A stretch of 64,000 nucleotides of DNA from an uncultured Acidilobus sp. JCHS (lineage in GTDB: Archaea; Thermoproteota; Thermoprotei_A; Sulfolobales; Acidilobaceae): positions 1-64,000 of the forward strand of contig AYMD01000008.1 in NCBI GenBank assembly GCA_000495735.1, read 5' to 3'. The position numbers and the translations under genes are program-made. Position 1 is the first letter of the stretch. Every line of letters begins with the position of its first letter. Below are positions 1 through 64,000 of the stretch, piece after piece. Below the pieces are notes generated by a model. It made no database searches. It was not told the DNA's origin and saw only the letters and a list, made by a program, of their open reading frames with translations.

Positions 1-490
1 TTTTAAGCTCTACGTATACAATTTAGATAGACGTACATAACCTATATTTCCTATATAGTTTCAACAGTGTTTACATATGCAACAGAGCCCTATGGTATTA
101 CAAGTAGTATAGTAGTTAAAGACCGTCCTCCCTCTAAACAAGCCAGCTCCAAGTCTATTCGGCGTACTGCCTACGTCTCTGAGCGCTCTCCCTGAGGAAA
201 CGGCCTTGTATTAGACCTAGCCTTCTTGGGGCCTCCCTCGCAACAATATGCGGCTCCGCGGAGCTCGTAACCAGTATCCCCTTTGCGGTTATCGATGAGG
301 GGTCATGAAGGCTACCTTAAACGGGCAGGCCTCTTCGCTCTCAGAGTGATCGAGCACAGCTGCGACTGGGGGAAGAAGTTCAGGCAAGCTCGTGCGCCTC
401 GGCTACCTTGAGGAGGCCATGAAGGGCAACACCGAGTTCTGCAGGTGCAAGAGGGTTACAGCTGAGGCATCGCCTGAAGCTTAAGGCACC
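1..490. other. No intact gene; AT-rich leader then possible decayed coding DNA
   Basis: The first 130 bases or so are AT-rich, and the rest is GC-rich like the genome. On the + strand, short protein-like stretches appear in changing frames, such as ELVTSIPFAVIDEG (about 250-295) and LVRLGYLEEAMKGN (about 388-430). Stops and frame changes separate them. This looks like a decayed gene, but I cannot identify the family. It adjoins the broken mannosidase and transposon region, so it probably belongs to the same degraded zone. Confidence 0.4.
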
Positions 491-727
491 TTAGCGTGAA
501 GGCCTTAGCAGCAGCGTTATTACCTCCCTGGGCCTGTAGGAGAACCTCACGGTGTTGTCATTGACCTCTATTTGCCTGGGCACCACTTCCTCCTCTAGTA
601 TGTCAAGGCTCACGGCCTCTGCCACCCTGAAGGGCGCCTTGAGGGTTCCGACGCCTGACGAGTTGTAGGCCTCGAAGACCCTGACTACCAAGCCCTCGCC
701 GTCCTCTGGCGCCTTGACGGCCCCCAG
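491..727 (-). pseudogene. GH38 alpha-mannosidase, C-terminal fragment C (native orientation)
   Basis: The minus-strand translation VKAPEDGEGLVVRVFEAYN and what follows matches the end of family GH38 alpha-mannosidases, where a VK-x-AED-x-(G)-LIVRLYE pattern leads into the last beta domain. It keeps its own stop codon at 491 and a native-looking end (REVITLLL). It has the same orientation as the catalytic part at 2960-4462 but is separated from it by two inverted pieces and an IS607 element. It is a dead remnant without a start of its own. Confidence 0.75.
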
Positions 728-882
728 CAGTTCACCTACGCCATGATGCCGCACCTGGGGGACTGGAGGCATGCGAAGGTGCCGAGGATTGCCTACGAGT
801 ACGCCTTCCCGCTGACCGTCAGCAACGGGGGCAAGGAGGCCTCCCTCATGGAGCTTTCGCCCGAGAACCTCGTCCTTGAGGC
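728..882 (+). pseudogene. GH38 alpha-mannosidase fragment B, inverted
   Basis: The + strand reads QFTYAMMPHLGDWRHAKVP and ends PENLVLEA. This is the GH38 motif F-x-Y-x-L-x-PH-x-GDW plus the strand just before the VK-x-AED segment. Joined to fragment C it would read ENLVLEA-VKAPED without a gap, so B and C were once adjacent. B now points the other way from both C and the catalytic domain, so the piece has been flipped at a breakpoint near 727. Confidence 0.75.
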
Positions 883-966
883 GTCGCGCTGCTCTCGCCG
901 AAGAAGTACGGGGCCAGCGTCATAGGCAACAGGGTTGGGCTCACGCTGCTCCGGACCGTTTGTCCC
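883..966 (+). pseudogene. GH38 alpha-mannosidase fragment A, inverted
   Basis: In the frame one base off fragment B, the + strand reads VALLSPKKYGASVIGNRVG followed by LTLLR. This matches the GH38 segment (D-x-KYG-x-S-x-x-G-x-x-L-x-L-SLLR) that should lie upstream of fragment B in the protein. Here it lies downstream of B, and both are inverted relative to the gene, so each piece appears flipped in place and not as one block. It abuts the right end of the IS607 element near 960-970. Confidence 0.7.
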
Positions 967-2279
967 TAGGTGCTCACTCTCATCAGTTTACGATCACTCG
1001 TCGCACCCAGGGACTTCCACCTCGCCCACGCCCCACGGGCTATCGGCGTGGGCTCATGGGCGGCCGTCGGGCCCAACGGCACGGGGCCCCCATCTACGGG
1101 GATCGTGGCCCTCACGCGGCTTGGGGCACAGCCCCCATCGCCGCCCAGGGCCCTCAGAAGGAGGTTGTAGCAGGCAGCTACATCCCTGTGCCAGGTCTCA
1201 CCTCCCCTTGAGCAGGTGCCGTGCCTGTCCTTACCGTAGACTATCTCAGCCCTGTGTATAGGGCATACCTTTGACGTGTTCCTGGGGTCAACATATATCA
1301 CTGGCACCCCATATTCCCTTGCCTTCTCCTCTATGGCTTTCTGCATTCCTTTGAAGGCGGCCTGGAATACCCTGTGCCTGAGCTGGGGGTTCTTGATGTG
1401 CTCGATCATGTGATTAGCAGGCCCCTTTCCTAACCTCTCAAGGACTATGGCGGCCTGCCTCTTGGCGGCCTCCCTTACAATTAGCGTGGCCAGCTTCCAC
1501 CTTATCTCCCTCTTGAGGGCCCTCTCGTTGTTGCCCAGCCTCCTGAATATCCTCCTCGCGGGCCTGCTGCCTGGGCCGTAAACCCTGTCATATTTCTCCT
1601 GGACTCTCTTCCTCCTATAATAATAGCCCAGGGTTACCTCACTAAGGTCGGTCTCAAGGAGGTAGACAATTCCGTCAATGAGGACGGCCTCAGCGTCCTC
1701 ATTCACATCGACCGTTATGTAGTTCTTTGGCCTGTACTCGCTGACCTCCTTCTTGAACGTGAGGTAGAATACCAGCCTCCTCTCCCTGTGATCCAGCTTG
1801 ACCTTGGCTTCCGTTGCGAGCCTCCAGCCCCTGTTCACGTACCTCAGAAGGTGCTTATTGAGCTCAATGGAAACGTTGACTCTGCCCCTGTGAGTTGCTA
1901 TGCTTATCAATGTCAGCTCCTCGGCCCTCCACAGGTGGTCGTCAAGCCAAATGCTAACGCTCCTGACCTCAGGGTACGCCTTCCTGGCCCTTCCCATTTT
2001 CTTGAGCCTAAGGAACGAGTGGGCCCTCTCCGCTGCGTCCTGGCAGGCCGTGTAGATGTAATGAGAAGGTAGTTGGGGGTAGAGGGACCTTAACTCACGA
2101 TATTTCTCCGCCTTTAGCCTAGTGAACTTAGTTATGCCGTTATTCACGGCGTAGAGGACCAGCAGCTCAACAATGTTCCTGTACATGCCCTCGAGCTCAA
2201 CAAAGATCCTGAACGCTCTCCTGGGCAACGGCGCAGACCTTACGACAACAGTCCTTGTAACCTCACTCGTGCCCCCCAA
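966..2279 (-). CDS. tnpB: TnpB, RNA-guided endonuclease of IS607
   Basis: The product is 437 residues, a usual length for crenarchaeal TnpB. The RuvC-like residues are visible: Asp in ITVDVNEDAEA, Glu in IVLERLGKG and Asp in WHRDVAACYNLLL. The zinc-ribbon region between the last two is unusual: CPIH at the first knuckle and CSRGG at the second, in place of two CxxC pairs. The tail after the last Asp is about 65 residues long and probably overlaps an omega RNA. TnpB cuts DNA next to a transposon-adjacent motif and helps the element persist. The start overlaps tnpA, suggesting coupled translation. Confidence 0.85.
   Translation of the reverse strand: MGGTSEVTRTVVVRSAPLPRRAFRIFVELEGMYRNIVELLVLYAVNNGITKFTRLKAEKYRELRSLYPQLPSHYIYTACQDAAERAHSFLRLKKMGRARKAYPEVRSVSIWLDDHLWRAEELTLISIATHRGRVNVSIELNKHLLRYVNRGWRLATEAKVKLDHRERRLVFYLTFKKEVSEYRPKNYITVDVNEDAEAVLIDGIVYLLETDLSEVTLGYYYRRKRVQEKYDRVYGPGSRPARRIFRRLGNNERALKREIRWKLATLIVREAAKRQAAIVLERLGKGPANHMIEHIKNPQLRHRVFQAAFKGMQKAIEEKAREYGVPVIYVDPRNTSKVCPIHRAEIVYGKDRHGTCSRGGETWHRDVAACYNLLLRALGGDGGCAPSRVRATIPVDGGPVPLGPTAAHEPTPIARGAWARWKSLGATSDRKLMRVST
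969..1200 (-). ncRNA. Putative omega RNA (reRNA) at the 3' end of tnpB
   Basis: TnpB nucleases of IS605 and IS607 elements use a guide RNA made from the 3' end of the element, overlapping the end of tnpB. Here the tnpB tail beyond the RuvC domain encodes a proline- and glycine-rich stretch, and the DNA folds well. 1025-1052 is an 8-bp stem (CCCACGCC/GGCGTGGG), and 1063-1080 has a second 5-bp stem (GCCGT/ACGGC). The extent given is an estimate. The guide would be the flanking DNA just past the right end. The assignment rests on family knowledge plus these hairpins. Confidence 0.45.
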
Positions 2280-2919
2280 CCTCCTCCAGTAATTTCCTGA
2301 ACCCCTCGACCAGCGTCCTTTTTCTGCGGCTCCTCAGCCCGTAGAGCTTCCCAGCGAAGGAGTTCACGATCTCTATCAGGTCCTCAACGAGCTCCTGGCG
2401 GGCGTCCTTAGGCTCCTCGCCAAGGACTGCCTCAACCCTGACCCCGTACTGCCTGAAGAAGTACTCCAGGTACTCAAGGCCGAACCTCGTTAACCTGTCC
2501 CTGTAGGCCACCACGACCACGTCGACCTGCCTGTTGGTGGCATATTCGAAGAGCTTCAGCAGTCCCTCTCTGTTGGCCCTCAGCCCGCTCGCAATATCGC
2601 TCAGCACGTCAACGACTTTGTAGCCCCTGGAGGAGCAGTACTGGGTCAGGTACTGGACCTGCCCCTCCAGGTCGCTTTTCTGTTCTGGGGAGCTCACACG
2701 GGCGTATATGACTGCCCTGACCTCCTTGCTGACGGGCGCCCCTTCGGCTATCCTCCTGACCTCGCTCTCAGGTATCCTGTACTTGCCGCCGGCGGTCCTG
2801 ACCGCCCTGATCTTGCCCTCCCTGACCCACCTGGCCAGGGTTGGGTAGCTGATGCCGAGCCTCTGGCAGACCTCCTTAGGCCTCAGCAGCCTCTCTGAGG
2901 GCCCTGAAACGGCTAACAC
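2263..2919 (-). CDS. tnpA: IS607-type serine transposase TnpA
   Basis: The product is 218 residues. The N-terminal 60 residues form a MerR-like winged HTH (RPKEVCQRLGISYPTLARWV). A small serine-recombinase domain follows, with the catalytic Ser in IYARVSSPEQ (about residue 76) and Arg-rich helices (AYRDRLTRFG). It should cut and join element ends at short GG-type core sites without making target duplications. The GTG start at 2919 lies about 26 bases from a TATA box at 2943-2951, so the message is probably leaderless. It ends inside the start of tnpB. Confidence 0.88.
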   Translation of the reverse strand: MLAVSGPSERLLRPKEVCQRLGISYPTLARWVREGKIRAVRTAGGKYRIPESEVRRIAEGAPVSKEVRAVIYARVSSPEQKSDLEGQVQYLTQYCSSRGYKVVDVLSDIASGLRANREGLLKLFEYATNRQVDVVVVAYRDRLTRFGLEYLEYFFRQYGVRVEAVLGEEPKDARQELVEDLIEIVNSFAGKLYGLRSRRKRTLVEGFRKLLEEVGGHE

Positions 2920-2942
2920 CTATAATAATGAACAAAACCAGA

Positions 2943-2951
2943 GCTTATAAA
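2943..2951 (-). promoter_or_regulatory. TATA box for tnpA
   Basis: The minus strand reads GTTTATAAGC about 26-28 bases before the GTG of tnpA, the normal crenarchaeal spacing for a leaderless transcript. It lies inside the left end of the IS607 element, so the element carries its own promoter. Confidence 0.55.
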
Positions 2952-2959
2952 CTTAACTA

Positions 2960-4462
2960 TCAATCACCAACAATGAAACTGCCCCTGTGGGTCTCAACGT
3001 AGAGCCTTCCCCTCCACCTCTCAAGGCCATTGACGTCTATCGCCTTGAAGTACTCCGAGGGCGTAGCGTGGACGAGCCTCGGGAGCCCTGGCAGCTCATT
3101 TATTACGTTAAACCTTAGCTCCATGTCCTCGTTGGGTCCCCCTCCCCCGTCGCCATAGCCGTACGAGAGCAGGGCCGGGTACCTCTTGGCGGGCCAGCCG
3201 CTCCACTGCGCAAGCACCGATGAGGCCGTGAGGGGGCTGTTGTAACCTCCGCCGCCGAAGCCGTAGACCACGGCTGGCAACGGGACTCCGTCCCCTCCGT
3301 CCCAGAGGAACGGGCCGTAGGGGAACCTGTTCGTGTCGTTCCACGTCAGCTTGTGCGTCACGAAGTACCTTACGCCGGACAGCCTCGCTATCTGGGCAAG
3401 GGTCGCCTGGAAGCCAAAGCTGTCGGGCAGCCAGAGCACCTCTGCCCTCCTGCCAAAGGTCCTCTCGAAGAACCTCTGGGAGTAGAGCAGCTGCCTCGCC
3501 ATAGCCTCGCCTGAGGTAACGTTGGGCTCAAACTCGACGTAGCCCGCCCCCAGCTCCCACCTGCCCTCCTTGACGAGCTCCGCCACCTTGGCCAGGAGCT
3601 CAGGGGCGTCCTGGGAGAGCCACTCGTAGTACAGCGATGAGGACTGCACGTACTTCATGTCCCTGAACCTCTCCATGAGGCTGATCACCGTGGCTACGGT
3701 CCTCAGGACCTTCCTCCTGGACTCGCTGAAGGGCCAGAGCCAGGCGGCGTCTATGTGGGCGTGCCCAACGGCGTACATGACGCCAGGTCTCCCGTACTTC
3801 CCCTCAAGGGACCTGAGCCCCTCCTTGAGCCGCTCCAGGGCCTCCGGGATGCCGAGGCCTCCCTGCTCAACGTAAACGCCCTCGGCTAGGCCCCTGTCTA
3901 TCGAGGCGAGCAGCCTGTTGACGTCATAGGACGTCCTGTAGATCGCGGAGGCGAGGAGCAGCTGCGTCGGCGACACGGAGCTCACCCTTACGCGGGAGAG
4001 CGCCTCTGAGAGCACCGATAGGATGTCGTCCTTGAGCTGCTCGTCCTTAGTAGCCTGGGCCAGCTCAAGCGCAGAGGAGGCGTAGAGGAAGAGCTCGTAG
4101 CCCGTCGGGTCCCTCTCCGCAATGAATGCCTTGGGAGGGAGCGGCTGAACGGGCTCGCCGAAGTCCCCATAGGTCGTTAGCTCTATGAGAACCTCGTGCG
4201 CTCCAGGGGGCAAAGGCACCTGGACGTGCTGTGAGTCGATCTCGTAGTAGGGCCTGCCGTCAAGCCTCACGAGGGCTGGGGCATACCTTGACGTGACGAC
4301 CATGTAGAGGTTCTGCCTCTTGTCATCATAGAGGAACCTGTAGCTGAGGTCCCCGGCAGGTGACCAGGCCACGGGCCTTATCCCCCTGAAGGAGACGGCT
4401 AGCACAAGCAACGTCCTGTGCTCAAGCGCCTGGGACGTCAGCCTTACCATGATCTCATCCAT
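2960..4462 (-). pseudogene. Alpha-mannosidase (GH38), truncated after the catalytic domain
   Basis: About 500 residues remain of a family whose members run near 1000. The GH38 catalytic signatures are present: GHAHIDAAWLW (zinc ligands, about residue 230), LPDSFGF (nucleophile Asp, about 347) and THKLTWND. The sequence stops being mannosidase at YVETHRGSFIV and ends 2 codons later at the IS607 left end. The missing C-terminal beta domains survive as scrambled pieces at 491-966. The start is taken as ATG 4462, about 24 bases after a TATA-like AAGCTTTTT (4480-4488); ATG 4477 is an alternative. The native enzyme would trim alpha-mannosides. Confidence 0.85.
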
Positions 4463-4686
4463 CCCGGCCCGGTTCATGGAAAAAGCTTTACCTAGGCGCA
4501 GGCGTGCAGGCGAGCAAATAGCCTCTACCCGGCAGCCCGCCGGGCCTCTCGCCCTGCAAAGACTCCATGAGCTCAACAGTATGGCTCAGCAAAGGCCACG
4601 ATCCTCACCAGTCAGTGATAGCTGGGTCATCATCGCCTGGCCAAGCGCTAATGCCAGGACATAAAAAGGGTTGGTCACCGCAAACC

Positions 4687-5499
4687 GTGGGCCAGCTTAT
4701 GAGGCTGTGCGACAAGGAGGTCTCCCCGATAGGCCTGGGGACCTGGGGCATGGGCGGGGGCTTCTGGGCCCCCGACTACTCCGACGATGAAAGGTATGTC
4801 AGCGCGCTGAGGTACGCCTACGAGAGGGGCGTGAGGGTCTTCGACACGGCCGAGATGTACGGGGGCGGCCACTCGGAGGAGCTCGTTGGTCAGGCCCTCA
4901 GGGAGTTCCAGGAAGACGTTGTAATAGTGTCCAAGGTCTGGCCGAACCACCTGAGGTACGACGACCTGGTGAGGTCGGCCGAGGCCAGCAGGAGGAGGCT
5001 TGGGGTCAGGTCAATAGACCTCTACCTCATCCACTGGCCCAACCCTGAGGTGCCGATAGGCGAGTCCATAAGGGCCTTGGAGGACCTCATAGACAGGGGC
5101 GTCATAAGGTGCATGGGGGTCAGCAACTTTGACGTCAGGCTCCTCCAGGAGGCCATGGGGGCCGCCAGGAAGTACGAGGTCGTGGCCGACGAGGTCGAGT
5201 ACAGCGTCTACCGCAGGGAGCCTGAGGCAGAGCTGATACCCTTCGCCAGGAGGGCGGGCGTCACGATAATAGCCTACTCGCCCCTCGGCAGAGGCCAGGC
5301 GGCCAGGGACCGCTTTCTGGCCGAGATAGGCAGGAAGTACGGCAAGACGGCGATTCAGGTAGCGCTGAACTACCTCCTCCCGAACTCTATCCCTATACCA
5401 AAGGCCTCAACGAAGGAGCACATAGACGAGCTCCTCGGGGCAGTGGGATGGGCCCTCTCGCCCGAGGACGTTGAGGCCATCAGGAGGAGGTACCGCTGA
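4687..5499 (+). CDS. Aldo/keto reductase
   Basis: This is an NAD(P)H-dependent oxidoreductase of the AKR superfamily with a TIM barrel of about 270 residues. It has the N-terminal GLGTWGMGGG strand, the catalytic Asp and Tyr in FDTAEMYGGG, Lys in VSKVWPNH, His in LIHWPNP, and the cofactor-binding IPIPKAS near the end. The start is GTG 4687, which sits 23-26 bases after the TATA box ATAAAAAG (4661-4668); a longer open frame upstream is not protein-like. The gene is divergent from the mannosidase. The substrate cannot be told from sequence. Confidence 0.88.
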   Translation: MGQLMRLCDKEVSPIGLGTWGMGGGFWAPDYSDDERYVSALRYAYERGVRVFDTAEMYGGGHSEELVGQALREFQEDVVIVSKVWPNHLRYDDLVRSAEASRRRLGVRSIDLYLIHWPNPEVPIGESIRALEDLIDRGVIRCMGVSNFDVRLLQEAMGAARKYEVVADEVEYSVYRREPEAELIPFARRAGVTIIAYSPLGRGQAARDRFLAEIGRKYGKTAIQVALNYLLPNSIPIPKASTKEHIDELLGAVGWALSPEDVEAIRRRYR

Positions 5500-5561
5500 T
5501 CAAGCCTTGTCGTGCTGAGGTCGGGCTACAGCCTCAGGCCAGTCAACTAGCGACATGAAAG

Positions 5562-5757
5562 GACTACGCCAGGAGCACCGGCCTCGTTATGGACAGGGTC
5601 ATATTCGTCAGGAAGCCGCCCAAGGGCAGGAGCGGCAAGATTTTGAGGCCGATCCTCAGGGCCGTCCTCAGGCAGGGGTTGCTGGGGACTTCTCAGCCCT
5701 TGACGACCAGGCTGCCTTCGAGGAGACGAGGAAGCTCATAGAGCATGTCAAGGGAGC
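5562..5757 (+). pseudogene. Acyl-/acetyl-CoA synthetase, frameshifted C-terminal fragment
   Basis: Frame 1 reads DYARSTGLVMDRVIFVRKPP then KGRSGKILRPILRAVLRQ. This is the C-terminal cap of AMP-forming acyl-CoA synthetases, including the conserved catalytic and acetylatable Lys in RSGKI. A one-base deletion near 5684-5687 shifts the frame, and the adjacent frame continues GDFSALDDQAAFEETRKLIE, the usual synthetase ending. Only the last 65 residues or so remain, without a start. It is a relic of a lost fatty-acid or acetate activation gene. Confidence 0.75.
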
Positions 5758-5782
5758 TAGAGAGTATACAGGCCACCTAAGC

Positions 5783-6190
5783 TCACCTAGCTACCAGGGC
5801 GGGTATCACAAAGATTGCCAGCATCAAGTTCATGAACACGACCAGAGTTATGAACGTGTAGAGCCAGTTCCTCTCATGGGCGAACTGCGCTATCCCTATG
5901 GCGACCCTCAGTACCGGTGTGGCCATAAGTACTATCAGGCCCAGGAGTGTGAAGGTGAGCCCGTTGAGGTTGGCTAGGTTGGAGGCGTTAACGTAGCTGA
6001 CGGGGAGCATTGACGTGTTGACGGGCGAGCGGGCCGCTATGAGCTCCCCTAGTTTAAAGGTGCCGGCACCATGGCTGTAGAAGATAAGCGCAAGCCCAAA
6101 GACTATCAGCGCCGCGGAGATCAGGACCCCCACCCTGAGCGACCACCCAATTATGTCCTCGAACTCCACCCTCCTGGGCAAGGCTCTCAC
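5783..6190 (-). CDS. DUF1634 membrane protein
   Basis: The product is 135 residues with three predicted membrane helices (about 18-38, 77-97, 113-133) and a polar extracellular loop. It matches DUF1634, a small family usually encoded beside TauE/SafE permeases, as here. The GTG start at 6190 lies 1 base past the TGA of the exporter with a GAGGTG ribosome site, so the two are translationally coupled. It is probably an accessory subunit of the exporter; its biochemical role is unknown. Confidence 0.8.
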   Translation of the reverse strand: MRALPRRVEFEDIIGWSLRVGVLISAALIVFGLALIFYSHGAGTFKLGELIAARSPVNTSMLPVSYVNASNLANLNGLTFTLLGLIVLMATPVLRVAIGIAQFAHERNWLYTFITLVVFMNLMLAIFVIPALVAR

Positions 6191-6191
6191 C

Positions 6192-7058
6192 TCAGTGTAT
6201 TACCCCTAATCCTCTCAGCACCATCTCGATGCCCAGGAACGCCAGTATGGCCGTAAATATGTACCTGATGGACCTGTTGGTTATCCTCGGCAGTATCTTC
6301 GACGCTATCATCGACCCGGCCAGGACGCCGAGTGCCGTGAACCCCGCCAGCACGGGCTGAATGAGCCCGAAGGTCCAGTAAATGGCGCTTCCCGTGGCCG
6401 CAGTGACGCCTATCATGAAGTTGCTCGTGGTGGTGCTAACCTTCATGGGCAGGTTCATGGCCCAGTCCATGCCGAGGACCTTGAGGGCCCCGCTGCCTAT
6501 ACCGAGGAGGCCTGATATGAAGCCGGCGCCGAACATTATTGACTCCCCAAGCCACCACCTGACGCCGTAGTACCTGACGACCTGGCCCAGGGCCTCGTCA
6601 TAGTACTCGCCGTGAAGCTGGAAGACTCTCGTGGTCCAGTCAGGCTTCATGGGCTTTGGGAGCTCGAACTTTGACCTCTCGAGCTGAATGTACACCTGCG
6701 AGAGCAGGACCAGGCCGAAGACTATGTATATTATGTATTCAAGGCGATGGGCGTAGACCCAGGCTGCCGTGAGGGACCCTATTATGGAGCCTGTCGTGGT
6801 CGCTATCTCGAGCCCCATGCCTATCCTCACGTTGGTTATCCTGTCCCTAACGTAGGCGCTCGCGGAGCCGCTGGAGGTGGCAATAGTCGATATGAGCGAG
6901 GCGCCGGTGGCGTAGGCTATCGGGATCCCCAGGAAGAGCGTGTATATGGGGACCAGGAACGTCCCGCCCCCGAGGCCTACTAGGGCTCCCAGGAACCCTG
7001 ATATAACGCTGGCCGCGACCACAAGGCTGAAGAACTCTGCTATTGGCAGGTGCAGCAT
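6192..7058 (-). CDS. TauE/SafE-family sulfite/anion exporter
   Basis: The product is 288 residues with about eight membrane helices. The family signature appears twice: GFLGALVGLGGGTFLVP near the N-terminus and GFISGLLGIGSGALKV in the middle, separated by a soluble loop of about 40 residues. Such proteins export sulfite, sulfoacetate or related anions. It forms an operon with the downstream DUF1634 gene. A TATA-like CTTTTAAAC (about 7091-7099 on the minus strand) precedes it, overlapping one arm of an inverted repeat. A second TauE paralogue is at 35533. Confidence 0.87.
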   Translation of the reverse strand: MLHLPIAEFFSLVVAASVISGFLGALVGLGGGTFLVPIYTLFLGIPIAYATGASLISTIATSSGSASAYVRDRITNVRIGMGLEIATTTGSIIGSLTAAWVYAHRLEYIIYIVFGLVLLSQVYIQLERSKFELPKPMKPDWTTRVFQLHGEYYDEALGQVVRYYGVRWWLGESIMFGAGFISGLLGIGSGALKVLGMDWAMNLPMKVSTTTSNFMIGVTAATGSAIYWTFGLIQPVLAGFTALGVLAGSMIASKILPRITNRSIRYIFTAILAFLGIEMVLRGLGVIH

Positions 7059-7086
7059 TTTAGCCCCTCAGAGCTCTCTCCTCATA

Positions 7087-7140
7087 TTTAGTTTAAAAGC
7101 TTGTTCCAAAAACAATAGATTTTATAATTATTAAACTAAA
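7087..7140. promoter_or_regulatory. Inverted repeat in the exporter promoter region
   Basis: TTTAGTTTAA (7087-7096) and its exact reverse complement TTAAACTAAA (7131-7140) bracket an AT-rich stretch between the divergent exporter and HTH regulator genes. The left arm overlaps the exporter TATA box. The spacing (44 bases between arm starts, about four helical turns) would suit binding of a dimeric regulator to one DNA face. The HTH protein encoded next door is the obvious candidate. This is inference. Confidence 0.4.
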
Positions 7141-7220
7141 GAGGCAAGTAATGCTGTTGGGTAGCGCCACTTAAATAACAGACTCCTCCTCAACGTGGGC
7201 AGGACTCCTGGGGGCTAGCT

Positions 7221-7952
7221 GTGAGCGAATACGAGAGCTATGAGAGCTTCGCGGCGAAGGCCGTGGCCATCAGAATAGCCGGCGACATAGTGCTCAGCGA
7301 CTCGCCAGGGGCTGCCATGAGGAAGTGGAGGGAGTACTTTGAGGTGAGCCAGCAGGAGGCCGCGAGGTCCATGGGCGTGTCCCCAAGCGTCCTCAGCGAC
7401 TACGAGAAGGGCAGGAGGACCCCTGGGGCAGGCTTCGTTAGGAGGTTCGTCAGGGCGCTGCTCAAGATAGACGCTGAGAGGGGCTCAAGAAAGGTTGAGA
7501 ACCTGAGCAGGGCCCTGGGCATACCCATGACGGCCGTAATTGACATGCAGGAGTTCAAGGAGCCTATGACGCTTGAGGACCTCATACTCGCCGTGGACGG
7601 CATACTGCTCTACCCTGACTACCCCAAGGGGGTCGTGGCGTATGGCTACACGGTGATTGACAGCATAAAGGCCATACTCGAGCTCTCAAGCATGCAGTTC
7701 TACGCCCTCCTCGGCTCAGTGCCCGAGAGGGCCGTGGTCTTTACCAGGGTGACGGCCGGGAGGAGCCCCATGGTGGCGGTCAGGGTGTCCCTCGTCAAGC
7801 CGAGCGTAATAGTGCTCCACGGCCCGAGGACCCGTGTTGACTTCCTGTCAATAGAGCTGGCGAGGCTCGACAGGGTCCCCCTGGTCCTCAGCACCCTGCC
7901 GAGCGTTGACGAGCTGGTGGCCAGGCTCAGGTCAAGGACGAGCTCAAGGTGA
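7221..7952 (+). CDS. HTH (XRE/Cro-type) transcriptional regulator with C-terminal sensor-like domain
   Basis: The product is 243 residues. Residues 40-70 form a Cro/C1-type HTH (EVSQQEAARSMGVSPSVLSD followed by YEKGRRTPG). The remaining 170 residues are a mixed alpha/beta region typical of archaeal HTH proteins of this length; I do not recognise a ligand domain. The start is GTG 7221. The gene diverges from the TauE/DUF1634 operon and shares an intergenic region with an inverted repeat, so it may control that operon. Its 3' end overlaps the convergent NAC gene by 9 bases. Confidence 0.75.
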   Translation: MSEYESYESFAAKAVAIRIAGDIVLSDSPGAAMRKWREYFEVSQQEAARSMGVSPSVLSDYEKGRRTPGAGFVRRFVRALLKIDAERGSRKVENLSRALGIPMTAVIDMQEFKEPMTLEDLILAVDGILLYPDYPKGVVAYGYTVIDSIKAILELSSMQFYALLGSVPERAVVFTRVTAGRSPMVAVRVSLVKPSVIVLHGPRTRVDFLSIELARLDRVPLVLSTLPSVDELVARLRSRTSSR

Positions 7953-8300
7953 CCCCCTGAGCCTAAGTATGGCCTCAGCTATATCGCCCTTGGCCTCCTC
8001 AAGCGCTCTCCTGGCGGTCTCCAGGTCAACCCCCGCCTGCTCGGCGACGAGCCTTACGTCGTCATCGCTTATCGTCACTTTCGCCTCCTCCTTGACCTCC
8101 CTCTTGACCTCCCTCGGCTCACCCACGACGTATATCATTGTTGGCTGGCCCTTCGCCCTTATTATCATAACCTGAGGGGACCCCACCTCTAGCGTCTTCC
8201 CGTCGGAGGTCTCTATTGAGACCTTTACGGCGTTAAGCTCCTCCGCCTCTATGCCCATCCTCTTGAGGGCCCTTCTCAGCTCCCTTGGGTTCAGTCCCAT
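7944..8300 (-). CDS. nac: Nascent polypeptide-associated complex protein (archaeal NAC)
   Basis: The product is 118 residues from ATG 8300; a TTG one codon earlier is possible. The N-terminal MGLNPRELRRALKRMGI, the NAC beta-barrel core (ELNAVKVSI to PQVMIIRAKGQ) and a C-terminal UBA domain (ISDDDVRLVAEQAGVDLETA) are in the standard order. Archaeal NAC is a homodimer that binds ribosomes and emerging chains. Length and domain order are normal. It is transcribed away from the beta-CASP gene across a short AT-rich region with TTATATAAC near 8341. Confidence 0.93.
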   Translation of the reverse strand: MGLNPRELRRALKRMGIEAEELNAVKVSIETSDGKTLEVGSPQVMIIRAKGQPTMIYVVGEPREVKREVKEEAKVTISDDDVRLVAEQAGVDLETARRALEEAKGDIAEAILRLRGSP

Positions 8301-8396
8301 CAAGGGGCCTCCCTCATGTACTTTACCGTTACGTTTTTAGTTATATAACCTGTTGACTCGCTTCAACCGGTGAAGGCAGAGGAGGAGAACAGGTAG

Positions 8397-9689
8397 TTGA
8401 GCGTAAAGGGTGAGAGCAAGGACGTCAGGGTAAGGGTACTTGGCAGCGGCAGGGAGGTAGGAAGGGCTGCCATAGCAATTGAGCACAGGGAAAGGCTCGT
8501 GCTCCTCGACTACGGCTTTAACTTCGACGAGAACGATCAGCCAATATACCCCCTTCACGTCAGGCCGAAGGACGTGGAGGCATTAGTGCTGACCCACAGC
8601 CACCTGGATCACATAGGGGCCGCGCCCAGCCTTTACATCTCTGTGAAGCCAAGGCTGCTGGGCACCTCGCTGACTTTCGACGTGTCGAGGGTGCTGCTCT
8701 ATGACATGATAAAGCTCAACGGGCCTAACCTGATATTCGACACGAGGACCGTTGACGAAATGCTCGCGGTGGCCGAGAGCGTCGACTATGAGAGGCCTGT
8801 TGAGGCGGGGGACTTCACGCTGACCCTCGCCAACAGCGGCCACATACCGGGCTCGGCCTCGGTGCTGGTCGACGTAGGGGACCACAAGATACTGTACACC
8901 AGCGACATGAACACCATCGAGACCAAGCTGACCCCGTCACACAGGCTCGCCGGCGTCAAGGCCGACACAGTTATAATAGAGTCGACGTACTCGAACGTGA
9001 CCCACCCCGACAGGTCGTTAACTGAGAAGGAGTTCGTCGAGGCGGCCCAGGACGTCGTTAAGAGGGGCGGGAAGGTCCTGGTGCCCGCCTTCAGCGTCGC
9101 GAGGGGCCAGGAGATAATGAGCGTGCTTGAGGAGAGGCAGTTCAGCTGGCCTGTGTGGGTTGACGGCATGATAAGGAACGTGCTTGACCTTTACTTAGCT
9201 CACAGCAGCTTCCTGAGGGACCCCAGGCTCCTGGCGAGGGCCGCCGAGAACCAGAAGGTCGTCAAGGGGTGGAGCGAGAGGAAGCGGGCCCTGAAGGAGC
9301 CTGGTGTGATAATAGCGAGCGCGGGAATGTTAAAGGGAGGGCCAAGCCTCTACTACTACGCCAGGATGGTAGGCAATGAGAGGGACGCGGTCTTCCTCGT
9401 AAGCTACCAGGCCCCCAACACCCCGGGCAGGCTTGCCCTTGAGGAGGGAGTCTTCTTCGACGGCGAGAGGAAGGCGCCCGTTAAGGCGAGGCTCCAGCTC
9501 TTCGACTTCTCAAGTCACACCGACTGGAAGGGCGTTATCCAGACGCTGAGGCAGGTGTCAGGGCTTCAGAGGGTCGTCCTGGTTCACGGCGAGCCTGACG
9601 GACAGGTCCTCCTGGCCAACAGGATAAGGGAGGAGCTGGGCGTGGACGTGATCGTGCCCCAGAACGGCGACGTGATAGAGCTGGGCTGA
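8397..9689 (+). CDS. Beta-CASP metallo-beta-lactamase ribonuclease (aCPSF2/aRNase J-like)
   Basis: The product is 430 residues. The MBL motif HSHLDH is at about 67-72, SGHIPGS and YTSDMNT supply later metal ligands, and beta-CASP motifs follow (VPAFSVARGQE, SAGMLKGGP, FSSHTDW, VHGEP). There is no N-terminal KH domain, which fits the aCPSF2 or aRNase J type and not aCPSF1. Such enzymes degrade or process RNA 5' to 3' or internally. The TTG start follows a GGAGGAG ribosome site 10 bases upstream. Confidence 0.88.
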   Translation: MSVKGESKDVRVRVLGSGREVGRAAIAIEHRERLVLLDYGFNFDENDQPIYPLHVRPKDVEALVLTHSHLDHIGAAPSLYISVKPRLLGTSLTFDVSRVLLYDMIKLNGPNLIFDTRTVDEMLAVAESVDYERPVEAGDFTLTLANSGHIPGSASVLVDVGDHKILYTSDMNTIETKLTPSHRLAGVKADTVIIESTYSNVTHPDRSLTEKEFVEAAQDVVKRGGKVLVPAFSVARGQEIMSVLEERQFSWPVWVDGMIRNVLDLYLAHSSFLRDPRLLARAAENQKVVKGWSERKRALKEPGVIIASAGMLKGGPSLYYYARMVGNERDAVFLVSYQAPNTPGRLALEEGVFFDGERKAPVKARLQLFDFSSHTDWKGVIQTLRQVSGLQRVVLVHGEPDGQVLLANRIREELGVDVIVPQNGDVIELG

Positions 9690-9742
9690 GCTCAACGGCC
9701 CCTCAGGGCCCAACACCTATAATAGGCCTGGCGTCCTCACAG

Positions 9743-9808
9743 GTCCTGATGATGTGTTTGCCGAGTGCTGAGCTCACGCGATGAAGAGAGGGGACACTCT
9801 CTGACGCT
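9743..9808 (+). ncRNA. C/D box sRNA (2'-O-methylation guide)
   Basis: The order is textbook: C box TGATGA (9747-9752), 14-base D' guide, D' box CTGA (9768-9771), 7-base spacer, C' box CGATGA (9779-9784), 16-base D guide, D box CTGA (9801-9804). It lies in the gap between the beta-CASP and phosphatase genes. The D' guide GTTTGCCGAGTG is complementary to CACUCGGCAAAC; ACUCGGCAAA is, from memory, a conserved stretch of archaeal 23S rRNA. The C box has C where R is usual. I did not recognise the D-guide target. Confidence 0.6.
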
Positions 9809-10521
9809 TAAATGAACTCCCTGTTCCTCCTGAGCACCTCCCTCACGAACTCCAGGAACCCTGAGCCCCCGGGCCTTGTCGCGACGAACTTGACGCTGGC
9901 CCTCACCACGTCAGCCGCGTCCGAGGGACAGCCTGAGAAGGCCGCGAGCCTCAGCATGTCAAGGTCGTTCTCGCCGTCGCCTATGGCGGCCACCTCCTCA
10001 GGGCCTAGGCCAAGCAGCTCTATGGCCTTAGCCACGCCGACAGCCTTTCCCCTGCCCGCGTTTATGTGGACGGCGTAGCCGCTCCAGAGGACGCTCATCC
10101 CTCGCCTGCTGGCGGACTCCCTCAGCTCAGCTATGACCATGTCCAGCGACCTCAGGCCCCTCGGCACGTGGAAGGCCACGTCGTGAACCCTGTAGGGGTT
10201 CTGCCAGCTCTCTATGAGTCCCAGCGACTTAGCCTCGTCAACGAGCTCCTGAGGGACCCTCCCCTCACAGACATGTATGACCTGTCCCTCGTGAAATACT
10301 AGGCACCCGTTCTCAGCAACCGCGGGCCCGCTGGCCCCAAGGTACGTCCTCAGGCCCAGCGTGACGGGCAGGCTGTTCCCAGAGACGAGGATGACCTTGA
10401 CCCCTGCCCTCTCGGCCTCCCTTACACCCTTTATCGCGTTAACGCTTAACCTGACGTCGCCCCTCCTCAGGGTCAGCGTACCGTCTATGTCCGCGGCTAT
10501 GGCCCTGAACAGCCCGGCCAC
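9808..10521 (-). CDS. pgp: Phosphoglycolate phosphatase (HAD superfamily)
   Basis: The product is about 237 residues. The HAD motifs are complete: DIDGTLT near the N-terminus (nucleophile and acid/base Asp), VSGNS (motif II), a conserved Lys (GRGKAVG) and GDGENDLDM (motif IV). A type-IIB cap lies between motifs II and III. Length and motif spacing match archaeal phosphoglycolate phosphatase, which removes 2-phosphoglycolate. Sucrose-phosphatase-like relatives look similar, so the substrate is inferred. Start is GTG 10521 or TTG 10524, below a TATA box at about 10537-10545. Confidence 0.85.
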   Translation of the reverse strand: MAGLFRAIAADIDGTLTLRRGDVRLSVNAIKGVREAERAGVKVILVSGNSLPVTLGLRTYLGASGPAVAENGCLVFHEGQVIHVCEGRVPQELVDEAKSLGLIESWQNPYRVHDVAFHVPRGLRSLDMVIAELRESASRRGMSVLWSGYAVHINAGRGKAVGVAKAIELLGLGPEEVAAIGDGENDLDMLRLAAFSGCPSDAADVVRASVKFVATRPGGSGFLEFVREVLRRNREFI

Positions 10522-10587
10522 CAACGACGCTTCTCTTTAAAAGGTTATTAAATCCGTTTGACTATCATTTACTTGGTGATGTAACAA

Positions 10588-12249
10588 ATGAACGAAACAG
10601 TGGAGCTGCTGGCCAGAAAAAAGGTCGTTAGCGACCCTGACTTCGTGCTCTCACAGATCAAGGATGGCGACGTGGTGGCCATATCAGGCTTCAACGAGAT
10701 AACGTCCCCTGACTACCTTATCGAGAGGCTCTACAGGCTCTACGTAAAGACGGGGCACCCCAGGCAGCTCTTCCTGGTAAGCGACACCTTCCCGGGGTCG
10801 CCGGGCAGGGGCCTTGACAGGGTAGCGCAGATGATGTACGAGAGGGGCGACAGGGACTTCATAAGGGGCGTACTGATGGCCTTCTATGGCTGGAGCGAGT
10901 CCCTTCAGAAGATGATAAGGGAGGAGTGGTTCGAGGCCTACGCCTGGAGCATCGGGATACTCGCATACTGGTTCAGGGAGATCGGGAGCGGGAGGCCTGG
11001 CGTCCTTACAAGGGTCGGGGTAGGGACTACCGCTGACCCGCGCCAGGACGGCACGGCGCTGAACGAGACCGCCAAGGGGAGAAGGACTGTTAAGGTTCAC
11101 CTCATTGAGATAGACGGCAAGGAGTACCTCCTGTACACGGCCCCTAAGCCGAGGTTCGCCCTCATAAGGGGCAGCACGGCTGACGAGATAGGGAACCTGT
11201 CGCTTGAGGACGAGGCCGCCTACGGCACCGTGCTCAACATCGCCCAGGCCGTGAAGGCCATGCCCGAGAAGGGAACCGTCGTGGCCCAGGTCCTGAGGGT
11301 TGCCCGCTACGGCTCCCTGAACCCCAAGTCGGTTGTGGTCCCAGGACCCCTCGTTGATTACATAATTGTAGCGCCTCGTGAGTACCACAGGCAGTCACAC
11401 AACTACGACTACGACCCGATAGTGGCTGGCAGGGTCATACCTCCTATGGAGAGACCTACGTCAGAGATGCCGCTCACCGAGAGGAAGGTCGTGGCCAGGA
11501 GGGTAACGCTTGAGCTGGCTAACCTGGTAATTAAGCACGGCAGACCTATAGTGGTCAACCTAGGCGTCGGCATACCCGCCATGGTGGGCGAGGTGGTGGC
11601 TGAGGAGGAGGTAGAGGATCTCATAACGATCACCGTCGAGTCGGGCACGTGGGGCGGCAGGCCCCTCTACGGGCCTGACTTTGGCGTCTCGTTCGGCGCC
11701 TTCGCGGTGATCTCAGTCCCTGACCAGTTCACCATGTACGAGGGAGGCGTCATAGATGCGGCCTCGCTAGGGTTCCTGCAGATCGACGCCCAGGGCAACG
11801 TGAACTCCTTCTACGCTAAGGACAGGATACCAGGGCCTGGAGGCTTCCCAGCCATAGCCTCAGGCGCCCCCGAGATCTACTATGCGGGCCTCTTCACGGC
11901 AGGGAAGGGCGCAAAGTATGAAATAGGGAATGGGAGGCTCAAGATAGTCAGCGACGGTGAAATAGTAAAGTTCGTCAAGAAGGTCGACAAGGTGGGCTGC
12001 TCCTCAAAGGTCATGCTCGAGCAGGGCAAGAGGGTCCTTTACATAACTGAGAGGGCGGTCTTCAGGCTAACGCCCGAGGGCCCTGAGCTCCTAGAGGTGG
12101 CGCCTGGCGTCGACCTAGAGAAGGACGTCCTGGCCAAGATGGAGTTCAGCCCAATCATGAGGAGGGAGCCTGAGCAGATGGACGAGAGGATATTCGGCCA
12201 CAGGCGCATGAACATTAAAAAGGAGCTCCTTAAGGCTATCAGGGCGTAG
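10588..12249 (+). CDS. Acyl-CoA:carboxylate CoA-transferase (family I, fused alpha-beta)
   Basis: The 553 residues carry both halves of a family I CoA-transferase in one chain, like propionate CoA-transferase. The second half has the catalytic Glu in ITVESGTWGG (Glu351) and the glycine-rich NLGVGIP loop. It should swap CoA between an acyl-CoA and a free acid such as acetate or a 3-oxoacid. The gene starts the row leading to lipoate ligase (3-base gap). Which acids are used is not visible. ATG start at 10588, 7 bases after a GGTGAT sequence. Confidence 0.85.
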   Translation: MNETVELLARKKVVSDPDFVLSQIKDGDVVAISGFNEITSPDYLIERLYRLYVKTGHPRQLFLVSDTFPGSPGRGLDRVAQMMYERGDRDFIRGVLMAFYGWSESLQKMIREEWFEAYAWSIGILAYWFREIGSGRPGVLTRVGVGTTADPRQDGTALNETAKGRRTVKVHLIEIDGKEYLLYTAPKPRFALIRGSTADEIGNLSLEDEAAYGTVLNIAQAVKAMPEKGTVVAQVLRVARYGSLNPKSVVVPGPLVDYIIVAPREYHRQSHNYDYDPIVAGRVIPPMERPTSEMPLTERKVVARRVTLELANLVIKHGRPIVVNLGVGIPAMVGEVVAEEEVEDLITITVESGTWGGRPLYGPDFGVSFGAFAVISVPDQFTMYEGGVIDAASLGFLQIDAQGNVNSFYAKDRIPGPGGFPAIASGAPEIYYAGLFTAGKGAKYEIGNGRLKIVSDGEIVKFVKKVDKVGCSSKVMLEQGKRVLYITERAVFRLTPEGPELLEVAPGVDLEKDVLAKMEFSPIMRREPEQMDERIFGHRRMNIKKELLKAIRA

Positions 12250-12251
12250 CC

Positions 12252-12530
12252 TTGTCTGTCTGTGAAGTGAAGGCCAGGAAGGGCCTCATAAGGGTCAAGG
12301 TAGTCATTGACGAGGACAGGATAGTTAATGTCTCAATAACGGGTGACTTCATGGTCCTGCCTGAGGACTCCGTCTTTGAGGCCGAGTCAAGGCTCATAGG
12401 CGTCAGGGCGACAGAGAGCGAGGTCAGGGCCGCCCTCGCCTCGGCGCTCTCGGGGGCCAGCATGACCGGCGTTACAGTTGACGACTTCGTCAACGCCGTC
12501 ATGTGCGCCGTAAGGGGTGAGAAGGGGTGA
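12252..12530 (+). CDS. lplB: Lipoate-protein ligase accessory subunit (C-terminal domain, LplB)
   Basis: The product is 92 residues and matches the small C-terminal domain of lipoate-protein ligases as a separate chain (VCEVKARKGLIRVKVVID to SRLIGVRATESEVRAAL). In Thermoplasma the split LplA and LplB together activate lipoate, and that pairing is repeated here. The TTG start follows the CoA-transferase stop by two bases. Its TGA overlaps the GTG of lplA (GTGA), indicating coupled translation and a 1:1 complex. Confidence 0.82.
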   Translation: MSVCEVKARKGLIRVKVVIDEDRIVNVSITGDFMVLPEDSVFEAESRLIGVRATESEVRAALASALSGASMTGVTVDDFVNAVMCAVRGEKG

Positions 12531-13336
12531 GCCTCCGCGTCGTGACCTTCGAGGAGCCCGAGGACCCCCACTTCAACATGGCCGCAGAGGAGGCCATACC
12601 AAGGGCCAGGGGCTGCGACATAGTTGGCGACACGCTGAGGCTCTGGAGGAACGCCAACGCCGTGATAATAGGCTACTTCCAGAGGGCCGAGGAGGAGGTG
12701 AACCTTGACGTCGCTGAGGCCATGGGGGCGGCCGTAGTGAGGAGGTTCACGGGCGGGGGCGCCGTCTACCATGACCTAGGCAACCTCAACTACGCGCTCT
12801 CACTGTCAGCCTCAGGAAGGCCAGCAAGCCTCGACTACGTCTTCAGCGAGCTGCTGAGGGGGCCCGTCGAGGCCCTCAGGTCGCTCGGCTTCAGCGCCGA
12901 GGTGCAGAACGTAAATGACGTAGTGGTCTCAGGCCGTAAGGTCAGCGGGACGGCCGCGACCATCTCGTGGGGCTCCGTCTTCTTCCACGGCGCGATGTTA
13001 GTCTCGACAGACCTCGCCAGGCTGGCGTCAGTCCTTAAGGTGCCAGCCAAGAAGCTTATAGACAAGGGGGTCTCAAGCGTTAAGTACAGGGTCACGAACC
13101 TCTCCGAGCTCGGCCGCGTCACAGTTGACGACATTGTTGGGCGCCTGGCCGAGTCGTTCTCTAAGCTCCTGGGCTACAACTCCTACAGGCTCTCCCTCCT
13201 GACCCCTGAGGAGCTGGAGATCGCCAACGTCCTCTATAATGAGAAGTACACCAAGAGGGAGTGGAACTACGAGAGGGCGCCCCACAGGGCTTTCGCGAGG
13301 GCTGAGGGCGAGATAGCTCGCGTCTGCAAGAGGTGA
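12527..13336 (+). CDS. lplA: Lipoate-protein ligase A catalytic subunit
   Basis: The product is 269 residues of the biotin/lipoate ligase fold. The signature RRFTGGGAVYHDLGNLNY is at about 71-88, and the catalytic Lys is in SGRKVSGTA (about 138). It adenylates lipoate and attaches it to GcvH or to 2-oxoacid dehydrogenase E2 proteins. The C-terminal accessory domain is encoded by the upstream gene. A gcvT gene 17 kb away suggests that the glycine cleavage H protein is a client. Confidence 0.9.
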   Translation: MSLRVVTFEEPEDPHFNMAAEEAIPRARGCDIVGDTLRLWRNANAVIIGYFQRAEEEVNLDVAEAMGAAVVRRFTGGGAVYHDLGNLNYALSLSASGRPASLDYVFSELLRGPVEALRSLGFSAEVQNVNDVVVSGRKVSGTAATISWGSVFFHGAMLVSTDLARLASVLKVPAKKLIDKGVSSVKYRVTNLSELGRVTVDDIVGRLAESFSKLLGYNSYRLSLLTPEELEIANVLYNEKYTKREWNYERAPHRAFARAEGEIARVCKR

Positions 13337-13421
13337 AGCGGGGCCCTTTAAGGGCGTGAAGCGCGAGCTCTATAGGCTAACATTTATTAAAAACTCCCAC
13401 CCTAGAACTACCGGTGAGAGT

Positions 13422-13838
13422 TTGTCGGCCTGGACGGCCCAGGTAGGTGATGTGGCCCGGAAGGACGTCGCTACCGTTTTTCCTAACCAGACAGTGAAGG
13501 AGGCGGCCGACCTCATGTATAGGACGGGCACGGGCAGCGTCGTGGTGATAACGCCTGAGAGGACAGTGATAGGGATCTTCACCGAGAGGGACCTGACTCG
13601 CGTCGTCGCTGAGGGGCTGCCGCATGAGACCCAGGTTGGGTCGGTCATGACGAGGAACCCCGTCACAGTAAAGTCAACGGAGTCCCTCTCAAAGGCCATA
13701 GAGCTCATGGCCGAGAAGAAGGTAAGGCACCTCCCAGTGGTTGACAGCGAGGGGCGCCTGGTGGGCATAATCACCTCAAGGGACGTCGTAGACCTGACCG
13801 AGAGGTACCTGGCCTCGGCGGGTTACATCACTGAGTGA
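13422..13838 (+). CDS. CBS-domain pair protein
   Basis: The product is about 138 residues consisting of two CBS domains (a Bateman module): VGDVARKDVATVFPNQTV with GIFTERDL, then VGSVMTRNPVTVKS with GIITSRDV. Such stand-alone modules bind adenosyl nucleotides and regulate partners. The TTG start at 13422 follows a GGTGAG site (13412) and a TATA box TTTATTAAAA (13383-13392); the longer reading frame upstream overlaps this promoter and is rejected. The partner is unknown. Confidence 0.85.
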   Translation: MSAWTAQVGDVARKDVATVFPNQTVKEAADLMYRTGTGSVVVITPERTVIGIFTERDLTRVVAEGLPHETQVGSVMTRNPVTVKSTESLSKAIELMAEKKVRHLPVVDSEGRLVGIITSRDVVDLTERYLASAGYITE

Positions 13839-13839
13839 G

Positions 13840-14391
13840 CTAATGCCTTGAGATATCTGCCGTCGCCAGGGCCACGAAGGCGTCTATGAGGATTACGCTG
13901 TAGGCCTCTATCAGGGCGCCTGGTGGCCACCTCACCAGCACGGCTCCCAGGGGGCCGACGACGCCTATGGCAAGCTCTGCCAGGCCCGTTTTGGCCCTGC
14001 CCTTCACGAGAGAGCCGAGCCCCCAGGCGAGGGCCGTCATGTCCATCTGGGCGAAGAACCACTGGGACACGAAGACGTGAGGGTAGGTGCCTTCATGGAA
14101 AACCCCTACGAGGGCCAGGAACAGGCCCGCCACGAACATGAATGAGGCGGCCATGTGTAACAGCTTCTCCTCCGTGATGTAAATTACGTAGCTGCCGAAG
14201 GCAATTATCAACGCCCCCACCGATATCATGCCGTAGTTGTAGACCCAGGGGTCAGTGGCCCTCGGCCCCCCGAGGTCGCTGAAGGGGTTCGCCATTGGCG
14301 AGAACCACCTGTTGATAGCAACGCTCATGGCTATGACTGCCCAGGCCAGGACCGCGGCCGCTATGCCAAGGAACCTAAGAGCCCTTACGCT
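13840..14391 (-). CDS. DUF998-family membrane protein
   Basis: The product is about 183 residues with six predicted membrane helices. The NPFSDLGG loop and VFHEGTYPHVF are typical of DUF998. The start is taken as GTG 14391, overlapping the upstream helicase gene by 17 bases; ATG 14430 would overlap by 56. Function is unknown. A second, diverged DUF998 gene lies at 19896. It converges on the CBS gene with 1 base between stops. Confidence 0.7.
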   Translation of the reverse strand, partial: SVRALRFLGIAAAVLAWAVIAMSVAINRWFSPMANPFSDLGGPRATDPWVYNYGMISVGALIIAFGSYVIYITEEKLLHMAASFMFVAGLFLALVGVFHEGTYPHVFVSQWFFAQMDMTALAWGLGSLVKGRAKTGLAELAIGVVGPLGAVLVRWPPGALIEAYSVILIDAFVALATADISRH

Positions 14392-17300
14392 CACGGGCCT
14401 TTCCGCCGCCTTCGTAGAGGAATGCGACATAATATGGGTAGTCCCTCAGCCTCCTCAGCAGCCTCTCGAGCTCCGCCCTCCTCCTGGCGAGCACTATAAG
14501 GTAGCCCATGTCCATGAGCCTATCAACGTCGCCCTCCCTCAGGTACCTCAGGAACCTCGAGTAGGCCCTGGCGGAGGCCTGCGGCACGCGGCCGTAGAGC
14601 CTGACGTACTTGGCCACGAAGGCCTTGACCAGGGAGTCCGTGGCCGCGAGCGTAACGAAGTCGTAACCGAAGGCCTCCGCCAGCCTGTGGACCTCGTCAA
14701 CTGCTAGGTCAAGGCACTCCTGCAGGGAGCTGCAGGTCCTGACGTCGCCAAGCCTTGGGGCCAGCCTGGGCATGTCGAAGCTCTGGGCCAGCCTGGAGTC
14801 CATCAGCCTCTTTATGACCTCGCTTGCCGCGAAGGGCCCAGCCCTTGACCTGGCCGCCAGGGCCTCCTCTATGACCTCCTTGACCTCGGTCACCTTCTTG
14901 ACCTCGCGCCTTGAGAGCCACAGCGAGGCCGCGAAGGCCTCAGGCGGCAGGACTTCGTCGTCAGGCGCTTCCTCGAGGTAGACTAGGGCCACAGGACCCC
15001 GGTACGCCCAGAGGGCCTCGCACTGACCGCCGTTGGCAGGCCCTAAAGAGGCCTTGTCCTCCCTTATGCAGACGGTCGCCGGCTCCCCCTCATCAGCCCT
15101 TACCATGCAGCCCCCGCCTCGCAGGGGTATATGCCATCCCTCCCCCCTGCAGGCCCCCTTATCGTCAACGAACGTCAGAGGGCCCTCAGCCACCTCATAG
15201 TCAAGGAGCCCTGAGACCCTGAGGACGTCAAGGTGCCTTATGTCAACAGTCCCTGAGCCATCCCTTGACAGCGGCACGGGCACGGGGGACCCCTTTGGGA
15301 AGAGCCTTGACAGGGCCCTGAGCGACCTCAGAAGCGACATAACCTCTGAGGGCCTGACCACGTTATGCCTGGCGAGCCCCAGCAGGAAGTCCACGTCGGA
15401 GGGGTTGTAGAGTACGACGGCCCTTGAGGGCCTGCCGTCCCTGCCCGCCCTGCCTATCTCCTGGTAGAGGTCCTCAACGCTCGCGCTGGGCATAACGTGC
15501 AGGGTCCACCTCACGTTAGGTATGTCAACGCCCATCCCAAAGGCCTTGGTGGCGACCACTATGTTTGGGTCCCTGGCGGAGCCCCTTGAGGCCCTTATCA
15601 CGGCCTCCTCAATTAGTCTCCTCTCCCTGTCGCCTAGCTTCCCGTGGTACCTCGCGACCCTCACGCCGAGCCTTGAGGAGAGGTACCTGGCGACGTAGTC
15701 GGCGTTCAGCCAAGGCGCCTCCCTGCTCTCAACGAACGGCACGAACACTATGCCTATCCATGGGCGTCCAACCCTGTCGGCCCAGCTCGACAGCTCCTTA
15801 ACGAGGTCCTCGACGGCCCTGAGCCTCTCCCTTCCAGCCGGCGCAGGGACGATATCAACCTCTATCTCAGGCCTAAGTGCAGGGGCCCTCAGGACCACTG
15901 GCGCTCCCCTGTAACTTATGCCCTCAAGCCTCCTGTGCGAGAGGTCCACCTTGACCTCCTCAAACCCCTCAAAGCCCAGCGCCCTCAACACGTCACTCAC
16001 GACGTCCTTTGGCGCTGAGGCTGTCAGCGCTATGATGGGGGGCCAGCCGTCCTTCCCCCTCGAGTTCCTGACGGCCTCAGCGAGCCTCAGGTAGCTGGGC
16101 CTGAAGCTGAGGCCCCACCTGGAGACCGCGTGGGCCTCGTCGAGGACCACCAGGGCTAACCCCCTCTCGTTGTCGAGCAGCGGGCTGGCGGCGCCTGAGC
16201 TGGCGGCCTCAGGCGTCACGTAGATGAGGTCCAGGAAGCCCCTCCTGGCCTTCTCTACGTCCTCCTCTCTCCTCTTCTCAGGGACCGTGGAGTCGATGAA
16301 CGACGTGAGGAAGCCCCTCCCCCTAGCGCCCCTTACCTGGTCATGCATCAGCGCTCTGAGGGGACTGACGACAAGGGCTGAGGACCCGAGCCCAGCGTCA
16401 GCGAGCGCCCTCGCGGCGAGCTGGAATATCGCGCTCTTACCGGCCCCCGTGGGCAGTATCACGAACTCAACTGAGGGAGGCCCCCTTACGGCCATCTCGA
16501 AGAGGAGCCTCAAGGAGGTCTCCTGATACGGCCTGAGCCTGGAGCCGCCCCACGAGGACCTGAAGAGCTCCACAGCGTACTCCATGAGGTCATCAGGCGT
16601 TACGTGAACCTCTGACCGACCTGAGGGCACCAGGAACGGCTCCGCCACGGCATCCGCGGGGTCCCAGGCCCTCGTGAGGACGTAGGCGCCAAGCCTCAGG
16701 GCCCTCTCAGCAGCTATGGACTTCAGCTCCTCAAGGTTTGCGTCGGGGTCTAGGGAGGACGACCTGTACCTCTCGGGCATAAGCAGCAGCACTGCTTCGG
16801 CGGCAGCTACGACCCCAGGCCTCTCATAGGCCTCGTCAAGGCTTAAGACCAGGGGGCCTCCCCTGAGCAGCCATGAGTCTAGCTCTTGCCCTGCGCTAAG
16901 GCTTCCACCGCCCCTCGAGAGGACCTTGGCCAAGAGCCGGTTGGGGGTTATGACGAGAAGCCTCCTGCCCTGTGACAACGCTTTGACGGTCCACGCGATG
17001 GACCTCAGGGCCTCCAGGCCCCCCTCAGCCCCAAGGGGTATCGTCTTGACCTTACCCTTGGGCGCCGCGGCCTTCGACGCAAGGCCCTCGTAAGCTCCGT
17101 CACGTGAGGCCTCGCAGGTGACGCCAAGGGACTTGAGCAGCTTGACTTCGTCAGCCGGAGGCCCTGATGAGAGGCACTCCTTGACGGGCCTGACGCAGTC
17201 CACCTCGACCTCATTAACGTCCACGGGCCCTGGGAGACACCTTAGGTCCCACGGCTCGACCTGGTCCCCTGGGGAGGGCGGCTCAGGGTTAACTACAATA

Positions 17301-18358
17301 GAGGACCTCACGGCCGTCTCCAGCTGCCTTCCGTGAGCTAAGCTCGGGGCCTGCCTCAGGACCCTTAACGGGTCTCCCCCTCTGAGGGCCAGCGACGTAA
17401 GCGAGGCCACGGTCACGTAGTCCGCAGCGCTGTCAAGCGCCTTGCTCAGGTCTAACCTGAAGGACCTCCAGAGCCTGGCCAGGGCCCTGGGCCTGTCAGT
17501 GACCAATATGGCCCTGGGTGCGCTAGACAGCCCTGGCAACTCGTGTACGAGGGCCAGGGCCCACGCCTCCCTGACGGTCTCAGGGAGCCTCCTCCACTCC
17601 ACCCTGGCCCTCGCTAGGACGTCCGCAGCGACCTTAGCTATGGCAAGCACGGCCTCGGGCGGGCTCGCCGAGGGGCTGACGCCAAGCGCGTACATAAGGG
17701 CCGGTAACGTCGGCTCTACGTCAGGGAACGCCACCTCTGCCAGGGCCTTTACGTCTATGAACCCCCTTAGGCCGCAGCCCCACGACAATAGGACCTCGGC
17801 GCCGCTCAGCGAAGCTATCCTCTCGAGAAGCTCGTGTACGGGGGGTGACCTCCACCTGGCCTCGGGAGGGGGCATCCTGACTACAACGCCGTCGACGTAG
17901 ACCTCCGCCTCGTCGCCTGCGCAGAACGCCGACATGACAAGGGATGACCTTGACAGCCTGGGCGCCTCACCCAACAGCGCCGCCGCCCTGGCCTCCCACT
18001 TCGGCTCGCCCAGGGCCAGGAGGCCAGCCCTTGACCTGACCACCGCCTCCGTTGAGACCGGGCACCTCAGCACGTGGGCCATGTAAATTACGTCCTCGTA
18101 GAGGCCTAAGCCGGCCAGCTCCTGTGACATACTCACGGAGTCCCTAGGGCATGACCTGAGGGACCTGACCAACGAAGATATTTCGGTAGGCCGCACCTGC
18201 CGCCTCAGGGCGTAAGACAATAGCCCCTCAGGAGTGACGCCGAGGCCCTTCATCAGCGTCAGCGAGAGCCTGGCCACTGCCGTCCTGAGCCTCTCGCCAA
18301 CCTTGCCTCTGACCTCTCGTCCTTCCGTCCCGGGCCCCAGTTTAATGTCAAAGGCCAA
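14375..18358 (-). CDS. Giant RecQ-like SF2 helicase with long N-terminal region
   Basis: The product is 1327 residues. The helicase core at about 605-960 has RecQ-type motifs: Walker A LPTGAGKS (about 635-642), DEAHAVSRWGLSFRP with the RecQ aromatic loop (about 740-754), LTASA, KAFGMGVDIPNVRW and QEIGRAGRDG. About 600 residues precede it, and near 465-530 they hold helicase-like echoes (LLVITPNRLLA, LVLSLDEAYERP) without a Walker A. The last 350 residues include a Cys-bearing region (about 1060-1120) and basic helices. It is predicted to unwind DNA. RecQ-type proteins are unusual in crenarchaea. Start TTG 18358 is the best available but uncertain. Confidence 0.8.
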   Translation of the reverse strand: MAFDIKLGPGTEGREVRGKVGERLRTAVARLSLTLMKGLGVTPEGLLSYALRRQVRPTEISSLVRSLRSCPRDSVSMSQELAGLGLYEDVIYMAHVLRCPVSTEAVVRSRAGLLALGEPKWEARAAALLGEAPRLSRSSLVMSAFCAGDEAEVYVDGVVVRMPPPEARWRSPPVHELLERIASLSGAEVLLSWGCGLRGFIDVKALAEVAFPDVEPTLPALMYALGVSPSASPPEAVLAIAKVAADVLARARVEWRRLPETVREAWALALVHELPGLSSAPRAILVTDRPRALARLWRSFRLDLSKALDSAADYVTVASLTSLALRGGDPLRVLRQAPSLAHGRQLETAVRSSIVVNPEPPSPGDQVEPWDLRCLPGPVDVNEVEVDCVRPVKECLSSGPPADEVKLLKSLGVTCEASRDGAYEGLASKAAAPKGKVKTIPLGAEGGLEALRSIAWTVKALSQGRRLLVITPNRLLAKVLSRGGGSLSAGQELDSWLLRGGPLVLSLDEAYERPGVVAAAEAVLLLMPERYRSSSLDPDANLEELKSIAAERALRLGAYVLTRAWDPADAVAEPFLVPSGRSEVHVTPDDLMEYAVELFRSSWGGSRLRPYQETSLRLLFEMAVRGPPSVEFVILPTGAGKSAIFQLAARALADAGLGSSALVVSPLRALMHDQVRGARGRGFLTSFIDSTVPEKRREEDVEKARRGFLDLIYVTPEAASSGAASPLLDNERGLALVVLDEAHAVSRWGLSFRPSYLRLAEAVRNSRGKDGWPPIIALTASAPKDVVSDVLRALGFEGFEEVKVDLSHRRLEGISYRGAPVVLRAPALRPEIEVDIVPAPAGRERLRAVEDLVKELSSWADRVGRPWIGIVFVPFVESREAPWLNADYVARYLSSRLGVRVARYHGKLGDRERRLIEEAVIRASRGSARDPNIVVATKAFGMGVDIPNVRWTLHVMPSASVEDLYQEIGRAGRDGRPSRAVVLYNPSDVDFLLGLARHNVVRPSEVMSLLRSLRALSRLFPKGSPVPVPLSRDGSGTVDIRHLDVLRVSGLLDYEVAEGPLTFVDDKGACRGEGWHIPLRGGGCMVRADEGEPATVCIREDKASLGPANGGQCEALWAYRGPVALVYLEEAPDDEVLPPEAFAASLWLSRREVKKVTEVKEVIEEALAARSRAGPFAASEVIKRLMDSRLAQSFDMPRLAPRLGDVRTCSSLQECLDLAVDEVHRLAEAFGYDFVTLAATDSLVKAFVAKYVRLYGRVPQASARAYSRFLRYLREGDVDRLMDMGYLIVLARRRAELERLLRRLRDYPYYVAFLYEGGGKARERKGS

Positions 18359-18409
18359 TTATTAAGGGGGGAGAAGGGCGAAAGTTACACAAAGGGCCCT
18401 AAGGGAAAA

Positions 18410-18435
18410 ATCCTCGCCCTTCAGGGCAGGAGGAT
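18410..18435. repeat. IS200/IS605-end-like hairpin
   Basis: ATCCTC-GCCC, loop TTCA, GGGC-(AG)-GAGGAT forms a 10-bp stem with one 2-base bulge. Hairpins of the GCCCTTCAGGGC type are common at the ends of archaeal IS605/TnpB elements and in their omega RNAs. No transposase lies here, so it may be a solo remnant. It also sits directly downstream of tfb and could act in termination. A 13-base half of it (ATCCTCGCCCTTC) recurs inverted at 36406-36418. Confidence 0.45.
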
Positions 18436-18441
18436 CAGCCG

Positions 18442-19368
18442 CTAAACGTCAACAACTACGACCATTCCGTCCATGAGAAACCTGTAGAGCTTCCTGACCG
18501 TTGACTCCTTCAGGTTGACGACGTTGGCCACGTCAGTCTGGCTGACCTCATAGCCGTTGAGCCTCGCCACCAGGTAGACGGCGGCCGCCGCTAGCGCCTC
18601 AGGCTTCTTGCCGTACGGTGTCTTCCCAGCCACGCCAAGCGACTTCCTGACGAAGTCAAGGGCTTGCGTGCTAAGGCTCTGAGGCAGGTTGAGGGCTGAG
18701 AGTATCCTGAGCGTGTAGGTTAAGGTTCTCTCCAGGACCCTGTCAGTGGAGTTGCGGTACTTGTCGGCCTCAACGTACTTCAGTACGTCGAGCGCCCCTG
18801 TCTCGTTAAGCTTCCTCATCCCTTCCCAGAGGTCATTATCGTCGATCTCAAAGTACGCCTTTATCTCACCCTTAGATATGCCCAGGTTCAGGACCTCCAC
18901 GACCTTCTCCAGAGCTGCCGCCAGAACCTGGGTCTTCTCGCGCCCGCTGAACCTCTTGACCTTTTCAGTGTACCTGTGCAGGATGGTCCCGAGCAGGTTC
19001 TGGGCGCTCTGAGGCAGCTCAAAGTGGCTGGCGACCTCGTTTGCCCTGACGAACAGCTCGACGGCCGCGTTCTCGCCCTTCATTATCGGGTGAGGCCCTG
19101 AGAACCTCGTCCTAATTGGCCTGATCCTGTTAAGCACGGACCTGCCCCTGTTCATCACGAACCTGTGGACGCCAACCCCGTAGTCATGCATTAGGGGGTC
19201 ATTGGTCAGGCTCGCCCTCTCAAGCCCCTTCACGCCGCTTCCTGAGAAGAACCTCCACTCAGGGCCATCTGATATTAGCGAGTCCTCCATTACGTAAGCG
19301 CAGACGGGACAGACCAGCCTGCCATCGTCCTCGATCATCTCGGCTCCGCACCGCGGACACCTGGTCAA
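18442..19368 (-). CDS. tfb: Transcription initiation factor B (TFB)
   Basis: The product is 308 residues. It has an N-terminal zinc ribbon (CPRCGAEM and CPVCAYVM), a B-reader region (SDGPEWRFF), a linker and two cyclin folds; the second ends with an HTH (SQTDVANVVNLKESTVRKLY). TFB recruits RNA polymerase to TBP-bound TATA/BRE promoters. Crenarchaea often have several TFBs; which paralogue this is cannot be decided here. The TTG start follows a GGAGGTGAG site that overlaps the end of gar1, so the two form an operon. Confidence 0.93.
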   Translation of the reverse strand: MTRCPRCGAEMIEDDGRLVCPVCAYVMEDSLISDGPEWRFFSGSGVKGLERASLTNDPLMHDYGVGVHRFVMNRGRSVLNRIRPIRTRFSGPHPIMKGENAAVELFVRANEVASHFELPQSAQNLLGTILHRYTEKVKRFSGREKTQVLAAALEKVVEVLNLGISKGEIKAYFEIDDNDLWEGMRKLNETGALDVLKYVEADKYRNSTDRVLERTLTYTLRILSALNLPQSLSTQALDFVRKSLGVAGKTPYGKKPEALAAAAVYLVARLNGYEVSQTDVANVVNLKESTVRKLYRFLMDGMVVVVDV

Positions 19369-19374
19369 GAGAGC

Positions 19375-19668
19375 TCACCTCCTGCGTCTACCTCGGCTGG
19401 GCGGGCTGGGCCTAAGGGCCACGTACAGCTCTTCGTCCCCACGGACCTCAACGCCTGGGTCAAGCCTAACCACAACATATGGTGACCTGACGCCCCCAAT
19501 CACGTCATAGGTCGTCCCGACCCTCCTTCCGTCGCCCGTGAGGACCACAAGCCCCCTCCTGAAGCCCCTAGGGTCAAGGTCTCCTACTCTAAGCACGAGC
19601 AGACTCCTTGGCGTCGACCTAATGGGTCCAAGCCTCACAAGCCTAACCCTAGGGGCTATCGTGCCCAC
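19375..19668 (-). CDS. gar1: H/ACA ribonucleoprotein subunit Gar1
   Basis: The product is 97 residues and matches the Gar1 beta-barrel: VLRVGDLDPRGFRRGLVVLT, the IGGVRSPYVVVRL strand pair and a basic Arg-rich tail (RGRRRR). Gar1 binds Cbf5 in pseudouridylating H/ACA RNPs. Pairing with tfb is, to my knowledge, a common archaeal arrangement and supports the call. Start is GTG 19668, about 32 bases after a TATA box CTTTTATAG (about 19700-19708). Confidence 0.82.
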   Translation of the reverse strand: MGTIAPRVRLVRLGPIRSTPRSLLVLRVGDLDPRGFRRGLVVLTGDGRRVGTTYDVIGGVRSPYVVVRLDPGVEVRGDEELYVALRPSPPSRGRRRR

Positions 19669-19895
19669 CCAGCCGGCGCGCTCTCCCTGGGCCCATCGCT
19701 ATAAAAGCGGACTCACGCCCATTTTCGGCCTGAGAGGCAGTTGAAAGGCCTGAAGGACCTATTTGATTAACTTGGCCTACTTATCACTACCTCAACAAAG
19801 GTATACAAATTAGAGCTTTCTATTACGCTATACAATGCTTTGCTAAATAAAAATTTAAAATTATGCCGGCGCTTACAGAGTGCACGGGAAAGACC

Positions 19896-20489
19896 GTGAA
19901 TAAGGAGCGTCTGGCGGGCTACCTGACTACCATAGGTGTGGTTCAGTTCCTCCTGTTGCTTATAGTCGCCGAGGCGATATACCCAGGCTACAGCGTCTCC
20001 CATAACTACATAAGCGACCTGGGTAACCCTAGCTACGAGCCTACGACGCCTCACGCCGCTATCTTCAACAGCTCGGTCGGCCTCCTTGGCGTGCTACTGA
20101 TGGTAGCTGGGGCCCTCTTCCTGACGCTGAGGCCGAGGCTTGACAAGGTCCTCGGCGCCATGGTCTTCCTAGCGGGCCTCGGAGCCCTTGGCGTCGGCCT
20201 CTTCCCTGAGGGCTCGCCGTACCACCTGCACACCGTATTCTCCCTCATAACGTTCCTCTTCGCCTCGCTCTCGTCCTACCCGGCCTCGGTGAGGAGGAGG
20301 GGAGGCAGTCCGCTCTGGGGGATCCTCGGGACCATAGGCCTCATAGCCCTGGTCCTCTTTGTGATGGGCTACTACGCGGGCCTCGGCTGGGGAGGCATGG
20401 AGAGACTCATAGTCTACCCTAACCTCGCGTGGGCCCTCGGGTTCGGGGCCTCGCTGGCGACGGCCGAGGCTGGCCGCGCTAGCCCTTAA
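19896..20489 (+). CDS. DUF998-family membrane protein
   Basis: The product is about 197 residues with six predicted membrane helices and the DUF998 marks SHNYISDLGNPSYEP and GLFPEGSPYHLH. The start is taken as GTG 19896, because the AT-rich promoter element AAAATTTAAAATT (19848-19860) overlaps the more upstream ATG at 19863. It is diverged from the DUF998 protein at 13840. The upstream 120 bases are AT-rich and hold no other gene. Function is unknown. Confidence 0.72.
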   Translation: MNKERLAGYLTTIGVVQFLLLLIVAEAIYPGYSVSHNYISDLGNPSYEPTTPHAAIFNSSVGLLGVLLMVAGALFLTLRPRLDKVLGAMVFLAGLGALGVGLFPEGSPYHLHTVFSLITFLFASLSSYPASVRRRGGSPLWGILGTIGLIALVLFVMGYYAGLGWGGMERLIVYPNLAWALGFGASLATAEAGRASP

Positions 20490-21153
20490 GTAGGTCAGCC
20501 AGGTCCTGAAGGGCTTTTTCGCTGGCCCTCCCAACTACTGGGTCCCCGTGGCCTGGCAAAAGGACGTCAAACTTAAGCGAGAGAAGCTTCCTCACCGACG
20601 CTATGGCCTGCCTCACGTCGGCTGTGTACTGGGGCGGCGGGCCCTGAACCCTCCCCTCGCGGACGTTAAGCGTGTCACCCGAGAAGAGCAGGGCCCCGTC
20701 GTAGAGTGCTATAGAGCCCGGTGTGTGGCCCGGTATATGGATGACCCTGAGGCCCGCTACCTCGTCCCCGTCCTTCAGGAGGAAGTCAGGCCTCACGGGC
20801 TTGAAGAACCTATAGGCCTCTAACGCCTCCCTCGGCGCCTCCTTTGGGAAGGGCGGGGGCTGGAGGCCCTGGAGGTAAGGCGCGTCGGCCTCGTGAACGT
20901 ATACCTTAGCCCCAGTGGCGGCCCTCAGCTCCTTGGCGCTCCCAGAGTGGTCCAAGTGGAAGTGCGTTAGGACTATAGCGTCAACCGATGAAGGTGAGAG
21001 CCCTGCGCTTTGAAGGGAGTTAAGGATGGCCTGGGCCTTGCCAGGTATCCCGGTGTCAACTATTACAGCCCTTCCTCCCCTCACGACAACGTAGGCGTTG
21101 CCATAGGTCTCAGGTATCAGGACCCTGTAGACCCCGCTGACAACCTGGGACAA
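20479..21153 (-). CDS. MBL-fold metallo-hydrolase
   Basis: The product is 224 residues with the full metallo-beta-lactamase set: THFHLDHSG (about 63-71), IPGHTPGS, FSGDTL and LPGHGDP. The length and the HIPGHTPGSIALY segment match the broad glyoxalase-II-like group of archaeal MBL hydrolases. The substrate is unknown. The gene converges on and overlaps DUF998 by 11 bases. A TATA box TTATAAAGG is at about 21185-21193 on the minus strand. Confidence 0.85.
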   Translation of the reverse strand: MSQVVSGVYRVLIPETYGNAYVVVRGGRAVIVDTGIPGKAQAILNSLQSAGLSPSSVDAIVLTHFHLDHSGSAKELRAATGAKVYVHEADAPYLQGLQPPPFPKEAPREALEAYRFFKPVRPDFLLKDGDEVAGLRVIHIPGHTPGSIALYDGALLFSGDTLNVREGRVQGPPPQYTADVRQAIASVRKLLSLKFDVLLPGHGDPVVGRASEKALQDLADLLKG

Positions 21154-21386
21154 GCCGACTCCCCTTCTGGATAGTATAGGCCTCCTTTATAACAATATTC
21201 TGAGTATTTGTCACGCCAAGGCGAAGTCGCTGCCAGCTGTTAAGGCCGTGAGCCTCACAACCTTATGTGACGCCACCCCTACTAGAACCCTGGAAGGTCC
21301 GTCCAAGGCAGCGGCGCACGCGACCTGGCCAAGGGCCTCCCCCCTTAACTTCCCCTGCCCATCATCAGCTGTGTTAGGGGTCTGCC

Positions 21387-22571
21387 TTGTGGTTCAGCAT
21401 TGGCGTGGTTTACCTCGCCGCTATCTCGCTCGCTGACTTCGCTATGTTCAACTACCTGGGCTTCAACCCAAGGGTTAGCGACGTAGAGTTCTCAGTAATA
21501 AGCGGCCTCTGGAGCGTCGTCTTCATACTCTCTAACGGGCTGCTGGGCAGGTTAGCCGATCGCGGCGACCACAGGGGGCTGGCGATGATCTCGGCCATCA
21601 GCATCTCCGTTGCCCTGCTCCTCTTCGGCCTCTTCCACGGGTCAGTCTTAATCATAGGGCTTGCCTACCTCGTTCACGCAGTCTCTTCAGCCTCCGCTAA
21701 CCTCGCGTTTTCAACAAGTATAGTTGAGCTCACGCCGGGCCACTCGTGGAGCCTTAGGTCCGCTGAGCAGAGGGTGGGGCTTCAGGTAATCAGGGGCCTC
21801 TCGCTGCTCGTCATAGCGATCCTGACGCCACTCATCGGCGAGTACGGGCCGATCATAGCGGTGTTGGCCGCGGCGACAGCGCTGGGGCTCGCGTTCGTCT
21901 CAAGCCTGCCCCCCTCAGTGACGTTGCTTGAGAGGAGGCTTCAGAGGGTCTTCACAAGCCTGTCAGGCCTGGGCCTCTACAACGCCTCCGTGGCGGCGCT
22001 GATAGGGGGCAGATACGGCATAATTTACGAGGCCTCCTCAGCCGCGAGGAAGGTCAGGGCCTCGCCCGTCACGATCGCGGCCTCGGCGGCCCTTGCGGCC
22101 TTCGTTGGTGACTACTACATGACAGCGCTCCCCCTTTACCTTCGCTCGGAGAGCATGACCTTCAGCCAGTACGCCATGGCCTTTGGCGTTGCGGGCCTCG
22201 CGGCCGCCGCCCTCATGGTCCTAGCCGAGGCCTACAGCGCTAGCGCTGCCATAGTTGCGACGCTCATAGTCACGAGGGGGCTGTGGATGGCCTTTGCGCT
22301 GTATTTTGTAAAGGGACTGGCGGACCTAGCCCTCTATATCGTGGTCTCGCTGGTGCTCTTCGCGTCCATAGAGCTGACCCTCTACAAGCTCTTCCTAAGC
22401 TACGGCCTCGGGTATAAAGTTTACACATACGCTGTCCTCAAGGAGCTGGGCTCCATGATGGGCTCATTCCTGGGCGGGCCGGCCCTGTTGGCAGGACCTT
22501 ACGCCTTCTGGGGTCTCCCCCTGGCTGTAACGGCCGCGGCCGCCGGCCTCCTGATAGCGGCCACTAGGTAA
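21387..22571 (+). CDS. MFS-type transporter (12 helices predicted)
   Basis: The product is 394 hydrophobic residues with about 12 helices and an inter-helix NGLLGRLADRGDHRG loop. This resembles the MFS loop 2-3 motif G-x-x-x-D-R-x-x-R. A cytoplasmic loop (LERRLQRVF) divides two halves. The substrate is unknown. The TTG start at 21387 is the first plausible one. The 230 bases upstream hold only promoter-like sequence shared with the MBL gene and nothing else I can name. Confidence 0.75.
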   Translation: MWFSIGVVYLAAISLADFAMFNYLGFNPRVSDVEFSVISGLWSVVFILSNGLLGRLADRGDHRGLAMISAISISVALLLFGLFHGSVLIIGLAYLVHAVSSASANLAFSTSIVELTPGHSWSLRSAEQRVGLQVIRGLSLLVIAILTPLIGEYGPIIAVLAAATALGLAFVSSLPPSVTLLERRLQRVFTSLSGLGLYNASVAALIGGRYGIIYEASSAARKVRASPVTIAASAALAAFVGDYYMTALPLYLRSESMTFSQYAMAFGVAGLAAAALMVLAEAYSASAAIVATLIVTRGLWMAFALYFVKGLADLALYIVVSLVLFASIELTLYKLFLSYGLGYKVYTYAVLKELGSMMGSFLGGPALLAGPYAFWGLPLAVTAAAAGLLIAATR

Positions 22572-22611
22572 CTTTTAAAGCCAAAGAGCCTTCACCGAAG
22601 CAGCGCAGAGC

Positions 22612-23301
22612 TTGACTCAACCGAACCTTGCTGTTCAGCTGAGCGCTGCTGCGCTGTTAACGCTCTGGGTCTACTACGTAACCTCAGGCATCTCCAGGAG
22701 GTACTACGAGTCGGCGCTAAGGGCCGTGAAGGACGAGGGCATGGCTAGGTACCTCACAAGGAAACTCGTTCACATACTGGCCGGCGGCGTGCCCGCCGCC
22801 CTGACGCCCCTGCTCTTCAACAGCCCGGTGTACCCGGTCTCGATGGCAGCCCTGGCGACGGCCTACGTGGCCCTCAGGAGGAGGCTTAGGCCAATGAGGT
22901 GGTTCCAGGAGCCCGGCAACAGAAACGAGGTAACGTTCTCAGCCATGTGGGGGGTCGCTATGCTGCTCTCCTGGCTCCTTACAGGGAACCTCATAGCGGG
23001 GTCCATAGCGGCCCTCTACATGTCGTTAGGTGACGGCGTTACCGGCGTGGTCAGGTCTCGCCATGGGAGGAGGGAGAAGATGTGGGATGGCACTCTTGCC
23101 ATGCTGGCCGTCTGCTCAGTCCTTGGCCTGGCGGGGGCCGGGGCCGCAGGGCTGGCCTCAGCTGTGGCCTCGTCGCTCGTGGAGAGGCTCAGGGCAATAG
23201 ATGATAACGTGACCGTCCCCCTCACGGCCGTTATCATAGTAGCTGTTTTCAGGCTCCTGGCGCCCTGGCTCGCCATGCCTGTTAGGCTCTCCTTGCCTTA
23301 G
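22612..23301 (+). CDS. Dolichol/phytol kinase-like CTP-dependent lipid kinase
   Basis: The product is 229 residues with about seven membrane helices. RKLVHILAGG, GDGVTGVVRSRHGRR and DDNVTVPL are the conserved marks of the SEC59/dolichol kinase and VTE5/phytol kinase family. It would phosphorylate a polyprenol, such as dolichol for glycan assembly or salvaged geranylgeraniol. Start is TTG 22612, about 35 bases after the TATA box CTTTTAAAG (22573-22581). Confidence 0.75.
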   Translation: MTQPNLAVQLSAAALLTLWVYYVTSGISRRYYESALRAVKDEGMARYLTRKLVHILAGGVPAALTPLLFNSPVYPVSMAALATAYVALRRRLRPMRWFQEPGNRNEVTFSAMWGVAMLLSWLLTGNLIAGSIAALYMSLGDGVTGVVRSRHGRREKMWDGTLAMLAVCSVLGLAGAGAAGLASAVASSLVERLRAIDDNVTVPLTAVIIVAVFRLLAPWLAMPVRLSLP

Positions 23302-23394
23302 CGGCTCGCGGTCCTGAACGTTGCTTCAGGCCTTTGCTTGGTAACCCGCTCTCTCCACTATAAGCTCGGCCTGGCTACGGTCACTGGGACCCCC

Positions 23395-24144
23395 GTGCTC
23401 AGGGCTGGCTGCTGTGGATGGTGCATGGGCAGGTCCTCCTACTACAGGGCCTTCAACGCCGTTGAGCTCCAGGACACCTTTTACGACAGGCCTGATCCTG
23501 AGAGGCTCTCAAAGCTTAGGTCCGAGGCCCCTGAGGGCTTCGCCTTCACCATGAAGGCCTGGCAGGCCATAACCCACCCGCTCAGCTCGCCCACCTGGAG
23601 GAGGTCCAAGTGGAGGCCGCCAGCCGAGCTAGCTGACAGATACGGCAACCTGAGAACCACAAAGGAGAACCTCGAGGCCTGGGACGTAGTGGTCAAGGCT
23701 GCGAGGGCGCTGGGGGCCAAGGTCGTAGTCGTCCAGACCTCCCCTGGCTTCGGCTTCAGCGAGGAGAACGCCAGGCAGGCAAGGGAGTTCTTCAGGACTG
23801 TTGCCTCAAGGGACTTCGTCATCGGCTGGGAGCCCAGGGGCACGTGGAGGGAGAGGCCCGAGGAGGTCCTGAAGGTCATAGGGGACATAGACAGCGTCAT
23901 CCACGTGGTTGACCCCTTCAGGGCCAGCCCAGTCAAGGAGGCCGCTGTGACATACTTCAGGCTTCACGGAATTGGGCGAGGGGAGGTCAACTACAGGTAC
24001 AAGTACAAGGAGGAGGACCTGAGGGCCCTGTGCGAGAAGGTTCGCGAGCCCGCGGCCAGAGGTGACGCCTATGTCATGTTCAACAACGTCTACATGAAGG
24101 ACGATGCCCAGGCGTTCCTAGGCCTCTGCAAACAGGTGTTATAG
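23395..24144 (+). CDS. DUF72-family protein
   Basis: The product is about 249 residues of the DUF72 TIM-barrel family (RAGCCGWCMGRSSYY, AVELQDTFYDRP, FAFTMKAWQAITH, YFRLHGIG, YVMFNNVYMKDDA). Its biochemical role is not established. The start is GTG 23395, since a TATA box CTATAAGC (23358-23365) overlaps the longer upstream frame and the family begins at this strand. The GCCGWC cluster has two adjacent cysteines where many homologues have GTSGW. Confidence 0.82.
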   Translation: MLRAGCCGWCMGRSSYYRAFNAVELQDTFYDRPDPERLSKLRSEAPEGFAFTMKAWQAITHPLSSPTWRRSKWRPPAELADRYGNLRTTKENLEAWDVVVKAARALGAKVVVVQTSPGFGFSEENARQAREFFRTVASRDFVIGWEPRGTWRERPEEVLKVIGDIDSVIHVVDPFRASPVKEAAVTYFRLHGIGRGEVNYRYKYKEEDLRALCEKVREPAARGDAYVMFNNVYMKDDAQAFLGLCKQVL

Positions 24145-24183
24145 AGGCCGCGACCGCTCAACAACTTTGTCTCTCGACCTCTA

Positions 24184-25461
24184 CTAACCGCTCTTGACGC
24201 CCAACAGGTCCTTCAGTACCGTGCCTTCCCTCAGGACGAGGACCATCTTTGACTGGTCCCTCAGGACCTTGATGTCATCTAGCGGGTTCCCGTCAACCAC
24301 TATTAGGTCCGCCAGGTAGCCCTTGTCTATCACGCCCGCCCTGCCCTCCAGGCCAGCCGCTGTGGCCGCGTTCCTGGTCGCCGCTATCAGGGCCTCCACA
24401 GGCGCCATGCCGACTTTCTCAACGAATATCTCTATCTCCTCAGCGTTCTCGCCATGCCTGCCGACGCCGCCCGAGAAGTCGGTCCCGGTGGCCATCTTAA
24501 CGCCCATCCTGTAGGCCCTCTTGATGTTCTCAAGGTGTATGTCCGACAGCTCAGCTATCTTCCTCAAGCCCCACTCCGGGACCCCCAGCCTCTGGCCCTC
24601 CTGGAGAAGCCTGTAGTCAATGGCGAACGTGGGGACGCAGAGGGCGCCTGCCCTGATCACCTCCTGGGCCGCCTCCTCATCCATCAGGTCGCAGTGGGCT
24701 ATGACCTTAACCCCAGCCCTGGCCGCGTTGATTATGCCCGCCTTGCCCTCAGCGTGGGCGTGAACCCACCTGCCCGCCGCCCTGGCCTCGTCAACTATGG
24801 CGCCAAGCTCCTCGAGGGTGAACTGCCTGTACTCTGGCCTGTCCCTCTGGCTCAGCACGCCCCCTGACGCCATGACCTTTATGAAGTCGGCCCCCTCCCT
24901 CATGGCGTACCTGGCGGCCTTCCTGCACTCGTCAGGGCCGTCGCATATCAGGGACGCAAACGGCGTGATCTTCCTCGTGGTCCTGTAGTCAACCCACTCG
25001 ACGGGGAGGTAGTGGACGTCCCCGTGCCCGAAGGTCTGGCTGAGGACAGGGCCTGCCGCCACAACCCTCGGGCCGACTATAGTCCCCTCCTTGACCGCGT
25101 CCCTCAGGTGAAGCCCTACTATGCTGCCCGCGTCAACAACAGTCGTGAAGCCGCTCCTGGCCAGGGCCTCCAGGTCCCTGACGGCCCTGGCGAAGAACAC
25201 CCCTATGGGCGTCAAGAGGTCCTCCTCTATCCTGCCGCTCCTTGACCCCGTCAGGTGAAGGTGAGCGTCTATGAGGCCAGGCATGAGGAACTTGCCCCTT
25301 AGGTCTATGACCTCGGCCTCCGCTGGGACGCTGACCTCGCCCCTTGTGCCAACGTCGCTTATCTCGCTCCCCTTGACCACAACCGTGCCCCTGAAGGGCT
25401 GCCTCCCAGTTCCGTCAAATATGAGCCCGTCGTAGAGGACCAGAGGCCTTCCCGCGGACAA
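24184..25461 (-). CDS. Amidohydrolase (Xaa-Pro dipeptidase/imidazolonepropionase-like)
   Basis: The product is 425 residues. The metal site is complete: HLHLTG, a carboxylated-Lys candidate in FIKVMASGG, HAHAEGKAG, IAHCDLMDE and GTDFSGG. The overall pattern fits the prolidase-like group of the amidohydrolase superfamily that hydrolyses dipeptides or cyclic amides. The substrate is inferred only from family. The TTG start lies about 33 bases from a TATA box CTTAAAAATG (minus strand, about 25492-25501). Confidence 0.85.
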   Translation of the reverse strand: MSAGRPLVLYDGLIFDGTGRQPFRGTVVVKGSEISDVGTRGEVSVPAEAEVIDLRGKFLMPGLIDAHLHLTGSRSGRIEEDLLTPIGVFFARAVRDLEALARSGFTTVVDAGSIVGLHLRDAVKEGTIVGPRVVAAGPVLSQTFGHGDVHYLPVEWVDYRTTRKITPFASLICDGPDECRKAARYAMREGADFIKVMASGGVLSQRDRPEYRQFTLEELGAIVDEARAAGRWVHAHAEGKAGIINAARAGVKVIAHCDLMDEEAAQEVIRAGALCVPTFAIDYRLLQEGQRLGVPEWGLRKIAELSDIHLENIKRAYRMGVKMATGTDFSGGVGRHGENAEEIEIFVEKVGMAPVEALIAATRNAATAAGLEGRAGVIDKGYLADLIVVDGNPLDDIKVLRDQSKMVLVLREGTVLKDLLGVKSG

Positions 25462-25698
25462 GGTCCTACCCCTCTGGGGCGGTGAGCATTACATTTTTAA
25501 GTTAAGCCGGCCTCGGGGCCTGCGTGGCACATCACGCCTCTCAGGCGATGGCTACTTCCCTCATCGGCCCTGTGCTTAACGGGGTCGCAAGGTAAAAGGC
25601 TTGCTGGCGCTACGCTGCCTGCTCTCCTGGTCTAGCCGCGGCGACCCCCTTGTTACCTATAAAGCCGTCAACCCTTTGCGCCACAGCGGTGAAGACCT

Positions 25699-26622
25699 AT
25701 GGCACTGAGAAGGCCCTCTTACGTCGGGTCGCTCTTAACGTCGGCTATCGTTATTGCGCTGGCCGTCCTGGTCACCTACTTCCTTGTCGAATACAAGCTG
25801 ATACCTGGGACCTATGAGAAATATCTATACGGCGTCGTCTGGCTGGTCGCCGGCGTCCTCGTCACGCACATAGTTAGCTCAAGGATCAGGGCTTCGCTGG
25901 CCCCAACTATAGGGGCCGCTAACGCCTCCTCCGTCGCCTTTGTTGCGAGGCTCGTGGGGTATATCATTGTGATCATAGGGTTCCTCGCCATAGTCAGGGT
26001 GAGCGTAGCTGAGGCCTTGGCGGCAGGCGGCTTCACGGGCCTAGTCCTAGGGCTGGCGTCGCAGTTCGTGCTATCAAACATCATAGGGGGCATCACAATA
26101 ATCGTCACGAAGCCCTACAGGGTCGGCGACAGGATAACGTTCACGACGTGGCAGTACGGCCTGCTGGCCCCTGCCTACCCACCTAAGTTTTTCTCCCAGG
26201 ACTTCCTGGTGCCGGGCCACACGGGCGTGGTGACGGAGATCACGCTCATGTATACCATCATACGAACTGATGACAATGTCCCGATGAAGGTGCCAAACAG
26301 CGTCATGGCCCAGGCGGCGATCTTCGTCCACTCCGACGCCGAGTACAGGGTGGTGAGGACAAAATATGAGGTCCCGAAGGACCTCGACCCTGACCTGGTG
26401 ATCAAGAAGGTCAAAGAGGAGGTCTCCAAGCTGGACTTAGTGGTCAGGGAGCCCACCGTTCAGATCATTGATACCTCCCAGACGACCTATGTTATAGCTG
26501 TAGACGCCGCCTGCAAGACGATCAAGGAGGAGCCAGCCAGAAGCGAGGTCATAAAGGCCGTCATGAGGGCCGTGAGGGCGGTCAGGGAGGCCCAGGCGGC
26601 AAAGGGTGGCCAGCAGCCGTAA
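25699..26622 (+). CDS. Small-conductance mechanosensitive channel (MscS family)
   Basis: The product is 307 residues. Three to four N-terminal helices precede the pore helix (AAGGFTGLVLGLASQFVLSN) and the beta domain (TKPYRVGDRITFTT, VPNSVMAQ). An insertion of about 20 residues (AYPPKFFSQDF) interrupts the beta domain. It opens under membrane tension to release solutes. The ATG start is about 38 bases after the TATA box CCTATAAAG (25657-25665). The 237 bases upstream contain no other gene that I can see. Confidence 0.9.
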   Translation: MALRRPSYVGSLLTSAIVIALAVLVTYFLVEYKLIPGTYEKYLYGVVWLVAGVLVTHIVSSRIRASLAPTIGAANASSVAFVARLVGYIIVIIGFLAIVRVSVAEALAAGGFTGLVLGLASQFVLSNIIGGITIIVTKPYRVGDRITFTTWQYGLLAPAYPPKFFSQDFLVPGHTGVVTEITLMYTIIRTDDNVPMKVPNSVMAQAAIFVHSDAEYRVVRTKYEVPKDLDPDLVIKKVKEEVSKLDLVVREPTVQIIDTSQTTYVIAVDAACKTIKEEPARSEVIKAVMRAVRAVREAQAAKGGQQP

Positions 26623-26662
26623 CGCTTTAAGGTTAAGGGATCTATGAGGTAAGAGGAAGGGC

Positions 26663-27403
26663 TTGTCAGCGGACCTGGAGCAGAGGCTGAGGTCCTTACT
26701 TGGCCTTAACAAGTACCAGGCCTCCGCCTACCTGGTCCTCCTCAAGGCCGGCCCCATGAGGCCGCAGGAGGTGGCTAAGCAGGCAGGGGTTCCCGTGCAG
26801 AGGATCTATGACACGCTTAGGTCGCTGCAGGAGATGGGGCTCGTCGTTGAGAGGGAGGGGGTCTTTGAGGCCGTGGACCCGCTACAATCCCTCGGGGCTT
26901 TGGCCAAGAGAGAGGTGGCGAGGGCCCTGGAGAGGGCGAGCGACATCGACGCCCTGGCCAAGGATCTCTCCAGCAGCGCCCCTGGGGCCAGGCCAGCTGA
27001 GGTGACCCTGGTAAGGGGGCTTGACTCGATAATGGGGGCCGCCCTGGCCACAGCCTCCAGCTGTAACGAGAGGCCTGTCTTCCTCGCCCGCAAGGTCTTT
27101 GAGAGGCTGAACGTCCTCCTCTCCGCGCTGAAGGAGCTCGTAAGGTCCTCAGGGCCAGGAACCCTTGTGGCGGTCCCAAAGGGGTACCTTGAGAGGTACC
27201 GCCAGGAGGCCGAGGAGCTCAGCGGCTACGGCCTCAGGGTCGTCGAGTCCGACGCGGCCTTCCTGGACCTCATGGTGGCCTGCGACACAGTGATAATAGG
27301 CGTCCCGTACGGAGGTGACGCAATAGCTGTCGTCGTTAAGGACAGGGAGTTCGCTGAGGGCCTGAGGAAGGGACTGCTTAACCTGTTGTCCTCCGCGCCT
27401 TAA
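26663..27403 (+). CDS. TrmB-family transcriptional regulator
   Basis: The product is 246 residues. The N-terminal winged helix (LGLNKYQASAYLVLLKAGPM, QEVAKQAGVPVQRIYDTLRS) is typical of TrmB, and the C-terminal 150 residues match the TrmB effector region more loosely. TrmB proteins often sense sugars and control transporters. It follows mscS in the same direction with a weak TATA (GCTTTAAGG) between them. It converges on the MBL hydrolase, with stops overlapping by 3 bases. Confidence 0.82.
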   Translation: MSADLEQRLRSLLGLNKYQASAYLVLLKAGPMRPQEVAKQAGVPVQRIYDTLRSLQEMGLVVEREGVFEAVDPLQSLGALAKREVARALERASDIDALAKDLSSSAPGARPAEVTLVRGLDSIMGAALATASSCNERPVFLARKVFERLNVLLSALKELVRSSGPGTLVAVPKGYLERYRQEAEELSGYGLRVVESDAAFLDLMVACDTVIIGVPYGGDAIAVVVKDREFAEGLRKGLLNLLSSAP

Positions 27404-28281
27404 GGCCACTCCCCTCTCTCAAGGGCGTCCTTGAGGCCCATGATGGTAGTGTCAAGGAATCCCCTCACGGCAAAGGTCTCGCTGCTCTTCAGCAACTGGG
27501 CCACAGACGGCTCTACGGACCCTATCACGTTTTCGAGCGCCTGTATGTCGCTCGAGGGTCCGGCGGATCTTATCGCCTCAAGCCACCTCACCACCTGCTC
27601 TCTCGCCAGCTTAAGCCATCTGGGAGCATCGTCGTGGAGCCCGAAGTGTGTTGGCGCAAACCTGCGGGGGCTCAGCCGCTCCATCTTTGCCACGCTCTCA
27701 AGGTACATCTTCGGCTTGAACGGCGGAGGGCTCGTGGGCATAGGCACCTCAAGCCCTCCGAAGTTGAAGATGACGCCTGCTGAGTCCCCCGTGAAGAGAA
27801 TGCCCTCGGGCTCCAGGACCAGGCTCATGTGATGGCTTGCATGGCCAGGGGTGTGAAGCACCCTAATTGAGGATGAGCCAAGGCTCACGACCAGCCCGTC
27901 CTCGGCCTGGATGACCCTCCTTGGGTCAGCGTTGAGGGGCCTCCCGTAGGCCTGAGGGAGGAGCGGCGTCAGCTCAAGGGCTGCTGAGTAAAGCTTGCTT
28001 GGGTCAACTACGTGGGGTACGCCCCTTGGGTGAACGTAAACTAACGAGCTGTTGTAGTCAGCCAGCAGGTGGGCCGCGGCGCCGGCGTGGTCAAGGTGCA
28101 CGTGAGTTACGAAGATCAGGTCAGGCCTGACGCCGAGCCCTTCCAGGCCCTCCTTGAGCTTACTGTACGAGCTCTCTGGCCCAGGGTCCACCACGGCGAC
28201 CTTATCATCTATTATGACGAACGAAGATATGTAGCCCCTCAGATCATAGGGGCTTACGTCTATCACCCTGACCTCAGCCAA
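27400..28281 (-). CDS. MBL-fold hydrolase
   Basis: The product is about 293 residues: VTHVHLDHAGAAAHL, HTPGHASHHMSL, FTGDSAGV and a late THFGLHDDAP. The C-terminal 80 residues are helical. The open frame runs much further upstream, but that part is the antisense of the EamA gene and is not protein-like. A start at TTG 28281 follows a GGGGGA site and a TATA-like ATTTTTACC (28312-28320); TTG 28302 is an alternative. The substrate is unknown. Confidence 0.82.
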   Translation of the reverse strand: MAEVRVIDVSPYDLRGYISSFVIIDDKVAVVDPGPESSYSKLKEGLEGLGVRPDLIFVTHVHLDHAGAAAHLLADYNSSLVYVHPRGVPHVVDPSKLYSAALELTPLLPQAYGRPLNADPRRVIQAEDGLVVSLGSSSIRVLHTPGHASHHMSLVLEPEGILFTGDSAGVIFNFGGLEVPMPTSPPPFKPKMYLESVAKMERLSPRRFAPTHFGLHDDAPRWLKLAREQVVRWLEAIRSAGPSSDIQALENVIGSVEPSVAQLLKSSETFAVRGFLDTTIMGLKDALERGEWP

Positions 28282-28318
28282 ATATGTTCCCCCTCTGAAC
28301 AAGAGGTCCCAGGTAAAA

Positions 28319-29200
28319 ATGCGCTGGTCACAAACGGCTACGGCCGAGAAGGCCAAGACGTACCTACTTGTGCTGCTGATGGCTGTGAGCTTCTCGTCAG
28401 CGTCTATACTTGTGCTACTTAGCGGCTTGCCCGGTCCCTCCGCCGCCACCTGGAGACTCCTACTCAGCGCTGCCATAACGTGGGCCTTCGCGTTGAGCGA
28501 TGGCAGAGAGCTGGGCAGGAGCCTGTCAGACAGGGCCACGTTAGGCCTTGCCATAGCTAGCGGAGCGCTGGTCGCGGCCCACTTTGACCTCTGGATGACT
28601 AGCCTGTACCTGATGCCCGTCGGCGTAAGCGTCGCCATAGTTGACTCATACCCCGCTTTCATCTGGGCCCTGGGGGCCGCGCTCTTCGGCGAAAGGTACA
28701 CAGCAGCCGAGGTGACCGGGGCCCTCCTGACGACAGCCGGCGTGGTCAGCCTCGCGCTAACAGAGCTTGACCCGCCAGGAGGCCTGGAGGGCGTGGCCCT
28801 CAGCCTGGGCGGCATGGCGGCCATGGTGGGTTACGTGCTGCTGGGCAGGTTAATCAGGTCCAGGTGGTCGACAAGCGCCTACACGGCCGTCGCTTACTCC
28901 TCAGGGGCCCTCGTGAACCTCCTGGCCCTAACCACTACGAGGGCCCTCCTCATGCCAACCGGCCTCACGGCATGGGGCTTCACGATAGCGCTGGCGATTG
29001 TGCCCATGATAGGAGGCCATACGACCATGAACTACCTGCTCGGCCGCAACAAGGTCCTGGCCGCGACCGTCGCGATGGCCGCCGAGCCCGCGGGCGCCTC
29101 GGTGTTGGCCTACCTGGTGTTCGGTCAAGGCCTCACTCTGCCCCAGGTAGCCCTCATAGCTATGATCAGCCTTGGGGTCATCCTCTCCTCAAGGCCCTGA
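28319..29200 (+). CDS. EamA/DMT-superfamily transporter
   Basis: The product is 293 residues with ten predicted helices in two EamA repeats. SYPAFIWALGAALFGERYTAAE in the first half and AEPAGASVLAYLVFGQGLTLPQ in the second are the duplicated family signature. It exports a metabolite such as an amino acid, nucleoside or sugar. The gene diverges from the MBL hydrolase across a gap of only about 38 bases, so the promoters overlap. Confidence 0.85.
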   Translation: MRWSQTATAEKAKTYLLVLLMAVSFSSASILVLLSGLPGPSAATWRLLLSAAITWAFALSDGRELGRSLSDRATLGLAIASGALVAAHFDLWMTSLYLMPVGVSVAIVDSYPAFIWALGAALFGERYTAAEVTGALLTTAGVVSLALTELDPPGGLEGVALSLGGMAAMVGYVLLGRLIRSRWSTSAYTAVAYSSGALVNLLALTTTRALLMPTGLTAWGFTIALAIVPMIGGHTTMNYLLGRNKVLAATVAMAAEPAGASVLAYLVFGQGLTLPQVALIAMISLGVILSSRP

Positions 29201-29202
29201 GG

Positions 29203-30753
29203 TCAGAAGGCCCTCTCGCCGCCAACGAAGGTCGCGACGTTCCTTATCGTCCTTAAGTCAGCTGGCTCTGAGACCTCGAGGGGGTCCTGGGAGAAGACAG
29301 CGATGTCGGCCAGGTGCCCCGGCGTCAGCGACCCTATGAGTGGGTCCTTCAGCACCGCCGCGGAGCCAGCAGTGTAGAGGTGCAGCGCCTCGGGGACTGT
29401 GAGCCTCTCCTCGGGCGTGACCTTGGCCAGCTCACAGCCCTCCCCCTGACCCCTTGTGACAGCAGCGTAGACTGTCAGCCAGGGGTCTGTGGGCTCGACA
29501 GGCGCATCAGTTGAGAGCCCAACGACGGCGCCGGAGGCCACGATTGAGCGGAACCTGTAAGCCAGCCCTAGCCTCCTGGCCCCGAGCCTGCCCTTGAGCC
29601 AGCCCCTGTCCTCAATTACGAACATGGGCTGAACGCTCACCCTGACTCCCCTGAGCCCTGGAAGCTGGTCGTCCCTGACCAGCGAGGCGTGCTCAACCCT
29701 TGCGTCAGCGCCCGAGGCTGCCCTGGCCGCAAGGAAGACGTCAAGGGCGCCGTCACCTATGGCGTGGACAGCGACGTCCAGCCCTAGCCTGCTGGCCCTG
29801 GACATTATCTCGCTCAGCTCCTCAACGCTCACGTTCTGCTTCCCTCTCTCGCCGGGCGCGTCCTCGTAGGGCTCCGAGAGTAGCGCCGTCCTGGCCCCAA
29901 GGGAGCCGTCGGCGAACACCTTCACGCCCATCACCTTCACCCACTCGTTGCCGAAGCCGCCCGCCAGGCCAAGCCCCTCCAGCAGGCCAAGGGCGTCAAC
30001 GTCGAGGTATAGCCTCATCCTCAGCATCATCCTCCTGGCCTCGGAAAGCAGGTCCTTGAGGAGCCTCAGGGGCACGTTCATGAAGCCCACCGTCGTGACC
30101 CCCTGGGAGAGCAATAGCCTCGCGGCGTCTGCCACGTAGCTCATGTACTGCTCGGGGGGAGGCTCGAGAGCCCTCAGCGCCTTAAGGAGCACGTCCTCCC
30201 TGACGACGCCCGTTAGTTCGCCCCTCTTGTCAACGACTACGTCTGGGGAGCCCTTCAGGCGATCTATCCCGAGCTGCCTCATGGCATATGTGTTGAGGGT
30301 CCCCACGTGGCCACATATCCTGACGAGTACAGCGGGCCTCTCAGGGACCAGGTCGTCTACGTCAAACCTAGTGACGAACCTCCTCTCTGCCATCCTCTCA
30401 TGGTCCCAGCCCCTCGCGATGAGCACAGGGGGGTTCCTCTCCTGCAGGAACGCCCTGACCTTGTCCCTCAGCTCGGCTATGCTCCTCACGTCCCTCAGGT
30501 CAAGGGTGTTCAGCTGAAGGCCCAGGCCCGTGAGGTGAAGGTGCGAGTCTATGAAGCCAGGCCCCGCCGCCCGCCCTGGGAGGTCTACCTCCTCACAGCC
30601 GCTGAGGGCCTTGCAGGCCCCCTCGATGGCCTTGGACTCGCCGGCCATGACTACTAGGCCGTTGACGGAGAGGAGGGCGCCAGCCTTCACCAGGGGCCGG
30701 TAGCTGAGGTAGAGGTTGCCGAAGAAGGCCCTGACCTTCACCTCCTGGGCCAT
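29203..30753 (-). CDS. Amidohydrolase family 3 (YtcJ-like)
   Basis: The product is 516 residues. HLHLTGLGLQLNTLDLR, ARGWDHERMAER, VHAIGDGALDVFL, EHASLVRDDQLP and LSTDAPVEPTDPW are the marks of the COG1574 metal-dependent hydrolases. The family acts on N-acyl or cyclic amides, and individual substrates are mostly unknown. It probably shares transcription with gcvT, whose stop is 15 bases upstream. It converges on the EamA gene with 2 bases between stops. Confidence 0.85.
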   Translation of the reverse strand: MAQEVKVRAFFGNLYLSYRPLVKAGALLSVNGLVVMAGESKAIEGACKALSGCEEVDLPGRAAGPGFIDSHLHLTGLGLQLNTLDLRDVRSIAELRDKVRAFLQERNPPVLIARGWDHERMAERRFVTRFDVDDLVPERPAVLVRICGHVGTLNTYAMRQLGIDRLKGSPDVVVDKRGELTGVVREDVLLKALRALEPPPEQYMSYVADAARLLLSQGVTTVGFMNVPLRLLKDLLSEARRMMLRMRLYLDVDALGLLEGLGLAGGFGNEWVKVMGVKVFADGSLGARTALLSEPYEDAPGERGKQNVSVEELSEIMSRASRLGLDVAVHAIGDGALDVFLAARAASGADARVEHASLVRDDQLPGLRGVRVSVQPMFVIEDRGWLKGRLGARRLGLAYRFRSIVASGAVVGLSTDAPVEPTDPWLTVYAAVTRGQGEGCELAKVTPEERLTVPEALHLYTAGSAAVLKDPLIGSLTPGHLADIAVFSQDPLEVSEPADLRTIRNVATFVGGERAF

Positions 30754-30768
30754 CGCGACCGCCTTAGC

Positions 30769-31884
30769 TCACTTCTTTATGAACGGGAAGTCCACGAGCT
30801 TCCCTTCACCAGCCCTGCCCCTCTCATCAATTATTGTCACGGTCTCCCCGAATATCGCGTACCTGGTGTCAACGTAGGCCTGACCTATGCCCCTGCCCAG
30901 GACTGGGCTGAAGGTGCCGCTTGTGACCCACCCAACCTCAACGTCGTCAACGAGCACCTTATAGCCGCCCCTTGGCACGAACCTGGCGTGTGACTTCTTC
31001 ATCTCGATCCCTACCCTGACCCACCTCAGCCCCTCACGACGGCAAGCCCTTAGGGCCTCCTCCCCGTAGAAGCTCCTCTTAGACCAGTCTATGGCGCCCA
31101 TGCCGTACCTGAGGCTGAGGGCGCAGGGGTACTTGACAGGGTCCTCGCCGTACTCGTTGCCCCCCAGGACGAAGCCCATCTCTATCCTCAGGGTGTCCCT
31201 TGCCGCTATGCCGGCCGGCTTAGCCCCAGCAGCTATGGCAGCCCTGAGCACCTTCTCGGCGTCAGCGTGCTCAGCCCACACCTCGAAGCCATCCTCGCCG
31301 GTCCACCCGCTCCTGCTCACGAGGAAGGCCTTAGCTCCAGCTAGGGTTACGTTGAGCCTGAACTCCAGGGGCCTGAGGGAGGCGGCCCAGTCAGCCCCCA
31401 GGGCCCTCATGACCTCAACGGCCTTAGGGCCCTGCAGGGCAAGCATGGAGAAGGCCTCGGTGAGGTCCTCTATCTCTACCTTGAGCCCCTTGAGGTCCGC
31501 GAGCCAGGAGAGGTGCGACTTCATCCTCTCCCTCGCGGCGGCGTTTGGCACTGCCAACCACTCGCCTGAGGGCAGCCTGTACCACATCTCGTCGTCTATG
31601 ACCCTGGCGTGCTCGTTTAGGGCTAGGGTGGGGCCGCTCATGAAGCCCTCCTTAGTAGCTGAGACCACCTTCGTGAAGGCGTAATCCAGCAGCTGGGCGG
31701 CGTCAGGTCCCCTTAGCCTCAGCCTCCCCATGTGACTTATGTCGAAGATGCCCGCAGACTGCCTGACAGCCATGTGCTCCTCTATGGTGGAAGTATACGA
31801 CATAGGCACTGTCCAACCAGCGAACTCGCCAAAGGTCGCGCCAAGCTCCTTATAAACGTCGTAGAGCGGAACTTGCCTAGACAA
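30769..31884 (-). CDS. gcvT: Aminomethyltransferase, glycine cleavage T protein
   Basis: The product is 371 residues of normal length. YKELGATFGEFAGWTVPMSY, GIFDISHMGRLRLRGPDA, ALQGPKA, SRSGWTGEDGFEVW, the RDTLRIEMGFVLGGNEY segment and the C-terminal barrel (GWVTSGTFSP) follow the family order. It transfers the methylene group from lipoylated GcvH to tetrahydrofolate or tetrahydromethanopterin. gcvH and gcvPA/PB are not in the window. The TTG start lies about 33 bases from a TATA box CTTTATAAC (minus strand, about 31914-31922). Confidence 0.92.
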   Translation of the reverse strand: MSRQVPLYDVYKELGATFGEFAGWTVPMSYTSTIEEHMAVRQSAGIFDISHMGRLRLRGPDAAQLLDYAFTKVVSATKEGFMSGPTLALNEHARVIDDEMWYRLPSGEWLAVPNAAARERMKSHLSWLADLKGLKVEIEDLTEAFSMLALQGPKAVEVMRALGADWAASLRPLEFRLNVTLAGAKAFLVSRSGWTGEDGFEVWAEHADAEKVLRAAIAAGAKPAGIAARDTLRIEMGFVLGGNEYGEDPVKYPCALSLRYGMGAIDWSKRSFYGEEALRACRREGLRWVRVGIEMKKSHARFVPRGGYKVLVDDVEVGWVTSGTFSPVLGRGIGQAYVDTRYAIFGETVTIIDERGRAGEGKLVDFPFIKK

Positions 31885-31990
31885 TCAAACACCCACTAGA
31901 AGACGATACGTCCAAGTTATAAAGCTCTAGCACGTCACATGCACAGTAGGGCCTAAGAGGGTAAAGCCTCCACTTCAGGGCTTAAGGAGG

Positions 31991-32956
31991 TCAGTCCGGT
32001 ATAGTAACGTAGCTTATCCTGAGCGACCTGCTTATCTCGTCAAGCCTCGACCACTCCTCATAGGTCAGTGACCAGCCGGCGGCCCCTGCGTTCTCCTCTA
32101 CCTGCTGTGGGCTCTTAGCGCCGGGTATCGGAACGACCACAGGGCTCGCCATCATGATGAAGTTAAGGGCCACCTGAGACAGCGTCTTCCCCCTCTTCTC
32201 AGCTATCTCCTTCATAGCCTCAACAAGCTTCACTATCTGACTGTAGTTCTCAGGCCTGAAGAGGGGGTTACCCCTTCTTACGTCCTGCAGCTTGCTCACG
32301 TCCTCAGGCCTGTACTTGCCTAGGACCGCGCCCTGGGCCAGAGGGCTCCAAGCGAGGACAGTTATCCCGTTGGCCTCCGCGTACGGTATGTGCTCTTCCT
32401 CAGCCTTCCTCTCAACGATGTTGTACCTTATCTCAAAGATCTCTATGTCGTGCTTCGCCAGGCATGACCTGAACTCCTCTACCAGCGCTATGGGGAAGTT
32501 GCTCAGGCCTATGTACCTGATCTTGCCCATCCTGGCCAGGGCCTCAAAGGCCTTGGCGTACTCACAGGTCGGGTAGTTATGCCAGGCCGGCGGCCAGTGG
32601 GCCAGGAGCGCGTCTATGTGGTCTGACTGAAGCCTTGACAGGGACCCCCTGACAGCCCTGAATACGTCGTCCCTGTTAAGGTACTCCCCAGGTATCTTCG
32701 TCACTATGAACACCTCGTCCCTCTTTATCTGGAGGTCCCTGAGGGCCTGACCTATGAACCTCTCGCTCATCCCCATCCCGTAGACCATAGCAGTGTCGAT
32801 GAGCGTCATCCCTAGCTCATAGGCCTTCCTGATGACCTCCTTGGCCCTCTCGTAGTCGGTCAGGCCCCACGCGTCGCTGAACTGCCAGGCGCCGAGCCCG
32901 ACCCTTGAGACCCTTTCTTCTGTCTTCCCAAGCTTTACGTACTCCAACTTTGGCAC
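31991..32956 (-). CDS. Aldo/keto reductase
   Basis: The product is 321 residues. It has GLGAWQFSDAWG, the catalytic Asp and Tyr in IDTAMVYGMGMSE, Lys in VTKIPGEYL, LLAHWPP and the cofactor site VPIPGAKSPQQVEE. It is an NAD(P)H oxidoreductase only distantly similar to the one at 4687. GTG start at 32956, below a TATA box TTATTTAAAAG (about 32984-32994). The substrate is unknown. Confidence 0.88.
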   Translation of the reverse strand: MPKLEYVKLGKTEERVSRVGLGAWQFSDAWGLTDYERAKEVIRKAYELGMTLIDTAMVYGMGMSERFIGQALRDLQIKRDEVFIVTKIPGEYLNRDDVFRAVRGSLSRLQSDHIDALLAHWPPAWHNYPTCEYAKAFEALARMGKIRYIGLSNFPIALVEEFRSCLAKHDIEIFEIRYNIVERKAEEEHIPYAEANGITVLAWSPLAQGAVLGKYRPEDVSKLQDVRRGNPLFRPENYSQIVKLVEAMKEIAEKRGKTLSQVALNFIMMASPVVVPIPGAKSPQQVEENAGAAGWSLTYEEWSRLDEISRSLRISYVTIPD

Positions 32957-32999
32957 CAGGCCTTGTCTGCGGCGTGGGCCTTTTAAATAAGCGTCACAG

Positions 33000-33848
33000 T
33001 CAGGGACTAGCCCTCCTTACTGGGTTAACGAGCCTGTCGAGGCCGCTTACAGCTACCTCTAGCAGGTCCCCGTCCCTCAGGTAACGCCCCCTTGGGTGGC
33101 CGACGCCTGGCGGCGTGCCTGTGAATATCAGGTCCCTGGGGAGAAGCGTCATGTACCTCGAGAGGTCAGCCACTATCTCGGCGAAGCTGAGCGACATGTC
33201 GCTAGCGCAGCCCCTCTGGACCCTCTCCCCGTTGAGGTAGGTCTCTACGCAGAGGCCCTCCAGCTCCGAGTAGTCGCTTATCAGCCTCAGGTAAGGCCCT
33301 GTCGGGGAGAACGTGTCAAGGCTCTTCGAGAGGCACCAGGGCATGCACACGTCGTACTGAAGGTCCCTGGCAGTAACGTCATTTCCAGCCATGAAGCCCA
33401 GTATTGACTCCTTGGCCTCCTTAACTCCGGCCAGCTTAACCTTCCTGCCTATAACTATGACCACCTCGCCCTCGTAGTCGGGCTTCTGAACGAAGGCAGG
33501 CACGTCAATTACGTGGAGGTGTCCTACCAAGGCGCTGGGGGCCTTCATGAAGTAGACGGGCCTCGCCTCCGACTTCATCTCGATTGCATGTTCCCTGAAG
33601 TTCTTCCCTATGCCAATTATCTTTGAGGGACTGGGCACGGGGGGCTCAAGCTGATGCTTTAAGTCCCCTATAGGCTCTGAGGCCTGAGCGCCCTCCAGCA
33701 GCCTAATCGAGTTAGGTAACCCCTCGAACAGCCGTGAGGGCGTTATCGGGTCCCCCTTGGGGTCCCTGAGCAGATACAGACTGCCCTTCTTGACACTGGC
33801 CACTACTATACCGTCTCCGTACCTCACGCTAGCAAGCTCAGCTGACAC
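33000..33848 (-). CDS. Fumarylacetoacetate hydrolase family protein
   Basis: The product is 282 residues. The FAH core is clear: GIGKNFREHAIEM, KAPSALVGH, DYEGEVVIVIGRKVK (metal Glu), GFMAGNDVTARDLQ, the KSLDTFSPTGPYL loop and TGTPPGVGHPRG. The family includes acylpyruvases, fumarylpyruvate hydrolase and sugar-acid dehydratases; sequence alone does not choose between them. An N-terminal domain of about 70 residues precedes the core. GTG start at 33848, divergent from the LSm gene. Confidence 0.85.
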   Translation of the reverse strand: MSAELASVRYGDGIVVASVKKGSLYLLRDPKGDPITPSRLFEGLPNSIRLLEGAQASEPIGDLKHQLEPPVPSPSKIIGIGKNFREHAIEMKSEARPVYFMKAPSALVGHLHVIDVPAFVQKPDYEGEVVIVIGRKVKLAGVKEAKESILGFMAGNDVTARDLQYDVCMPWCLSKSLDTFSPTGPYLRLISDYSELEGLCVETYLNGERVQRGCASDMSLSFAEIVADLSRYMTLLPRDLIFTGTPPGVGHPRGRYLRDGDLLEVAVSGLDRLVNPVRRASP

Positions 33849-33928
33849 CTTTGGTCCCTCTAAGGGCCTCAGGCTAACCTTTTAAAGTCCTAAAGCCCTC
33901 AGCATGAAACGAACAACGTGAGGGGTCC

Positions 33929-34210
33929 GTGGTGTCAAGCAACCAGTCGCATAAGGTCATGAACCCCCTGAGGTACCTGAGGGAGGCCGTTAATACCAAC
34001 GTATACGTCAAGCTGAAGGATGGAACGGAGTACATAGGCCAGCTCAAGGTCACTGACTCCACTATGAACCTCCTGCTTGAGAACTCCGTTGAGGTCAAGG
34101 ACGGCAGGCAGGTGGTGGCCAAGCTCGGGAAGGTCCTGATACGCGGCAGTATGATCCAGTACATCAGCTTCACGCCAGAGGTAGCGGCGCCTGAAGTGGA
34201 GCTGAAGTAA
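33929..34210 (+). CDS. LSm/Sm-like archaeal protein
   Basis: The product is 93 residues. The Sm1 motif (NTNVYVKLKDGTEYIGQLKVTD, continuing MNLLLENSVEV) and the Sm2 motif (KVLIRGSMIQYIS) are intact. Archaeal Sm proteins form heptameric or related rings that bind U-rich RNA. It is encoded immediately upstream of ino1 but has its own promoter region, with CTTTTAAAG at about 33881-33889. Start is GTG 33929 or the GTG next to it; ATG 33959 is also possible. Confidence 0.9.
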   Translation: MVSSNQSHKVMNPLRYLREAVNTNVYVKLKDGTEYIGQLKVTDSTMNLLLENSVEVKDGRQVVAKLGKVLIRGSMIQYISFTPEVAAPEVELK

Positions 34211-34264
34211 TCTAGGAACTACTTTCAAGAAGTGAAAGTATAAATAACGCCAGCCCTGCCAACA

Positions 34265-35440
34265 ATGCTGGAAGTGTTGCCGATGAACTCCGTGAGGGTG
34301 TTGCTGATAGGCGCAGGGGCGGGCACTTCGTACTTCCTCGCAGGCCTTGAGAAGATAAAGTCCAAGGAGGTGGAGCCCCTGGGCATACCCTTCCTGAACC
34401 ACCTGAAGGCCTACAGGCCTGAGGACGTTAAGGTCGTAGGGGTCCTCGACGTTGACGCCTCTAAGGTCGGCAAGGACATGTATGAGATAGCCAGCAAGCT
34501 CGTCCCCTATGGACAGATCCCGAGGGCGCTTAAGGACATAGTGGTTGAGCGAGGCGTCCACTGCGGCAGCCTGAGGGGCCTGCCCGTGACAGCGCTGGGC
34601 CTTGATGACCTTCTAGGCGACTCAATGGCCGCCGTGGAGCAGGTCGTTAACACCCTTCAGAAGCTTCAGCCTGACGTAATAGTTAACGTCATAACCACAG
34701 AGCCCTACAGCTACGCCGAGAGCGAGCTTGACTTCATCAAGCTAGCCCCAAGGTGCAAACTGGGGGCCACTATGGCCTACGCCTACGCCGCCGCGGAGTA
34801 CAGCAGGAGGAGCGGGCATAAGGTGGCCTTCGTCAACTTCACGCCGCCGCCTGCCGCCAACAGCCCAGGGGTGGTCAGCTACTTCGACAGGGTGGGCGCC
34901 CTGGTCCTCGGAGACGACGCTGCTACGGGGGCCACGCCGCTGACGGCTGACCTGCTGGAGCACATAGCTGAGAGGGGGCGCAGGGTGACTTCGATAGCCC
35001 AGTTCAACATAGGGGGCAACACGGACTTCCTGAGCCTGACAGAGCCTGAGAGGAACCACTCAAAGGAGATAACGAAGAGCAGCATAGTCGATGACATACT
35101 GGGCTATGACGCGCCGCACTACATAAAGCCCACGGGCTACCTTGAGCCCCTTGGGGACAGGAAGTTCGTCTCTATGCACATAGAGTACATAGGGTTCGGC
35201 GGGTTCAGGGACGAGATAATAGTCAACGCCAGGATTAACGATAAGTCTAACCTGGCTGGGCTGATGGCGTCTGCTATACCGATATCAAAGGCCCTGATCG
35301 ACAGGGGCGTCCGCGGCACGCACGCTCCAACTAACAGGTTCTTCATGAAGATGCCCGGCCCGAGGGGGACCAAGAACGTGAGCAGGATAGTTGCCTACTA
35401 TGACCTGCTCAAGGAGCTCAGGGCCCTCGACATAGCTTAA
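34265..35440 (+). CDS. ino1: Inositol-3-phosphate synthase
   Basis: The product is 391 residues. It has a Rossmann NAD site (IGAGAGTSYF, about 15-24), DVDASKVGK, the NFTPPPAANSPG segment, the GNTDFLSLTEPERNHSKE active-site region, and YIGFGGFRD near the C-terminus. It converts glucose 6-phosphate to inositol 1-phosphate, the head-group precursor of archaetidylinositol and, in some thermophiles, of di-inositol-phosphate. ATG 34265 lies about 24 bases from the TATA box AGTATAAATA, a leaderless arrangement. The archaetidylinositol-phosphate synthase candidate is 4.6 kb downstream. Confidence 0.92.
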   Translation: MLEVLPMNSVRVLLIGAGAGTSYFLAGLEKIKSKEVEPLGIPFLNHLKAYRPEDVKVVGVLDVDASKVGKDMYEIASKLVPYGQIPRALKDIVVERGVHCGSLRGLPVTALGLDDLLGDSMAAVEQVVNTLQKLQPDVIVNVITTEPYSYAESELDFIKLAPRCKLGATMAYAYAAAEYSRRSGHKVAFVNFTPPPAANSPGVVSYFDRVGALVLGDDAATGATPLTADLLEHIAERGRRVTSIAQFNIGGNTDFLSLTEPERNHSKEITKSSIVDDILGYDAPHYIKPTGYLEPLGDRKFVSMHIEYIGFGGFRDEIIVNARINDKSNLAGLMASAIPISKALIDRGVRGTHAPTNRFFMKMPGPRGTKNVSRIVAYYDLLKELRALDIA

Positions 35441-35457
35441 CGTTAGTAAATCTATAT

Positions 35458-35472
35458 ATCTAATTATTAGAT
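35458..35472. promoter_or_regulatory. 15-bp palindrome upstream of second TauE gene
   Basis: ATCTAAT-T-ATTAGAT is a perfect 7-bp inverted repeat around one base. It lies 18 bases past the ino1 stop and 60 bases before the TauE start, upstream of a TATA-like CATATTTAAC (about 35495-35505). It could be an operator for the exporter or a 3' element of ino1. Short AT-rich palindromes can arise by chance. Confidence 0.35.
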
Positions 35473-35532
35473 ACATTGCGTAAAACCTCTTGATCATATT
35501 TAACCTGCCAAAAGGACTGTCCAGGTGAAAGA

Positions 35533-36360
35533 ATGTACCTGACTCCACTGCAGTATGGCCTCTCCGTGGTCTCAGGTGTGATAGTTGGGTTCTCCCTGGG
35601 CCTCATAGGCGGCGGGGGCTCTATACTTGCCGTCCCCCTGTTACTTTACCTTGTGGGCATTAGCTCAATTCCTAACGCCGCCCATGTAGCCCTTGGCACT
35701 ACGGCGCTGGCTGTGGGAATCAACGCTTACATAAACTCCTACATGCACCTGAGGAAGAAGAACGTTGCGCCAAGGGTCGGAGCGCTGTTCGCTGGCGTCG
35801 GCCTCATAGGGGCCCTCCTCGGCACCTACCTGGGCCACATAACTCCTGGCGAGAGCCTCCTCCTCTACTTCGCCATAGCCATGATAGTCCTGGGCGTCTA
35901 CATAGGCTTCTTCAGGCACTCGGCCTCGGCAGGCTCCAGGGAGGAAGTTGACAGGGTCCTTGAGGCCGCCTCAAGGTGCCCAAGGCTGACGAAAAGGGTT
36001 GCTACCATCGTCGCGGCCTCTGGCTTCTTGGTCGGGCTGATAAGCGGCTACTTTGGCATAGGGGGCGGCTTCCTCATAGTGCCGGCCCTCATGTTCTCGT
36101 CAGGGCTGTGCATAGCTAGGGCCATAGGCACCTCGCTGATAAGCGTGGGCACCTTCGGAGTGGCGAGCGGGCTTGAGTACGCTGTATACGGCGACACCCT
36201 GTTCCTCATATCGGCCCTTTACTTAATAGGCGGCGTCGCGGGCGGCTACGTAGGCACAGGCCTCGCCGTGAAGGCGCCCAAGAAGACCCTCCAGAGGGCC
36301 TACGGCATCATCATAGTGCTAGTTGGCATCTACATGATCTTCCGCGTGCTCCACCTCTAA
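35533..36360 (+). CDS. TauE/SafE-family anion exporter
   Basis: The product is 275 residues with eight predicted helices. The family signature is duplicated: GFSLGLIGGGGSILAVPLL in the first half and GLISGYFGIGGGFLIVPAL in the second. Unlike the paralogue at 6192 it has only a short central loop and no DUF1634 partner. It probably exports a sulfur-containing or carboxylate anion. ATG start at 35533, about 30 bases from its TATA-like box. Confidence 0.88.
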   Translation: MYLTPLQYGLSVVSGVIVGFSLGLIGGGGSILAVPLLLYLVGISSIPNAAHVALGTTALAVGINAYINSYMHLRKKNVAPRVGALFAGVGLIGALLGTYLGHITPGESLLLYFAIAMIVLGVYIGFFRHSASAGSREEVDRVLEAASRCPRLTKRVATIVAASGFLVGLISGYFGIGGGFLIVPALMFSSGLCIARAIGTSLISVGTFGVASGLEYAVYGDTLFLISALYLIGGVAGGYVGTGLAVKAPKKTLQRAYGIIIVLVGIYMIFRVLHL

Positions 36361-36403
36361 CCTAAAAATAACGGGACCGCCAGGTAACCCCTTTGGGTTC
36401 GCC

Positions 36404-37162
36404 TTGAAGGGCGAGGATAAGGTCGTGGTAATAACGGGTGGCGACAGGGGCATCGGCAAGGCCACAGCCCTTAGGTTCGCCAGGGAGGGCTACATGGTCG
36501 TCATAACGTACAGGTCGAATAGGGAGGCCGCTGAGCAGACCATTAATGATGCTCTCTCGGCAGGCTCCCCCTCAGCCATGTACTACCAGCTTGACGTCTC
36601 AGACCTCGCCTCCGTTAAGGCGTTCTCCCAGGCCCTCTCATCAGCTCTGCCTTACGTCAACGTATTAGTTAACAACGCTGGCATCATAGACTACTACACA
36701 GCAGAGGAGCTGACCCCTGAGAGGTGGGACGAGGTAATAAAGGTGGACCTCTCAGGCCAGTTCTACGTCATAAAGCACCTGCTACCGCTGCTCAAGAAGG
36801 CCCCCTGGGCAGCCATAGTTAACGTGGCCAGCATATCCGGCGAGACCGGCAACGTTGTGGCCGGCGTTGCCTATGCCACCGCCAAGGCGGGCCTCATAGG
36901 CCTCACCAAGAAGCTCGCCATAGAGCTGGCCAAGTACGGGATCAGGGTGAACGCTGTGGCGCCCAGCTTCGTAGAGACTGACATGACCGCCTCGGTCCTC
37001 TCAGACCAGGCCAGGAGGGCTCAGATCTTGTCGTTGCACCCGCTGAACAGGATAGCTAGGCCTGAGGACGTGGCTGAGGCCATTTACTTCCTCGCCAACC
37101 CGGTCACAGCAGGTAACATAACTGGGCACGTGCTAAACATAAACGGAGGACGTTATACGTAG
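36404..37162 (+). CDS. Short-chain dehydrogenase/reductase
   Basis: The product is 252 residues of classical SDR type. The cofactor loop is TGGDRGIGKA, then NNAGIID, the catalytic Ser in NVASISGE, YATAKAG (Tyr and Lys), and PSFVETDMT. Most similar families are 3-oxoacyl-ACP/CoA reductase and sugar dehydrogenases, and the substrate is open. The TTG start lies in TTGAAGGGCGAGGAT, which matches half of the IS605-type hairpin at 18410; this may be coincidence. Confidence 0.87.
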   Translation: MKGEDKVVVITGGDRGIGKATALRFAREGYMVVITYRSNREAAEQTINDALSAGSPSAMYYQLDVSDLASVKAFSQALSSALPYVNVLVNNAGIIDYYTAEELTPERWDEVIKVDLSGQFYVIKHLLPLLKKAPWAAIVNVASISGETGNVVAGVAYATAKAGLIGLTKKLAIELAKYGIRVNAVAPSFVETDMTASVLSDQARRAQILSLHPLNRIARPEDVAEAIYFLANPVTAGNITGHVLNINGGRYT

Positions 37163-37221
37163 CTCAGTGACGCCTAAACTGTTTAATGCTTTTAAGCGAA
37201 GACCTCAGCCTTGTAGCCGCA

Positions 37222-38076
37222 GTGACGCCCTTAACAGACATGTTGAACTTAGCACACTACTTTAAGCTGGCAGGCTATGCCATCGCTCTAGGCTCTGCCA
37301 TAAACCTTGTTCTGACCCTCCTCTGGGGGCTGAGGTGGAGGAGCGGCCTGAGGCGCCTTGGCCTTCAGGTCTCATACGTAAGGGCCCTTGAGGCCATAGC
37401 ATCAAGCTTCCCAATAGGCGTCTTCCTGCCAGGCAACAAGGCGTCGCAGGAGGCGTTCAGGATTGCGTACCTCAGGGTGCCGAACGAGCACAGGGCCAAG
37501 GTCATATCCGCGACTACGTTAGAGTGGGTGAGCGAGGGGGTCGTGCTCGGGGCCTTCGTCCTTGGCCTCCTGGTGTTCAGGTATGCCAGGTACCTGACCC
37601 TCCTGCCCGCAAGCCTTTACCTTGTGGAGCTGCAGGAGAGCGGCGTCAGCGCCAAGGCGAGGAAGGCCCTTAATGACTTCATCGGCGGCCTTAAGGCGTT
37701 GGCCTCGGACAAGGAGATGCTAGCCATCTATATTAGCGTCAGCGCCGCCATACTGGCACTGGATATCTTTAAAGTGGGCTACATGTTGGAGGTCCTGGGC
37801 TTCAACTTGAGCCTGGCCGAGCTAATAGCGCTATACACGGCCCTAAGGCTATCCTCGCTGGCCCCGACGCCCGCCGGCGCTGGCGTCTTCGACCTAACGG
37901 TCATAGCTGTACTTACTGCCATGGGCTGCCCAGCGGAGATCTCTACCGTCTACTTAGTTGCGATAAGGGTCGTTGACACCCTTCTGCCCGCCGGCGTCGG
38001 CGCTGCGGTCCTCGCCACCTCAGGCGGCCTAAGAATTTTGGAGGCCGTGAGGAGGAGAAGGGTTGGAAAGCCTTAG
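37222..38076 (+). CDS. UPF0104 (LPG synthase TM-domain-like) membrane protein
   Basis: The product is about 284 residues with seven or eight predicted helices. The SSFPIGVFLPGNKASQEA stretch and the late SSLAPTPAGAGVFDL match UPF0104, related to the membrane part of lysyl-phosphatidylglycerol synthase, some members of which move lipids across membranes. A TATA-like CTTTTAAGC (37188-37196) favours GTG 37222 as a leaderless start over ATG 37186. Its 3' end overlaps the glycosyltransferase by 14 bases. In this operon it could flip a glycolipid, which is inference. Confidence 0.75.
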   Translation: MTPLTDMLNLAHYFKLAGYAIALGSAINLVLTLLWGLRWRSGLRRLGLQVSYVRALEAIASSFPIGVFLPGNKASQEAFRIAYLRVPNEHRAKVISATTLEWVSEGVVLGAFVLGLLVFRYARYLTLLPASLYLVELQESGVSAKARKALNDFIGGLKALASDKEMLAIYISVSAAILALDIFKVGYMLEVLGFNLSLAELIALYTALRLSSLAPTPAGAGVFDLTVIAVLTAMGCPAEISTVYLVAIRVVDTLLPAGVGAAVLATSGGLRILEAVRRRRVGKP

Positions 38077-39337
38077 GATAGCCATGGTTTCTGACTGGTT
38101 CCTCCCCCGAGTCGGGGGCGTCGAGGTAAGCATACATGAGCTAGCCCGCGCGCTCGGCATGAGAGGGCATGAGGTATTTGTCGTCACGCACAGCTACACG
38201 ACTACAAAGAGCTCGCATGTCCTTGAGGATGGAGACCACTATATTGTCTACAGGGCCCCCTCACCTATTAACGTAAAGGATGACGTGACCCTGGACCCAT
38301 TAGCTGTCGCGAGGTCTGTTCTGTTCATTAAGCGTAACGCCTTTGACCTAGTGCACTCACACGGGATCTCCTCTACGCTGAGCCTTATGACAAGTATGGT
38401 CGCGAGCGGCGGCATCGGCGTGCCCAGCGTCCTGACGAATCACTCCCTGATATCTAATGACCTGCCACCTGGCGTGAGGAGGCTGCTCAAGTACGGGCTT
38501 AAGTGGCCAACAGTGCTTACTGGCGTCTCGAGGGCCGCCTCGCACGACGTCGAGGTCATCAGTGGGAGAAATTCAAGGCTGACGCCTAACTGCATAGACG
38601 TCAATAAGTGGCGCGAGGCCGCCTCCTCTCAAAAGCTTGAGGGGGACCCGGCCGTCATAATAACGTCCAGGCTCTCGAGGAGGAAGAACCCCCTTGAGAT
38701 AGCTAGGGTCGCTGAGCTGGTCCTCAGGAGACTACCCAGGGCGGTGTTCTACGTCATAGGGGACGGAGTCCTCTCGGCAGACCTGAGGAAGCTCATAGCC
38801 AGCAGAGGACTAGAAGGCCACGTAAGGCTCCTCGGTACAAGACCCAGGCATGAGGTTGCTAAAATGCTGTCGGGCGCTGACTTCTTTGCCCTAACCAGTT
38901 ACAGAGAGTCCTTTGGGCTGGCGGTCCTTGAGGCGATGGCCCTGGGCTTAGTCCCCGTAGTGTACAGGTCACCCGGCGTACTTGACCTAGTAGAGGACGG
39001 ACAAAGCGGCTTCGTAGCTGATGACGCGACCTCCATGACTGAGGCCATAGCCAACGCCTACGAGGACCAGGCCCTGTTCCGCTCTGCCTCAAGGGCGTCA
39101 GTGGAGAGGGCCAGGCTCTTCGACTGCCAGGCCGTGATAGACAGCTATGTCCTACCTGTCTACAGGGAGGCCTTGAATTCCTGCTCTCAGAATGACAGGA
39201 GGTTCCTAGTTTACAGGCTATATCGCCGCCTAGTAGGAGACCCTGTGAGGCCGGGCGAGTGGTGTAGTGAGAGGAAGTGGAGGTATCATGAAAGGGCCAA
39301 GGAGGGCCTTGTCCCTGTCATTCGACGTAGAGCCTGA
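38063..39337 (+). CDS. GT4 glycosyltransferase, PIG-A-like (GlcNAc-inositol lipid)
   Basis: The product is 424 residues of a GT-B enzyme. The N-terminus AMVSDWFLPRVGGVEVSIHE followed by GHEVFVVTHSY closely resembles PIG-A, which adds GlcNAc to phosphatidylinositol. The C-terminal domain has the E-x7-E donor motif in RESFGLAVLEAMALG (about Glu281 and Glu289). The last 60 residues are an extra basic tail. It overlaps both neighbours (UPF0104 by 14 bases, the deacetylase by 50). With a deacetylase and a CDP-alcohol transferase downstream, transfer of a HexNAc to archaetidylinositol is a reasonable hypothesis. Confidence 0.82.
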   Translation: MESLRIAMVSDWFLPRVGGVEVSIHELARALGMRGHEVFVVTHSYTTTKSSHVLEDGDHYIVYRAPSPINVKDDVTLDPLAVARSVLFIKRNAFDLVHSHGISSTLSLMTSMVASGGIGVPSVLTNHSLISNDLPPGVRRLLKYGLKWPTVLTGVSRAASHDVEVISGRNSRLTPNCIDVNKWREAASSQKLEGDPAVIITSRLSRRKNPLEIARVAELVLRRLPRAVFYVIGDGVLSADLRKLIASRGLEGHVRLLGTRPRHEVAKMLSGADFFALTSYRESFGLAVLEAMALGLVPVVYRSPGVLDLVEDGQSGFVADDATSMTEAIANAYEDQALFRSASRASVERARLFDCQAVIDSYVLPVYREALNSCSQNDRRFLVYRLYRRLVGDPVRPGEWCSERKWRYHERAKEGLVPVIRRRA

Positions 39338-40028
39338 CGCGCCCCCTTACCTGAACACCCTCAGGGGTGTTGACGAGGGCCTTCCTAGGCTGCTCGACCT
39401 CCTTGACGAACTGAGGGTCAGGGCAACCTTCTTCTTCGACGCGAAGGTCGCCGAGGGGAGGGAAAGGCTCGCCAAGGAGGTCGTTGACAGAGGCCACGAG
39501 CTCGGCAGCCACGGGTACGGGCATGTTAGGCTTGACAGGGTCAGCAGGGGGGAGGCGCTGAGCCTTATTGACAAGTCCCTGAGGACCCTCAGGCGGTTCT
39601 CTGAAGTCGTCTCGTTCAGGGCGCCTAACCTCAAGCTTCCCTGGCCACTGCTGAAGGACCTGGTCACCCTAGGGGTAGAGGTCGACTCAAGCGTGGCCTC
39701 GTATAAGCCCCCCTTTGTCAGGCAGCCCTTCTGCTACGGGGGCCTCCTCAGGGTACCGGTGTCGGTGACCAGCAGCGTCCTCAGGGTCCCCCACTCCCAT
39801 GAGCTGCTTAGGCTGACCCTAAGGAACAGCTACATCGTGTTGTTCGCCCACCCCTGGGAGTTCGTCAAGCTTAGGCACTGGAGGCCTGACATCTGGCTGT
39901 GGACAGGTCCCGGCCTCTACCTAAAGCTTAAGAACATAGTGAAGGCCTACGTGGAACGAGGGTATGACGTCATTACGATCAGGGAGGCCAGAGGCCTGGT
40001 GATCAGGTGTGGTGATGGGGAGGCTTAG
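39288..40028 (+). CDS. Polysaccharide deacetylase (NodB-type)
   Basis: The product is about 246 residues. The catalytic and metal residues follow the NodB order: SFDVEPD (motif 1), ATFFFDAKV, GHELGSHGYGHVRL (HxxxH zinc pair), SFRAPNLK (motif 3) and LFAHPWEFV (last His). The FDVE and HPWEF forms resemble deacetylases of exopolysaccharide and glycolipid loci. ATG 39288 follows a GGAGGT site, inside the glycosyltransferase gene. It may remove the acetyl group from GlcNAc on the inositol lipid, as PIG-L does with a different fold. Confidence 0.85.
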   Translation: MKGPRRALSLSFDVEPDAPPYLNTLRGVDEGLPRLLDLLDELRVRATFFFDAKVAEGRERLAKEVVDRGHELGSHGYGHVRLDRVSRGEALSLIDKSLRTLRRFSEVVSFRAPNLKLPWPLLKDLVTLGVEVDSSVASYKPPFVRQPFCYGGLLRVPVSVTSSVLRVPHSHELLRLTLRNSYIVLFAHPWEFVKLRHWRPDIWLWTGPGLYLKLKNIVKAYVERGYDVITIREARGLVIRCGDGEA

Positions 40029-40611
40029 GGAGCTGGTCAACAAGGTGGCCCCGTCAACTATAGGCAAGGCGCTCGCCAGACGAGGCGTCAAGGCTGACTA
40101 CATAACTTACGCGGGCCTGGCCCTAGCCGCCCTGGCCCCTGTCGTCGCGGCCCTAAGGGAGGGCTGGGCGGTGCCAGTCCTCGTGGCGCTCTCAAGCCTT
40201 ATGGATGTGATAGATGGCGCTGTGGCCAGGGCCTCGGGCAGGACCACGCCCTTCGGCTCCTACCTGGACTCCGTGACCGACAGGGCCTCTGACGCCATGT
40301 TCATAACCGCCATAGCCGTTCTCGGCGCTAACGCCTACCTCTCCCTTGTAACCCTCATGTTCTCCTTCCTGGTCAGCTACGCCAGGTCGAAGGGGGAGCT
40401 GCTGGGCGTCAAGATGGAGGGCGTGGGCCTCATGGAGAGGGGCGAGAGGGCGATACTGCTCCTCCTCGCCTCAATAGCCGCGGCGGCCGGCAGCCTCCTA
40501 GCCTGTAACATCATTGTGCTCACTATAGCTGTCCTCTCCGCGGTTACAGTAATCCAGAGGTCTGTGCACATCAAGAGGAGCTTGGAGGCCGCCCCTAAGC
40601 CTACCTCATAA
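40009..40611 (+). CDS. CDP-alcohol phosphatidyltransferase (archaetidylinositol phosphate synthase-like)
   Basis: The product is 200 residues with about six helices. The complete catalytic signature D-x2-DG-x2-AR-x8-G-x3-D-x3-D is present in DVIDGAVARASGRTTPFG with SYLDSVTD following. Archaeal members this size that occur with inositol-phosphate synthase join CDP-archaeol to inositol 1-phosphate, giving archaetidylinositol phosphate. Start could be GTG 40009, GTG 40012 or ATG 40015. It overlaps the deacetylase by 20 bases and ends the operon. Confidence 0.85.
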   Translation: MVMGRLRELVNKVAPSTIGKALARRGVKADYITYAGLALAALAPVVAALREGWAVPVLVALSSLMDVIDGAVARASGRTTPFGSYLDSVTDRASDAMFITAIAVLGANAYLSLVTLMFSFLVSYARSKGELLGVKMEGVGLMERGERAILLLLASIAAAAGSLLACNIIVLTIAVLSAVTVIQRSVHIKRSLEAAPKPTS

Positions 40612-40687
40612 GGTAATATCCTGCCGTGACTTTGAGGAAGGCCCTCAATACCTTTCCCTAATACCTCTGTCCCACACTCTTCTGACA

Positions 40688-42028
40688 GTGACAGCCTTGA
40701 GCTACGCCGAGAGGTCCAGGGAGTATTACCTTGAGACGGGCACCAGGTTCCCAAGGCTCATAATCTGGGCCATAGGCCTCGTGAAGGCCTCTGCAGCGAG
40801 GGCCAATGCCAAGCTGGGCCTCCTTGACGAGGGGTTGGCCTCATGCATATATGAGGAGGCCCTGAGGCTGTCCCAGGGGCTCTATGACGATGAGGTGACT
40901 GTTGACGTCTTCCAGACGGGGTCTGGGACGGGCCTAAACATGAACGTCAATGATGTCATAGCTTCTCATGCCAGGAAGAGGTGCAATAGGGAGGTCCACC
41001 CAAACGACCACGTCAACATGGGGCAGTCAAGCAACGACGTTGTGCCAACGGCCATTAGGGTGGCAGCCTATAAGGCCGTCTCCAACCTCGTCATCCCAGC
41101 GGCCAGATCTATGGCCTCGTCGCTCAGGGCCAGGGCCTCAGAGTACATGGAACTTGTCAAGCCAGGGAGGACGCACCTGAGGGATGCCCTGCCAGTGACC
41201 TTCGGCATGGAGCTTGAGGCCTACGCTGACGCCCTAGAGGGCGACGCCACAATGATAGAGCAGGCCTCAGAGAGGCTCCTGGAGGTCCCGCTCGGAGGCA
41301 CGGCCGTGGGCACAGGCCTTAACGCTCATCCCAGGTTCGTGGAGGTCGTCATCAGAGAGCTCTCATCGCTTACTGGCCTTCAGCTGAGGCAGGCCAACAG
41401 GATGAGGGCCATGAGGAGCCTCACCGACCTAGTAGCCCTGAGCGGCGCCATAAGGTCGCTGGCGCTTGACCTGTACAGGCTGAGCCAGGACCTCAGGCTC
41501 CTGAGCTCAGGCCCCAACACGGGCCTCGGCGAGGTAGAGATACCAACTGAGGTAGCGGGGAGCAGCATAATGCCGGGCAAGAAGAACCCCGTGACGCTGG
41601 AGGCGGCCATGCAGGCGATAGCCCAGGTCATAGGTCTTGACGCCGCCGTCTCCTGGGCCTCCTCGCTCGGCGAGCTGGAGCTGAACATGGGCATACCGCT
41701 GGTGGGCTATGACGTTCAGCTAGAGGCGTCCCTGATATCTGAGGCCCTCAGGAAGGTCGAGACGATGGTCGTCAGGAGGCTTAAGGCCAACGCTGAGAGG
41801 ATGAGGAGGCTCGCCGAGTCAAGCCAGGCTCTAATAACGGTCTTCTCGCCTCTCTTAGGTTACGACCTGGCTACCGCCGTCTCTGAGGAGGTCAGCAGAG
41901 GTGTTAGCCTGGAGGACGCCTTAAGAAGGCACGGCGTGCCTGAGGACAAGGTTGTGTTAGTTAAGGACCTCCTAAGGCTCGTGAAGCCCGGTTACCCAGC
42001 GAAGGACTTAGAGGCAAGGTCTGCGTAA
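40688..42028 (+). CDS. fumC: Fumarate hydratase, class II
   Basis: The product is 446 residues. Fumarase signatures are TGSGTGLNMNVNDVIA, HVNMGQSSNDVVPTA, KPGRTHLRDALPVTFG, VPLGGTAVGTGLNAH and GSSIMPGKKNPV with the mobile-loop catalytic Ser. It interconverts fumarate and malate in the citric acid cycle. Aspartase shares the fold, but the TGSGTGLNMN form and length favour fumarase. GTG start at 40688. Confidence 0.9.
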   Translation: MTALSYAERSREYYLETGTRFPRLIIWAIGLVKASAARANAKLGLLDEGLASCIYEEALRLSQGLYDDEVTVDVFQTGSGTGLNMNVNDVIASHARKRCNREVHPNDHVNMGQSSNDVVPTAIRVAAYKAVSNLVIPAARSMASSLRARASEYMELVKPGRTHLRDALPVTFGMELEAYADALEGDATMIEQASERLLEVPLGGTAVGTGLNAHPRFVEVVIRELSSLTGLQLRQANRMRAMRSLTDLVALSGAIRSLALDLYRLSQDLRLLSSGPNTGLGEVEIPTEVAGSSIMPGKKNPVTLEAAMQAIAQVIGLDAAVSWASSLGELELNMGIPLVGYDVQLEASLISEALRKVETMVVRRLKANAERMRRLAESSQALITVFSPLLGYDLATAVSEEVSRGVSLEDALRRHGVPEDKVVLVKDLLRLVKPGYPAKDLEARSA

Positions 42029-42065
42029 GAAGAGTTAGGTGGCCGCTGGCTTCAAGGCAGGAGAG

Positions 42066-42725
42066 TTATGATATTCTGACGCCGCACTCCTCGGCTGCCC
42101 TCTTTTGCGCATAAATGGTCATCCTGATGTGGCCCACAGGGTCCTCTGCGTCAAGGACGTTCTGTCCAATCACCTCATACCTGGCCCCGGCGCAGAGGCC
42201 CTCGCCTGGCCTCACTCCATCAATTAGCACCAGAGCCCCCGGGATAGTCGATACTAGGTCCTTCACTACCCCCTTTGCTGAGCCAGGAAGCAATATCATG
42301 GGGGACGTAAGGCCCTTAACGGCTGGGATGAGGGTCCCCCTCAGCTCATCCAGCCCCATGAGTGTCACGTCGCTATTGGTCACCGCTATCACGGGCCTCA
42401 CGCCTGACCTCTCGAAGACCTTAACGAGCTGGTCACGCCTAGGGCTGGCGATCGCCCTCCACGAGATTGTGACAGCGTTAGCGTAGCCTGCCAGGTCGGC
42501 CAGCCCCTCAAGATCCTCAGGGTCATCGTCAACCTTTAGGTCAAGTACCACCAGCTTGTCCTGGAGGGCCTCGCGAAGCCTTGAGAGCCCATGGGCCCCA
42601 AGCAGAGGAATAAGGGGCGGCTTCACGATGAACCCAGCGAGCAGCTGCCTTACCCCCAGCACCTCCGACTCTACATCCCTTCCCCTGGCAGTCCTTCGCC
42701 TGGCCAACTTCATGACGAGAGTCAA
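42066..42725 (-). CDS. OMP decarboxylase-superfamily (HUMPS) TIM-barrel protein
   Basis: The product is about 219 residues. FIVKPPLIPLLGAHGL followed by VVLDLKVDD gives the OMPDC strand Lys and the D-x-K-x-x-D catalytic array. The end (ARYEVIGQNVLDAEDPVGHI) aligns with the phosphate-binding I-x-VGR-x-I motif, but Gln stands where the phosphate-gripping Arg is expected. It may be pyrF of this organism or a relative with another substrate. The start is TTG 42725 in a TTGA overlap with the upstream stop, behind GGAGGT. Confidence 0.6.
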   Translation of the reverse strand: MTLVMKLARRRTARGRDVESEVLGVRQLLAGFIVKPPLIPLLGAHGLSRLREALQDKLVVLDLKVDDDPEDLEGLADLAGYANAVTISWRAIASPRRDQLVKVFERSGVRPVIAVTNSDVTLMGLDELRGTLIPAVKGLTSPMILLPGSAKGVVKDLVSTIPGALVLIDGVRPGEGLCAGARYEVIGQNVLDAEDPVGHIRMTIYAQKRAAEECGVRIS

Positions 42726-43609
42726 GCCGACCTCCCGCCAGCGAGCCTTCTCGTCATCCACTCCTCAAATTCCTTTCTCAGGGCCATCAGGTTGGGCTGG
42801 GTGTTATCACCAAGTCCCCTCACGCTTAGGACCGCATCAACGAGGTCCCTCGTCAGCTCGTCAAAGACCTTATAGGTGACCTCGCCCCAGGGCTCAGCCT
42901 GGTAGCTCCTCTCAAGTAGCCTGACGCCCCCGCATCTGGCCTCAGGCGATATCTTGTAGGGCTCGAAGGCCGCCACGACCGGCTTGCCGAAGTAGCCGGC
43001 AAGTATGGCGAGGTTCTTTGAGCCCAACTTATTGTAAACACACCCGTCCAGGGTAACGTTATCAGCGCCTATCAGGACGGCGTCAACAAGGCCTATCACG
43101 CCGCTGGCCGCGGTGTCAGGGAGGAGCTCCACGTCGACCCTCCTTGACCTCAGTTCAGCGGCGGCTTGCCTCCCCTCGCCGCCAGGCAGGCTCTCAAGGA
43201 CGTAGACCTTCTTGAGCATGGGGCCCAGGGACAGGAGGACGTTGATCACGTTCGTGCTGTAGCTAAGCGTCATGACCGTTATCGGCGCGTCCTTCGCTAG
43301 GTCCCTGGCGTGGGAGGCCACCTCGGACTTCGAGACCCTCATGTACTCGATGAAAGCCTCAGCCGCCACGTCAAGGGGGACGTCCCGCATGCACGCCTCC
43401 TTCAGAGTCCAGACAAGGCTGGCTATGCTTCCCATCGTTGGATTGGCGCTCATCAGGACCCCCTCTAGCTCGTAGATTTGCTCACAGCTGGCCCTCCCTG
43501 ACCTAGCGTCATCGATCACCGCCTTGGCCAGTGTCTCGGCTGACCAGGAGGCCCCCCTTACCTGTTCCCTGGAGACAAGAGCCACGGCCTCGTTAACAGA
43601 CTCGAGCAA
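42722..43609 (-). CDS. eIF2B alpha-family protein (ribose-1,5-bisphosphate isomerase-like)
   Basis: The product is 295 residues with the aIF2B/R15P-isomerase/MTR1P-isomerase fold: VMTLSYSTNV, VYVLESLPGGEGRQAA, DAVLIGADNVTLDGCVYNKLGS and FGKPVVAAFEPYK. The conserved GAD is followed by Asn, where many isomerases have a different residue. It may isomerise a sugar phosphate. It is translationally coupled to the OMPDC-like gene, so both may act on related phosphorylated pentose compounds; this is inference. Confidence 0.78.
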   Translation of the reverse strand: MLESVNEAVALVSREQVRGASWSAETLAKAVIDDARSGRASCEQIYELEGVLMSANPTMGSIASLVWTLKEACMRDVPLDVAAEAFIEYMRVSKSEVASHARDLAKDAPITVMTLSYSTNVINVLLSLGPMLKKVYVLESLPGGEGRQAAAELRSRRVDVELLPDTAASGVIGLVDAVLIGADNVTLDGCVYNKLGSKNLAILAGYFGKPVVAAFEPYKISPEARCGGVRLLERSYQAEPWGEVTYKVFDELTRDLVDAVLSVRGLGDNTQPNLMALRKEFEEWMTRRLAGGRSA

Positions 43610-43702
43610 GGTCCCCCCAAGATAAGTTACATTAAGGTCTATAACTGCGTTAAGCAGAAGGTCATTTCAAAGGCCCTTTACAGGCTAAGGACCTCAAGAA
43701 CC

Positions 43703-43734
43703 TTTAAATAACGGACCTGGATACCGTATCCAGG
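43703..43734 (+). promoter_or_regulatory. TATA box plus palindromic operator for ABC transporter operon
   Basis: TTTAAATAA (43703-43711) is a strong TATA element. It is followed directly by CCTGGATAC-C-GTATCCAGG (43716-43734), a perfect 9-bp inverted repeat around one base. With transcription expected near 43733, the palindrome fills the space between the TATA box and the start site, the classic repressor position. The TTG start of the binding-protein gene is 9 bases further. A metal- or cofactor-responsive repressor would be expected. Confidence 0.65.
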
Positions 43735-43742
43735 GATCGGCT

Positions 43743-45035
43743 TTGAGCTCTGTTCAAAGGGGCCTGTCGGCAGCCCTTGTGGTGCTTTTAGTAGTAGCTA
43801 TTTTGCTCTCTGCTTACAATACCGTTCAGCTCGCCCAGCTTGAGAGGCAGGTGAGGAGTGTCAGCTCAAGTGTAGGCTCGTTAAACTCCACGATTCAGGG
43901 CGTCAGCTCAAGGGTTAGCTCACTAAATTCCACTATCCAGGGCTCCATAGCTAATGTCAATAGGCTGTCGGAGGTGGCCTCAGCCCTTGGCTCGGAGCTC
44001 TCCGAGCTTAACGCGACCCTGTCAGGCCGCATAGCCTCGCTGGAGAGCCAGCTGACGCAACTTGAGAGTGAAGTTAGGTTCCCTGTCACCATAGTTGACG
44101 CCCTTAACAGGACCGTGGTGATACCCTCAATGCCCATGAGGATAGTTACCCTAGACCCCGCCGCGACCGAGATAACCTTAGCAGTGGGGGCCGGCGGCCA
44201 GCTTGTAGCCGTTGACAATGACAGCGTCCTGTACCTGCCGCCCCCGTTTAACGACACAGTTCACGAGATGGTGGCCAACGGCTCCCTGAAGGTCATCAGC
44301 AGCACGTACTCCTCCCCTGACATTGAGCAGATAATGGCCCTCAGCCCTGACCTTGTCATCGGCACCGCGGGGTGGGGCTACAACAACTACATAGCGTCAA
44401 CCCTGGCCAGCTACGGAATACCTGTACTGCTCCTCCCGTCCTCTGAGTCCCTTGAGGACGTGTACAGGGCCGTGATAATGGTCGGCGAGGCGACGGGTCA
44501 CGTTAACAACGCGGTAAAGCTCGTCGAGTCCATGTCGGCTCAGATAACAGCTGTCGAGAGATCCCTTGAGAACGTAAGCTACGTCAACGTTACCGTGATC
44601 CTCTGGATAAACCCCACCTATGTAGCTGGGGGAGGCACGTTCATAAATGACATGATGACGCTGGCCGGGGGAGTCAACGTGTTCCAGAACCTCAGCGGCT
44701 GGCCAGTCATAAGCTCTGAGGACCTGCTTCAGGCGAACCCCAGCGTCATAATACTCGTGAGCAACGGAGGCCTCTTCAACGCCAGCTCGCTCTACCAGTG
44801 GCTTAACTCAACCATAGGGCCAGCCTACGTCAACATAGCGGCGATCAAGTACGGCAGGGTCTACGTTATAGGGGGCTGGTACGAGAGCGTGATGAGTGAG
44901 CCCGCCGTGCTGACCCCCATGGCTGTTAAGCTCCTGGCAATTATACTTCACCCGCAGGCCTTCAACCTGACGTCAGTTCCTCAGCTGATAACGCCTTCAA
45001 CCCTCAGCCCATCGCTCCTCACAAACCAGGGGTAG
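43743..45035 (+). CDS. ABC transporter substrate-binding protein (BtuF/FhuD-like)
   Basis: The product is 430 residues. An N-terminal membrane anchor or signal (about 7-27) is followed by a Ser/Asn-rich coiled-coil stalk (about 30-110), then a class III binding-protein domain (ALNRTVVIPSMPMRIVTLDP, ALSPDLVIGT, INDMMTLAGGVNVF). Many N-x-S/T sites suggest an exposed glycoprotein. It should capture an iron chelate or a cobalamin-type ligand and hand it to the permease downstream. TTG start at 43743, just after a palindromic operator. Confidence 0.85.
   Translation: MSSVQRGLSAALVVLLVVAILLSAYNTVQLAQLERQVRSVSSSVGSLNSTIQGVSSRVSSLNSTIQGSIANVNRLSEVASALGSELSELNATLSGRIASLESQLTQLESEVRFPVTIVDALNRTVVIPSMPMRIVTLDPAATEITLAVGAGGQLVAVDNDSVLYLPPPFNDTVHEMVANGSLKVISSTYSSPDIEQIMALSPDLVIGTAGWGYNNYIASTLASYGIPVLLLPSSESLEDVYRAVIMVGEATGHVNNAVKLVESMSAQITAVERSLENVSYVNVTVILWINPTYVAGGGTFINDMMTLAGGVNVFQNLSGWPVISSEDLLQANPSVIILVSNGGLFNASSLYQWLNSTIGPAYVNIAAIKYGRVYVIGGWYESVMSEPAVLTPMAVKLLAIILHPQAFNLTSVPQLITPSTLSPSLLTNQG
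43861..43944 (+). repeat. 42-bp tandem repeat (two copies) coding for coiled-coil stalk
   Basis: 43861-43902 and 43903-43944 are direct copies with about ten differences. They encode two 14-residue units sharing SLNSTIQG. Fourteen residues equal two heptads, so duplication has lengthened the coiled-coil stalk of the binding protein in register. Confidence 0.75.
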
Positions 45036-45038
45036 GCT

Positions 45039-46019
45039 TTGAGGGCTGAGCGCCTCACGCTAACGCTGATCGCTATTTCCTTGCCCCTCTCAGTCCTGCT
45101 TTCTTTATCTATAGGCCCGTACAGGTCGGTCGACTTCCCTGTGGTCGTAGCCGCCCTCGTGGGCCTGCCGGTTAGCAGGCTCAGCCTTGACGTCCTTACC
45201 TACAGGGCCGTCAGGACCCTGGCGGCCGGCGTCCTGGGCGCTGGCCTCGCAGTCTCAGGCTCGACGCTTCAGTTCACGCTCCGGAACCCCCTCGCTGACC
45301 CATACCTGGCAGGAGTGGCCAGCGGCTCGCTCCTCGGGGTAACCCTGGCGCTCCTCTGGGGGAGGGCCTCGTTCTGGGACCTCTACGCTGCCGCCATAGC
45401 TGGGGGCCTCCTGACCCTCTCGGCCGTGATCACGATATCGGGCCTGGCGGGCGGGGGCGCGGTCACCCTTCTCGTGGTCGGGGTGGCCTTCTCATATGTG
45501 CTGAGCGGACTCACGATGTTCTTCATGATAATGCTTGGGCCCAGGCTGCCAGGAGCGCTCTACTGGATGTTCGGCAGCGTGGCATTCATGACGCTGCCCC
45601 TTGTTGAGAGGACCCTCGTCATCTTGGTCCCCGCAGCGGCTGCGCTGGCCGCGCTGTCACGCCCCCTTAACTCCCTGCTCTTAGGTGATGAGGTAGCGAG
45701 GGCCATAGGCGTCAGGGTGAGGCTCGTGAGGCTCAGCTCCTTCGCGCTCGCCTCGCTGATAACAGCAGCCCTGGTCTCAATGGCGGGGCCCGTGGGCTTC
45801 ATAGGCCTGGTGGCGCCGTGGCTTGCCAAGAGGTCCTTCGGCGTCAGGTTCTCAACAGTTCTCTGGGCCTCGGCTGCCATGGGGGCCGAGATAGCCGTCC
45901 TAAGTGATGTGATTGCCAGGCTCGTCCTGTTCCCATCCGAGGCCCCACTGACGGCCGTCACGAGCGTCTTCGGGGCCCCTCTGCTGGTCTACATTTTGAT
46001 TAAGTCAAGAGGGGAGTAG
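45039..46019 (+). CDS. FecCD/BtuC-family ABC permease
   Basis: The product is 326 residues with about ten helices. VSGSTLQFTLRNPLADPYLAG followed by VASGSLLG is the diagnostic FecCD/BtuC segment, and SMAGPVGFIGLVAPWLAKRS is the coupling-helix region that contacts the ATPase. TTG start 3 bases after the binding-protein stop. It forms the membrane channel of the importer. Confidence 0.92.
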   Translation: MRAERLTLTLIAISLPLSVLLSLSIGPYRSVDFPVVVAALVGLPVSRLSLDVLTYRAVRTLAAGVLGAGLAVSGSTLQFTLRNPLADPYLAGVASGSLLGVTLALLWGRASFWDLYAAAIAGGLLTLSAVITISGLAGGGAVTLLVVGVAFSYVLSGLTMFFMIMLGPRLPGALYWMFGSVAFMTLPLVERTLVILVPAAAALAALSRPLNSLLLGDEVARAIGVRVRLVRLSSFALASLITAALVSMAGPVGFIGLVAPWLAKRSFGVRFSTVLWASAAMGAEIAVLSDVIARLVLFPSEAPLTAVTSVFGAPLLVYILIKSRGE

Positions 46020-46020
46020 C

Positions 46021-46716
46021 TTGCCGTGCATAGCGGCAAAAGAGCTCACATTTAAGGTCAAGGGTAAGGTGATAGTTAAGGACTTATCAGCCGAGCTGTG
46101 CGGGGGCCTTAATGTAGTGCTGGGTCCCAACGGCGCTGGCAAGACCACGCTGTTGAGGCTCTTCGCCGGCGTCCTCAGGCCCACGCAAGGTTCCGTGCTC
46201 ATTGACGGCGCGCCTCCAGACAAGGTCAGGGCCCGCATCTCATATGTGCCTGCCCAGCTTTCCCTGGACCCCATGACTAGAGTCGTTGACCTAGCCGAGG
46301 CCATTAACTACGGCAAGGACGGGTCATGGCGTAAGCGCCTAAGGGAGTACCTGTCAACCCTTGGGATAGAGTGGGCCGCCGAGAGGAGGTTCAGCACGCT
46401 GAGCAGCGGCGAGCAGAGGCTGGCCACCATAGCGGCGGCGCTTTCGAGGGGAGGTGACGTGATAATAGCTGATGAACCAACGGAGTTCCTTGACGTCAGC
46501 AACCGCGCTAAGGTCTTTGCGCTTTTCAGGGGGCTGGTCAACAAAGGCGCCCTGGTGATAATTGCAACGCACGACGTTAGGCGCGCAGGCCAAGCCGACA
46601 GGGTGCTGGTCCTCAGCAGGGGCGTCGTTACGTTCGCCGGCCAGCCCGGGGAGGGACTCGTGGAGGCCCTCAGCAAGGCCTACGGCGTTGATGCAAAGAC
46701 TCTGCTGGAGGCTTAG
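46021..46716 (+). CDS. ABC transporter ATPase (BtuD/FecE-like)
   Basis: The product is 231 residues. Walker A is GPNGAGKTT, the signature LSSGEQRLA, Walker B DVIIADEPTEFLD and the switch His IIATHD. The Q-loop is in ISYVPAQL. It powers import through the upstream permease. TTG start one base after the permease stop; all three genes of the operon begin with TTG. Confidence 0.92.
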   Translation: MPCIAAKELTFKVKGKVIVKDLSAELCGGLNVVLGPNGAGKTTLLRLFAGVLRPTQGSVLIDGAPPDKVRARISYVPAQLSLDPMTRVVDLAEAINYGKDGSWRKRLREYLSTLGIEWAAERRFSTLSSGEQRLATIAAALSRGGDVIIADEPTEFLDVSNRAKVFALFRGLVNKGALVIIATHDVRRAGQADRVLVLSRGVVTFAGQPGEGLVEALSKAYGVDAKTLLEA

Positions 46717-46798
46717 GGAAGCGTTCTGCGTAAGCCGTTCTCTTTGAAACGTACCTAAGCTTATAAAGGGTTTCTGCAACAGCCCCTTGGGACCTGGA

Positions 46799-47434
46799 AT
46801 GGTGTCTTTCAAGAGGTATGAGCTTCCTCCCTTGCCTTACCCCTACGACGCGTTGGAGCCTGTGATAAGCAAGGAGACCCTGACCTATCACCATGATAAG
46901 CACCACCTGGGCTACGTGAACGGCGCCAACGCAGCCCTTGACAAGCTCGAGAAGTACCTGAACGGGCAGGTCGAAAGCCTTGACGTCAGGGCCGTCCTAA
47001 GGGACTTCGAGTTCAACTACGGGGGGCACCTGCTTCACACGCTCTACTGGCTTAACATGGCCCCCAGGGGGAAGGGCGGGGGGAAGCCTGGCGGCGCCAT
47101 AGCAGATGCCATAAATAAGTACTTCGGCGGCTTCGAGAAGTTCCAGAAGCTCTTCGGCGACGCGGCCAAGAACGTTGAGGGCGTTGGGTGGGCCATACTG
47201 GCCTACGACCCCATCACCGGCGAGCTGAGGATACTCCAGGTGGAGAAGCACAACAACGTCGTCACGACGAACCTGATACCGCTCCTAACAGTCGACGTCT
47301 TTGAGCACGCCTACTACATAGACTACAGGAACGACAGGGCCAAGTACGTTGACAGCTGGTGGAGCCTAGTCAACTGGGACGACGTGGAGGCCAGGTACCA
47401 GAAGGCGCTCAACGCGCCCAAGTTCATACTTTGA
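46799..47434 (+). CDS. sod: Superoxide dismutase (Fe/Mn type)
   Basis: The product is 211 residues. The metal ligands are the His of LTYHHDKHH (about residue 31), the His in GGHLLHTLYW, and Asp and His in VDVFEHAYYIDY. It converts superoxide to peroxide and oxygen; crenarchaeal enzymes of this type usually use iron. ATG 46799 is preferred, about 35 bases after the TATA box CTTATAAAG (46760-46768); TTG 46787 is possible. Confidence 0.95.
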   Translation: MVSFKRYELPPLPYPYDALEPVISKETLTYHHDKHHLGYVNGANAALDKLEKYLNGQVESLDVRAVLRDFEFNYGGHLLHTLYWLNMAPRGKGGGKPGGAIADAINKYFGGFEKFQKLFGDAAKNVEGVGWAILAYDPITGELRILQVEKHNNVVTTNLIPLLTVDVFEHAYYIDYRNDRAKYVDSWWSLVNWDDVEARYQKALNAPKFIL

Positions 47435-47447
47435 ACCTGAAACTTCC

Positions 47448-47453
47448 TTTTTT
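47448..47453 (+). terminator. T-run terminator after sod
   Basis: A run of six T residues with flanking pyrimidines lies 14 bases after the sod stop and before the ferredoxin promoter. Crenarchaeal RNA polymerase ends transcription at such pyrimidine/T-rich tracts without needing a hairpin. Confidence 0.45.
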
Positions 47454-47512
47454 CTACATATTTACGGGACTTTATAGCTTTCTTCTGGAAGCCTCAAACG
47501 TGAGGTGGGAAA

Positions 47513-47779
47513 GTGACAGTAAAGGTCTGGATTGAACCCCGCGAGAACTGCATAGCTGACATGGTGTGCGTCAGCCTATGCCCCGACGTGTTCGAGATGA
47601 ACGAGCTTGACGGCAAGGCCGAGATAGTCCCCAAGTGGAGGGCTGACCCCGACAACAAGCAGCAGGGAAGCAGAAGCGAGGGCGACCCGCCCGATGAGTA
47701 TGAGGACTGCATTGAGGCGGCCGCTAACAGCTGCCCGACCCAGATAATTCACTATCAGGGTTCTAAGGGGTCACACTAA
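47513..47779 (+). CDS. Asp-ligated [4Fe-4S] ferredoxin
   Basis: The product is 88 residues. CIADMVCVSLCPDVFEMN places ligands at Cys13, Asp16 and Cys19, with Cys74 (ANSCP) as the fourth. This is the pattern of Pyrococcus furiosus ferredoxin, whose cluster has an Asp ligand. Cys23 and Cys66 correspond to its disulfide pair. A polar insertion of about 18 residues (near 45-62, DNKQQGSRSEGDPP) lengthens it. It carries electrons for 2-oxoacid and other oxidoreductases. GTG start, with a TATA box CTTTATAGC near 47469-47477. Confidence 0.88.
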   Translation: MTVKVWIEPRENCIADMVCVSLCPDVFEMNELDGKAEIVPKWRADPDNKQQGSRSEGDPPDEYEDCIEAAANSCPTQIIHYQGSKGSH

Positions 47780-47948
47780 GACAGCTCTCCTAAAGCTAAC
47801 CCATAAATCGCCACAGCTGACCTGCTTATCATGAACTAATGACGTGTTTTATAGCGCCTGAGGGCTTGCCTCTCTGCCCTGAGTCCCCCGCTTAGGGTCC
47901 CCTCTGACAAGACTCTGACCGCAACGCCGAGGGCCTTAAGAGATGGCA

Positions 47949-48200
47949 GTCAGGGTCACCACCTACGGGGCCATAGCCAAGGCCCTCAGCATATCGCCCA
48001 TGGCTGTGGCCAGGGCGCCTAGCGAGAACCCAAGGCTGATAGAGAGCCGTGTCATAGGGTCATAACGTTAACAGCAGGCTAGGCGGCTACCCTTCAGTGA
48101 GCCTGAGGTGAAGAGGGGGCTCCTGAAGCCTGAGGGCATGAGGTTTAAGAAGTTGAACAGGTCGCTGAAGGAGCACATCACTAGGACCAAGCATAGATAA
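47949..48200 (+). pseudogene. Decayed O6-methylguanine-DNA methyltransferase
   Basis: VRVTTYGAIAKALSISPMAV matches the OGT DNA-binding helix, then SENPRLIESRVIGS reaches a stop where PCHRV should be. After a gap and frame change, EPEVKRGLLKPEGMRFKK matches the EVKRALLKEEGIRFDR of the intact ogt at 50121. The active-site Cys region is gone. It is a broken paralogue 2 kb from the working gene. The rest of the 47780-48267 interval holds only promoter-like AT-rich sequence and a direct repeat. Confidence 0.75.
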
Positions 48201-48235
48201 AAGTTTATGATCTGCGCTCAATAATATGTAAGACC

Positions 48236-48264
48236 GTTAACTAATAAGGTAGTTAGCTAATAAG
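48236..48264 (+). promoter_or_regulatory. 13-bp direct repeats before MFS gene
   Basis: GTTAACTAATAAG (48236-48248) and GTTAGCTAATAAG (48252-48264) differ at one base and are spaced 16 bases apart. They end three bases before the GTG start of the MFS transporter, downstream of a TATA-like AAGTTTATG (48201-48209). Placed across the expected start site, they could bind a repressor of the transporter. Confidence 0.45.
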
Positions 48265-48267
48265 TGG

Positions 48268-49485
48268 GTGAGATACGTGAGCGCGGCCAAGAAGTCAACG
48301 TCGTTTGCAGTGATGGCTGCAGTGGTGACCATGGCCACCTTTGGGGCCAGGGCCTCGAACAACATGATAGCGACGACCATGCCCCTTCTGGCACATCACC
48401 TCTTCAACTTCAACGGCCTCGAGGTAGGGCTACTCGCCATGGCGTTCATGGGCAGCACCTTCATATCAACCAGCTTCATAAACGCAAGGCTGCCCGCGAG
48501 AAGCAGGAGGAGGTTCTTCATAGCATCAGCTATGGCCTACGCCGTCCTCTTTCCGTTCTACTCAAAGTCCAACCCAATTACGATATGGGCGCTGGCCGTG
48601 GCCGCAGGGGCCGTGCTTGGGCCGATAATGCCTAATATAATGACATCGGCAGGCGCGATCAGCGACCCAAGGCAGAGGGAGAGGCTGCTCACAATATACA
48701 CCCTTGCCCTCAGCACCTCCCTCCTCATAGGCCCTGCCATAGACTCTGTAATAGTTAAATACGTTGGACTCAAGGCCTCCTTTATCTTCTTTGAGCCCAT
48801 AGCAGCCCTCGTTGCCGCCACTGCGCCTCTGGTCAGGTTCCCCGAGGAAGGGCGCCCTACCGATGGCTCGGCCAGGCCCAAGGTGACCTCAATACTTACC
48901 AACAACGGGTTCATCGCCGCCTCGCTTAACAACCTTACGTACTCTGTTCCCTTCGCCTTCATAACGAGCTTCGCTGGCCTCTATGCTGAGTACAGGTTCC
49001 ACGTAAGCAGCTCCTTGGCGCTTCTGCTGTACTCGCTTTTCTACTCAACCTCGTTCTTAGGCAGGCTCGTACTAGCCATAAGGCCGCCCTACAACATAGT
49101 GAGGCTCATGACGCTCTCCTCGACCCTCACGCTGATAGGCCTCGTAGCCGCCTGGGCCTCGCCTACCATACTGGTTTACATGGTTGCCCTGCTCATCCTT
49201 GGAATTCCGCACGGGCTTACGTACACGCTGAGCGTCATATCAATATCTAGGACCTTCGACCTAAGGAGCCTCAACGCCGCTAACAGCTACTTCTTCTCGA
49301 TAATGATGATTATCGGCTCTGGGCTGCCGGCCGCCCTTGGAGCTATGGTCACCGCCGCCGGCTACCAGGCCACAATACTAAGCATTGTACCCATAGTGGC
49401 TGTTATCTTCGGCGCTACCATGTTCTTCGCCAGGAGGGCCTCGGCGGCACTTATCAGGCCTCTCATGGCCGCTGCAGGTACGTAG
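48268..49485 (+). CDS. MFS transporter
   Basis: The product is 405 residues with 12 predicted helices. INARLPARSRRRFFIASA and VLGPIMPNIMTSAGAISDPR resemble the MFS inter-helix motifs, and the two six-helix halves are separated by a loop of about 25 residues (EEGRPTDGSARP). The substrate is unknown. GTG start 48268 (GTG 48277 possible). Direct repeats just upstream suggest regulated expression, as for an efflux pump. Confidence 0.82.
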   Translation: MRYVSAAKKSTSFAVMAAVVTMATFGARASNNMIATTMPLLAHHLFNFNGLEVGLLAMAFMGSTFISTSFINARLPARSRRRFFIASAMAYAVLFPFYSKSNPITIWALAVAAGAVLGPIMPNIMTSAGAISDPRQRERLLTIYTLALSTSLLIGPAIDSVIVKYVGLKASFIFFEPIAALVAATAPLVRFPEEGRPTDGSARPKVTSILTNNGFIAASLNNLTYSVPFAFITSFAGLYAEYRFHVSSSLALLLYSLFYSTSFLGRLVLAIRPPYNIVRLMTLSSTLTLIGLVAAWASPTILVYMVALLILGIPHGLTYTLSVISISRTFDLRSLNAANSYFFSIMMIIGSGLPAALGAMVTAAGYQATILSIVPIVAVIFGATMFFARRASAALIRPLMAAAGT

Positions 49486-49537
49486 TCTAACTTTCATATC
49501 ACTACGACAAAGGGCTACAGTTAACTACGCGAGGGCG

Positions 49538-50065
49538 TTACGGCTTCGTTTCAGCGCTTCCTCGGGAGGCAGCTGAGGAGGCCTTCACGGCCTCGCCGAG
49601 GGCCTTAAGCAGGGTCAGAAGCACGACGCCCGCGTATATTACGTCAGGGTCTGACATGGCCCTCATGAGGTCAGAGACGTTGGGTGACGTGGCTGCCTGA
49701 AGCCCCTTCCTGAACCCCTCTGCGGTCTTCTTTATGATGTCAAGGATCTGCGGATCCCCGAGGGCCTTTGAGACCTCTAGCGCTACTGCAGCGATGCCCT
49801 TAAGTGACCTAATGGCGTCCTCTGTCATCCTTGCAACCTCCTCAGGGGGCAGCTCCTTCACTATCGTGTCGCTGACCGCCTGCATAGTCCTGTTCATCCA
49901 GTCAACGAGCTTTGAGTAGGGAACTTCGCTGCCCTGTGCTGAGAGGGCCTTGAGGACCTGAGGCATGGCCTCAATGAGCGACGCTATGAAGACGCCTATT
50001 GAGACTCCGAGGGCCCTTGCGGCCTCCTCCAGCTCCCCACGGCTCTCCCCTGATCCCGCTGACAA
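49538..50065 (-). CDS. DUF1641-like helical protein
   Basis: The product is about 175 residues, mostly amphipathic helices, with SDPDVIYAGVVLLTLLKALGEA near the end. That ending recalls DUF1641, a family seen near formate dehydrogenase and sulfur-metabolism genes, but no such genes lie here. A TATA-like GCCTTAAAG (about 50086-50094, minus strand) favours a leaderless TTG 50065 over ATG 50080. Function is unknown, and the family call is tentative. Confidence 0.55.
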   Translation of the reverse strand: MSAGSGESRGELEEAARALGVSIGVFIASLIEAMPQVLKALSAQGSEVPYSKLVDWMNRTMQAVSDTIVKELPPEEVARMTEDAIRSLKGIAAVALEVSKALGDPQILDIIKKTAEGFRKGLQAATSPNVSDLMRAMSDPDVIYAGVVLLTLLKALGEAVKASSAASRGSAETKP

Positions 50066-50120
50066 GCCTGGGATCCCCATTTGCTTTAAGGCCTAGGACC
50101 AATATTAATTCCTGAGCATC

Positions 50121-50453
50121 ATGAAGGAGGCTAAGATATTTGAGGAAGTCTACGAAGTGGTCTCCTGCATACCCAGGGGTAAGGTAACCACGTATGCTGT
50201 CATAGCCTCCTGCGTGGGTACGCACCCCCGCGTCGTGGCCATGGCCCTCAAGAGGAACCCGAGGCCTATTGAGATACCTTGCCACAGGGTGATCAGGTCA
50301 GACAGGAGCATAGGGGGCTACACGCCCGGGGGGCCTGAGGTCAAGAGGGCCCTGCTGAAGGAGGAGGGAATAAGATTTGACCGTGACGGAAGGGTCCTAG
50401 AGGAGTTCGTGATCAGGGACCCGCAGCAGCTCTGCGGCTCTCAGAATAGGTAA
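50121..50453 (+). CDS. ogt: O6-alkylguanine-DNA alkyltransferase (methyltransferase)
   Basis: The product is 110 residues, the C-terminal catalytic domain only. It has the recognition helix GKVTTYAVIASCVGTHPRVVA, the acceptor Cys in IEIPCHRVIRSD, and GGYTPGGPEVKRALLKEEG. It repairs alkylated guanine by suicidal transfer to Cys. The N-terminal domain of full-length enzymes is missing, as in other short archaeal forms. A broken relative is at 47949. ATG start at 50121; it diverges from the DUF1641-like gene. Confidence 0.88.
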   Translation: MKEAKIFEEVYEVVSCIPRGKVTTYAVIASCVGTHPRVVAMALKRNPRPIEIPCHRVIRSDRSIGGYTPGGPEVKRALLKEEGIRFDRDGRVLEEFVIRDPQQLCGSQNR

Positions 50454-50772
50454 AATAAGGAAGAGTTCGGCCTTCATCGTGACCATTACTTACTTGGCCT
50501 CATCACTCCTCCCCTCCCCACGCCTAGGTTAGGGAGCATGGGCTCCCAGCCACGACATGGGGAGTTTCATTGGGCGCCTCCTCCGCCTCGCGACTGCTCA
50601 TAGGCTTCACGGTGGCGCCCTCCGACTTAACGTCAGCGTAAAAGCTTATAGAAGTTGATTAGGCGTACGCCTCAGCCTGCTTAATAGCGTTAAGGGGGTT
50701 AGAAGTGATTAAAAATAACGAGTAGTTACGTAAAAATGTTACAGACTCAAGGGCCGGCGGAGGGTCTCACGC
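50454..50772. other. Intergenic region, promoter elements only
   Basis: No open frame or tRNA is seen. AAAGCTTATAG (about 50641-50651) and GATTAAAAATAACG (about 50707-50720) look like two TATA elements facing the genes downstream. A short hairpin GGGAGC/GCTCCC lies near 50534-50550. The second TATA would give a transcript starting about 35 bases before the small ORF at 50773. I see nothing else that I can name. Confidence 0.4.
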
Positions 50773-50967
50773 GTGAGCGGATATGCGGCAACACCCACCG
50801 ACATGCCAGATGTCATATATAGGCCTGAAAAGCATGGCGTAGAGCACGTAGTAGTCTCCGACAGTCAGACGCTGGCCTCAAGGCTTGGGCTCTACAGGAT
50901 TATACTGGACGACCCCAAGCTCCTCCCCATGCCGAGGGGCTGCGCTCAAGGGGGTGTACATAATTGA
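50773..50967 (+). CDS. Small protein of unknown function upstream of sugar kinase
   Basis: The product is 64 residues. It is not hydrophobic and has a protein-like middle (RPEKHGVEHVVVSDSQTLAS). Its TGA overlaps the TTG start of the PfkB kinase (TTGA), the same coupling seen between real gene pairs elsewhere in the window, and GGAGGG lies about 8 bases before its GTG. These two points make it a likely gene. I do not recognise the family. Confidence 0.5.
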   Translation: MSGYAATPTDMPDVIYRPEKHGVEHVVVSDSQTLASRLGLYRIILDDPKLLPMPRGCAQGGVHN

Positions 50968-51782
50968 GGGCCCTCATCGTATCTGCTCCGACGCTCGACG
51001 AGATAGAGTTCGAGGTCGAGAGGAGAACGGTCAAGCTGCCAGGAGGGCCTGCCCTGTTTGCTGGGCTCGCGCTGAGAAGGCTGGGCTACGAAGTCTGCTG
51101 TGTTGGCCCCTTCGGACTGAGGGTCAAGGACACCGTCCTGTTTGAGCAGTCCCTCGGCATAACCCGTGTCTGCTGCGAGAGACCTGACGAGGGCTACGTG
51201 ATGCACCACACGTATGCGGCCAGCGGTGAAAGGAGGACAAAGGTGGCCTCCAGGGCCTCCCCGCTCGCTGCCGAGGAGGTAAGGTCAGCTGTCCTTAGGT
51301 GTAGACCCGACCTGGTCTTAGTCTCGCCGAACTTTGACGAGGTACCCCTTGAGGCGCTCAGCGTTATAGGCTCACCCCTGATCACCGTCCTTGACATCCA
51401 GGGCTACGCCAGGTCGCTGGGCGAGGGCTGGTGGAACAGGATACCGCCGGGGTCGGCCAGGCTTGTTCACATGTCCGATGACGATGGTCCCCTGCCAGTC
51501 GCGAGGAGGCTCTCCCAGAGGTTTGAGGCGGTGATGTACACGCTGGGCCCCGGAGGGGCAGTGCTCTTCTCTGGCGGCGTGGCCACGGCGATGCCTGCCA
51601 GAGGGCCAAGACTTAAGGACAGGACAGGGGCTGGTGACATCATAACGGCGCTGGTGTCGCATTACTACATAGCTGAGGGCCTGGCCCTTGAGGAAGCCTA
51701 CGAGGCCTCACAGGAGCTCTTCATGAAGATCGTCGAGGAGGCGGCGACCCTGAGGTCGCGAGCCTTTTTAAGCCAAGGCTGA
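50964..51782 (+). CDS. PfkB-family carbohydrate kinase
   Basis: The product is 272 residues. The ribokinase fold is marked by KLPGGPALFAGLALRRLG near the N-terminus, VLDIQGYARS in the middle and the anion-hole/catalytic motif DRTGAGDIITALV with the base Asp (about 230). The GGPA form is seen in archaeal sugar or myo-inositol kinases. Given ino1 and an IMPase gene in the window, inositol is one possible substrate, unproven. TTG start overlaps the upstream small ORF. Confidence 0.8.
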   Translation: MRALIVSAPTLDEIEFEVERRTVKLPGGPALFAGLALRRLGYEVCCVGPFGLRVKDTVLFEQSLGITRVCCERPDEGYVMHHTYAASGERRTKVASRASPLAAEEVRSAVLRCRPDLVLVSPNFDEVPLEALSVIGSPLITVLDIQGYARSLGEGWWNRIPPGSARLVHMSDDDGPLPVARRLSQRFEAVMYTLGPGGAVLFSGGVATAMPARGPRLKDRTGAGDIITALVSHYYIAEGLALEEAYEASQELFMKIVEEAATLRSRAFLSQG

Positions 51783-51806
51783 CTTGACAAAGGTGGTATA
51801 AGGCCC

Positions 51807-52463
51807 TTGGCTTCCTTGGGCTTCATAGCGGTCGGCGGCACTCTCAGTGTAGTCAGCGGCCTAATAGCCTTAGCCGTGAGCTTCGCGGCCTACCGCTACC
51901 TTAAGATCGGAGACGTGGGCCTGCTCACCTACCTAAGCCTCAGCTTCACGTTCCTCGGGGTCGGCCTTATGCTACAGGGCGCTATGAGCCTAATACTGGG
52001 GCTCAGGCTCGGTAACGTCTATGAGGACGCCAGGCTGATGTACTTCATGGGCATTACGTACCTCATGGTGGAGAACCTGGCCTACCTGCTACTAGTCATC
52101 GGCTACACCCGCGAGACCTTCTGGAGGGGGGCCTCGTCCCTTGCGCCGCTCATAATAATAACGCCAAGTCAGCTGAGGAGGTACTTCCTCTTGGGTCACC
52201 TCGTCTTTGACGCCTCTCAGGTCCTCTCTATACTCCTCCTCATGATAATTCTGTTCGAGGGCTTCCTGCTCTCTACAAGGTCTGGCAGCTCGTTCTCAAG
52301 GCTGGTCCTCCTGGCCTTCACCGTACTGCTGTTAGCTCACGTGACGATGCTCTACGCCTCGGCCACCATGACTCCGTTTTACTATATAGTTGGCGAGCTG
52401 GTGCAGTTCGCGTCGTTCTTACTCTTGCTGGCGTTCCTGATAAGGTGGTACAGGGTTGAGTAG
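51807..52463 (+). CDS. Polytopic membrane protein paired with winged-helix regulator
   Basis: The product is 218 residues with six or seven predicted helices, almost no soluble domain and a short basic C-terminus (IRWYRVE). The family is not recognised. TTG start at 51807. The stop overlaps the start of the winged-helix gene by 8 bases, so the two are coupled. The membrane protein may sense a signal passed to the DNA-binding partner. Confidence 0.65.
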   Translation: MASLGFIAVGGTLSVVSGLIALAVSFAAYRYLKIGDVGLLTYLSLSFTFLGVGLMLQGAMSLILGLRLGNVYEDARLMYFMGITYLMVENLAYLLLVIGYTRETFWRGASSLAPLIIITPSQLRRYFLLGHLVFDASQVLSILLLMIILFEGFLLSTRSGSSFSRLVLLAFTVLLLAHVTMLYASATMTPFYYIVGELVQFASFLLLLAFLIRWYRVE

Positions 52464-52740
52464 AGCGCCTCCAAGAAGCAGGCTTAGGATATACTTTGAC
52501 GTGCTCAGGAGCATAGAGAAGGAGGGCGGAAGGGCCAGGTTCTCCCACGTGCTGTCTGAGTCGAACGTGCCCTACGAGAGGTTCCTGGCCTACCTAGCCG
52601 AGCTTGAGGAGAGGGGGCTCGTGATTGAGGAGAGGAGCGAGGACGGCAACTACCTGGTCCTGACAGAACAGGGAAGGGACTTCCTGAGGGAGCTCAAGAG
52701 GATGGATTACTTCTTAAGGGGCTTTGGACTCTCCCTCTAG
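52456..52740 (+). CDS. Winged-helix DNA-binding protein (Sso10a/HTH_45-like)
   Basis: The product is 94 residues. RIYFDVLRSIEKEGGRARFS, then VPYERFLAYLAELEERGLVI and YLVLTEQGRDFL form one winged helix with a C-terminal helix, as in Sso10a-like archaeal regulators. It overlaps the membrane protein gene upstream and is followed 8 bases later by the glutamine amidotransferase. Its target is unknown. Confidence 0.78.
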   Translation: MSRAPPRSRLRIYFDVLRSIEKEGGRARFSHVLSESNVPYERFLAYLAELEERGLVIEERSEDGNYLVLTEQGRDFLRELKRMDYFLRGFGLSL

Positions 52741-52748
52741 GAGCTGCC

Positions 52749-53507
52749 TTGTGCAGGATGTTAGCCATAAAGCGTGATGGCCCGGAGGAAGTAAGTTTAT
52801 TACTTGAGGCCCTGGCCAAGGCCGCTCAACATGACGTCTTCGACAACATGAGCTCTCACGCCGACGGCTGGGGTGTTTACGCCATAGGCGACCAAGGGGC
52901 GCTTCACTACAGGTCCCTGACCCCTGCGTGGGAGGACCCCACCTACGCCCTCATAGCTAAGACAGCAGGCAGCTTCAAGGCGATGATAGTGCACGCGAGG
53001 ATGGCCTCGAGAGGCGAGCCCAAGGGGAGCCCGCTGTTCTCGCAGCCATTCCTTGTGCAGGTTAATGAAAGGTATGTAGCGCTGGCCCATAACGGAAGCG
53101 TCAACAAGGCGAGGCTGGCTGAATGGCTGGGGTTTAGAGTTGACCTGAGCTACGTCACAGACTCCGAGCTACTGGCGCTCGCGGCCTCTAAGGTTGACTT
53201 CAGCAGCGCCGCCGAGCTTGTCGAGAGGCTGAGGGAGATCGTTATGAAGGCCAACGCGGCGAAGGGCGCCCTGAACCTCCTGGCAATGGTCGTCGACCCC
53301 AGGTCGGCTAGCGTCTCCCTTGCATGCCTTGAGGAGCACCCACAGGTCAATGAAAAATATTATGCTATGTTCTCCTTCAGCAGAGGTTACTTCAAGGCCT
53401 TTATGTCATCAACCGTCGCTTACTACGCAGGCCTGATAAAGTCAGATCTCTCTGTAGACTCAGATTACGTGAACAGGTGCACCCCAGGAGAGGTTGTAGA
53501 GGCCTAG
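52749..53507 (+). CDS. Class II glutamine amidotransferase
   Basis: The product is 252 residues. The TTG start places the nucleophile Cys at position 2 (MCRMLAI), exposed after Met removal. SSHADGWGVYAIGD, VHARMASRGEPK and LAHNGSVNKARL are the N-terminal-nucleophile glutaminase features. There is no synthase domain, so it is a stand-alone glutaminase of the YafJ/EgtC-like kind. The acceptor is unknown. It lies in the same direction as the membrane/winged-helix pair. Confidence 0.85.
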   Translation: MCRMLAIKRDGPEEVSLLLEALAKAAQHDVFDNMSSHADGWGVYAIGDQGALHYRSLTPAWEDPTYALIAKTAGSFKAMIVHARMASRGEPKGSPLFSQPFLVQVNERYVALAHNGSVNKARLAEWLGFRVDLSYVTDSELLALAASKVDFSSAAELVERLREIVMKANAAKGALNLLAMVVDPRSASVSLACLEEHPQVNEKYYAMFSFSRGYFKAFMSSTVAYYAGLIKSDLSVDSDYVNRCTPGEVVEA

Positions 53508-53580
53508 CTCGTTAAGCATGGACCGCGAGTCCACACGTCTTAAAATAACTTTAACCTTATTTATGTCAAACTGAAGACAA

Positions 53581-54699
53581 TTGACCCTTGTAGGACTACG
53601 AAGCGAGGCCGAGCGAGAACCAACGCGTGACGAGCTGAGCTTGTCAGTTGGCCAAGGCCTTGACGGACACCTTAAGGTCCTGCTGGTAGCCGAGGTTGAT
53701 CCTAGGATCAGGGGCCTCAGGAGGGGGCCACAGCTCAGAGTCAAGTACGCCCCTGCGACCGTGAAGTACTACCTCCCTAACAACATAACGAGGCTTTACA
53801 TGGCGCCCCCCAGCTATGAGGCCTTATCACCGCTGGACAGCCTCAGGGCCCTTGTAAGGCAGGCAGCCCGTCTTCTAAGAGAGCCCATCGGAAAGGGCCT
53901 AGACCTAGCCCACACGTTCTTTGTGGACTTCACAAGGTTTGCAATACCATGCGTCCACGAGGCTGACCAAAGCCCAGGACAATACCTAGAGGGCTACCTC
54001 AAGGTCGACGGCGCGGCCAGGAAGCTGCTGTCAGAGCTTATCAAGGTGAAGCTTAGCACCTGTAAGGCGGTAATTACGTGGACTTCATGGGCCGCCAAGG
54101 GCTTCATAGCCGACGGGTTTGACAGGTCAAGAGTATACGTGGTGCCCCCTCCGCTTGAGGCCATGGCTGCAAAGGGTCACAGGGGCGTTAACGTGCTCAT
54201 CGTTGCAAGGGACCCCTACAGGAAGGGCCTTGACATAGCTTTAGAGGCCTTCATGAAGGCCTCAAGGGGCGTAGAGGACGCCAGGCTGACAGTAATAGGC
54301 CCACTTAAGTCTCTAGGCCTGCCCAGGAGCGTGAGGGTTCTGACGCGTGTCGAGGACGATGTACTTCATGACACAATAATGCCGACTATAGACATAGTCT
54401 TAGCGCCAAGCCGCTCTGATGCCTACAACCTCACGGTCCTTGAGGCCATGGCACATGGCGCCGTTCCAGTGGTTTCTAGCGCCGGAGGCCTACCTGAGCT
54501 GGTCTCCGACAGCGGCTTCGTGACGGAAATTGACGACGTCAGCTCGGTCACGAAGTCCCTTGAAGCCCTCATACTTGATGACAAGCTGAGGGGCAAACTG
54601 TCGAGGAGAGCAGTAGAGATAGTGAAGGAGAGGCACAACCCTGAGACTATCGGTTACAGGCTTTTAGAGGTCTACAGGAAGGCGCTTGAGGAGGACTAA
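53581..54699 (+). CDS. GT4 family glycosyltransferase
   Basis: The product is 372 residues. The C-terminal GT-B domain is clear: NVLIVARDPYRKGLDIALEAF, and the donor E-x7-E region in SRSDAYNLTVLEAMAHGAVP (the first Glu is replaced by Asp). The N-terminal acceptor domain is atypical and lacks the usual GG loop. TTG start is about 26 bases from a TATA-like CCTTATTTATG (53551-53561). It is followed 6 bases later by a transporter, suggesting a glycan-building and moving unit. Confidence 0.8.
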   Translation: MTLVGLRSEAEREPTRDELSLSVGQGLDGHLKVLLVAEVDPRIRGLRRGPQLRVKYAPATVKYYLPNNITRLYMAPPSYEALSPLDSLRALVRQAARLLREPIGKGLDLAHTFFVDFTRFAIPCVHEADQSPGQYLEGYLKVDGAARKLLSELIKVKLSTCKAVITWTSWAAKGFIADGFDRSRVYVVPPPLEAMAAKGHRGVNVLIVARDPYRKGLDIALEAFMKASRGVEDARLTVIGPLKSLGLPRSVRVLTRVEDDVLHDTIMPTIDIVLAPSRSDAYNLTVLEAMAHGAVPVVSSAGGLPELVSDSGFVTEIDDVSSVTKSLEALILDDKLRGKLSRRAVEIVKERHNPETIGYRLLEVYRKALEED

Positions 54700-54705
54700 A
54701 GCCTC

Positions 54706-55797
54706 TTGAGGAAGGAGGCCCTGGCCTTAACCGCCTCAACGGCCTCCATAAGGTTCTCAACGGCCATACTTCAGGCGGTCACACCGCTCTTCCTAGCCCT
54801 AACTGGGTTCAAGCTGGCCAATGTGGCCCTGTTCACCATCATCCTATGGGCCTCAATCACGGTGGGGTCCATAGTGGCTGCCCTGATCAGGGAGCCGAGA
54901 TACGTTGGTTTCGCAGGGCTAGTCCTGCTGGGCATAGGCCTTCTGCTACTTTACATATCCCCCTCCGCCGCAATGTTAGCTGTACCCCTCTCTGGCATAG
55001 GGTCCGGCATAGCTAGCTCCGTTCTCGCACCGCTGCTTCACAAAATGTCATCTGTCGAAAGACCCTTTGAGGGGGTTGCGAGCTACTCGCTGGCCCTCTC
55101 TATAGGCCTGGTCGCAGCCATGGCCTTTACGTCAATCCTGTCGCTTAGAGGCCTCACAATGGCCTTCCTGGGCGCTGCGGTCGTCTCCGTGTCGATAGCG
55201 GTCTTCCTTGTAGCCTACAGGGTTGAGCTGCCCCGTGTGAGGGTTGAGCTGCCCTCTATAGACGACGCAGTTATGATGTTCAAAGTGAAGCCGTTCGCGA
55301 AGGCCTTCACCTCAAACTTCGCCTACTCCCTGATATTGCCTCTAGTCCTTTCCTATTGGCCCCTTTACTCCTCCAAGGTGATTTACCTGCCTGTCGCTAC
55401 CTCCTTTGCCCTCCTCTCCGCGCTGTTCCTCGTGTCAGGCACTATAAGGGGACTCTCGATGGGCCTCAGAAGCGTTGAAGGGTCGCAGAAGCTGGCCGTG
55501 ATGGCACTTGTGATCTCGGTGGCCCTGCTGGCTACCAGAAGTGAGATACTGAGCGTAATAGGCCTGCTTCTGTTCTCCGTGCCTCACGCCCTGGTGTACC
55601 CTACGACGCTCTATCAGGCCATGACATCCTCACGGTCAGAGGTCAAGGCTAACTACGTCTTCTCCCTCTCATCAGGCGCGGCTGAAGTCCTGTCACCCAT
55701 GCTCGCTGGGCTAGTCATAACCGGCTGGGGGCTTGAAGCCCTCTACGTGGTGGCCGTTCCCTTGGCCCTGGCTTCAATGATCGCGTCATACGCTTAA
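54706..55797 (+). CDS. MFS-like membrane transporter
   Basis: The product is 363 residues with 10-12 predicted helices. A weak MFS pattern appears in VAALIREPRYVGFAGLVLLG and in SVPHALVYPTTLYQAMTSS. TTG start 6 bases after the glycosyltransferase stop. It is similar in style to the MFS protein at 21387. The substrate is unknown; coupling to a GT4 gene hints at a sugar or glycolipid. Confidence 0.75.
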   Translation: MRKEALALTASTASIRFSTAILQAVTPLFLALTGFKLANVALFTIILWASITVGSIVAALIREPRYVGFAGLVLLGIGLLLLYISPSAAMLAVPLSGIGSGIASSVLAPLLHKMSSVERPFEGVASYSLALSIGLVAAMAFTSILSLRGLTMAFLGAAVVSVSIAVFLVAYRVELPRVRVELPSIDDAVMMFKVKPFAKAFTSNFAYSLILPLVLSYWPLYSSKVIYLPVATSFALLSALFLVSGTIRGLSMGLRSVEGSQKLAVMALVISVALLATRSEILSVIGLLLFSVPHALVYPTTLYQAMTSSRSEVKANYVFSLSSGAAEVLSPMLAGLVITGWGLEALYVVAVPLALASMIASYA

Positions 55798-55837
55798 GCT
55801 GAAATAGCGATGGATCAGCCTACTAGAGGGACGTTAA

Positions 55838-56614
55838 GTGGAGCCAGAGGAGCTCAGGGAGTTGGCTGTTGAGCTGGCCGAGGAGGCCTCCAGGTTTCTC
55901 ATAAGCATGTGGTGTAGCGAGCTAACGGAGGTGGTTAAGGGTGATACCATTAGGGCTGACCTGAAGGCTGAAGAGATAATAGCTGAGAGGCTTAGGTCAA
56001 GGCTCAAGGAGTACACCCTGGTCTCTGAGGAGAGCGGCCGCACGGGCTCGGGCGGCTATGTATTTGTGGTGGACCCCCTCGACGGAAGCCTAAATTATGA
56101 ACACTGCATACCGTGGTCCTCCGTCTCAGTGGCCATAGCGAGGCCGGGCTCCAGTAGGTTAAGCGAGGTGGTGGCAGGCGCGATATCCCAGCTTGGCGGG
56201 CCCACGCTCTCCTTCGCCAGAGGACAGGGTTGTTATGTAAATGATGAGAGGGTCAGCCCGAGGCCCCAGCCCAGGAATGTAGTGTTCACCTACGTTGAGT
56301 CCCTGGAGGACGCAATAAGGGTAGCGAGGCTGTTCAACTCGATAAAGGGCCTTAAGTTAAGGAGCCTCGGGAGCGCCGCGCTCGAGATAGCCATGGTGGG
56401 CCTAGGGCGAGGGCTCGCCTACGTAGACCTCAGGAAGAAGCTGAGGAACGTCGACGCCGCTGCCGCCATAGGTCTTGCAAGGGAGTGCGGCGCCAGGGCC
56501 GTCGACGCCAGTGGTAATGACGTCGACGTTGAGATATCCGATGTGAGGCCCCTAGGTGACCTGATAGTGGCGCATGAAGGCGACCTAAACCTTGTCCTCA
56601 GGGCCCTCTCCTAA
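55838..56614 (+). CDS. Inositol monophosphatase family phosphatase
   Basis: The product is 258 residues. The metal-binding DPLDGSLNYEHCIPW motif, SEESG (Glu) upstream and NVDAAAAIGLARECG near the C-terminus define the IMPase/FBPase-like family. Archaeal members often hydrolyse inositol 1-phosphate and sometimes fructose 1,6-bisphosphate. With ino1 in the window, inositol formation is plausible. GTG start at 55838; the stop overlaps pelota's stop by 4 bases. Confidence 0.85.
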   Translation: MEPEELRELAVELAEEASRFLISMWCSELTEVVKGDTIRADLKAEEIIAERLRSRLKEYTLVSEESGRTGSGGYVFVVDPLDGSLNYEHCIPWSSVSVAIARPGSSRLSEVVAGAISQLGGPTLSFARGQGCYVNDERVSPRPQPRNVVFTYVESLEDAIRVARLFNSIKGLKLRSLGSAALEIAMVGLGRGLAYVDLRKKLRNVDAAAAIGLARECGARAVDASGNDVDVEISDVRPLGDLIVAHEGDLNLVLRALS

Positions 56615-57678
56615 CCGCTTGTCCTCTGGAGCCGATACCTTAGGATGGCTACGACGCCTCCCATGTTGAATACCATTGAGGCCGCTGGCGAGTCGCGGGT
56701 TATTATTATCACTCTGCCCCCCTTCTGCTCTATGATCTCCATCAGCCTCCTGAACCTCTCCCTCTGCTCGTCATCACTGGCGTAGAGGTATTCGTCAATG
56801 ATTACGGCCCTCTCCACGGCGCCGGCCTCAGCAGCGAAAGTCACGTCATCTAAGGTGTAGGCCACCAACGACGGGTCGCTCGAAACCCTCCTCAGAAACT
56901 CCTCGACGACCTCCTGTGCCGCGACGGAATCCATCTCCCTCAGGGCCTTCAGTACCGAGTCCCTCCTCACAACCTCGTGTATCCCCTCGAGGCCGCCGCC
57001 TGAGACGCTATCGGTGATTATATGCAGGTGTGGAGCTAAGGACCTGACCTTCTCGGCCAGGACCTCCCTGATCTGGCCCGGGCTGGCTATAACTATTACC
57101 GAGGCGCCAGCCTGCGAGGCCTCCTTAACCGAGGCCTCGGCGAGCTGGGCCAAGGCCTCCTCAAGCCTCCTCTCCCTTGCGGGGTCGTCCTTAGGGCCCA
57201 GCGAGAGGTCCTGCTCGAGCACGGTCCTGAAGCCAGTTGGGGTCATGATGGCCACGGCAGCGCTTTCATAGTCTACAGCCACCAGGACGGCCCGCCCTCT
57301 TGGCCCGCTCTCCATAAACTTCTTCAGGACCTTATCGCTCCAGCCCTCATCCCTTATCAGGACTATGGGCTGGTTGAGCGTTATGTAAGCCGACTGGTGC
57401 CTGCCCCTGACCCCGAACCTCTCAGGGCCTTCCTCTATTACACCGAAGACCCTCAGGGAGCCTGAGAACGGCTGGAACTCGACGGACTCGACCCGAAGGG
57501 TTACCTCAATAGGCCTCCTCTCCTTCTGCTTGGCATCTCTCCCCGCCACGTCCCTGAGCACGACGGTCCTGACCCTATCGCCCTCCCTGATATACATTGC
57601 TAAAGTCCAGAGGTCCTCCTCGCTCCTCGGCACGACCTGTATTGTCCTCTTCTTAGAGTCCAGCACCCTTAGCTCCAT
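56611..57678 (-). CDS. pelA: Pelota (Dom34), mRNA surveillance/ribosome rescue factor
   Basis: The product is 355 residues in three domains: N-terminal Sm-like (MELRVLDSKKRTIQVVPRSE), central eRF1-like without the GGQ loop (VLVAVDYESAAVAIMT), and C-terminal eRF1 domain 3 (AVERAVIIDEYLYA, GGRVIIITRDSPA). Pelota with an aEF1A-type GTPase frees stalled ribosomes. Length is standard. ATG start at 57678. Confidence 0.93.
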   Translation of the reverse strand: MELRVLDSKKRTIQVVPRSEEDLWTLAMYIREGDRVRTVVLRDVAGRDAKQKERRPIEVTLRVESVEFQPFSGSLRVFGVIEEGPERFGVRGRHQSAYITLNQPIVLIRDEGWSDKVLKKFMESGPRGRAVLVAVDYESAAVAIMTPTGFRTVLEQDLSLGPKDDPARERRLEEALAQLAEASVKEASQAGASVIVIASPGQIREVLAEKVRSLAPHLHIITDSVSGGGLEGIHEVVRRDSVLKALREMDSVAAQEVVEEFLRRVSSDPSLVAYTLDDVTFAAEAGAVERAVIIDEYLYASDDEQRERFRRLMEIIEQKGGRVIIITRDSPAASMVFNMGGVVAILRYRLQRTSG

Positions 57679-57744
57679 CGCTCACGCGTAGCTGGGCCTG
57701 CTAGAGCTTTAAGCTAGCCCTGCCCCGCGCCCACGGGAGCCTGC

Positions 57745-58419
57745 TTGGCCATAGACGTCAGGTCAACGCTGCCAACGAAGATAAACCTGATAAGGCTGAG
57801 AAGGGAGTACGCGACGATAAGAAGGATAAGGAGGGTTATGGAGGAGAAGAGGGAGGTACTCCTTCACTACATAAGGAGCGTGGCCGAGGAGTATAACCGT
57901 TATCAGAAGGAGGTCTACGGAGTGCTTGAGGAGCTGTTCACGACCTTTTACAGGGGGGAGGCCGCAGAGGGCATCGACAGGACGTGGGCCATAGCCGAGG
58001 CCGCCAGGGAGAGCGTGAGGGTCAGGGCGTCAACCATGGTGCTGTTCTCTGTCAAGACCCCAGTGTTCCAGCTGGTGCCCGAGTCCCTCGCCAGCCCTGC
58101 CATACCTCCAGGCGCCTCCCCCGATCTAGTTGAGGGCTTTGTAATGCTAAGGGAGGAGCTGCCGGCCATCCTCAGGCTCGCCCAGTACGAGGAGACCGTG
58201 AAGAGGCTGATAGAGGAGCTCAAGGACACCCAGAGGCTGATAAATGCGCTGGACTACGTCATACTGCCAAGCTATGAGAAGGCCCTCAAGTTCATATCTA
58301 TGGTGCTTGATGAGAGGGCCAGGGAGGACTTCGTGAGGTTGAAGCACCTTAAAAGAAGGCTTGCTGCGGCCGAGGAAGAAAAGGTCGTGGCGGCTACGGG
58401 AAGAGCGCCCCAGCAATAA
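57745..58419 (+). CDS. atpD: A-type ATP synthase subunit D
   Basis: The product is 224 residues, the helical central-stalk subunit: [19 protein letters not shown] near the N-terminus and [12 protein letters not shown]-like [17 protein letters not shown] followed by [16 protein letters not shown] near the C-terminus. It links the A1 catalytic head to the membrane ring. It is encoded alone here, without the other atp genes. TTG start. The 3' end overlaps the convergent small membrane protein gene by 26 bases. Confidence 0.92.
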
Positions 58420-58645
58420 TGAAGGCCACCGCCACAGCTATGAGCGCAGCGACGAACCTGCCAGGGGTCATGTTGCCCATGGCCTTAATGCCCCTGGCTA
58501 TGAGTACTGCAGACCCTATCACTATAATGCCGAGCAGCAGCGCGAGCCCCGTCAAAACTAAGGCATAGCCTACGCCCGTGAAGTTCGTAGGCCCTATGTG
58601 ACCGAACAGCTGGCTAACCGCCTGCTGTATAGCTTCAAGGGTCAC
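58394..58645 (-). CDS. Small two-helix membrane protein
   Basis: The product is 83 residues: an amphipathic N-terminus (about 1-22), helix 1 (about 26-49), a basic loop [15 protein letters not shown] and helix 2 ending at the C-terminus. The hairpin topology recalls an ATPase c subunit or a VirB2/CedA1-type pilin. No Glu or Asp is present in either helix, so it cannot be an ordinary proton-carrying c subunit. The family is unassigned. It converges on atpD. Confidence 0.6.
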
Positions 58646-58731
58646 CCCTGATCCCTGCGCCCTATTAGTCCTGGGAACGTGTAAGGGGGGCCAAGCCAGT
58701 AATACCTTAAAGCGCCCGCAGCCCTTCAGCC

Positions 58732-59562
58732 ATGGTGTTTAAGTTGGCCATAATGGGGAAGCCTAAGGCGTGGATCCTCACAATAGGTAATGAGTTACTG
58801 ATAGGGAGGATCGTTAACACCAATGCCTCATGGCTTGCCAGAAGACTGACCTTCCTGGGCTTCAGCGTCGAGAGGATAATAGTTACCCCTGACGAGCCGG
58901 CCGAGGTGGCGGAGGAGATAAGGAGGGCCCTCTCAAGGGACGACGTAAAGGTCATAATAACGACAGGGGGTCTTGGGCCAACATATGACGACAGGACCCT
59001 TGAGGCCGTGGCCCGGGCCATCAACAGGCCCCTCAGGCTTAATGAGCAGGCCCTGCAGTGGGTGAGGCAGAAGTACGAGAGCGGCGGCATGCAGATGACC
59101 AAGGAGAGGGAGAAGATGGCCTACCTGCCCGAGGGGGCTGAGCCTATACGGAACCCTGTCGGGACGGCGCCGGGGTCCCTCGTCGCGGCTGGCGAGGCGC
59201 TCATAGCGTCGCTCCCCGGCGTCCCAGCTGAAATGCAGGCCATGTTCGAGGAGCTTATGCCGAGGCTTAAGCAGCTGGCCCCGCCCCTTGAGGTCATCGA
59301 CTGCGGCTTCATAGTGGTGGGGGTGCCTGAGTCGTCCCTTGCCCCCTACGTTGAGGAGGCTGAGCGGAAGAACCCCGGCTGTTACGTCAAGAGTCACCCC
59401 AAGGGCCACGAGATAAGGGGGCCCGTGCTTGAGATAAGGGTGCTTGCCTCAGCACGCACGAGGGACGAGGCGAGGGAGCTCGCGCTCAGGGCCCTTGAGG
59501 TGGTAAAGGGTGGGGCAAGGTCGCTCAGTGGAGAGATTACTGAGGAAGGCTGTCAGGAATAA
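58732..59562 (+). CDS. CinA/MoaB-like molybdopterin-binding domain protein
   Basis: The product is 276 residues. ILTIGNELLIGRIVNTNASW, TTGGLGPTYDDRTLEAVA and GTAPGSLV are the marks of the CinA N-terminal (COG1058) domain; no PncC deamidase domain follows. Homologues include nucleotide pyrophosphatases acting on ADP-ribose or oxidised cofactors. ATG 58732 is about 26 bases from the TATA box CCTTAAAGC (58703-58711). Its 3' end overlaps the small membrane gene. Confidence 0.85.
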   Translation: MVFKLAIMGKPKAWILTIGNELLIGRIVNTNASWLARRLTFLGFSVERIIVTPDEPAEVAEEIRRALSRDDVKVIITTGGLGPTYDDRTLEAVARAINRPLRLNEQALQWVRQKYESGGMQMTKEREKMAYLPEGAEPIRNPVGTAPGSLVAAGEALIASLPGVPAEMQAMFEELMPRLKQLAPPLEVIDCGFIVVGVPESSLAPYVEEAERKNPGCYVKSHPKGHEIRGPVLEIRVLASARTRDEARELALRALEVVKGGARSLSGEITEEGCQE

Positions 59563-59758
59563 GCTGATAATCACGTTTACGATCGCCTTAATTGGGGGAG
59601 TCCTCGTTGGTCTGAGCCCAAGGCTAGGACGTGTCCTCCTCTGGGTGGGCTCGGCCGTAATGCTTGCCTCCCCCTGGATCTCATACGTTATCGTGCTTAA
59701 GCTCTACAGGGAAAAGGTCCTAACCTATGACGAGGAAGACGAGGACAAGAAGGCGTAA
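59528..59758 (+). CDS. Small membrane protein, unknown function
   Basis: The product is about 76 residues with two hydrophobic helices (about 13-32 and 38-58), a basic N-terminus (RLLRKAVRNK) and a very acidic C-terminus (YDEEDEDKK). GTG 59528 is taken as start; an upstream in-frame start at 59510 is possible. It overlaps the end of the CinA gene by 35 bases in another frame. The family is not recognised. Confidence 0.6.
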   Translation: MERLLRKAVRNKLIITFTIALIGGVLVGLSPRLGRVLLWVGSAVMLASPWISYVIVLKLYREKVLTYDEEDEDKKA

Positions 59759-59800
59759 GTAACCAAGCGTTATAATCCTTAGTTCTAGACTATAACGCAG

Positions 59801-60268
59801 GTGAAGGTGAGCAGGTTGAGCACTGCCAAGAGGCCGCCGTTCCTTAAGGTGAGCGGCGACGAGGACCTGATACGGCTAGCCGAGGAAGCCCTCAGGGAGG
59901 TCTACGACCCCGAGATACCCGTTAATGTTTATGACCTTGGGTTGATCTACGCGATAGACGCTAGGAGAGTCAATGGAAAGCCAAAGGTGGCGATATTGAT
60001 GACGCTTACCGCCATTGGGTGCCCAGTCACGGGGTCCATACTCGCCTATGTTGAGCAGGCCCTGCTTGATAAGATAGCAGGGCTAAGCGAGGAGAACCTT
60101 GAGATAGAGGTCACCTTTGACCCCCCATGGAGCCCTGACATGGTCAGCGAGGTGGGGAGAGAGGCTCTAAAGGAGCTCTACGGCTATGACGTGGTGGAGG
60201 AGTGGAAGAAGAGGATGAGCGAGCAGTACCAGGAGACTTCGAGCGAGGGCCAGGCGCAGGGCTCTTGA
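59801..60268 (+). CDS. DUF59/MIP18-family iron-sulfur assembly protein
   Basis: The product is 155 residues. EEALREVYDPEIPVNVYDLG, MTLTAIGCPVTGSI (conserved Cys) and VTFDPPWSPDMVSE match the DUF59 family (SufT, PaaD, MIP18), which helps mature Fe-S proteins. A polar tail of about 25 residues follows the domain. GTG start at 59801. It lies upstream of rnhB in the same direction. Confidence 0.88.
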   Translation: MKVSRLSTAKRPPFLKVSGDEDLIRLAEEALREVYDPEIPVNVYDLGLIYAIDARRVNGKPKVAILMTLTAIGCPVTGSILAYVEQALLDKIAGLSEENLEIEVTFDPPWSPDMVSEVGREALKELYGYDVVEEWKKRMSEQYQETSSEGQAQGS

Positions 60269-60298
60269 ACTTCGCTTCCTACAGCGGGCCTGAAGGCA

Positions 60299-60979
60299 GT
60301 GGCCGCTTTGTGGGTAGTGGGAATAGATGAGGCTGGCAGGGGTAGCCTAGTTGGAGAGCTCATGATAGCCGCCTTCGCTATCGAGGACTCTAAGGAGTCC
60401 CTGCTTAAGAAGATGGGCGTGAGGGACAGCAAGGAGCTCAGCAGGGGTCAGCGTGAGGAGCTCTACAGCGAGCTCATTAAGATAGGGGTCTTCGCCGTCC
60501 TGCCCATACCCCCGAAGGAGATAGACTCTGAGAACATAAACAGGCTTGAGGAGAGGAGGGCCAGTGACCTCCTCAAGATAATATTCAACAGGCTGAAGGG
60601 GCCCAGGGCCGTAAAGGCTATTTACATTGATAAGTTTGGCGAGCTCAGGGAGCTGCCCAGGAGGTTACGGGACCTTGGCTACAGGGGCAACGTGGTGGTT
60701 GAGCCTAAGGCTGACTCTAAGTACGCCGTCGTGTCGGCCGCTAGCATAATCGCTAAGGTGATCAGGGACCGAAGGCTTGACGTGCTGAGGTTAATGTATG
60801 GCGTCAGGGGAAGCGGGTACCCAGCGGACCCCGAGACCGTGAGCTGGGTCATGGAGGTCCTGAACAAGGGGCTCAGGCTTCCAATAATTAGGTACTCCTG
60901 GTCCACGTTAGAGGGAACAGAGGCCTTTGTGAAGAAGGTTAAAAGACCCCGTAAGACACTTGAGGACTTCATGGTATAG
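60299..60979 (+). CDS. rnhB: Ribonuclease HII
   Basis: The product is 226 residues. It has the active-site GIDEAGRG, DSKELS, IYIDKF (Asp), and VVEPKADSKYAVVSAASIIAKV with the remaining carboxylates. It cuts RNA in RNA-DNA hybrids and removes misincorporated ribonucleotides. GTG start at 60299. The stop is 2 bases before trm10, so the two are co-transcribed. Confidence 0.93.
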   Translation: MAALWVVGIDEAGRGSLVGELMIAAFAIEDSKESLLKKMGVRDSKELSRGQREELYSELIKIGVFAVLPIPPKEIDSENINRLEERRASDLLKIIFNRLKGPRAVKAIYIDKFGELRELPRRLRDLGYRGNVVVEPKADSKYAVVSAASIIAKVIRDRRLDVLRLMYGVRGSGYPADPETVSWVMEVLNKGLRLPIIRYSWSTLEGTEAFVKKVKRPRKTLEDFMV

Positions 60980-60981
60980 GG

Positions 60982-62034
60982 GTGCCAAGCACGGGCGATA
61001 AGGGGCAGGTCGGGACAAGGCCGTCCGAGGCCCTCCTCAGGCTAATGGACAACTATGGGTACAATGTGCTTGGCTCCAGGGAGTGGCTTGAAGGTGACAA
61101 GCTCTACAGGCTAGGCTTTCAGTACGTGGCGGTCGAGACGCTAGTACGGGAGTACTTCCTGGCTGAGGAGGACTGGAGAGGAAAGAAGGTATTTGAGGTC
61201 GAGTGGAAGGGCTCTAAGAAGTCGATAGTCTACGGAAAAGGTGACGTCAAGTCTGACGTTGTCCTCATCAAGAAGCCTGAGCCTACCGAGAGGACGATTC
61301 CCTGGAGGGGACTCCTTGATTATCTCCCTCAGCCGCCCCTACCACTCTTAGTTGTTGACCTCAGCATGAAGTTCCTTCACACGCCGGAGGAGCTGTCAAA
61401 GCTGAGGCTTCAGCTGGCGGTGGCGCTGTCCGTGATAAGGGAGTATCTATGGGACGCCCACCTCTCAATAACGGGGGCTGATGAGGAGACCGCGAGGTGG
61501 CTAAATGAGGTAATGGGAGTCAACAAGGTCTCTATAGTCAACGCGAGGCCCAGCGAGATCCTGTGGGGCTACGACGCGGATAAGGTAATAATACTGAGGC
61601 CTGACGCCACAACGCCCCTGAGGCCTGAGGACGTCAATACCGCTGACGCCTTCTTGATAGGCGGCATAGTCGACAAGATCCCGAGGCCGGGCCTCAGCAG
61701 GATGCTTGACAGCCTTGTGCCGTGGGGGGTTCCAAGGAAAATAGAGCTGAGGGGGTCCGTTATTGGGGTGCCCGAGAGGATAAACAGGATCATAGAGGTC
61801 ATCCTCAAGTCAAGGTATGTCTACAATGGTGACATTGAGAGGGCCATAATAACTACTATGACTAAGAAGGACAGGGTCGCGAGGGCCTACAGGGAGATAA
61901 CAAGGGAGCTTAGAGAGAAGGGGAGAAGCTACGTAACGAGGGACCTCTACGAAGAGCTGAGGAAGTGGCTGCCGCTGACCTATGACGAGTTCCTTGAGGC
62001 CGCTAGAAGGGCGCACGTGGAGGTCAAGGGCTAA
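60982..62034 (+). CDS. trm10: tRNA (purine-9-N1)-methyltransferase Trm10
   Basis: The product is 350 residues. The SPOUT core is seen in LLVVDLSMKFLHTPEELSKLRLQ, then DKVIILRPDATTPLRPEDVN, ADAFLIGGIVDKIPRPGLS (the SAM knot) and the late RYVYNGDIERAI region. Archaeal Trm10 methylates A9 and/or G9 of tRNA; the Sulfolobus enzyme makes m1A9. N- and C-terminal helical extensions have normal length. GTG start 2 bases after rnhB. Confidence 0.88.
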   Translation: MPSTGDKGQVGTRPSEALLRLMDNYGYNVLGSREWLEGDKLYRLGFQYVAVETLVREYFLAEEDWRGKKVFEVEWKGSKKSIVYGKGDVKSDVVLIKKPEPTERTIPWRGLLDYLPQPPLPLLVVDLSMKFLHTPEELSKLRLQLAVALSVIREYLWDAHLSITGADEETARWLNEVMGVNKVSIVNARPSEILWGYDADKVIILRPDATTPLRPEDVNTADAFLIGGIVDKIPRPGLSRMLDSLVPWGVPRKIELRGSVIGVPERINRIIEVILKSRYVYNGDIERAIITTMTKKDRVARAYREITRELREKGRSYVTRDLYEELRKWLPLTYDEFLEAARRAHVEVKG

Positions 62035-62044
62035 GCGCCATAAA

Positions 62045-62054
62045 CGCTTATTTA
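62045..62054 (+). promoter_or_regulatory. TATA box for 5S rRNA
   Basis: CGCTTATTTACC at about 62045-62056 lies 26-28 bases before the mature 5' end of the 5S rRNA, correct for the only promoter of a stand-alone rRNA gene. Confidence 0.5.
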
Positions 62055-62078
62055 CCGTCAGACTAAACTCACATTCAT

Positions 62079-62206
62079 GCCCGGCCCGGCCATAGCGGTC
62101 GGGCAACACCCGGACTCATTTCGAACCCGGAAGTTAAGCCGGCCGCGTTGGAGGGGCCAGTGAGGTCCGAAAGGCCTCGCAGGCCCCTCCAAGCCGGGGC
62201 CGGGCG
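62079..62206 (+). rRNA. rrf: 5S ribosomal RNA
   Basis: The gene is about 128 bases. The ends pair as helix I (GCCCGGCCC with GGGCCGGGC). The body has the conserved CGGUCGGGCAACACCCGG helix-II/III region, CCGGAAGUUAAGCC and a long GC-rich helix IV/V with a CGAAAG loop. It stands alone, away from 16S/23S, as is usual in crenarchaea. The exact ends may be off by 1-3 bases. Confidence 0.93.
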
Positions 62207-62294
62207 CTAGTGCGTTCCGCGAATGCTTCTGAAGACGCCTTAGGTGTTGATAAGCACTAAAAAACCCTCTTCTGTGTCGTCCAAAGGGGTAACT

Positions 62295-63245
62295 TTGGGC
62301 GTACTGATCAAGGATCTGTACAAGAGCTATGGCAGTCATCTGGTCCTGAAAGGGGTAAATCTCGAGATAAAGGACGGCGAGCTCTTCGTTATACTCGGCT
62401 ACTCAGGCTCTGGCAAGACCACGCTACTCCGTTGCATAGCGGGGCTTGAGAAGGTCGACTCAGGCAGGATCTATATAGACGGTGTCGACGTGACTGACCT
62501 GCCTCCAGCTAAGAGGTCCGTTTCTATGCTTTTCCAGAACTACGTCCTTTACCCTCACAAGACAGTATTCGAGAACATATTGATGCCCATAGAGAGGGAG
62601 CCAGACGCAAGGAAGAGGGTCCTTGATATCGCTGAGGAGCTTGGCATAAAGGACCTGCTTAACAGGCTGCCCTCACAGCTGTCTGGCGGACAGCAGCAGA
62701 GGGTCGCCCTGGCCAGGGCCCTGGTCAAGAGGCCTCGTGTGCTGCTCCTTGACGAGCCGCTGAGCAACATTGACGCGCCCCAGAGGATAGCCGCGAGGAG
62801 GTTCATCAAGGACCTTCAGCGGAGGGAGAGAATAACGACCATCTACGTGACCCATGACCAGATAGAGGCCATGGCTGAGGCTGACCGTATGGCCGTGATG
62901 ATGGACGGCAAGATCTTACAGGTTGGGAGCCCTGAAGAACTTTACAATGACCCGGCGAACAAGTACGTCGCATCGTTTGTTGGCGACCCGCCAATGGCCA
63001 TAGTAAACGGCAAGGTCTTCAGCGTGGATGGGTACGTGGGCCTTAGGGCGGAGGACGTGGCAATCGGTGAGGGGCCTTACGAAGGCACGGTTGAGGGAGT
63101 TGAGTTCATAATGGGCAAGTACCTAGTGCATATTGACTTTAAGGGTGAGGAGATAAGGGGGTTCTCGAACTTTAAGCCAAAGGAGGGTGACAAGGTCAGG
63201 TTCTCTATTCTAAAGATGAAGACGTTCAGCGAGCGGGGCCCATAA
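62295..63245 (+). CDS. ABC transporter ATPase, MalK/UgpC type
   Basis: The product is about 316 residues. It has Walker A GYSGSGKTT, Q-loop FQNYVLYPHKTV, signature LSGGQQQRVALARAL, Walker B VLLLDEPLSNID and switch THDQ. A C-terminal TOBE-like regulatory domain (GLRAEDVAIGEGPYEG) places it with sugar importers. No permease or binding protein is nearby, so it may serve several sugar ABC systems. TTG 62295 is chosen because a TATA-like CTAAAAAACC (62256-62265) lies in the upstream extension. Confidence 0.88.
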   Translation: MGVLIKDLYKSYGSHLVLKGVNLEIKDGELFVILGYSGSGKTTLLRCIAGLEKVDSGRIYIDGVDVTDLPPAKRSVSMLFQNYVLYPHKTVFENILMPIEREPDARKRVLDIAEELGIKDLLNRLPSQLSGGQQQRVALARALVKRPRVLLLDEPLSNIDAPQRIAARRFIKDLQRRERITTIYVTHDQIEAMAEADRMAVMMDGKILQVGSPEELYNDPANKYVASFVGDPPMAIVNGKVFSVDGYVGLRAEDVAIGEGPYEGTVEGVEFIMGKYLVHIDFKGEEIRGFSNFKPKEGDKVRFSILKMKTFSERGP

Positions 63246-63284
63246 CTTAAAAACCCCTCTTAGAGGCGTAAAGCCGGGTCCGCG

Positions 63285-63641
63285 ATGCCTGTCGAGCTTT
63301 ACAGCCTGGACGAGGCCCTTAAGGTAGCGCCGAAGGCTATAGAGTGTCGCGTGAAGAGGACCACAAGAGATGGCAAAGCGAAGGTAAAGCTCAGGACTAA
63401 GAGATACCTTTATACCCTTAAGGTCGACCCGTCCCAGGTCGATGACGTTGTCTCAAAGCTGGGCTGTAAAAATGTAGTAGACGTTGACGCCGAGGTGGCC
63501 AAGCGTAAGAAGGAGAGGGCTGAGGCCAGGAGAGCGGCCAAGGAGAAGGCTGAAGAGAAGCCCGCCCAGGCCCAGCAAGCAGCTCAACAGCCTCAGCAGG
63601 AGGCTAAGCCCGAAGGGGAGGCCTCTAAACCACCTCAGTAA
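63285..63641 (+). CDS. rpl38e: Ribosomal protein L38e
   Basis: The product is 118 residues. The first 70 match eukaryal/crenarchaeal L38e (VELYSLDEALKVAPKAIECR, KVKLRTKRYLYTLKVD). They are followed by a 45-residue Ala/Glu/Gln-rich low-complexity tail not found in the eukaryal protein. L38e is restricted among archaea to some crenarchaeal groups, which supports the taxonomic placement. ATG start, about 35 bases after the TATA box CTTAAAAA (63246-63253). Confidence 0.9.
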   Translation: MPVELYSLDEALKVAPKAIECRVKRTTRDGKAKVKLRTKRYLYTLKVDPSQVDDVVSKLGCKNVVDVDAEVAKRKKERAEARRAAKEKAEEKPAQAQQAAQQPQQEAKPEGEASKPPQ

Positions 63642-64000
63642 GTGTAAACCTCCTCAGGACCAACGCCTTGGTCTCCCTTACAGGCGCCAAGCCTTATGGC
63701 GATCTCTGCGACCTTTCTTGAAACGTACCCAGTCAAAAGCCTTGGTGCCAGGTAGCTCAGCAAATAAATGAGTGTGTTCACCCTCAGCGAGGCCCCAGAG
63801 GCCTTCGGATGACCCCCGCCTCCAAGGCTTTTAGCTATGACCTGGACGTTCGCCGACCCTCTGCTCCTCAGGGAGAGCGAAACCCTTCCGAAGCCCCTCC
63901 TCTTAACCATGACAGACACGTTGGCGTCAGACCTTGACGTAACCATGGAGCCAATTATGCTATCCGATGGGGGTTCAAGCCGCCTTAATACGGCAGCGAC
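63635..64000 (-). CDS. DHH-family phosphoesterase, C-terminal part (cut by window end)
   Basis: 122 codons are visible, and the frame stays open to base 64000, so the start and the DHH domain lie outside the window. The visible part has the DHHA1 features: SRSDANVSVMVKRRG, RSRGSANVQVIAKSLGGGGH and PKASGAS with the substrate-binding GGGGH. Relatives are oligoribonucleases or cyclic-di-nucleotide/pAp phosphodiesterases. It overlaps the convergent L38e gene by 7 bases. Confidence 0.82.
   Translation of the reverse strand, partial: VAAVLRRLEPPSDSIIGSMVTSRSDANVSVMVKRRGFGRVSLSLRSRGSANVQVIAKSLGGGGHPKASGASLRVNTLIYLLSYLAPRLLTGYVSRKVAEIAIRLGACKGDQGVGPEEVYTY

Follow-up and report, generated by a model that had tools for sequence, protein, structure and literature searches.

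A UPF0104-GT4-NodB gene cassette in an Acidilobus inositol-lipid operon as a candidate pathway for glucosaminyl-archaetidylinositol

Does a compact operon of an uncultured Acidilobus, a thermophilic and acidophilic archaeon, direct the synthesis of a glucosaminyl-inositol ether lipid, and would such a pathway parallel the early steps of eukaryotic GPI synthesis? The window analysed is a stretch of 64,000 nucleotides (contig AYMD01000008.1, positions 1 to 64,000) from a genome of 1.48 Mb. The initial annotation described four overlapping genes, encoding a UPF0104 membrane protein, a PIG-A-like GT4 enzyme, a NodB-type deacetylase and a CDP-alcohol phosphatidyltransferase, with ino1 about 2 kb upstream. 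Profile matches bear out this order. The operon is headed, as in the same-genus genomes, by INO1, inositol-1-phosphate synthase (34265-35440; PF01658, 99.4 bits), which ends 1.75 kb before the UPF0104 gene on the same strand. Between them lie a TauE/SafE membrane protein (35533-36360; PF01925, 153 bits) and an SDR oxidoreductase (36404-37162; PF13561, 194 bits). The genes for UPF0104 (37186-38076), GT4 (38063-39337), NodB (39288-40028) and the CDP-alcohol transferase (40009-40611) follow, all seven on the plus strand. The last four overlap by 14, 50 and 20 bases, the second overlap becoming 71 bases if NodB begins at an alternative GTG (39267). The UPF0104 gene is real (PF03706, 64 bits), but the start given for it previously, 37222, is an internal GTG, and the called start is 37186.

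The CDP-alcohol transferase (PF01066) carries the full D-DG-AR-G-D-D signature ascribed to it, DVIDGAVARASGRTTPFGSYLDSVTD. It is of the archaetidylinositol-phosphate synthase (AIPS) kind, scoring 179.5 bits with NF040950 against an equivalog cut-off of 180; its same-genus orthologue scores 182.6. Residues R92, R147 and R184 align with R94, R155 and R195 of Mycobacterium tuberculosis PgsA1, which bind inositol phosphate. From this match the enzyme probably uses inositol phosphate and forms archaetidylinositol phosphate, so that a phosphatase step is needed. A possible, unlinked candidate is the IMPase-family gene at 55.8 kb, which is present as annotated (55838-56614, plus strand; PF00459, 108.9 bits), 15 kb from the operon and next to an MFS gene and another GT4. 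The inositol-lipid context claimed for the locus stands, with INO1 and an AIPS-type enzyme in the same operon.

The assignment of the deacetylase to the NodB type also holds. The protein belongs to CE4 (PF01522, 56 bits; cut-off 23.1), the motifs SFDVE, HGYGH, RAPN and HPWE are present and conserved, and its model (pLDDT 92) matches CE4 structures, ArnD among them. The metal-binding His pair and the catalytic Asp are in place. In an alignment of 40 orthologues, H75, H79, R111, P113, D133, H188 and E191 are invariant, and E15 and D13 are kept in 39/39 and 38/38 covering rows, respectively. A simple hydrophobicity scan detected no N-terminal hydrophobic segment. These features support a predicted cytosolic deacetylase with intact catalytic residues. 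Such an enzyme had been proposed to replace PIG-L. No match to PIG-L (PF02585) was obtained in the genome holding the window, which makes a CE4 enzyme plausible at that step. PIG-L is likewise absent from all 13 cassette genomes in the sample of the window's order, but this zero overlap is not significant (P 0.10). Methanosarcina acetivorans has PIG-L besides the cassette, and NodB is thus not the sole candidate deacetylase there.

The GT4 enzyme is a retaining glycosyltransferase (PF00534, 110 bits) with a modelled structure of pLDDT 93 and, in the same scan, no N-terminal hydrophobic segment. Its description as PIG-A-like could not be sustained. The match to PF08288 (PIGA) reaches 21.7 bits, below the cut-off of 27; other cassette GT4s score 13.5-24.2 bits or have no match, as against 155.6 for yeast GPI3 and no match for Bacillus subtilis BshA. 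Over the published PIG-A motifs CM1-CM12 (PMC2446393), with CM7 left out as uninformative, the window GT4 agrees at 60% of positions, compared with 100% for GPI3, 47-52% for BshA and 57% for GlgM. The resemblance is partial even in motif CM1 (8/12 positions vs 4/12 for BshA). Of the comparison sequences, PimA is identical to PDB 4n9w/2gej, and GPI3 was checked through its PIGA score and motifs. A suggested phylogeny with PIG-A and PimA gave a divided answer in IQ-TREE: the window GT4 groups with the other cassette GT4s (100/99), but GPI3 (a single eukaryotic sequence), PimA, BshA and GlgM fall in one unresolved fork. The T. kodakarensis-type GT4 is on a separate branch. In Foldseek the best folds were BshA, MshA and PimA, a ranking that does not discriminate the acceptor. 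On the sequence evidence, the PIG-A-like label is overstated. The enzyme would work like PIG-A if the amino-sugar inositol-lipid hypothesis holds, and the parallel with GPI synthesis is one of chemistry rather than of demonstrated homology.

In the third member of the cassette, UPF0104/COG0392, a simple scan picks out five or more hydrophobic segments, and the protein matches TIGR00374 (58 bits; cut-off 43). Two experimentally characterised bacterial operons have a similar make-up. GpgSDF of Pseudomonas aeruginosa combines a GT4 transferase, a cytosolic deacetylase and a UPF0104 protein, and produces GlcN-PG by adding GlcNAc to a phospholipid and then deacetylating it (PMC12713373). It differs from the cassette in its acceptor (PG), in its deacetylase (annotated as COG3233, not PF01522), in gene order (S-D-F vs F-S-D) and in working on bacterial ester lipids. 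HexSDF of Clostridioides difficile, with a transferase, a polysaccharide deacetylase and an MprF-like flippase of UPF0104 type, likewise yields an amino-sugar lipid (PMC10128005). Its product is aminohexosyl-hexosyl-diradylglycerol, built on a neutral glycolipid acceptor, unlike the cassette proposal, and its transferase is of the monogalactosyldiacylglycerol-synthase kind, unlike the cassette GT4. The UPF0104-type protein is a putative flippase in both operons (PMC12713373, PMC10128005). By analogy, the cassette UPF0104 may have the same role.

The neighbourhood survey proposed in the initial annotation, of NodB genes beside GT4, showed a conserved cassette, with the qualification that this GT4 is not PIG-A by the Pfam cut-off. 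Among all 68 loci read (NodB orthologue, at least 150 bits), GT4 is directly upstream in 65, and UPF0104 usually adjoins the pair (55/68), so encoding transferase, deacetylase and UPF0104 together as in GpgSDF and HexSDF; the gene ends nearly always overlap. Several of the loci lacking the full cassette end at contig boundaries. The NodB alignment was scanned against named genomes, and the cassette, which is regarded as ancient, was recovered from at least Thermoproteota, Thermococcaceae, Methanosarcinaceae and a few bacteria. Among the matches listed, orthologues of 38-50% identity occur in Thermococcus, Methanosarcina, Methanococcoides, Pyrodictium, Thermodiscus, DPANN bins and a few bacteria. 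Thermococcaceae have a NodB match in 69/91 genomes. In the Methanosarcinales sample an orthologue is present in 18/120 genomes, and since the scores are bimodal (284-357 bits vs at most 116) the orthologues are cleanly set apart. Distances among the GT4s rise with those among the NodBs (r 0.86; 0/2000 permutations as high, relatedness not removed), as is expected for a unit, though shared ancestry alone contributes.

Both genomes sampled from the same genus keep the row Lsm-INO1-TauE-SDR-UPF0104-GT4-NodB-AIPS unchanged; this, together with the recurrence of the core in distant phyla, indicates that the arrangement is not due to chance. The cassette is, however, absent from INO1-bearing relatives. 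Two genomes of a Caldisphaera-like genus of the same family have Lsm-INO1-TauE-SDR-AIPS, in which TauE is retained and the SDR gene lies directly 5' of AIPS. Three genes have thus either entered an inositol-lipid operon that was already there or dropped out of it, with its order undisturbed. Aeropyrum has INO1 and AIPS and lacks the cassette, in agreement with its inositol lipid, which is reported as glucosyl-, not glucosaminyl- (PMC4500131). The UPF0104-GT4-NodB cassette is therefore an optional add-on to inositol-lipid genes. A CDP-alcohol gene beside INO1 in Aeropyrum was considered as a second AIPS and rejected, DIPP synthase fitting slightly better (105 vs 100 bits).

Nearly all genomes of the window's order encode AIPS and INO1, and their co-occurrence with the cassette there carries no weight. 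Outside the order sample, INO1 is present in 28/31 cassette genomes, all three bacteria included, and in 6/14 control genomes; the three without it are two DPANN bins and one small MAG. In Methanosarcinales INO1 is found in 18/18 cassette genomes vs 80/102 others, a weak association (Fisher p 0.04) uncorrected for relatedness. Outside the genus the cassette usually does not adjoin AIPS or INO1. A gammaproteobacterial contig labelled Chromatiales bacterium (L097) carries, all within 4 kb, a partial GT4, an orthologue of NodB, a CDP-alcohol transferase of PIP-synthase-like type and INO1. This CDP-alcohol transferase, INO1 and an FkbM methyltransferase are on the strand opposite to GT4-NodB, and the best models for the CDP-alcohol transferase are AIP and PIP synthase (132 and 123 bits, both below their cut-offs). 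This linkage of GT4-NodB to INO1 is independent of the archaeal operon.

In 1992 Nishihara reportedly identified glucosaminyl-archaetidylinositol, the product proposed here for the cassette, by chemical means in Methanosarcina barkeri. Two M. barkeri-type genomes (G334 and G332) carry the cassette, and McrA of G334 is 100% identical to PDB 1e6y, the M. barkeri protein. A search of the open-access literature found no biosynthetic genes for this lipid. The glucosaminyl-inositol lipid of Methanosarcina has itself long been known. In Thermococcus kodakarensis a HexNH2-PI-archaeol has been tentatively reported (PMC3906577), and a T. kodakarensis-type genome encodes GT4 and NodB as a pair, UPF0104 being absent and the GT4 a more distant one. 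A later study of T. barophilus reads a comparable lipid as HexN-phosphatidylhexose (PMC9294538). No reports of Acidilobus lipid head groups were found in the open-access literature searched.

In the pathway proposed, INO1 would supply inositol 1-phosphate. AIPS would join it to CDP-archaeol or the tetraether equivalent, and the archaetidylinositol phosphate so formed would be converted to archaetidylinositol by a phosphatase, possibly the IMPase-family enzyme. At the cytoplasmic face, GT4 would then transfer GlcNAc, probably from UDP-GlcNAc, onto the inositol, and cytosolic NodB would strip the acetyl group, leaving glucosaminyl-archaetidylinositol. UPF0104 would carry this lipid, now bearing a positive charge, across to the outer leaflet. 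We infer the sugar, the acceptor, the order of steps and the flippase role. The reading as an amino-sugar lipid is strong, and archaetidylinositol is the likely acceptor. The conservation of the cassette, the logic of GpgSDF and HexSDF, the linkage to INO1 and AIPS, and the presence of the cassette in M. barkeri-type genomes favour the pathway. Counting against it are the usual separation of the cassette from AIPS and INO1 outside the genus, the three cassette genomes without INO1, the separate branch of the T. kodakarensis-type GT4, the HexN-phosphatidylhexose reading in T. barophilus (PMC9294538) and PIG-L in M. acetivorans. With both sides weighed, the probability that the operon makes glucosaminyl-archaetidylinositol is put at roughly two in three (0.68). 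That UPF0104-GT4-NodB constitutes a general, laterally spread prokaryotic pathway to glucosaminyl-inositol phospholipids, with CE4 in the place of PIG-L and including the missing archaeal enzymes, seems moderately likely.

The cassette could instead make a flipped amino-sugar lipid on another acceptor (archaetidylglycerol, hexosyl-archaeol or a tetraether glycolipid, or acceptors differing by lineage), its AIPS neighbour in Acidilobus being incidental. The use of PG by GpgSDF and of hexosyl-diradylglycerol by HexSDF, the distance of the cassette from inositol genes outside the genus and the T. barophilus lipid all speak for such an acceptor. The reading is nevertheless judged unlikely: INO1 accompanies the cassette in 28/31 genomes, bacteria included, two independent genomic links tie it to AIPS-type genes and INO1, and the M. 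barkeri lipid is an inositol one.

A role in an N-glycan or polyprenyl-phosphate pathway, in which a sugar carried on dolichol would be altered by GT4 and NodB and then flipped by UPF0104 for S-layer glycosylation, draws on the placing of this neighbourhood in archaeal glycosylation (Makarova 2015; PMC5898192), on the UPF0104 nature of the C-terminal domain of AglD and on ArnD, which acts on undecaprenyl phosphate, among the fold matches of NodB. Within the cassette, however, there is no oligosaccharyltransferase or other N-glycan gene; the cassette is linked with INO1 and AIPS-type genes, and both characterised analogues are membrane lipid pathways, which leaves this role improbable. The least probable reading, held to have very little chance of being correct, is a soluble thiol of mycothiol or bacillithiol type, for which GT4 would form GlcNAc-inositol phosphate (as MshA) or GlcNAc-malate (as BshA) and NodB would deacetylate it. 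The best sequence and fold matches of GT4 are indeed BshA and MshA, and INO1 supplies the acceptor of MshA (PMC7278568). But no cysteine ligase was seen among the operon genes, GT4 is overlapped at most loci by a multi-span UPF0104, and AIPS lies within the operon. The known MSH and BSH pathways use deacetylases of the PIG-L family, which also counts against a thiol product.

Glucosaminyl-archaetidylinositol, the favoured product, shares its head group with the conserved core of eukaryotic GPI anchors. The two steps of early GPI synthesis (PIG-A, then PIG-L) are those proposed here, and both first enzymes have the GT4 fold; the deacetylase is PIG-L in eukaryotes and CE4 in the cassette, and the cassette lipid is an ether lipid with glycerol stereochemistry opposite to that of the eukaryotic GPI lipid. 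If the proposal is true, archaea and eukaryotes would make the GlcN-inositol head group through different deacetylase families, which bears on whether GPI synthesis has an archaeal ancestor or a separate, parallel origin. In that case the transferase-deacetylase-flippase logic would also be common to bacteria and archaea. The three-gene hypothesis can be tested in genetically tractable M. acetivorans (full cassette) and T. kodakarensis (GT4-NodB pair).

Makarova 2015 noted that UPF0104 occurs together with genes for a polysaccharide deacetylase and for a glycosyltransferase (MA0797, MA0798), and suggested that they act in glycosylation (PMC5898192). The arCOG00899-arCOG01403-arCOG02876 neighbourhood of M. 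acetivorans described there is apparently the same three-gene context as the cassette. It was assigned to archaeal glycosylation in general, an inositol lipid proposal being absent; the novelty here is in tying it to glucosaminyl-archaetidylinositol. A second NodB-AIPS pair (family f4; loci L045 and L046) has a NodB of a different subfamily (93 bits) and was left out of the cassette counts.

The cassette of overlapping UPF0104, GT4 and NodB genes is also present in Thermodesulfobacteria MAGs (loci L085 and L102), where INO1 was found as well. The GT4 of L085 clusters with a Thermococcus-labelled GT4. This grouping, together with the occurrence of INO1 in the MAGs, suggests transfer between bacteria and hyperthermophilic archaea. 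On a bacterial contig assigned to a Chromatiales MAG (L097:1-4010), a PIP-synthase-like gene and INO1 adjoin orthologues of GT4 and NodB. A glucosaminyl-inositol lipid is thus possible in this bacterium. At the T. kodakarensis-type loci L235 and L236, GT4-NodB is retained with no recognisable UPF0104 gene upstream, and the GT4 of L235 forms a branch separate from the main cassette GT4s.

NodB genes were also observed outside the cassette. A NodB of a different subfamily (93 bits to the NodB profile) immediately precedes a second AIPS-like gene in a further family of the order (L046:11392-12753, L045:8454-9815); this NodB-AIPS pairing is separate from the cassette. Three Pyrodictiaceae-type loci (L039, L041, L042) carry a second, distant NodB gene (~50 bits), located on the opposite strand ~2 kb from the cassette.

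TauE and SDR genes (window 35533-37162; L057, L058) are retained in the interval from INO1 to AIPS in Acidilobus-type and Caldisphaera-type operons alike. INO1 is paired with a CDP-alcohol gene in Aeropyrum-type genomes (L056:7112-9112, L073:6356-8366), and the latter gene matches two models, DIPP synthase at 105 bits and AIPS at 100 bits. In a second cluster of the window (52749-56614), the IMPase gene lies together with genes for a class-II glutamine amidotransferase, an MFS protein and a GT4; the tree places this GT4 far from those of the cassette.
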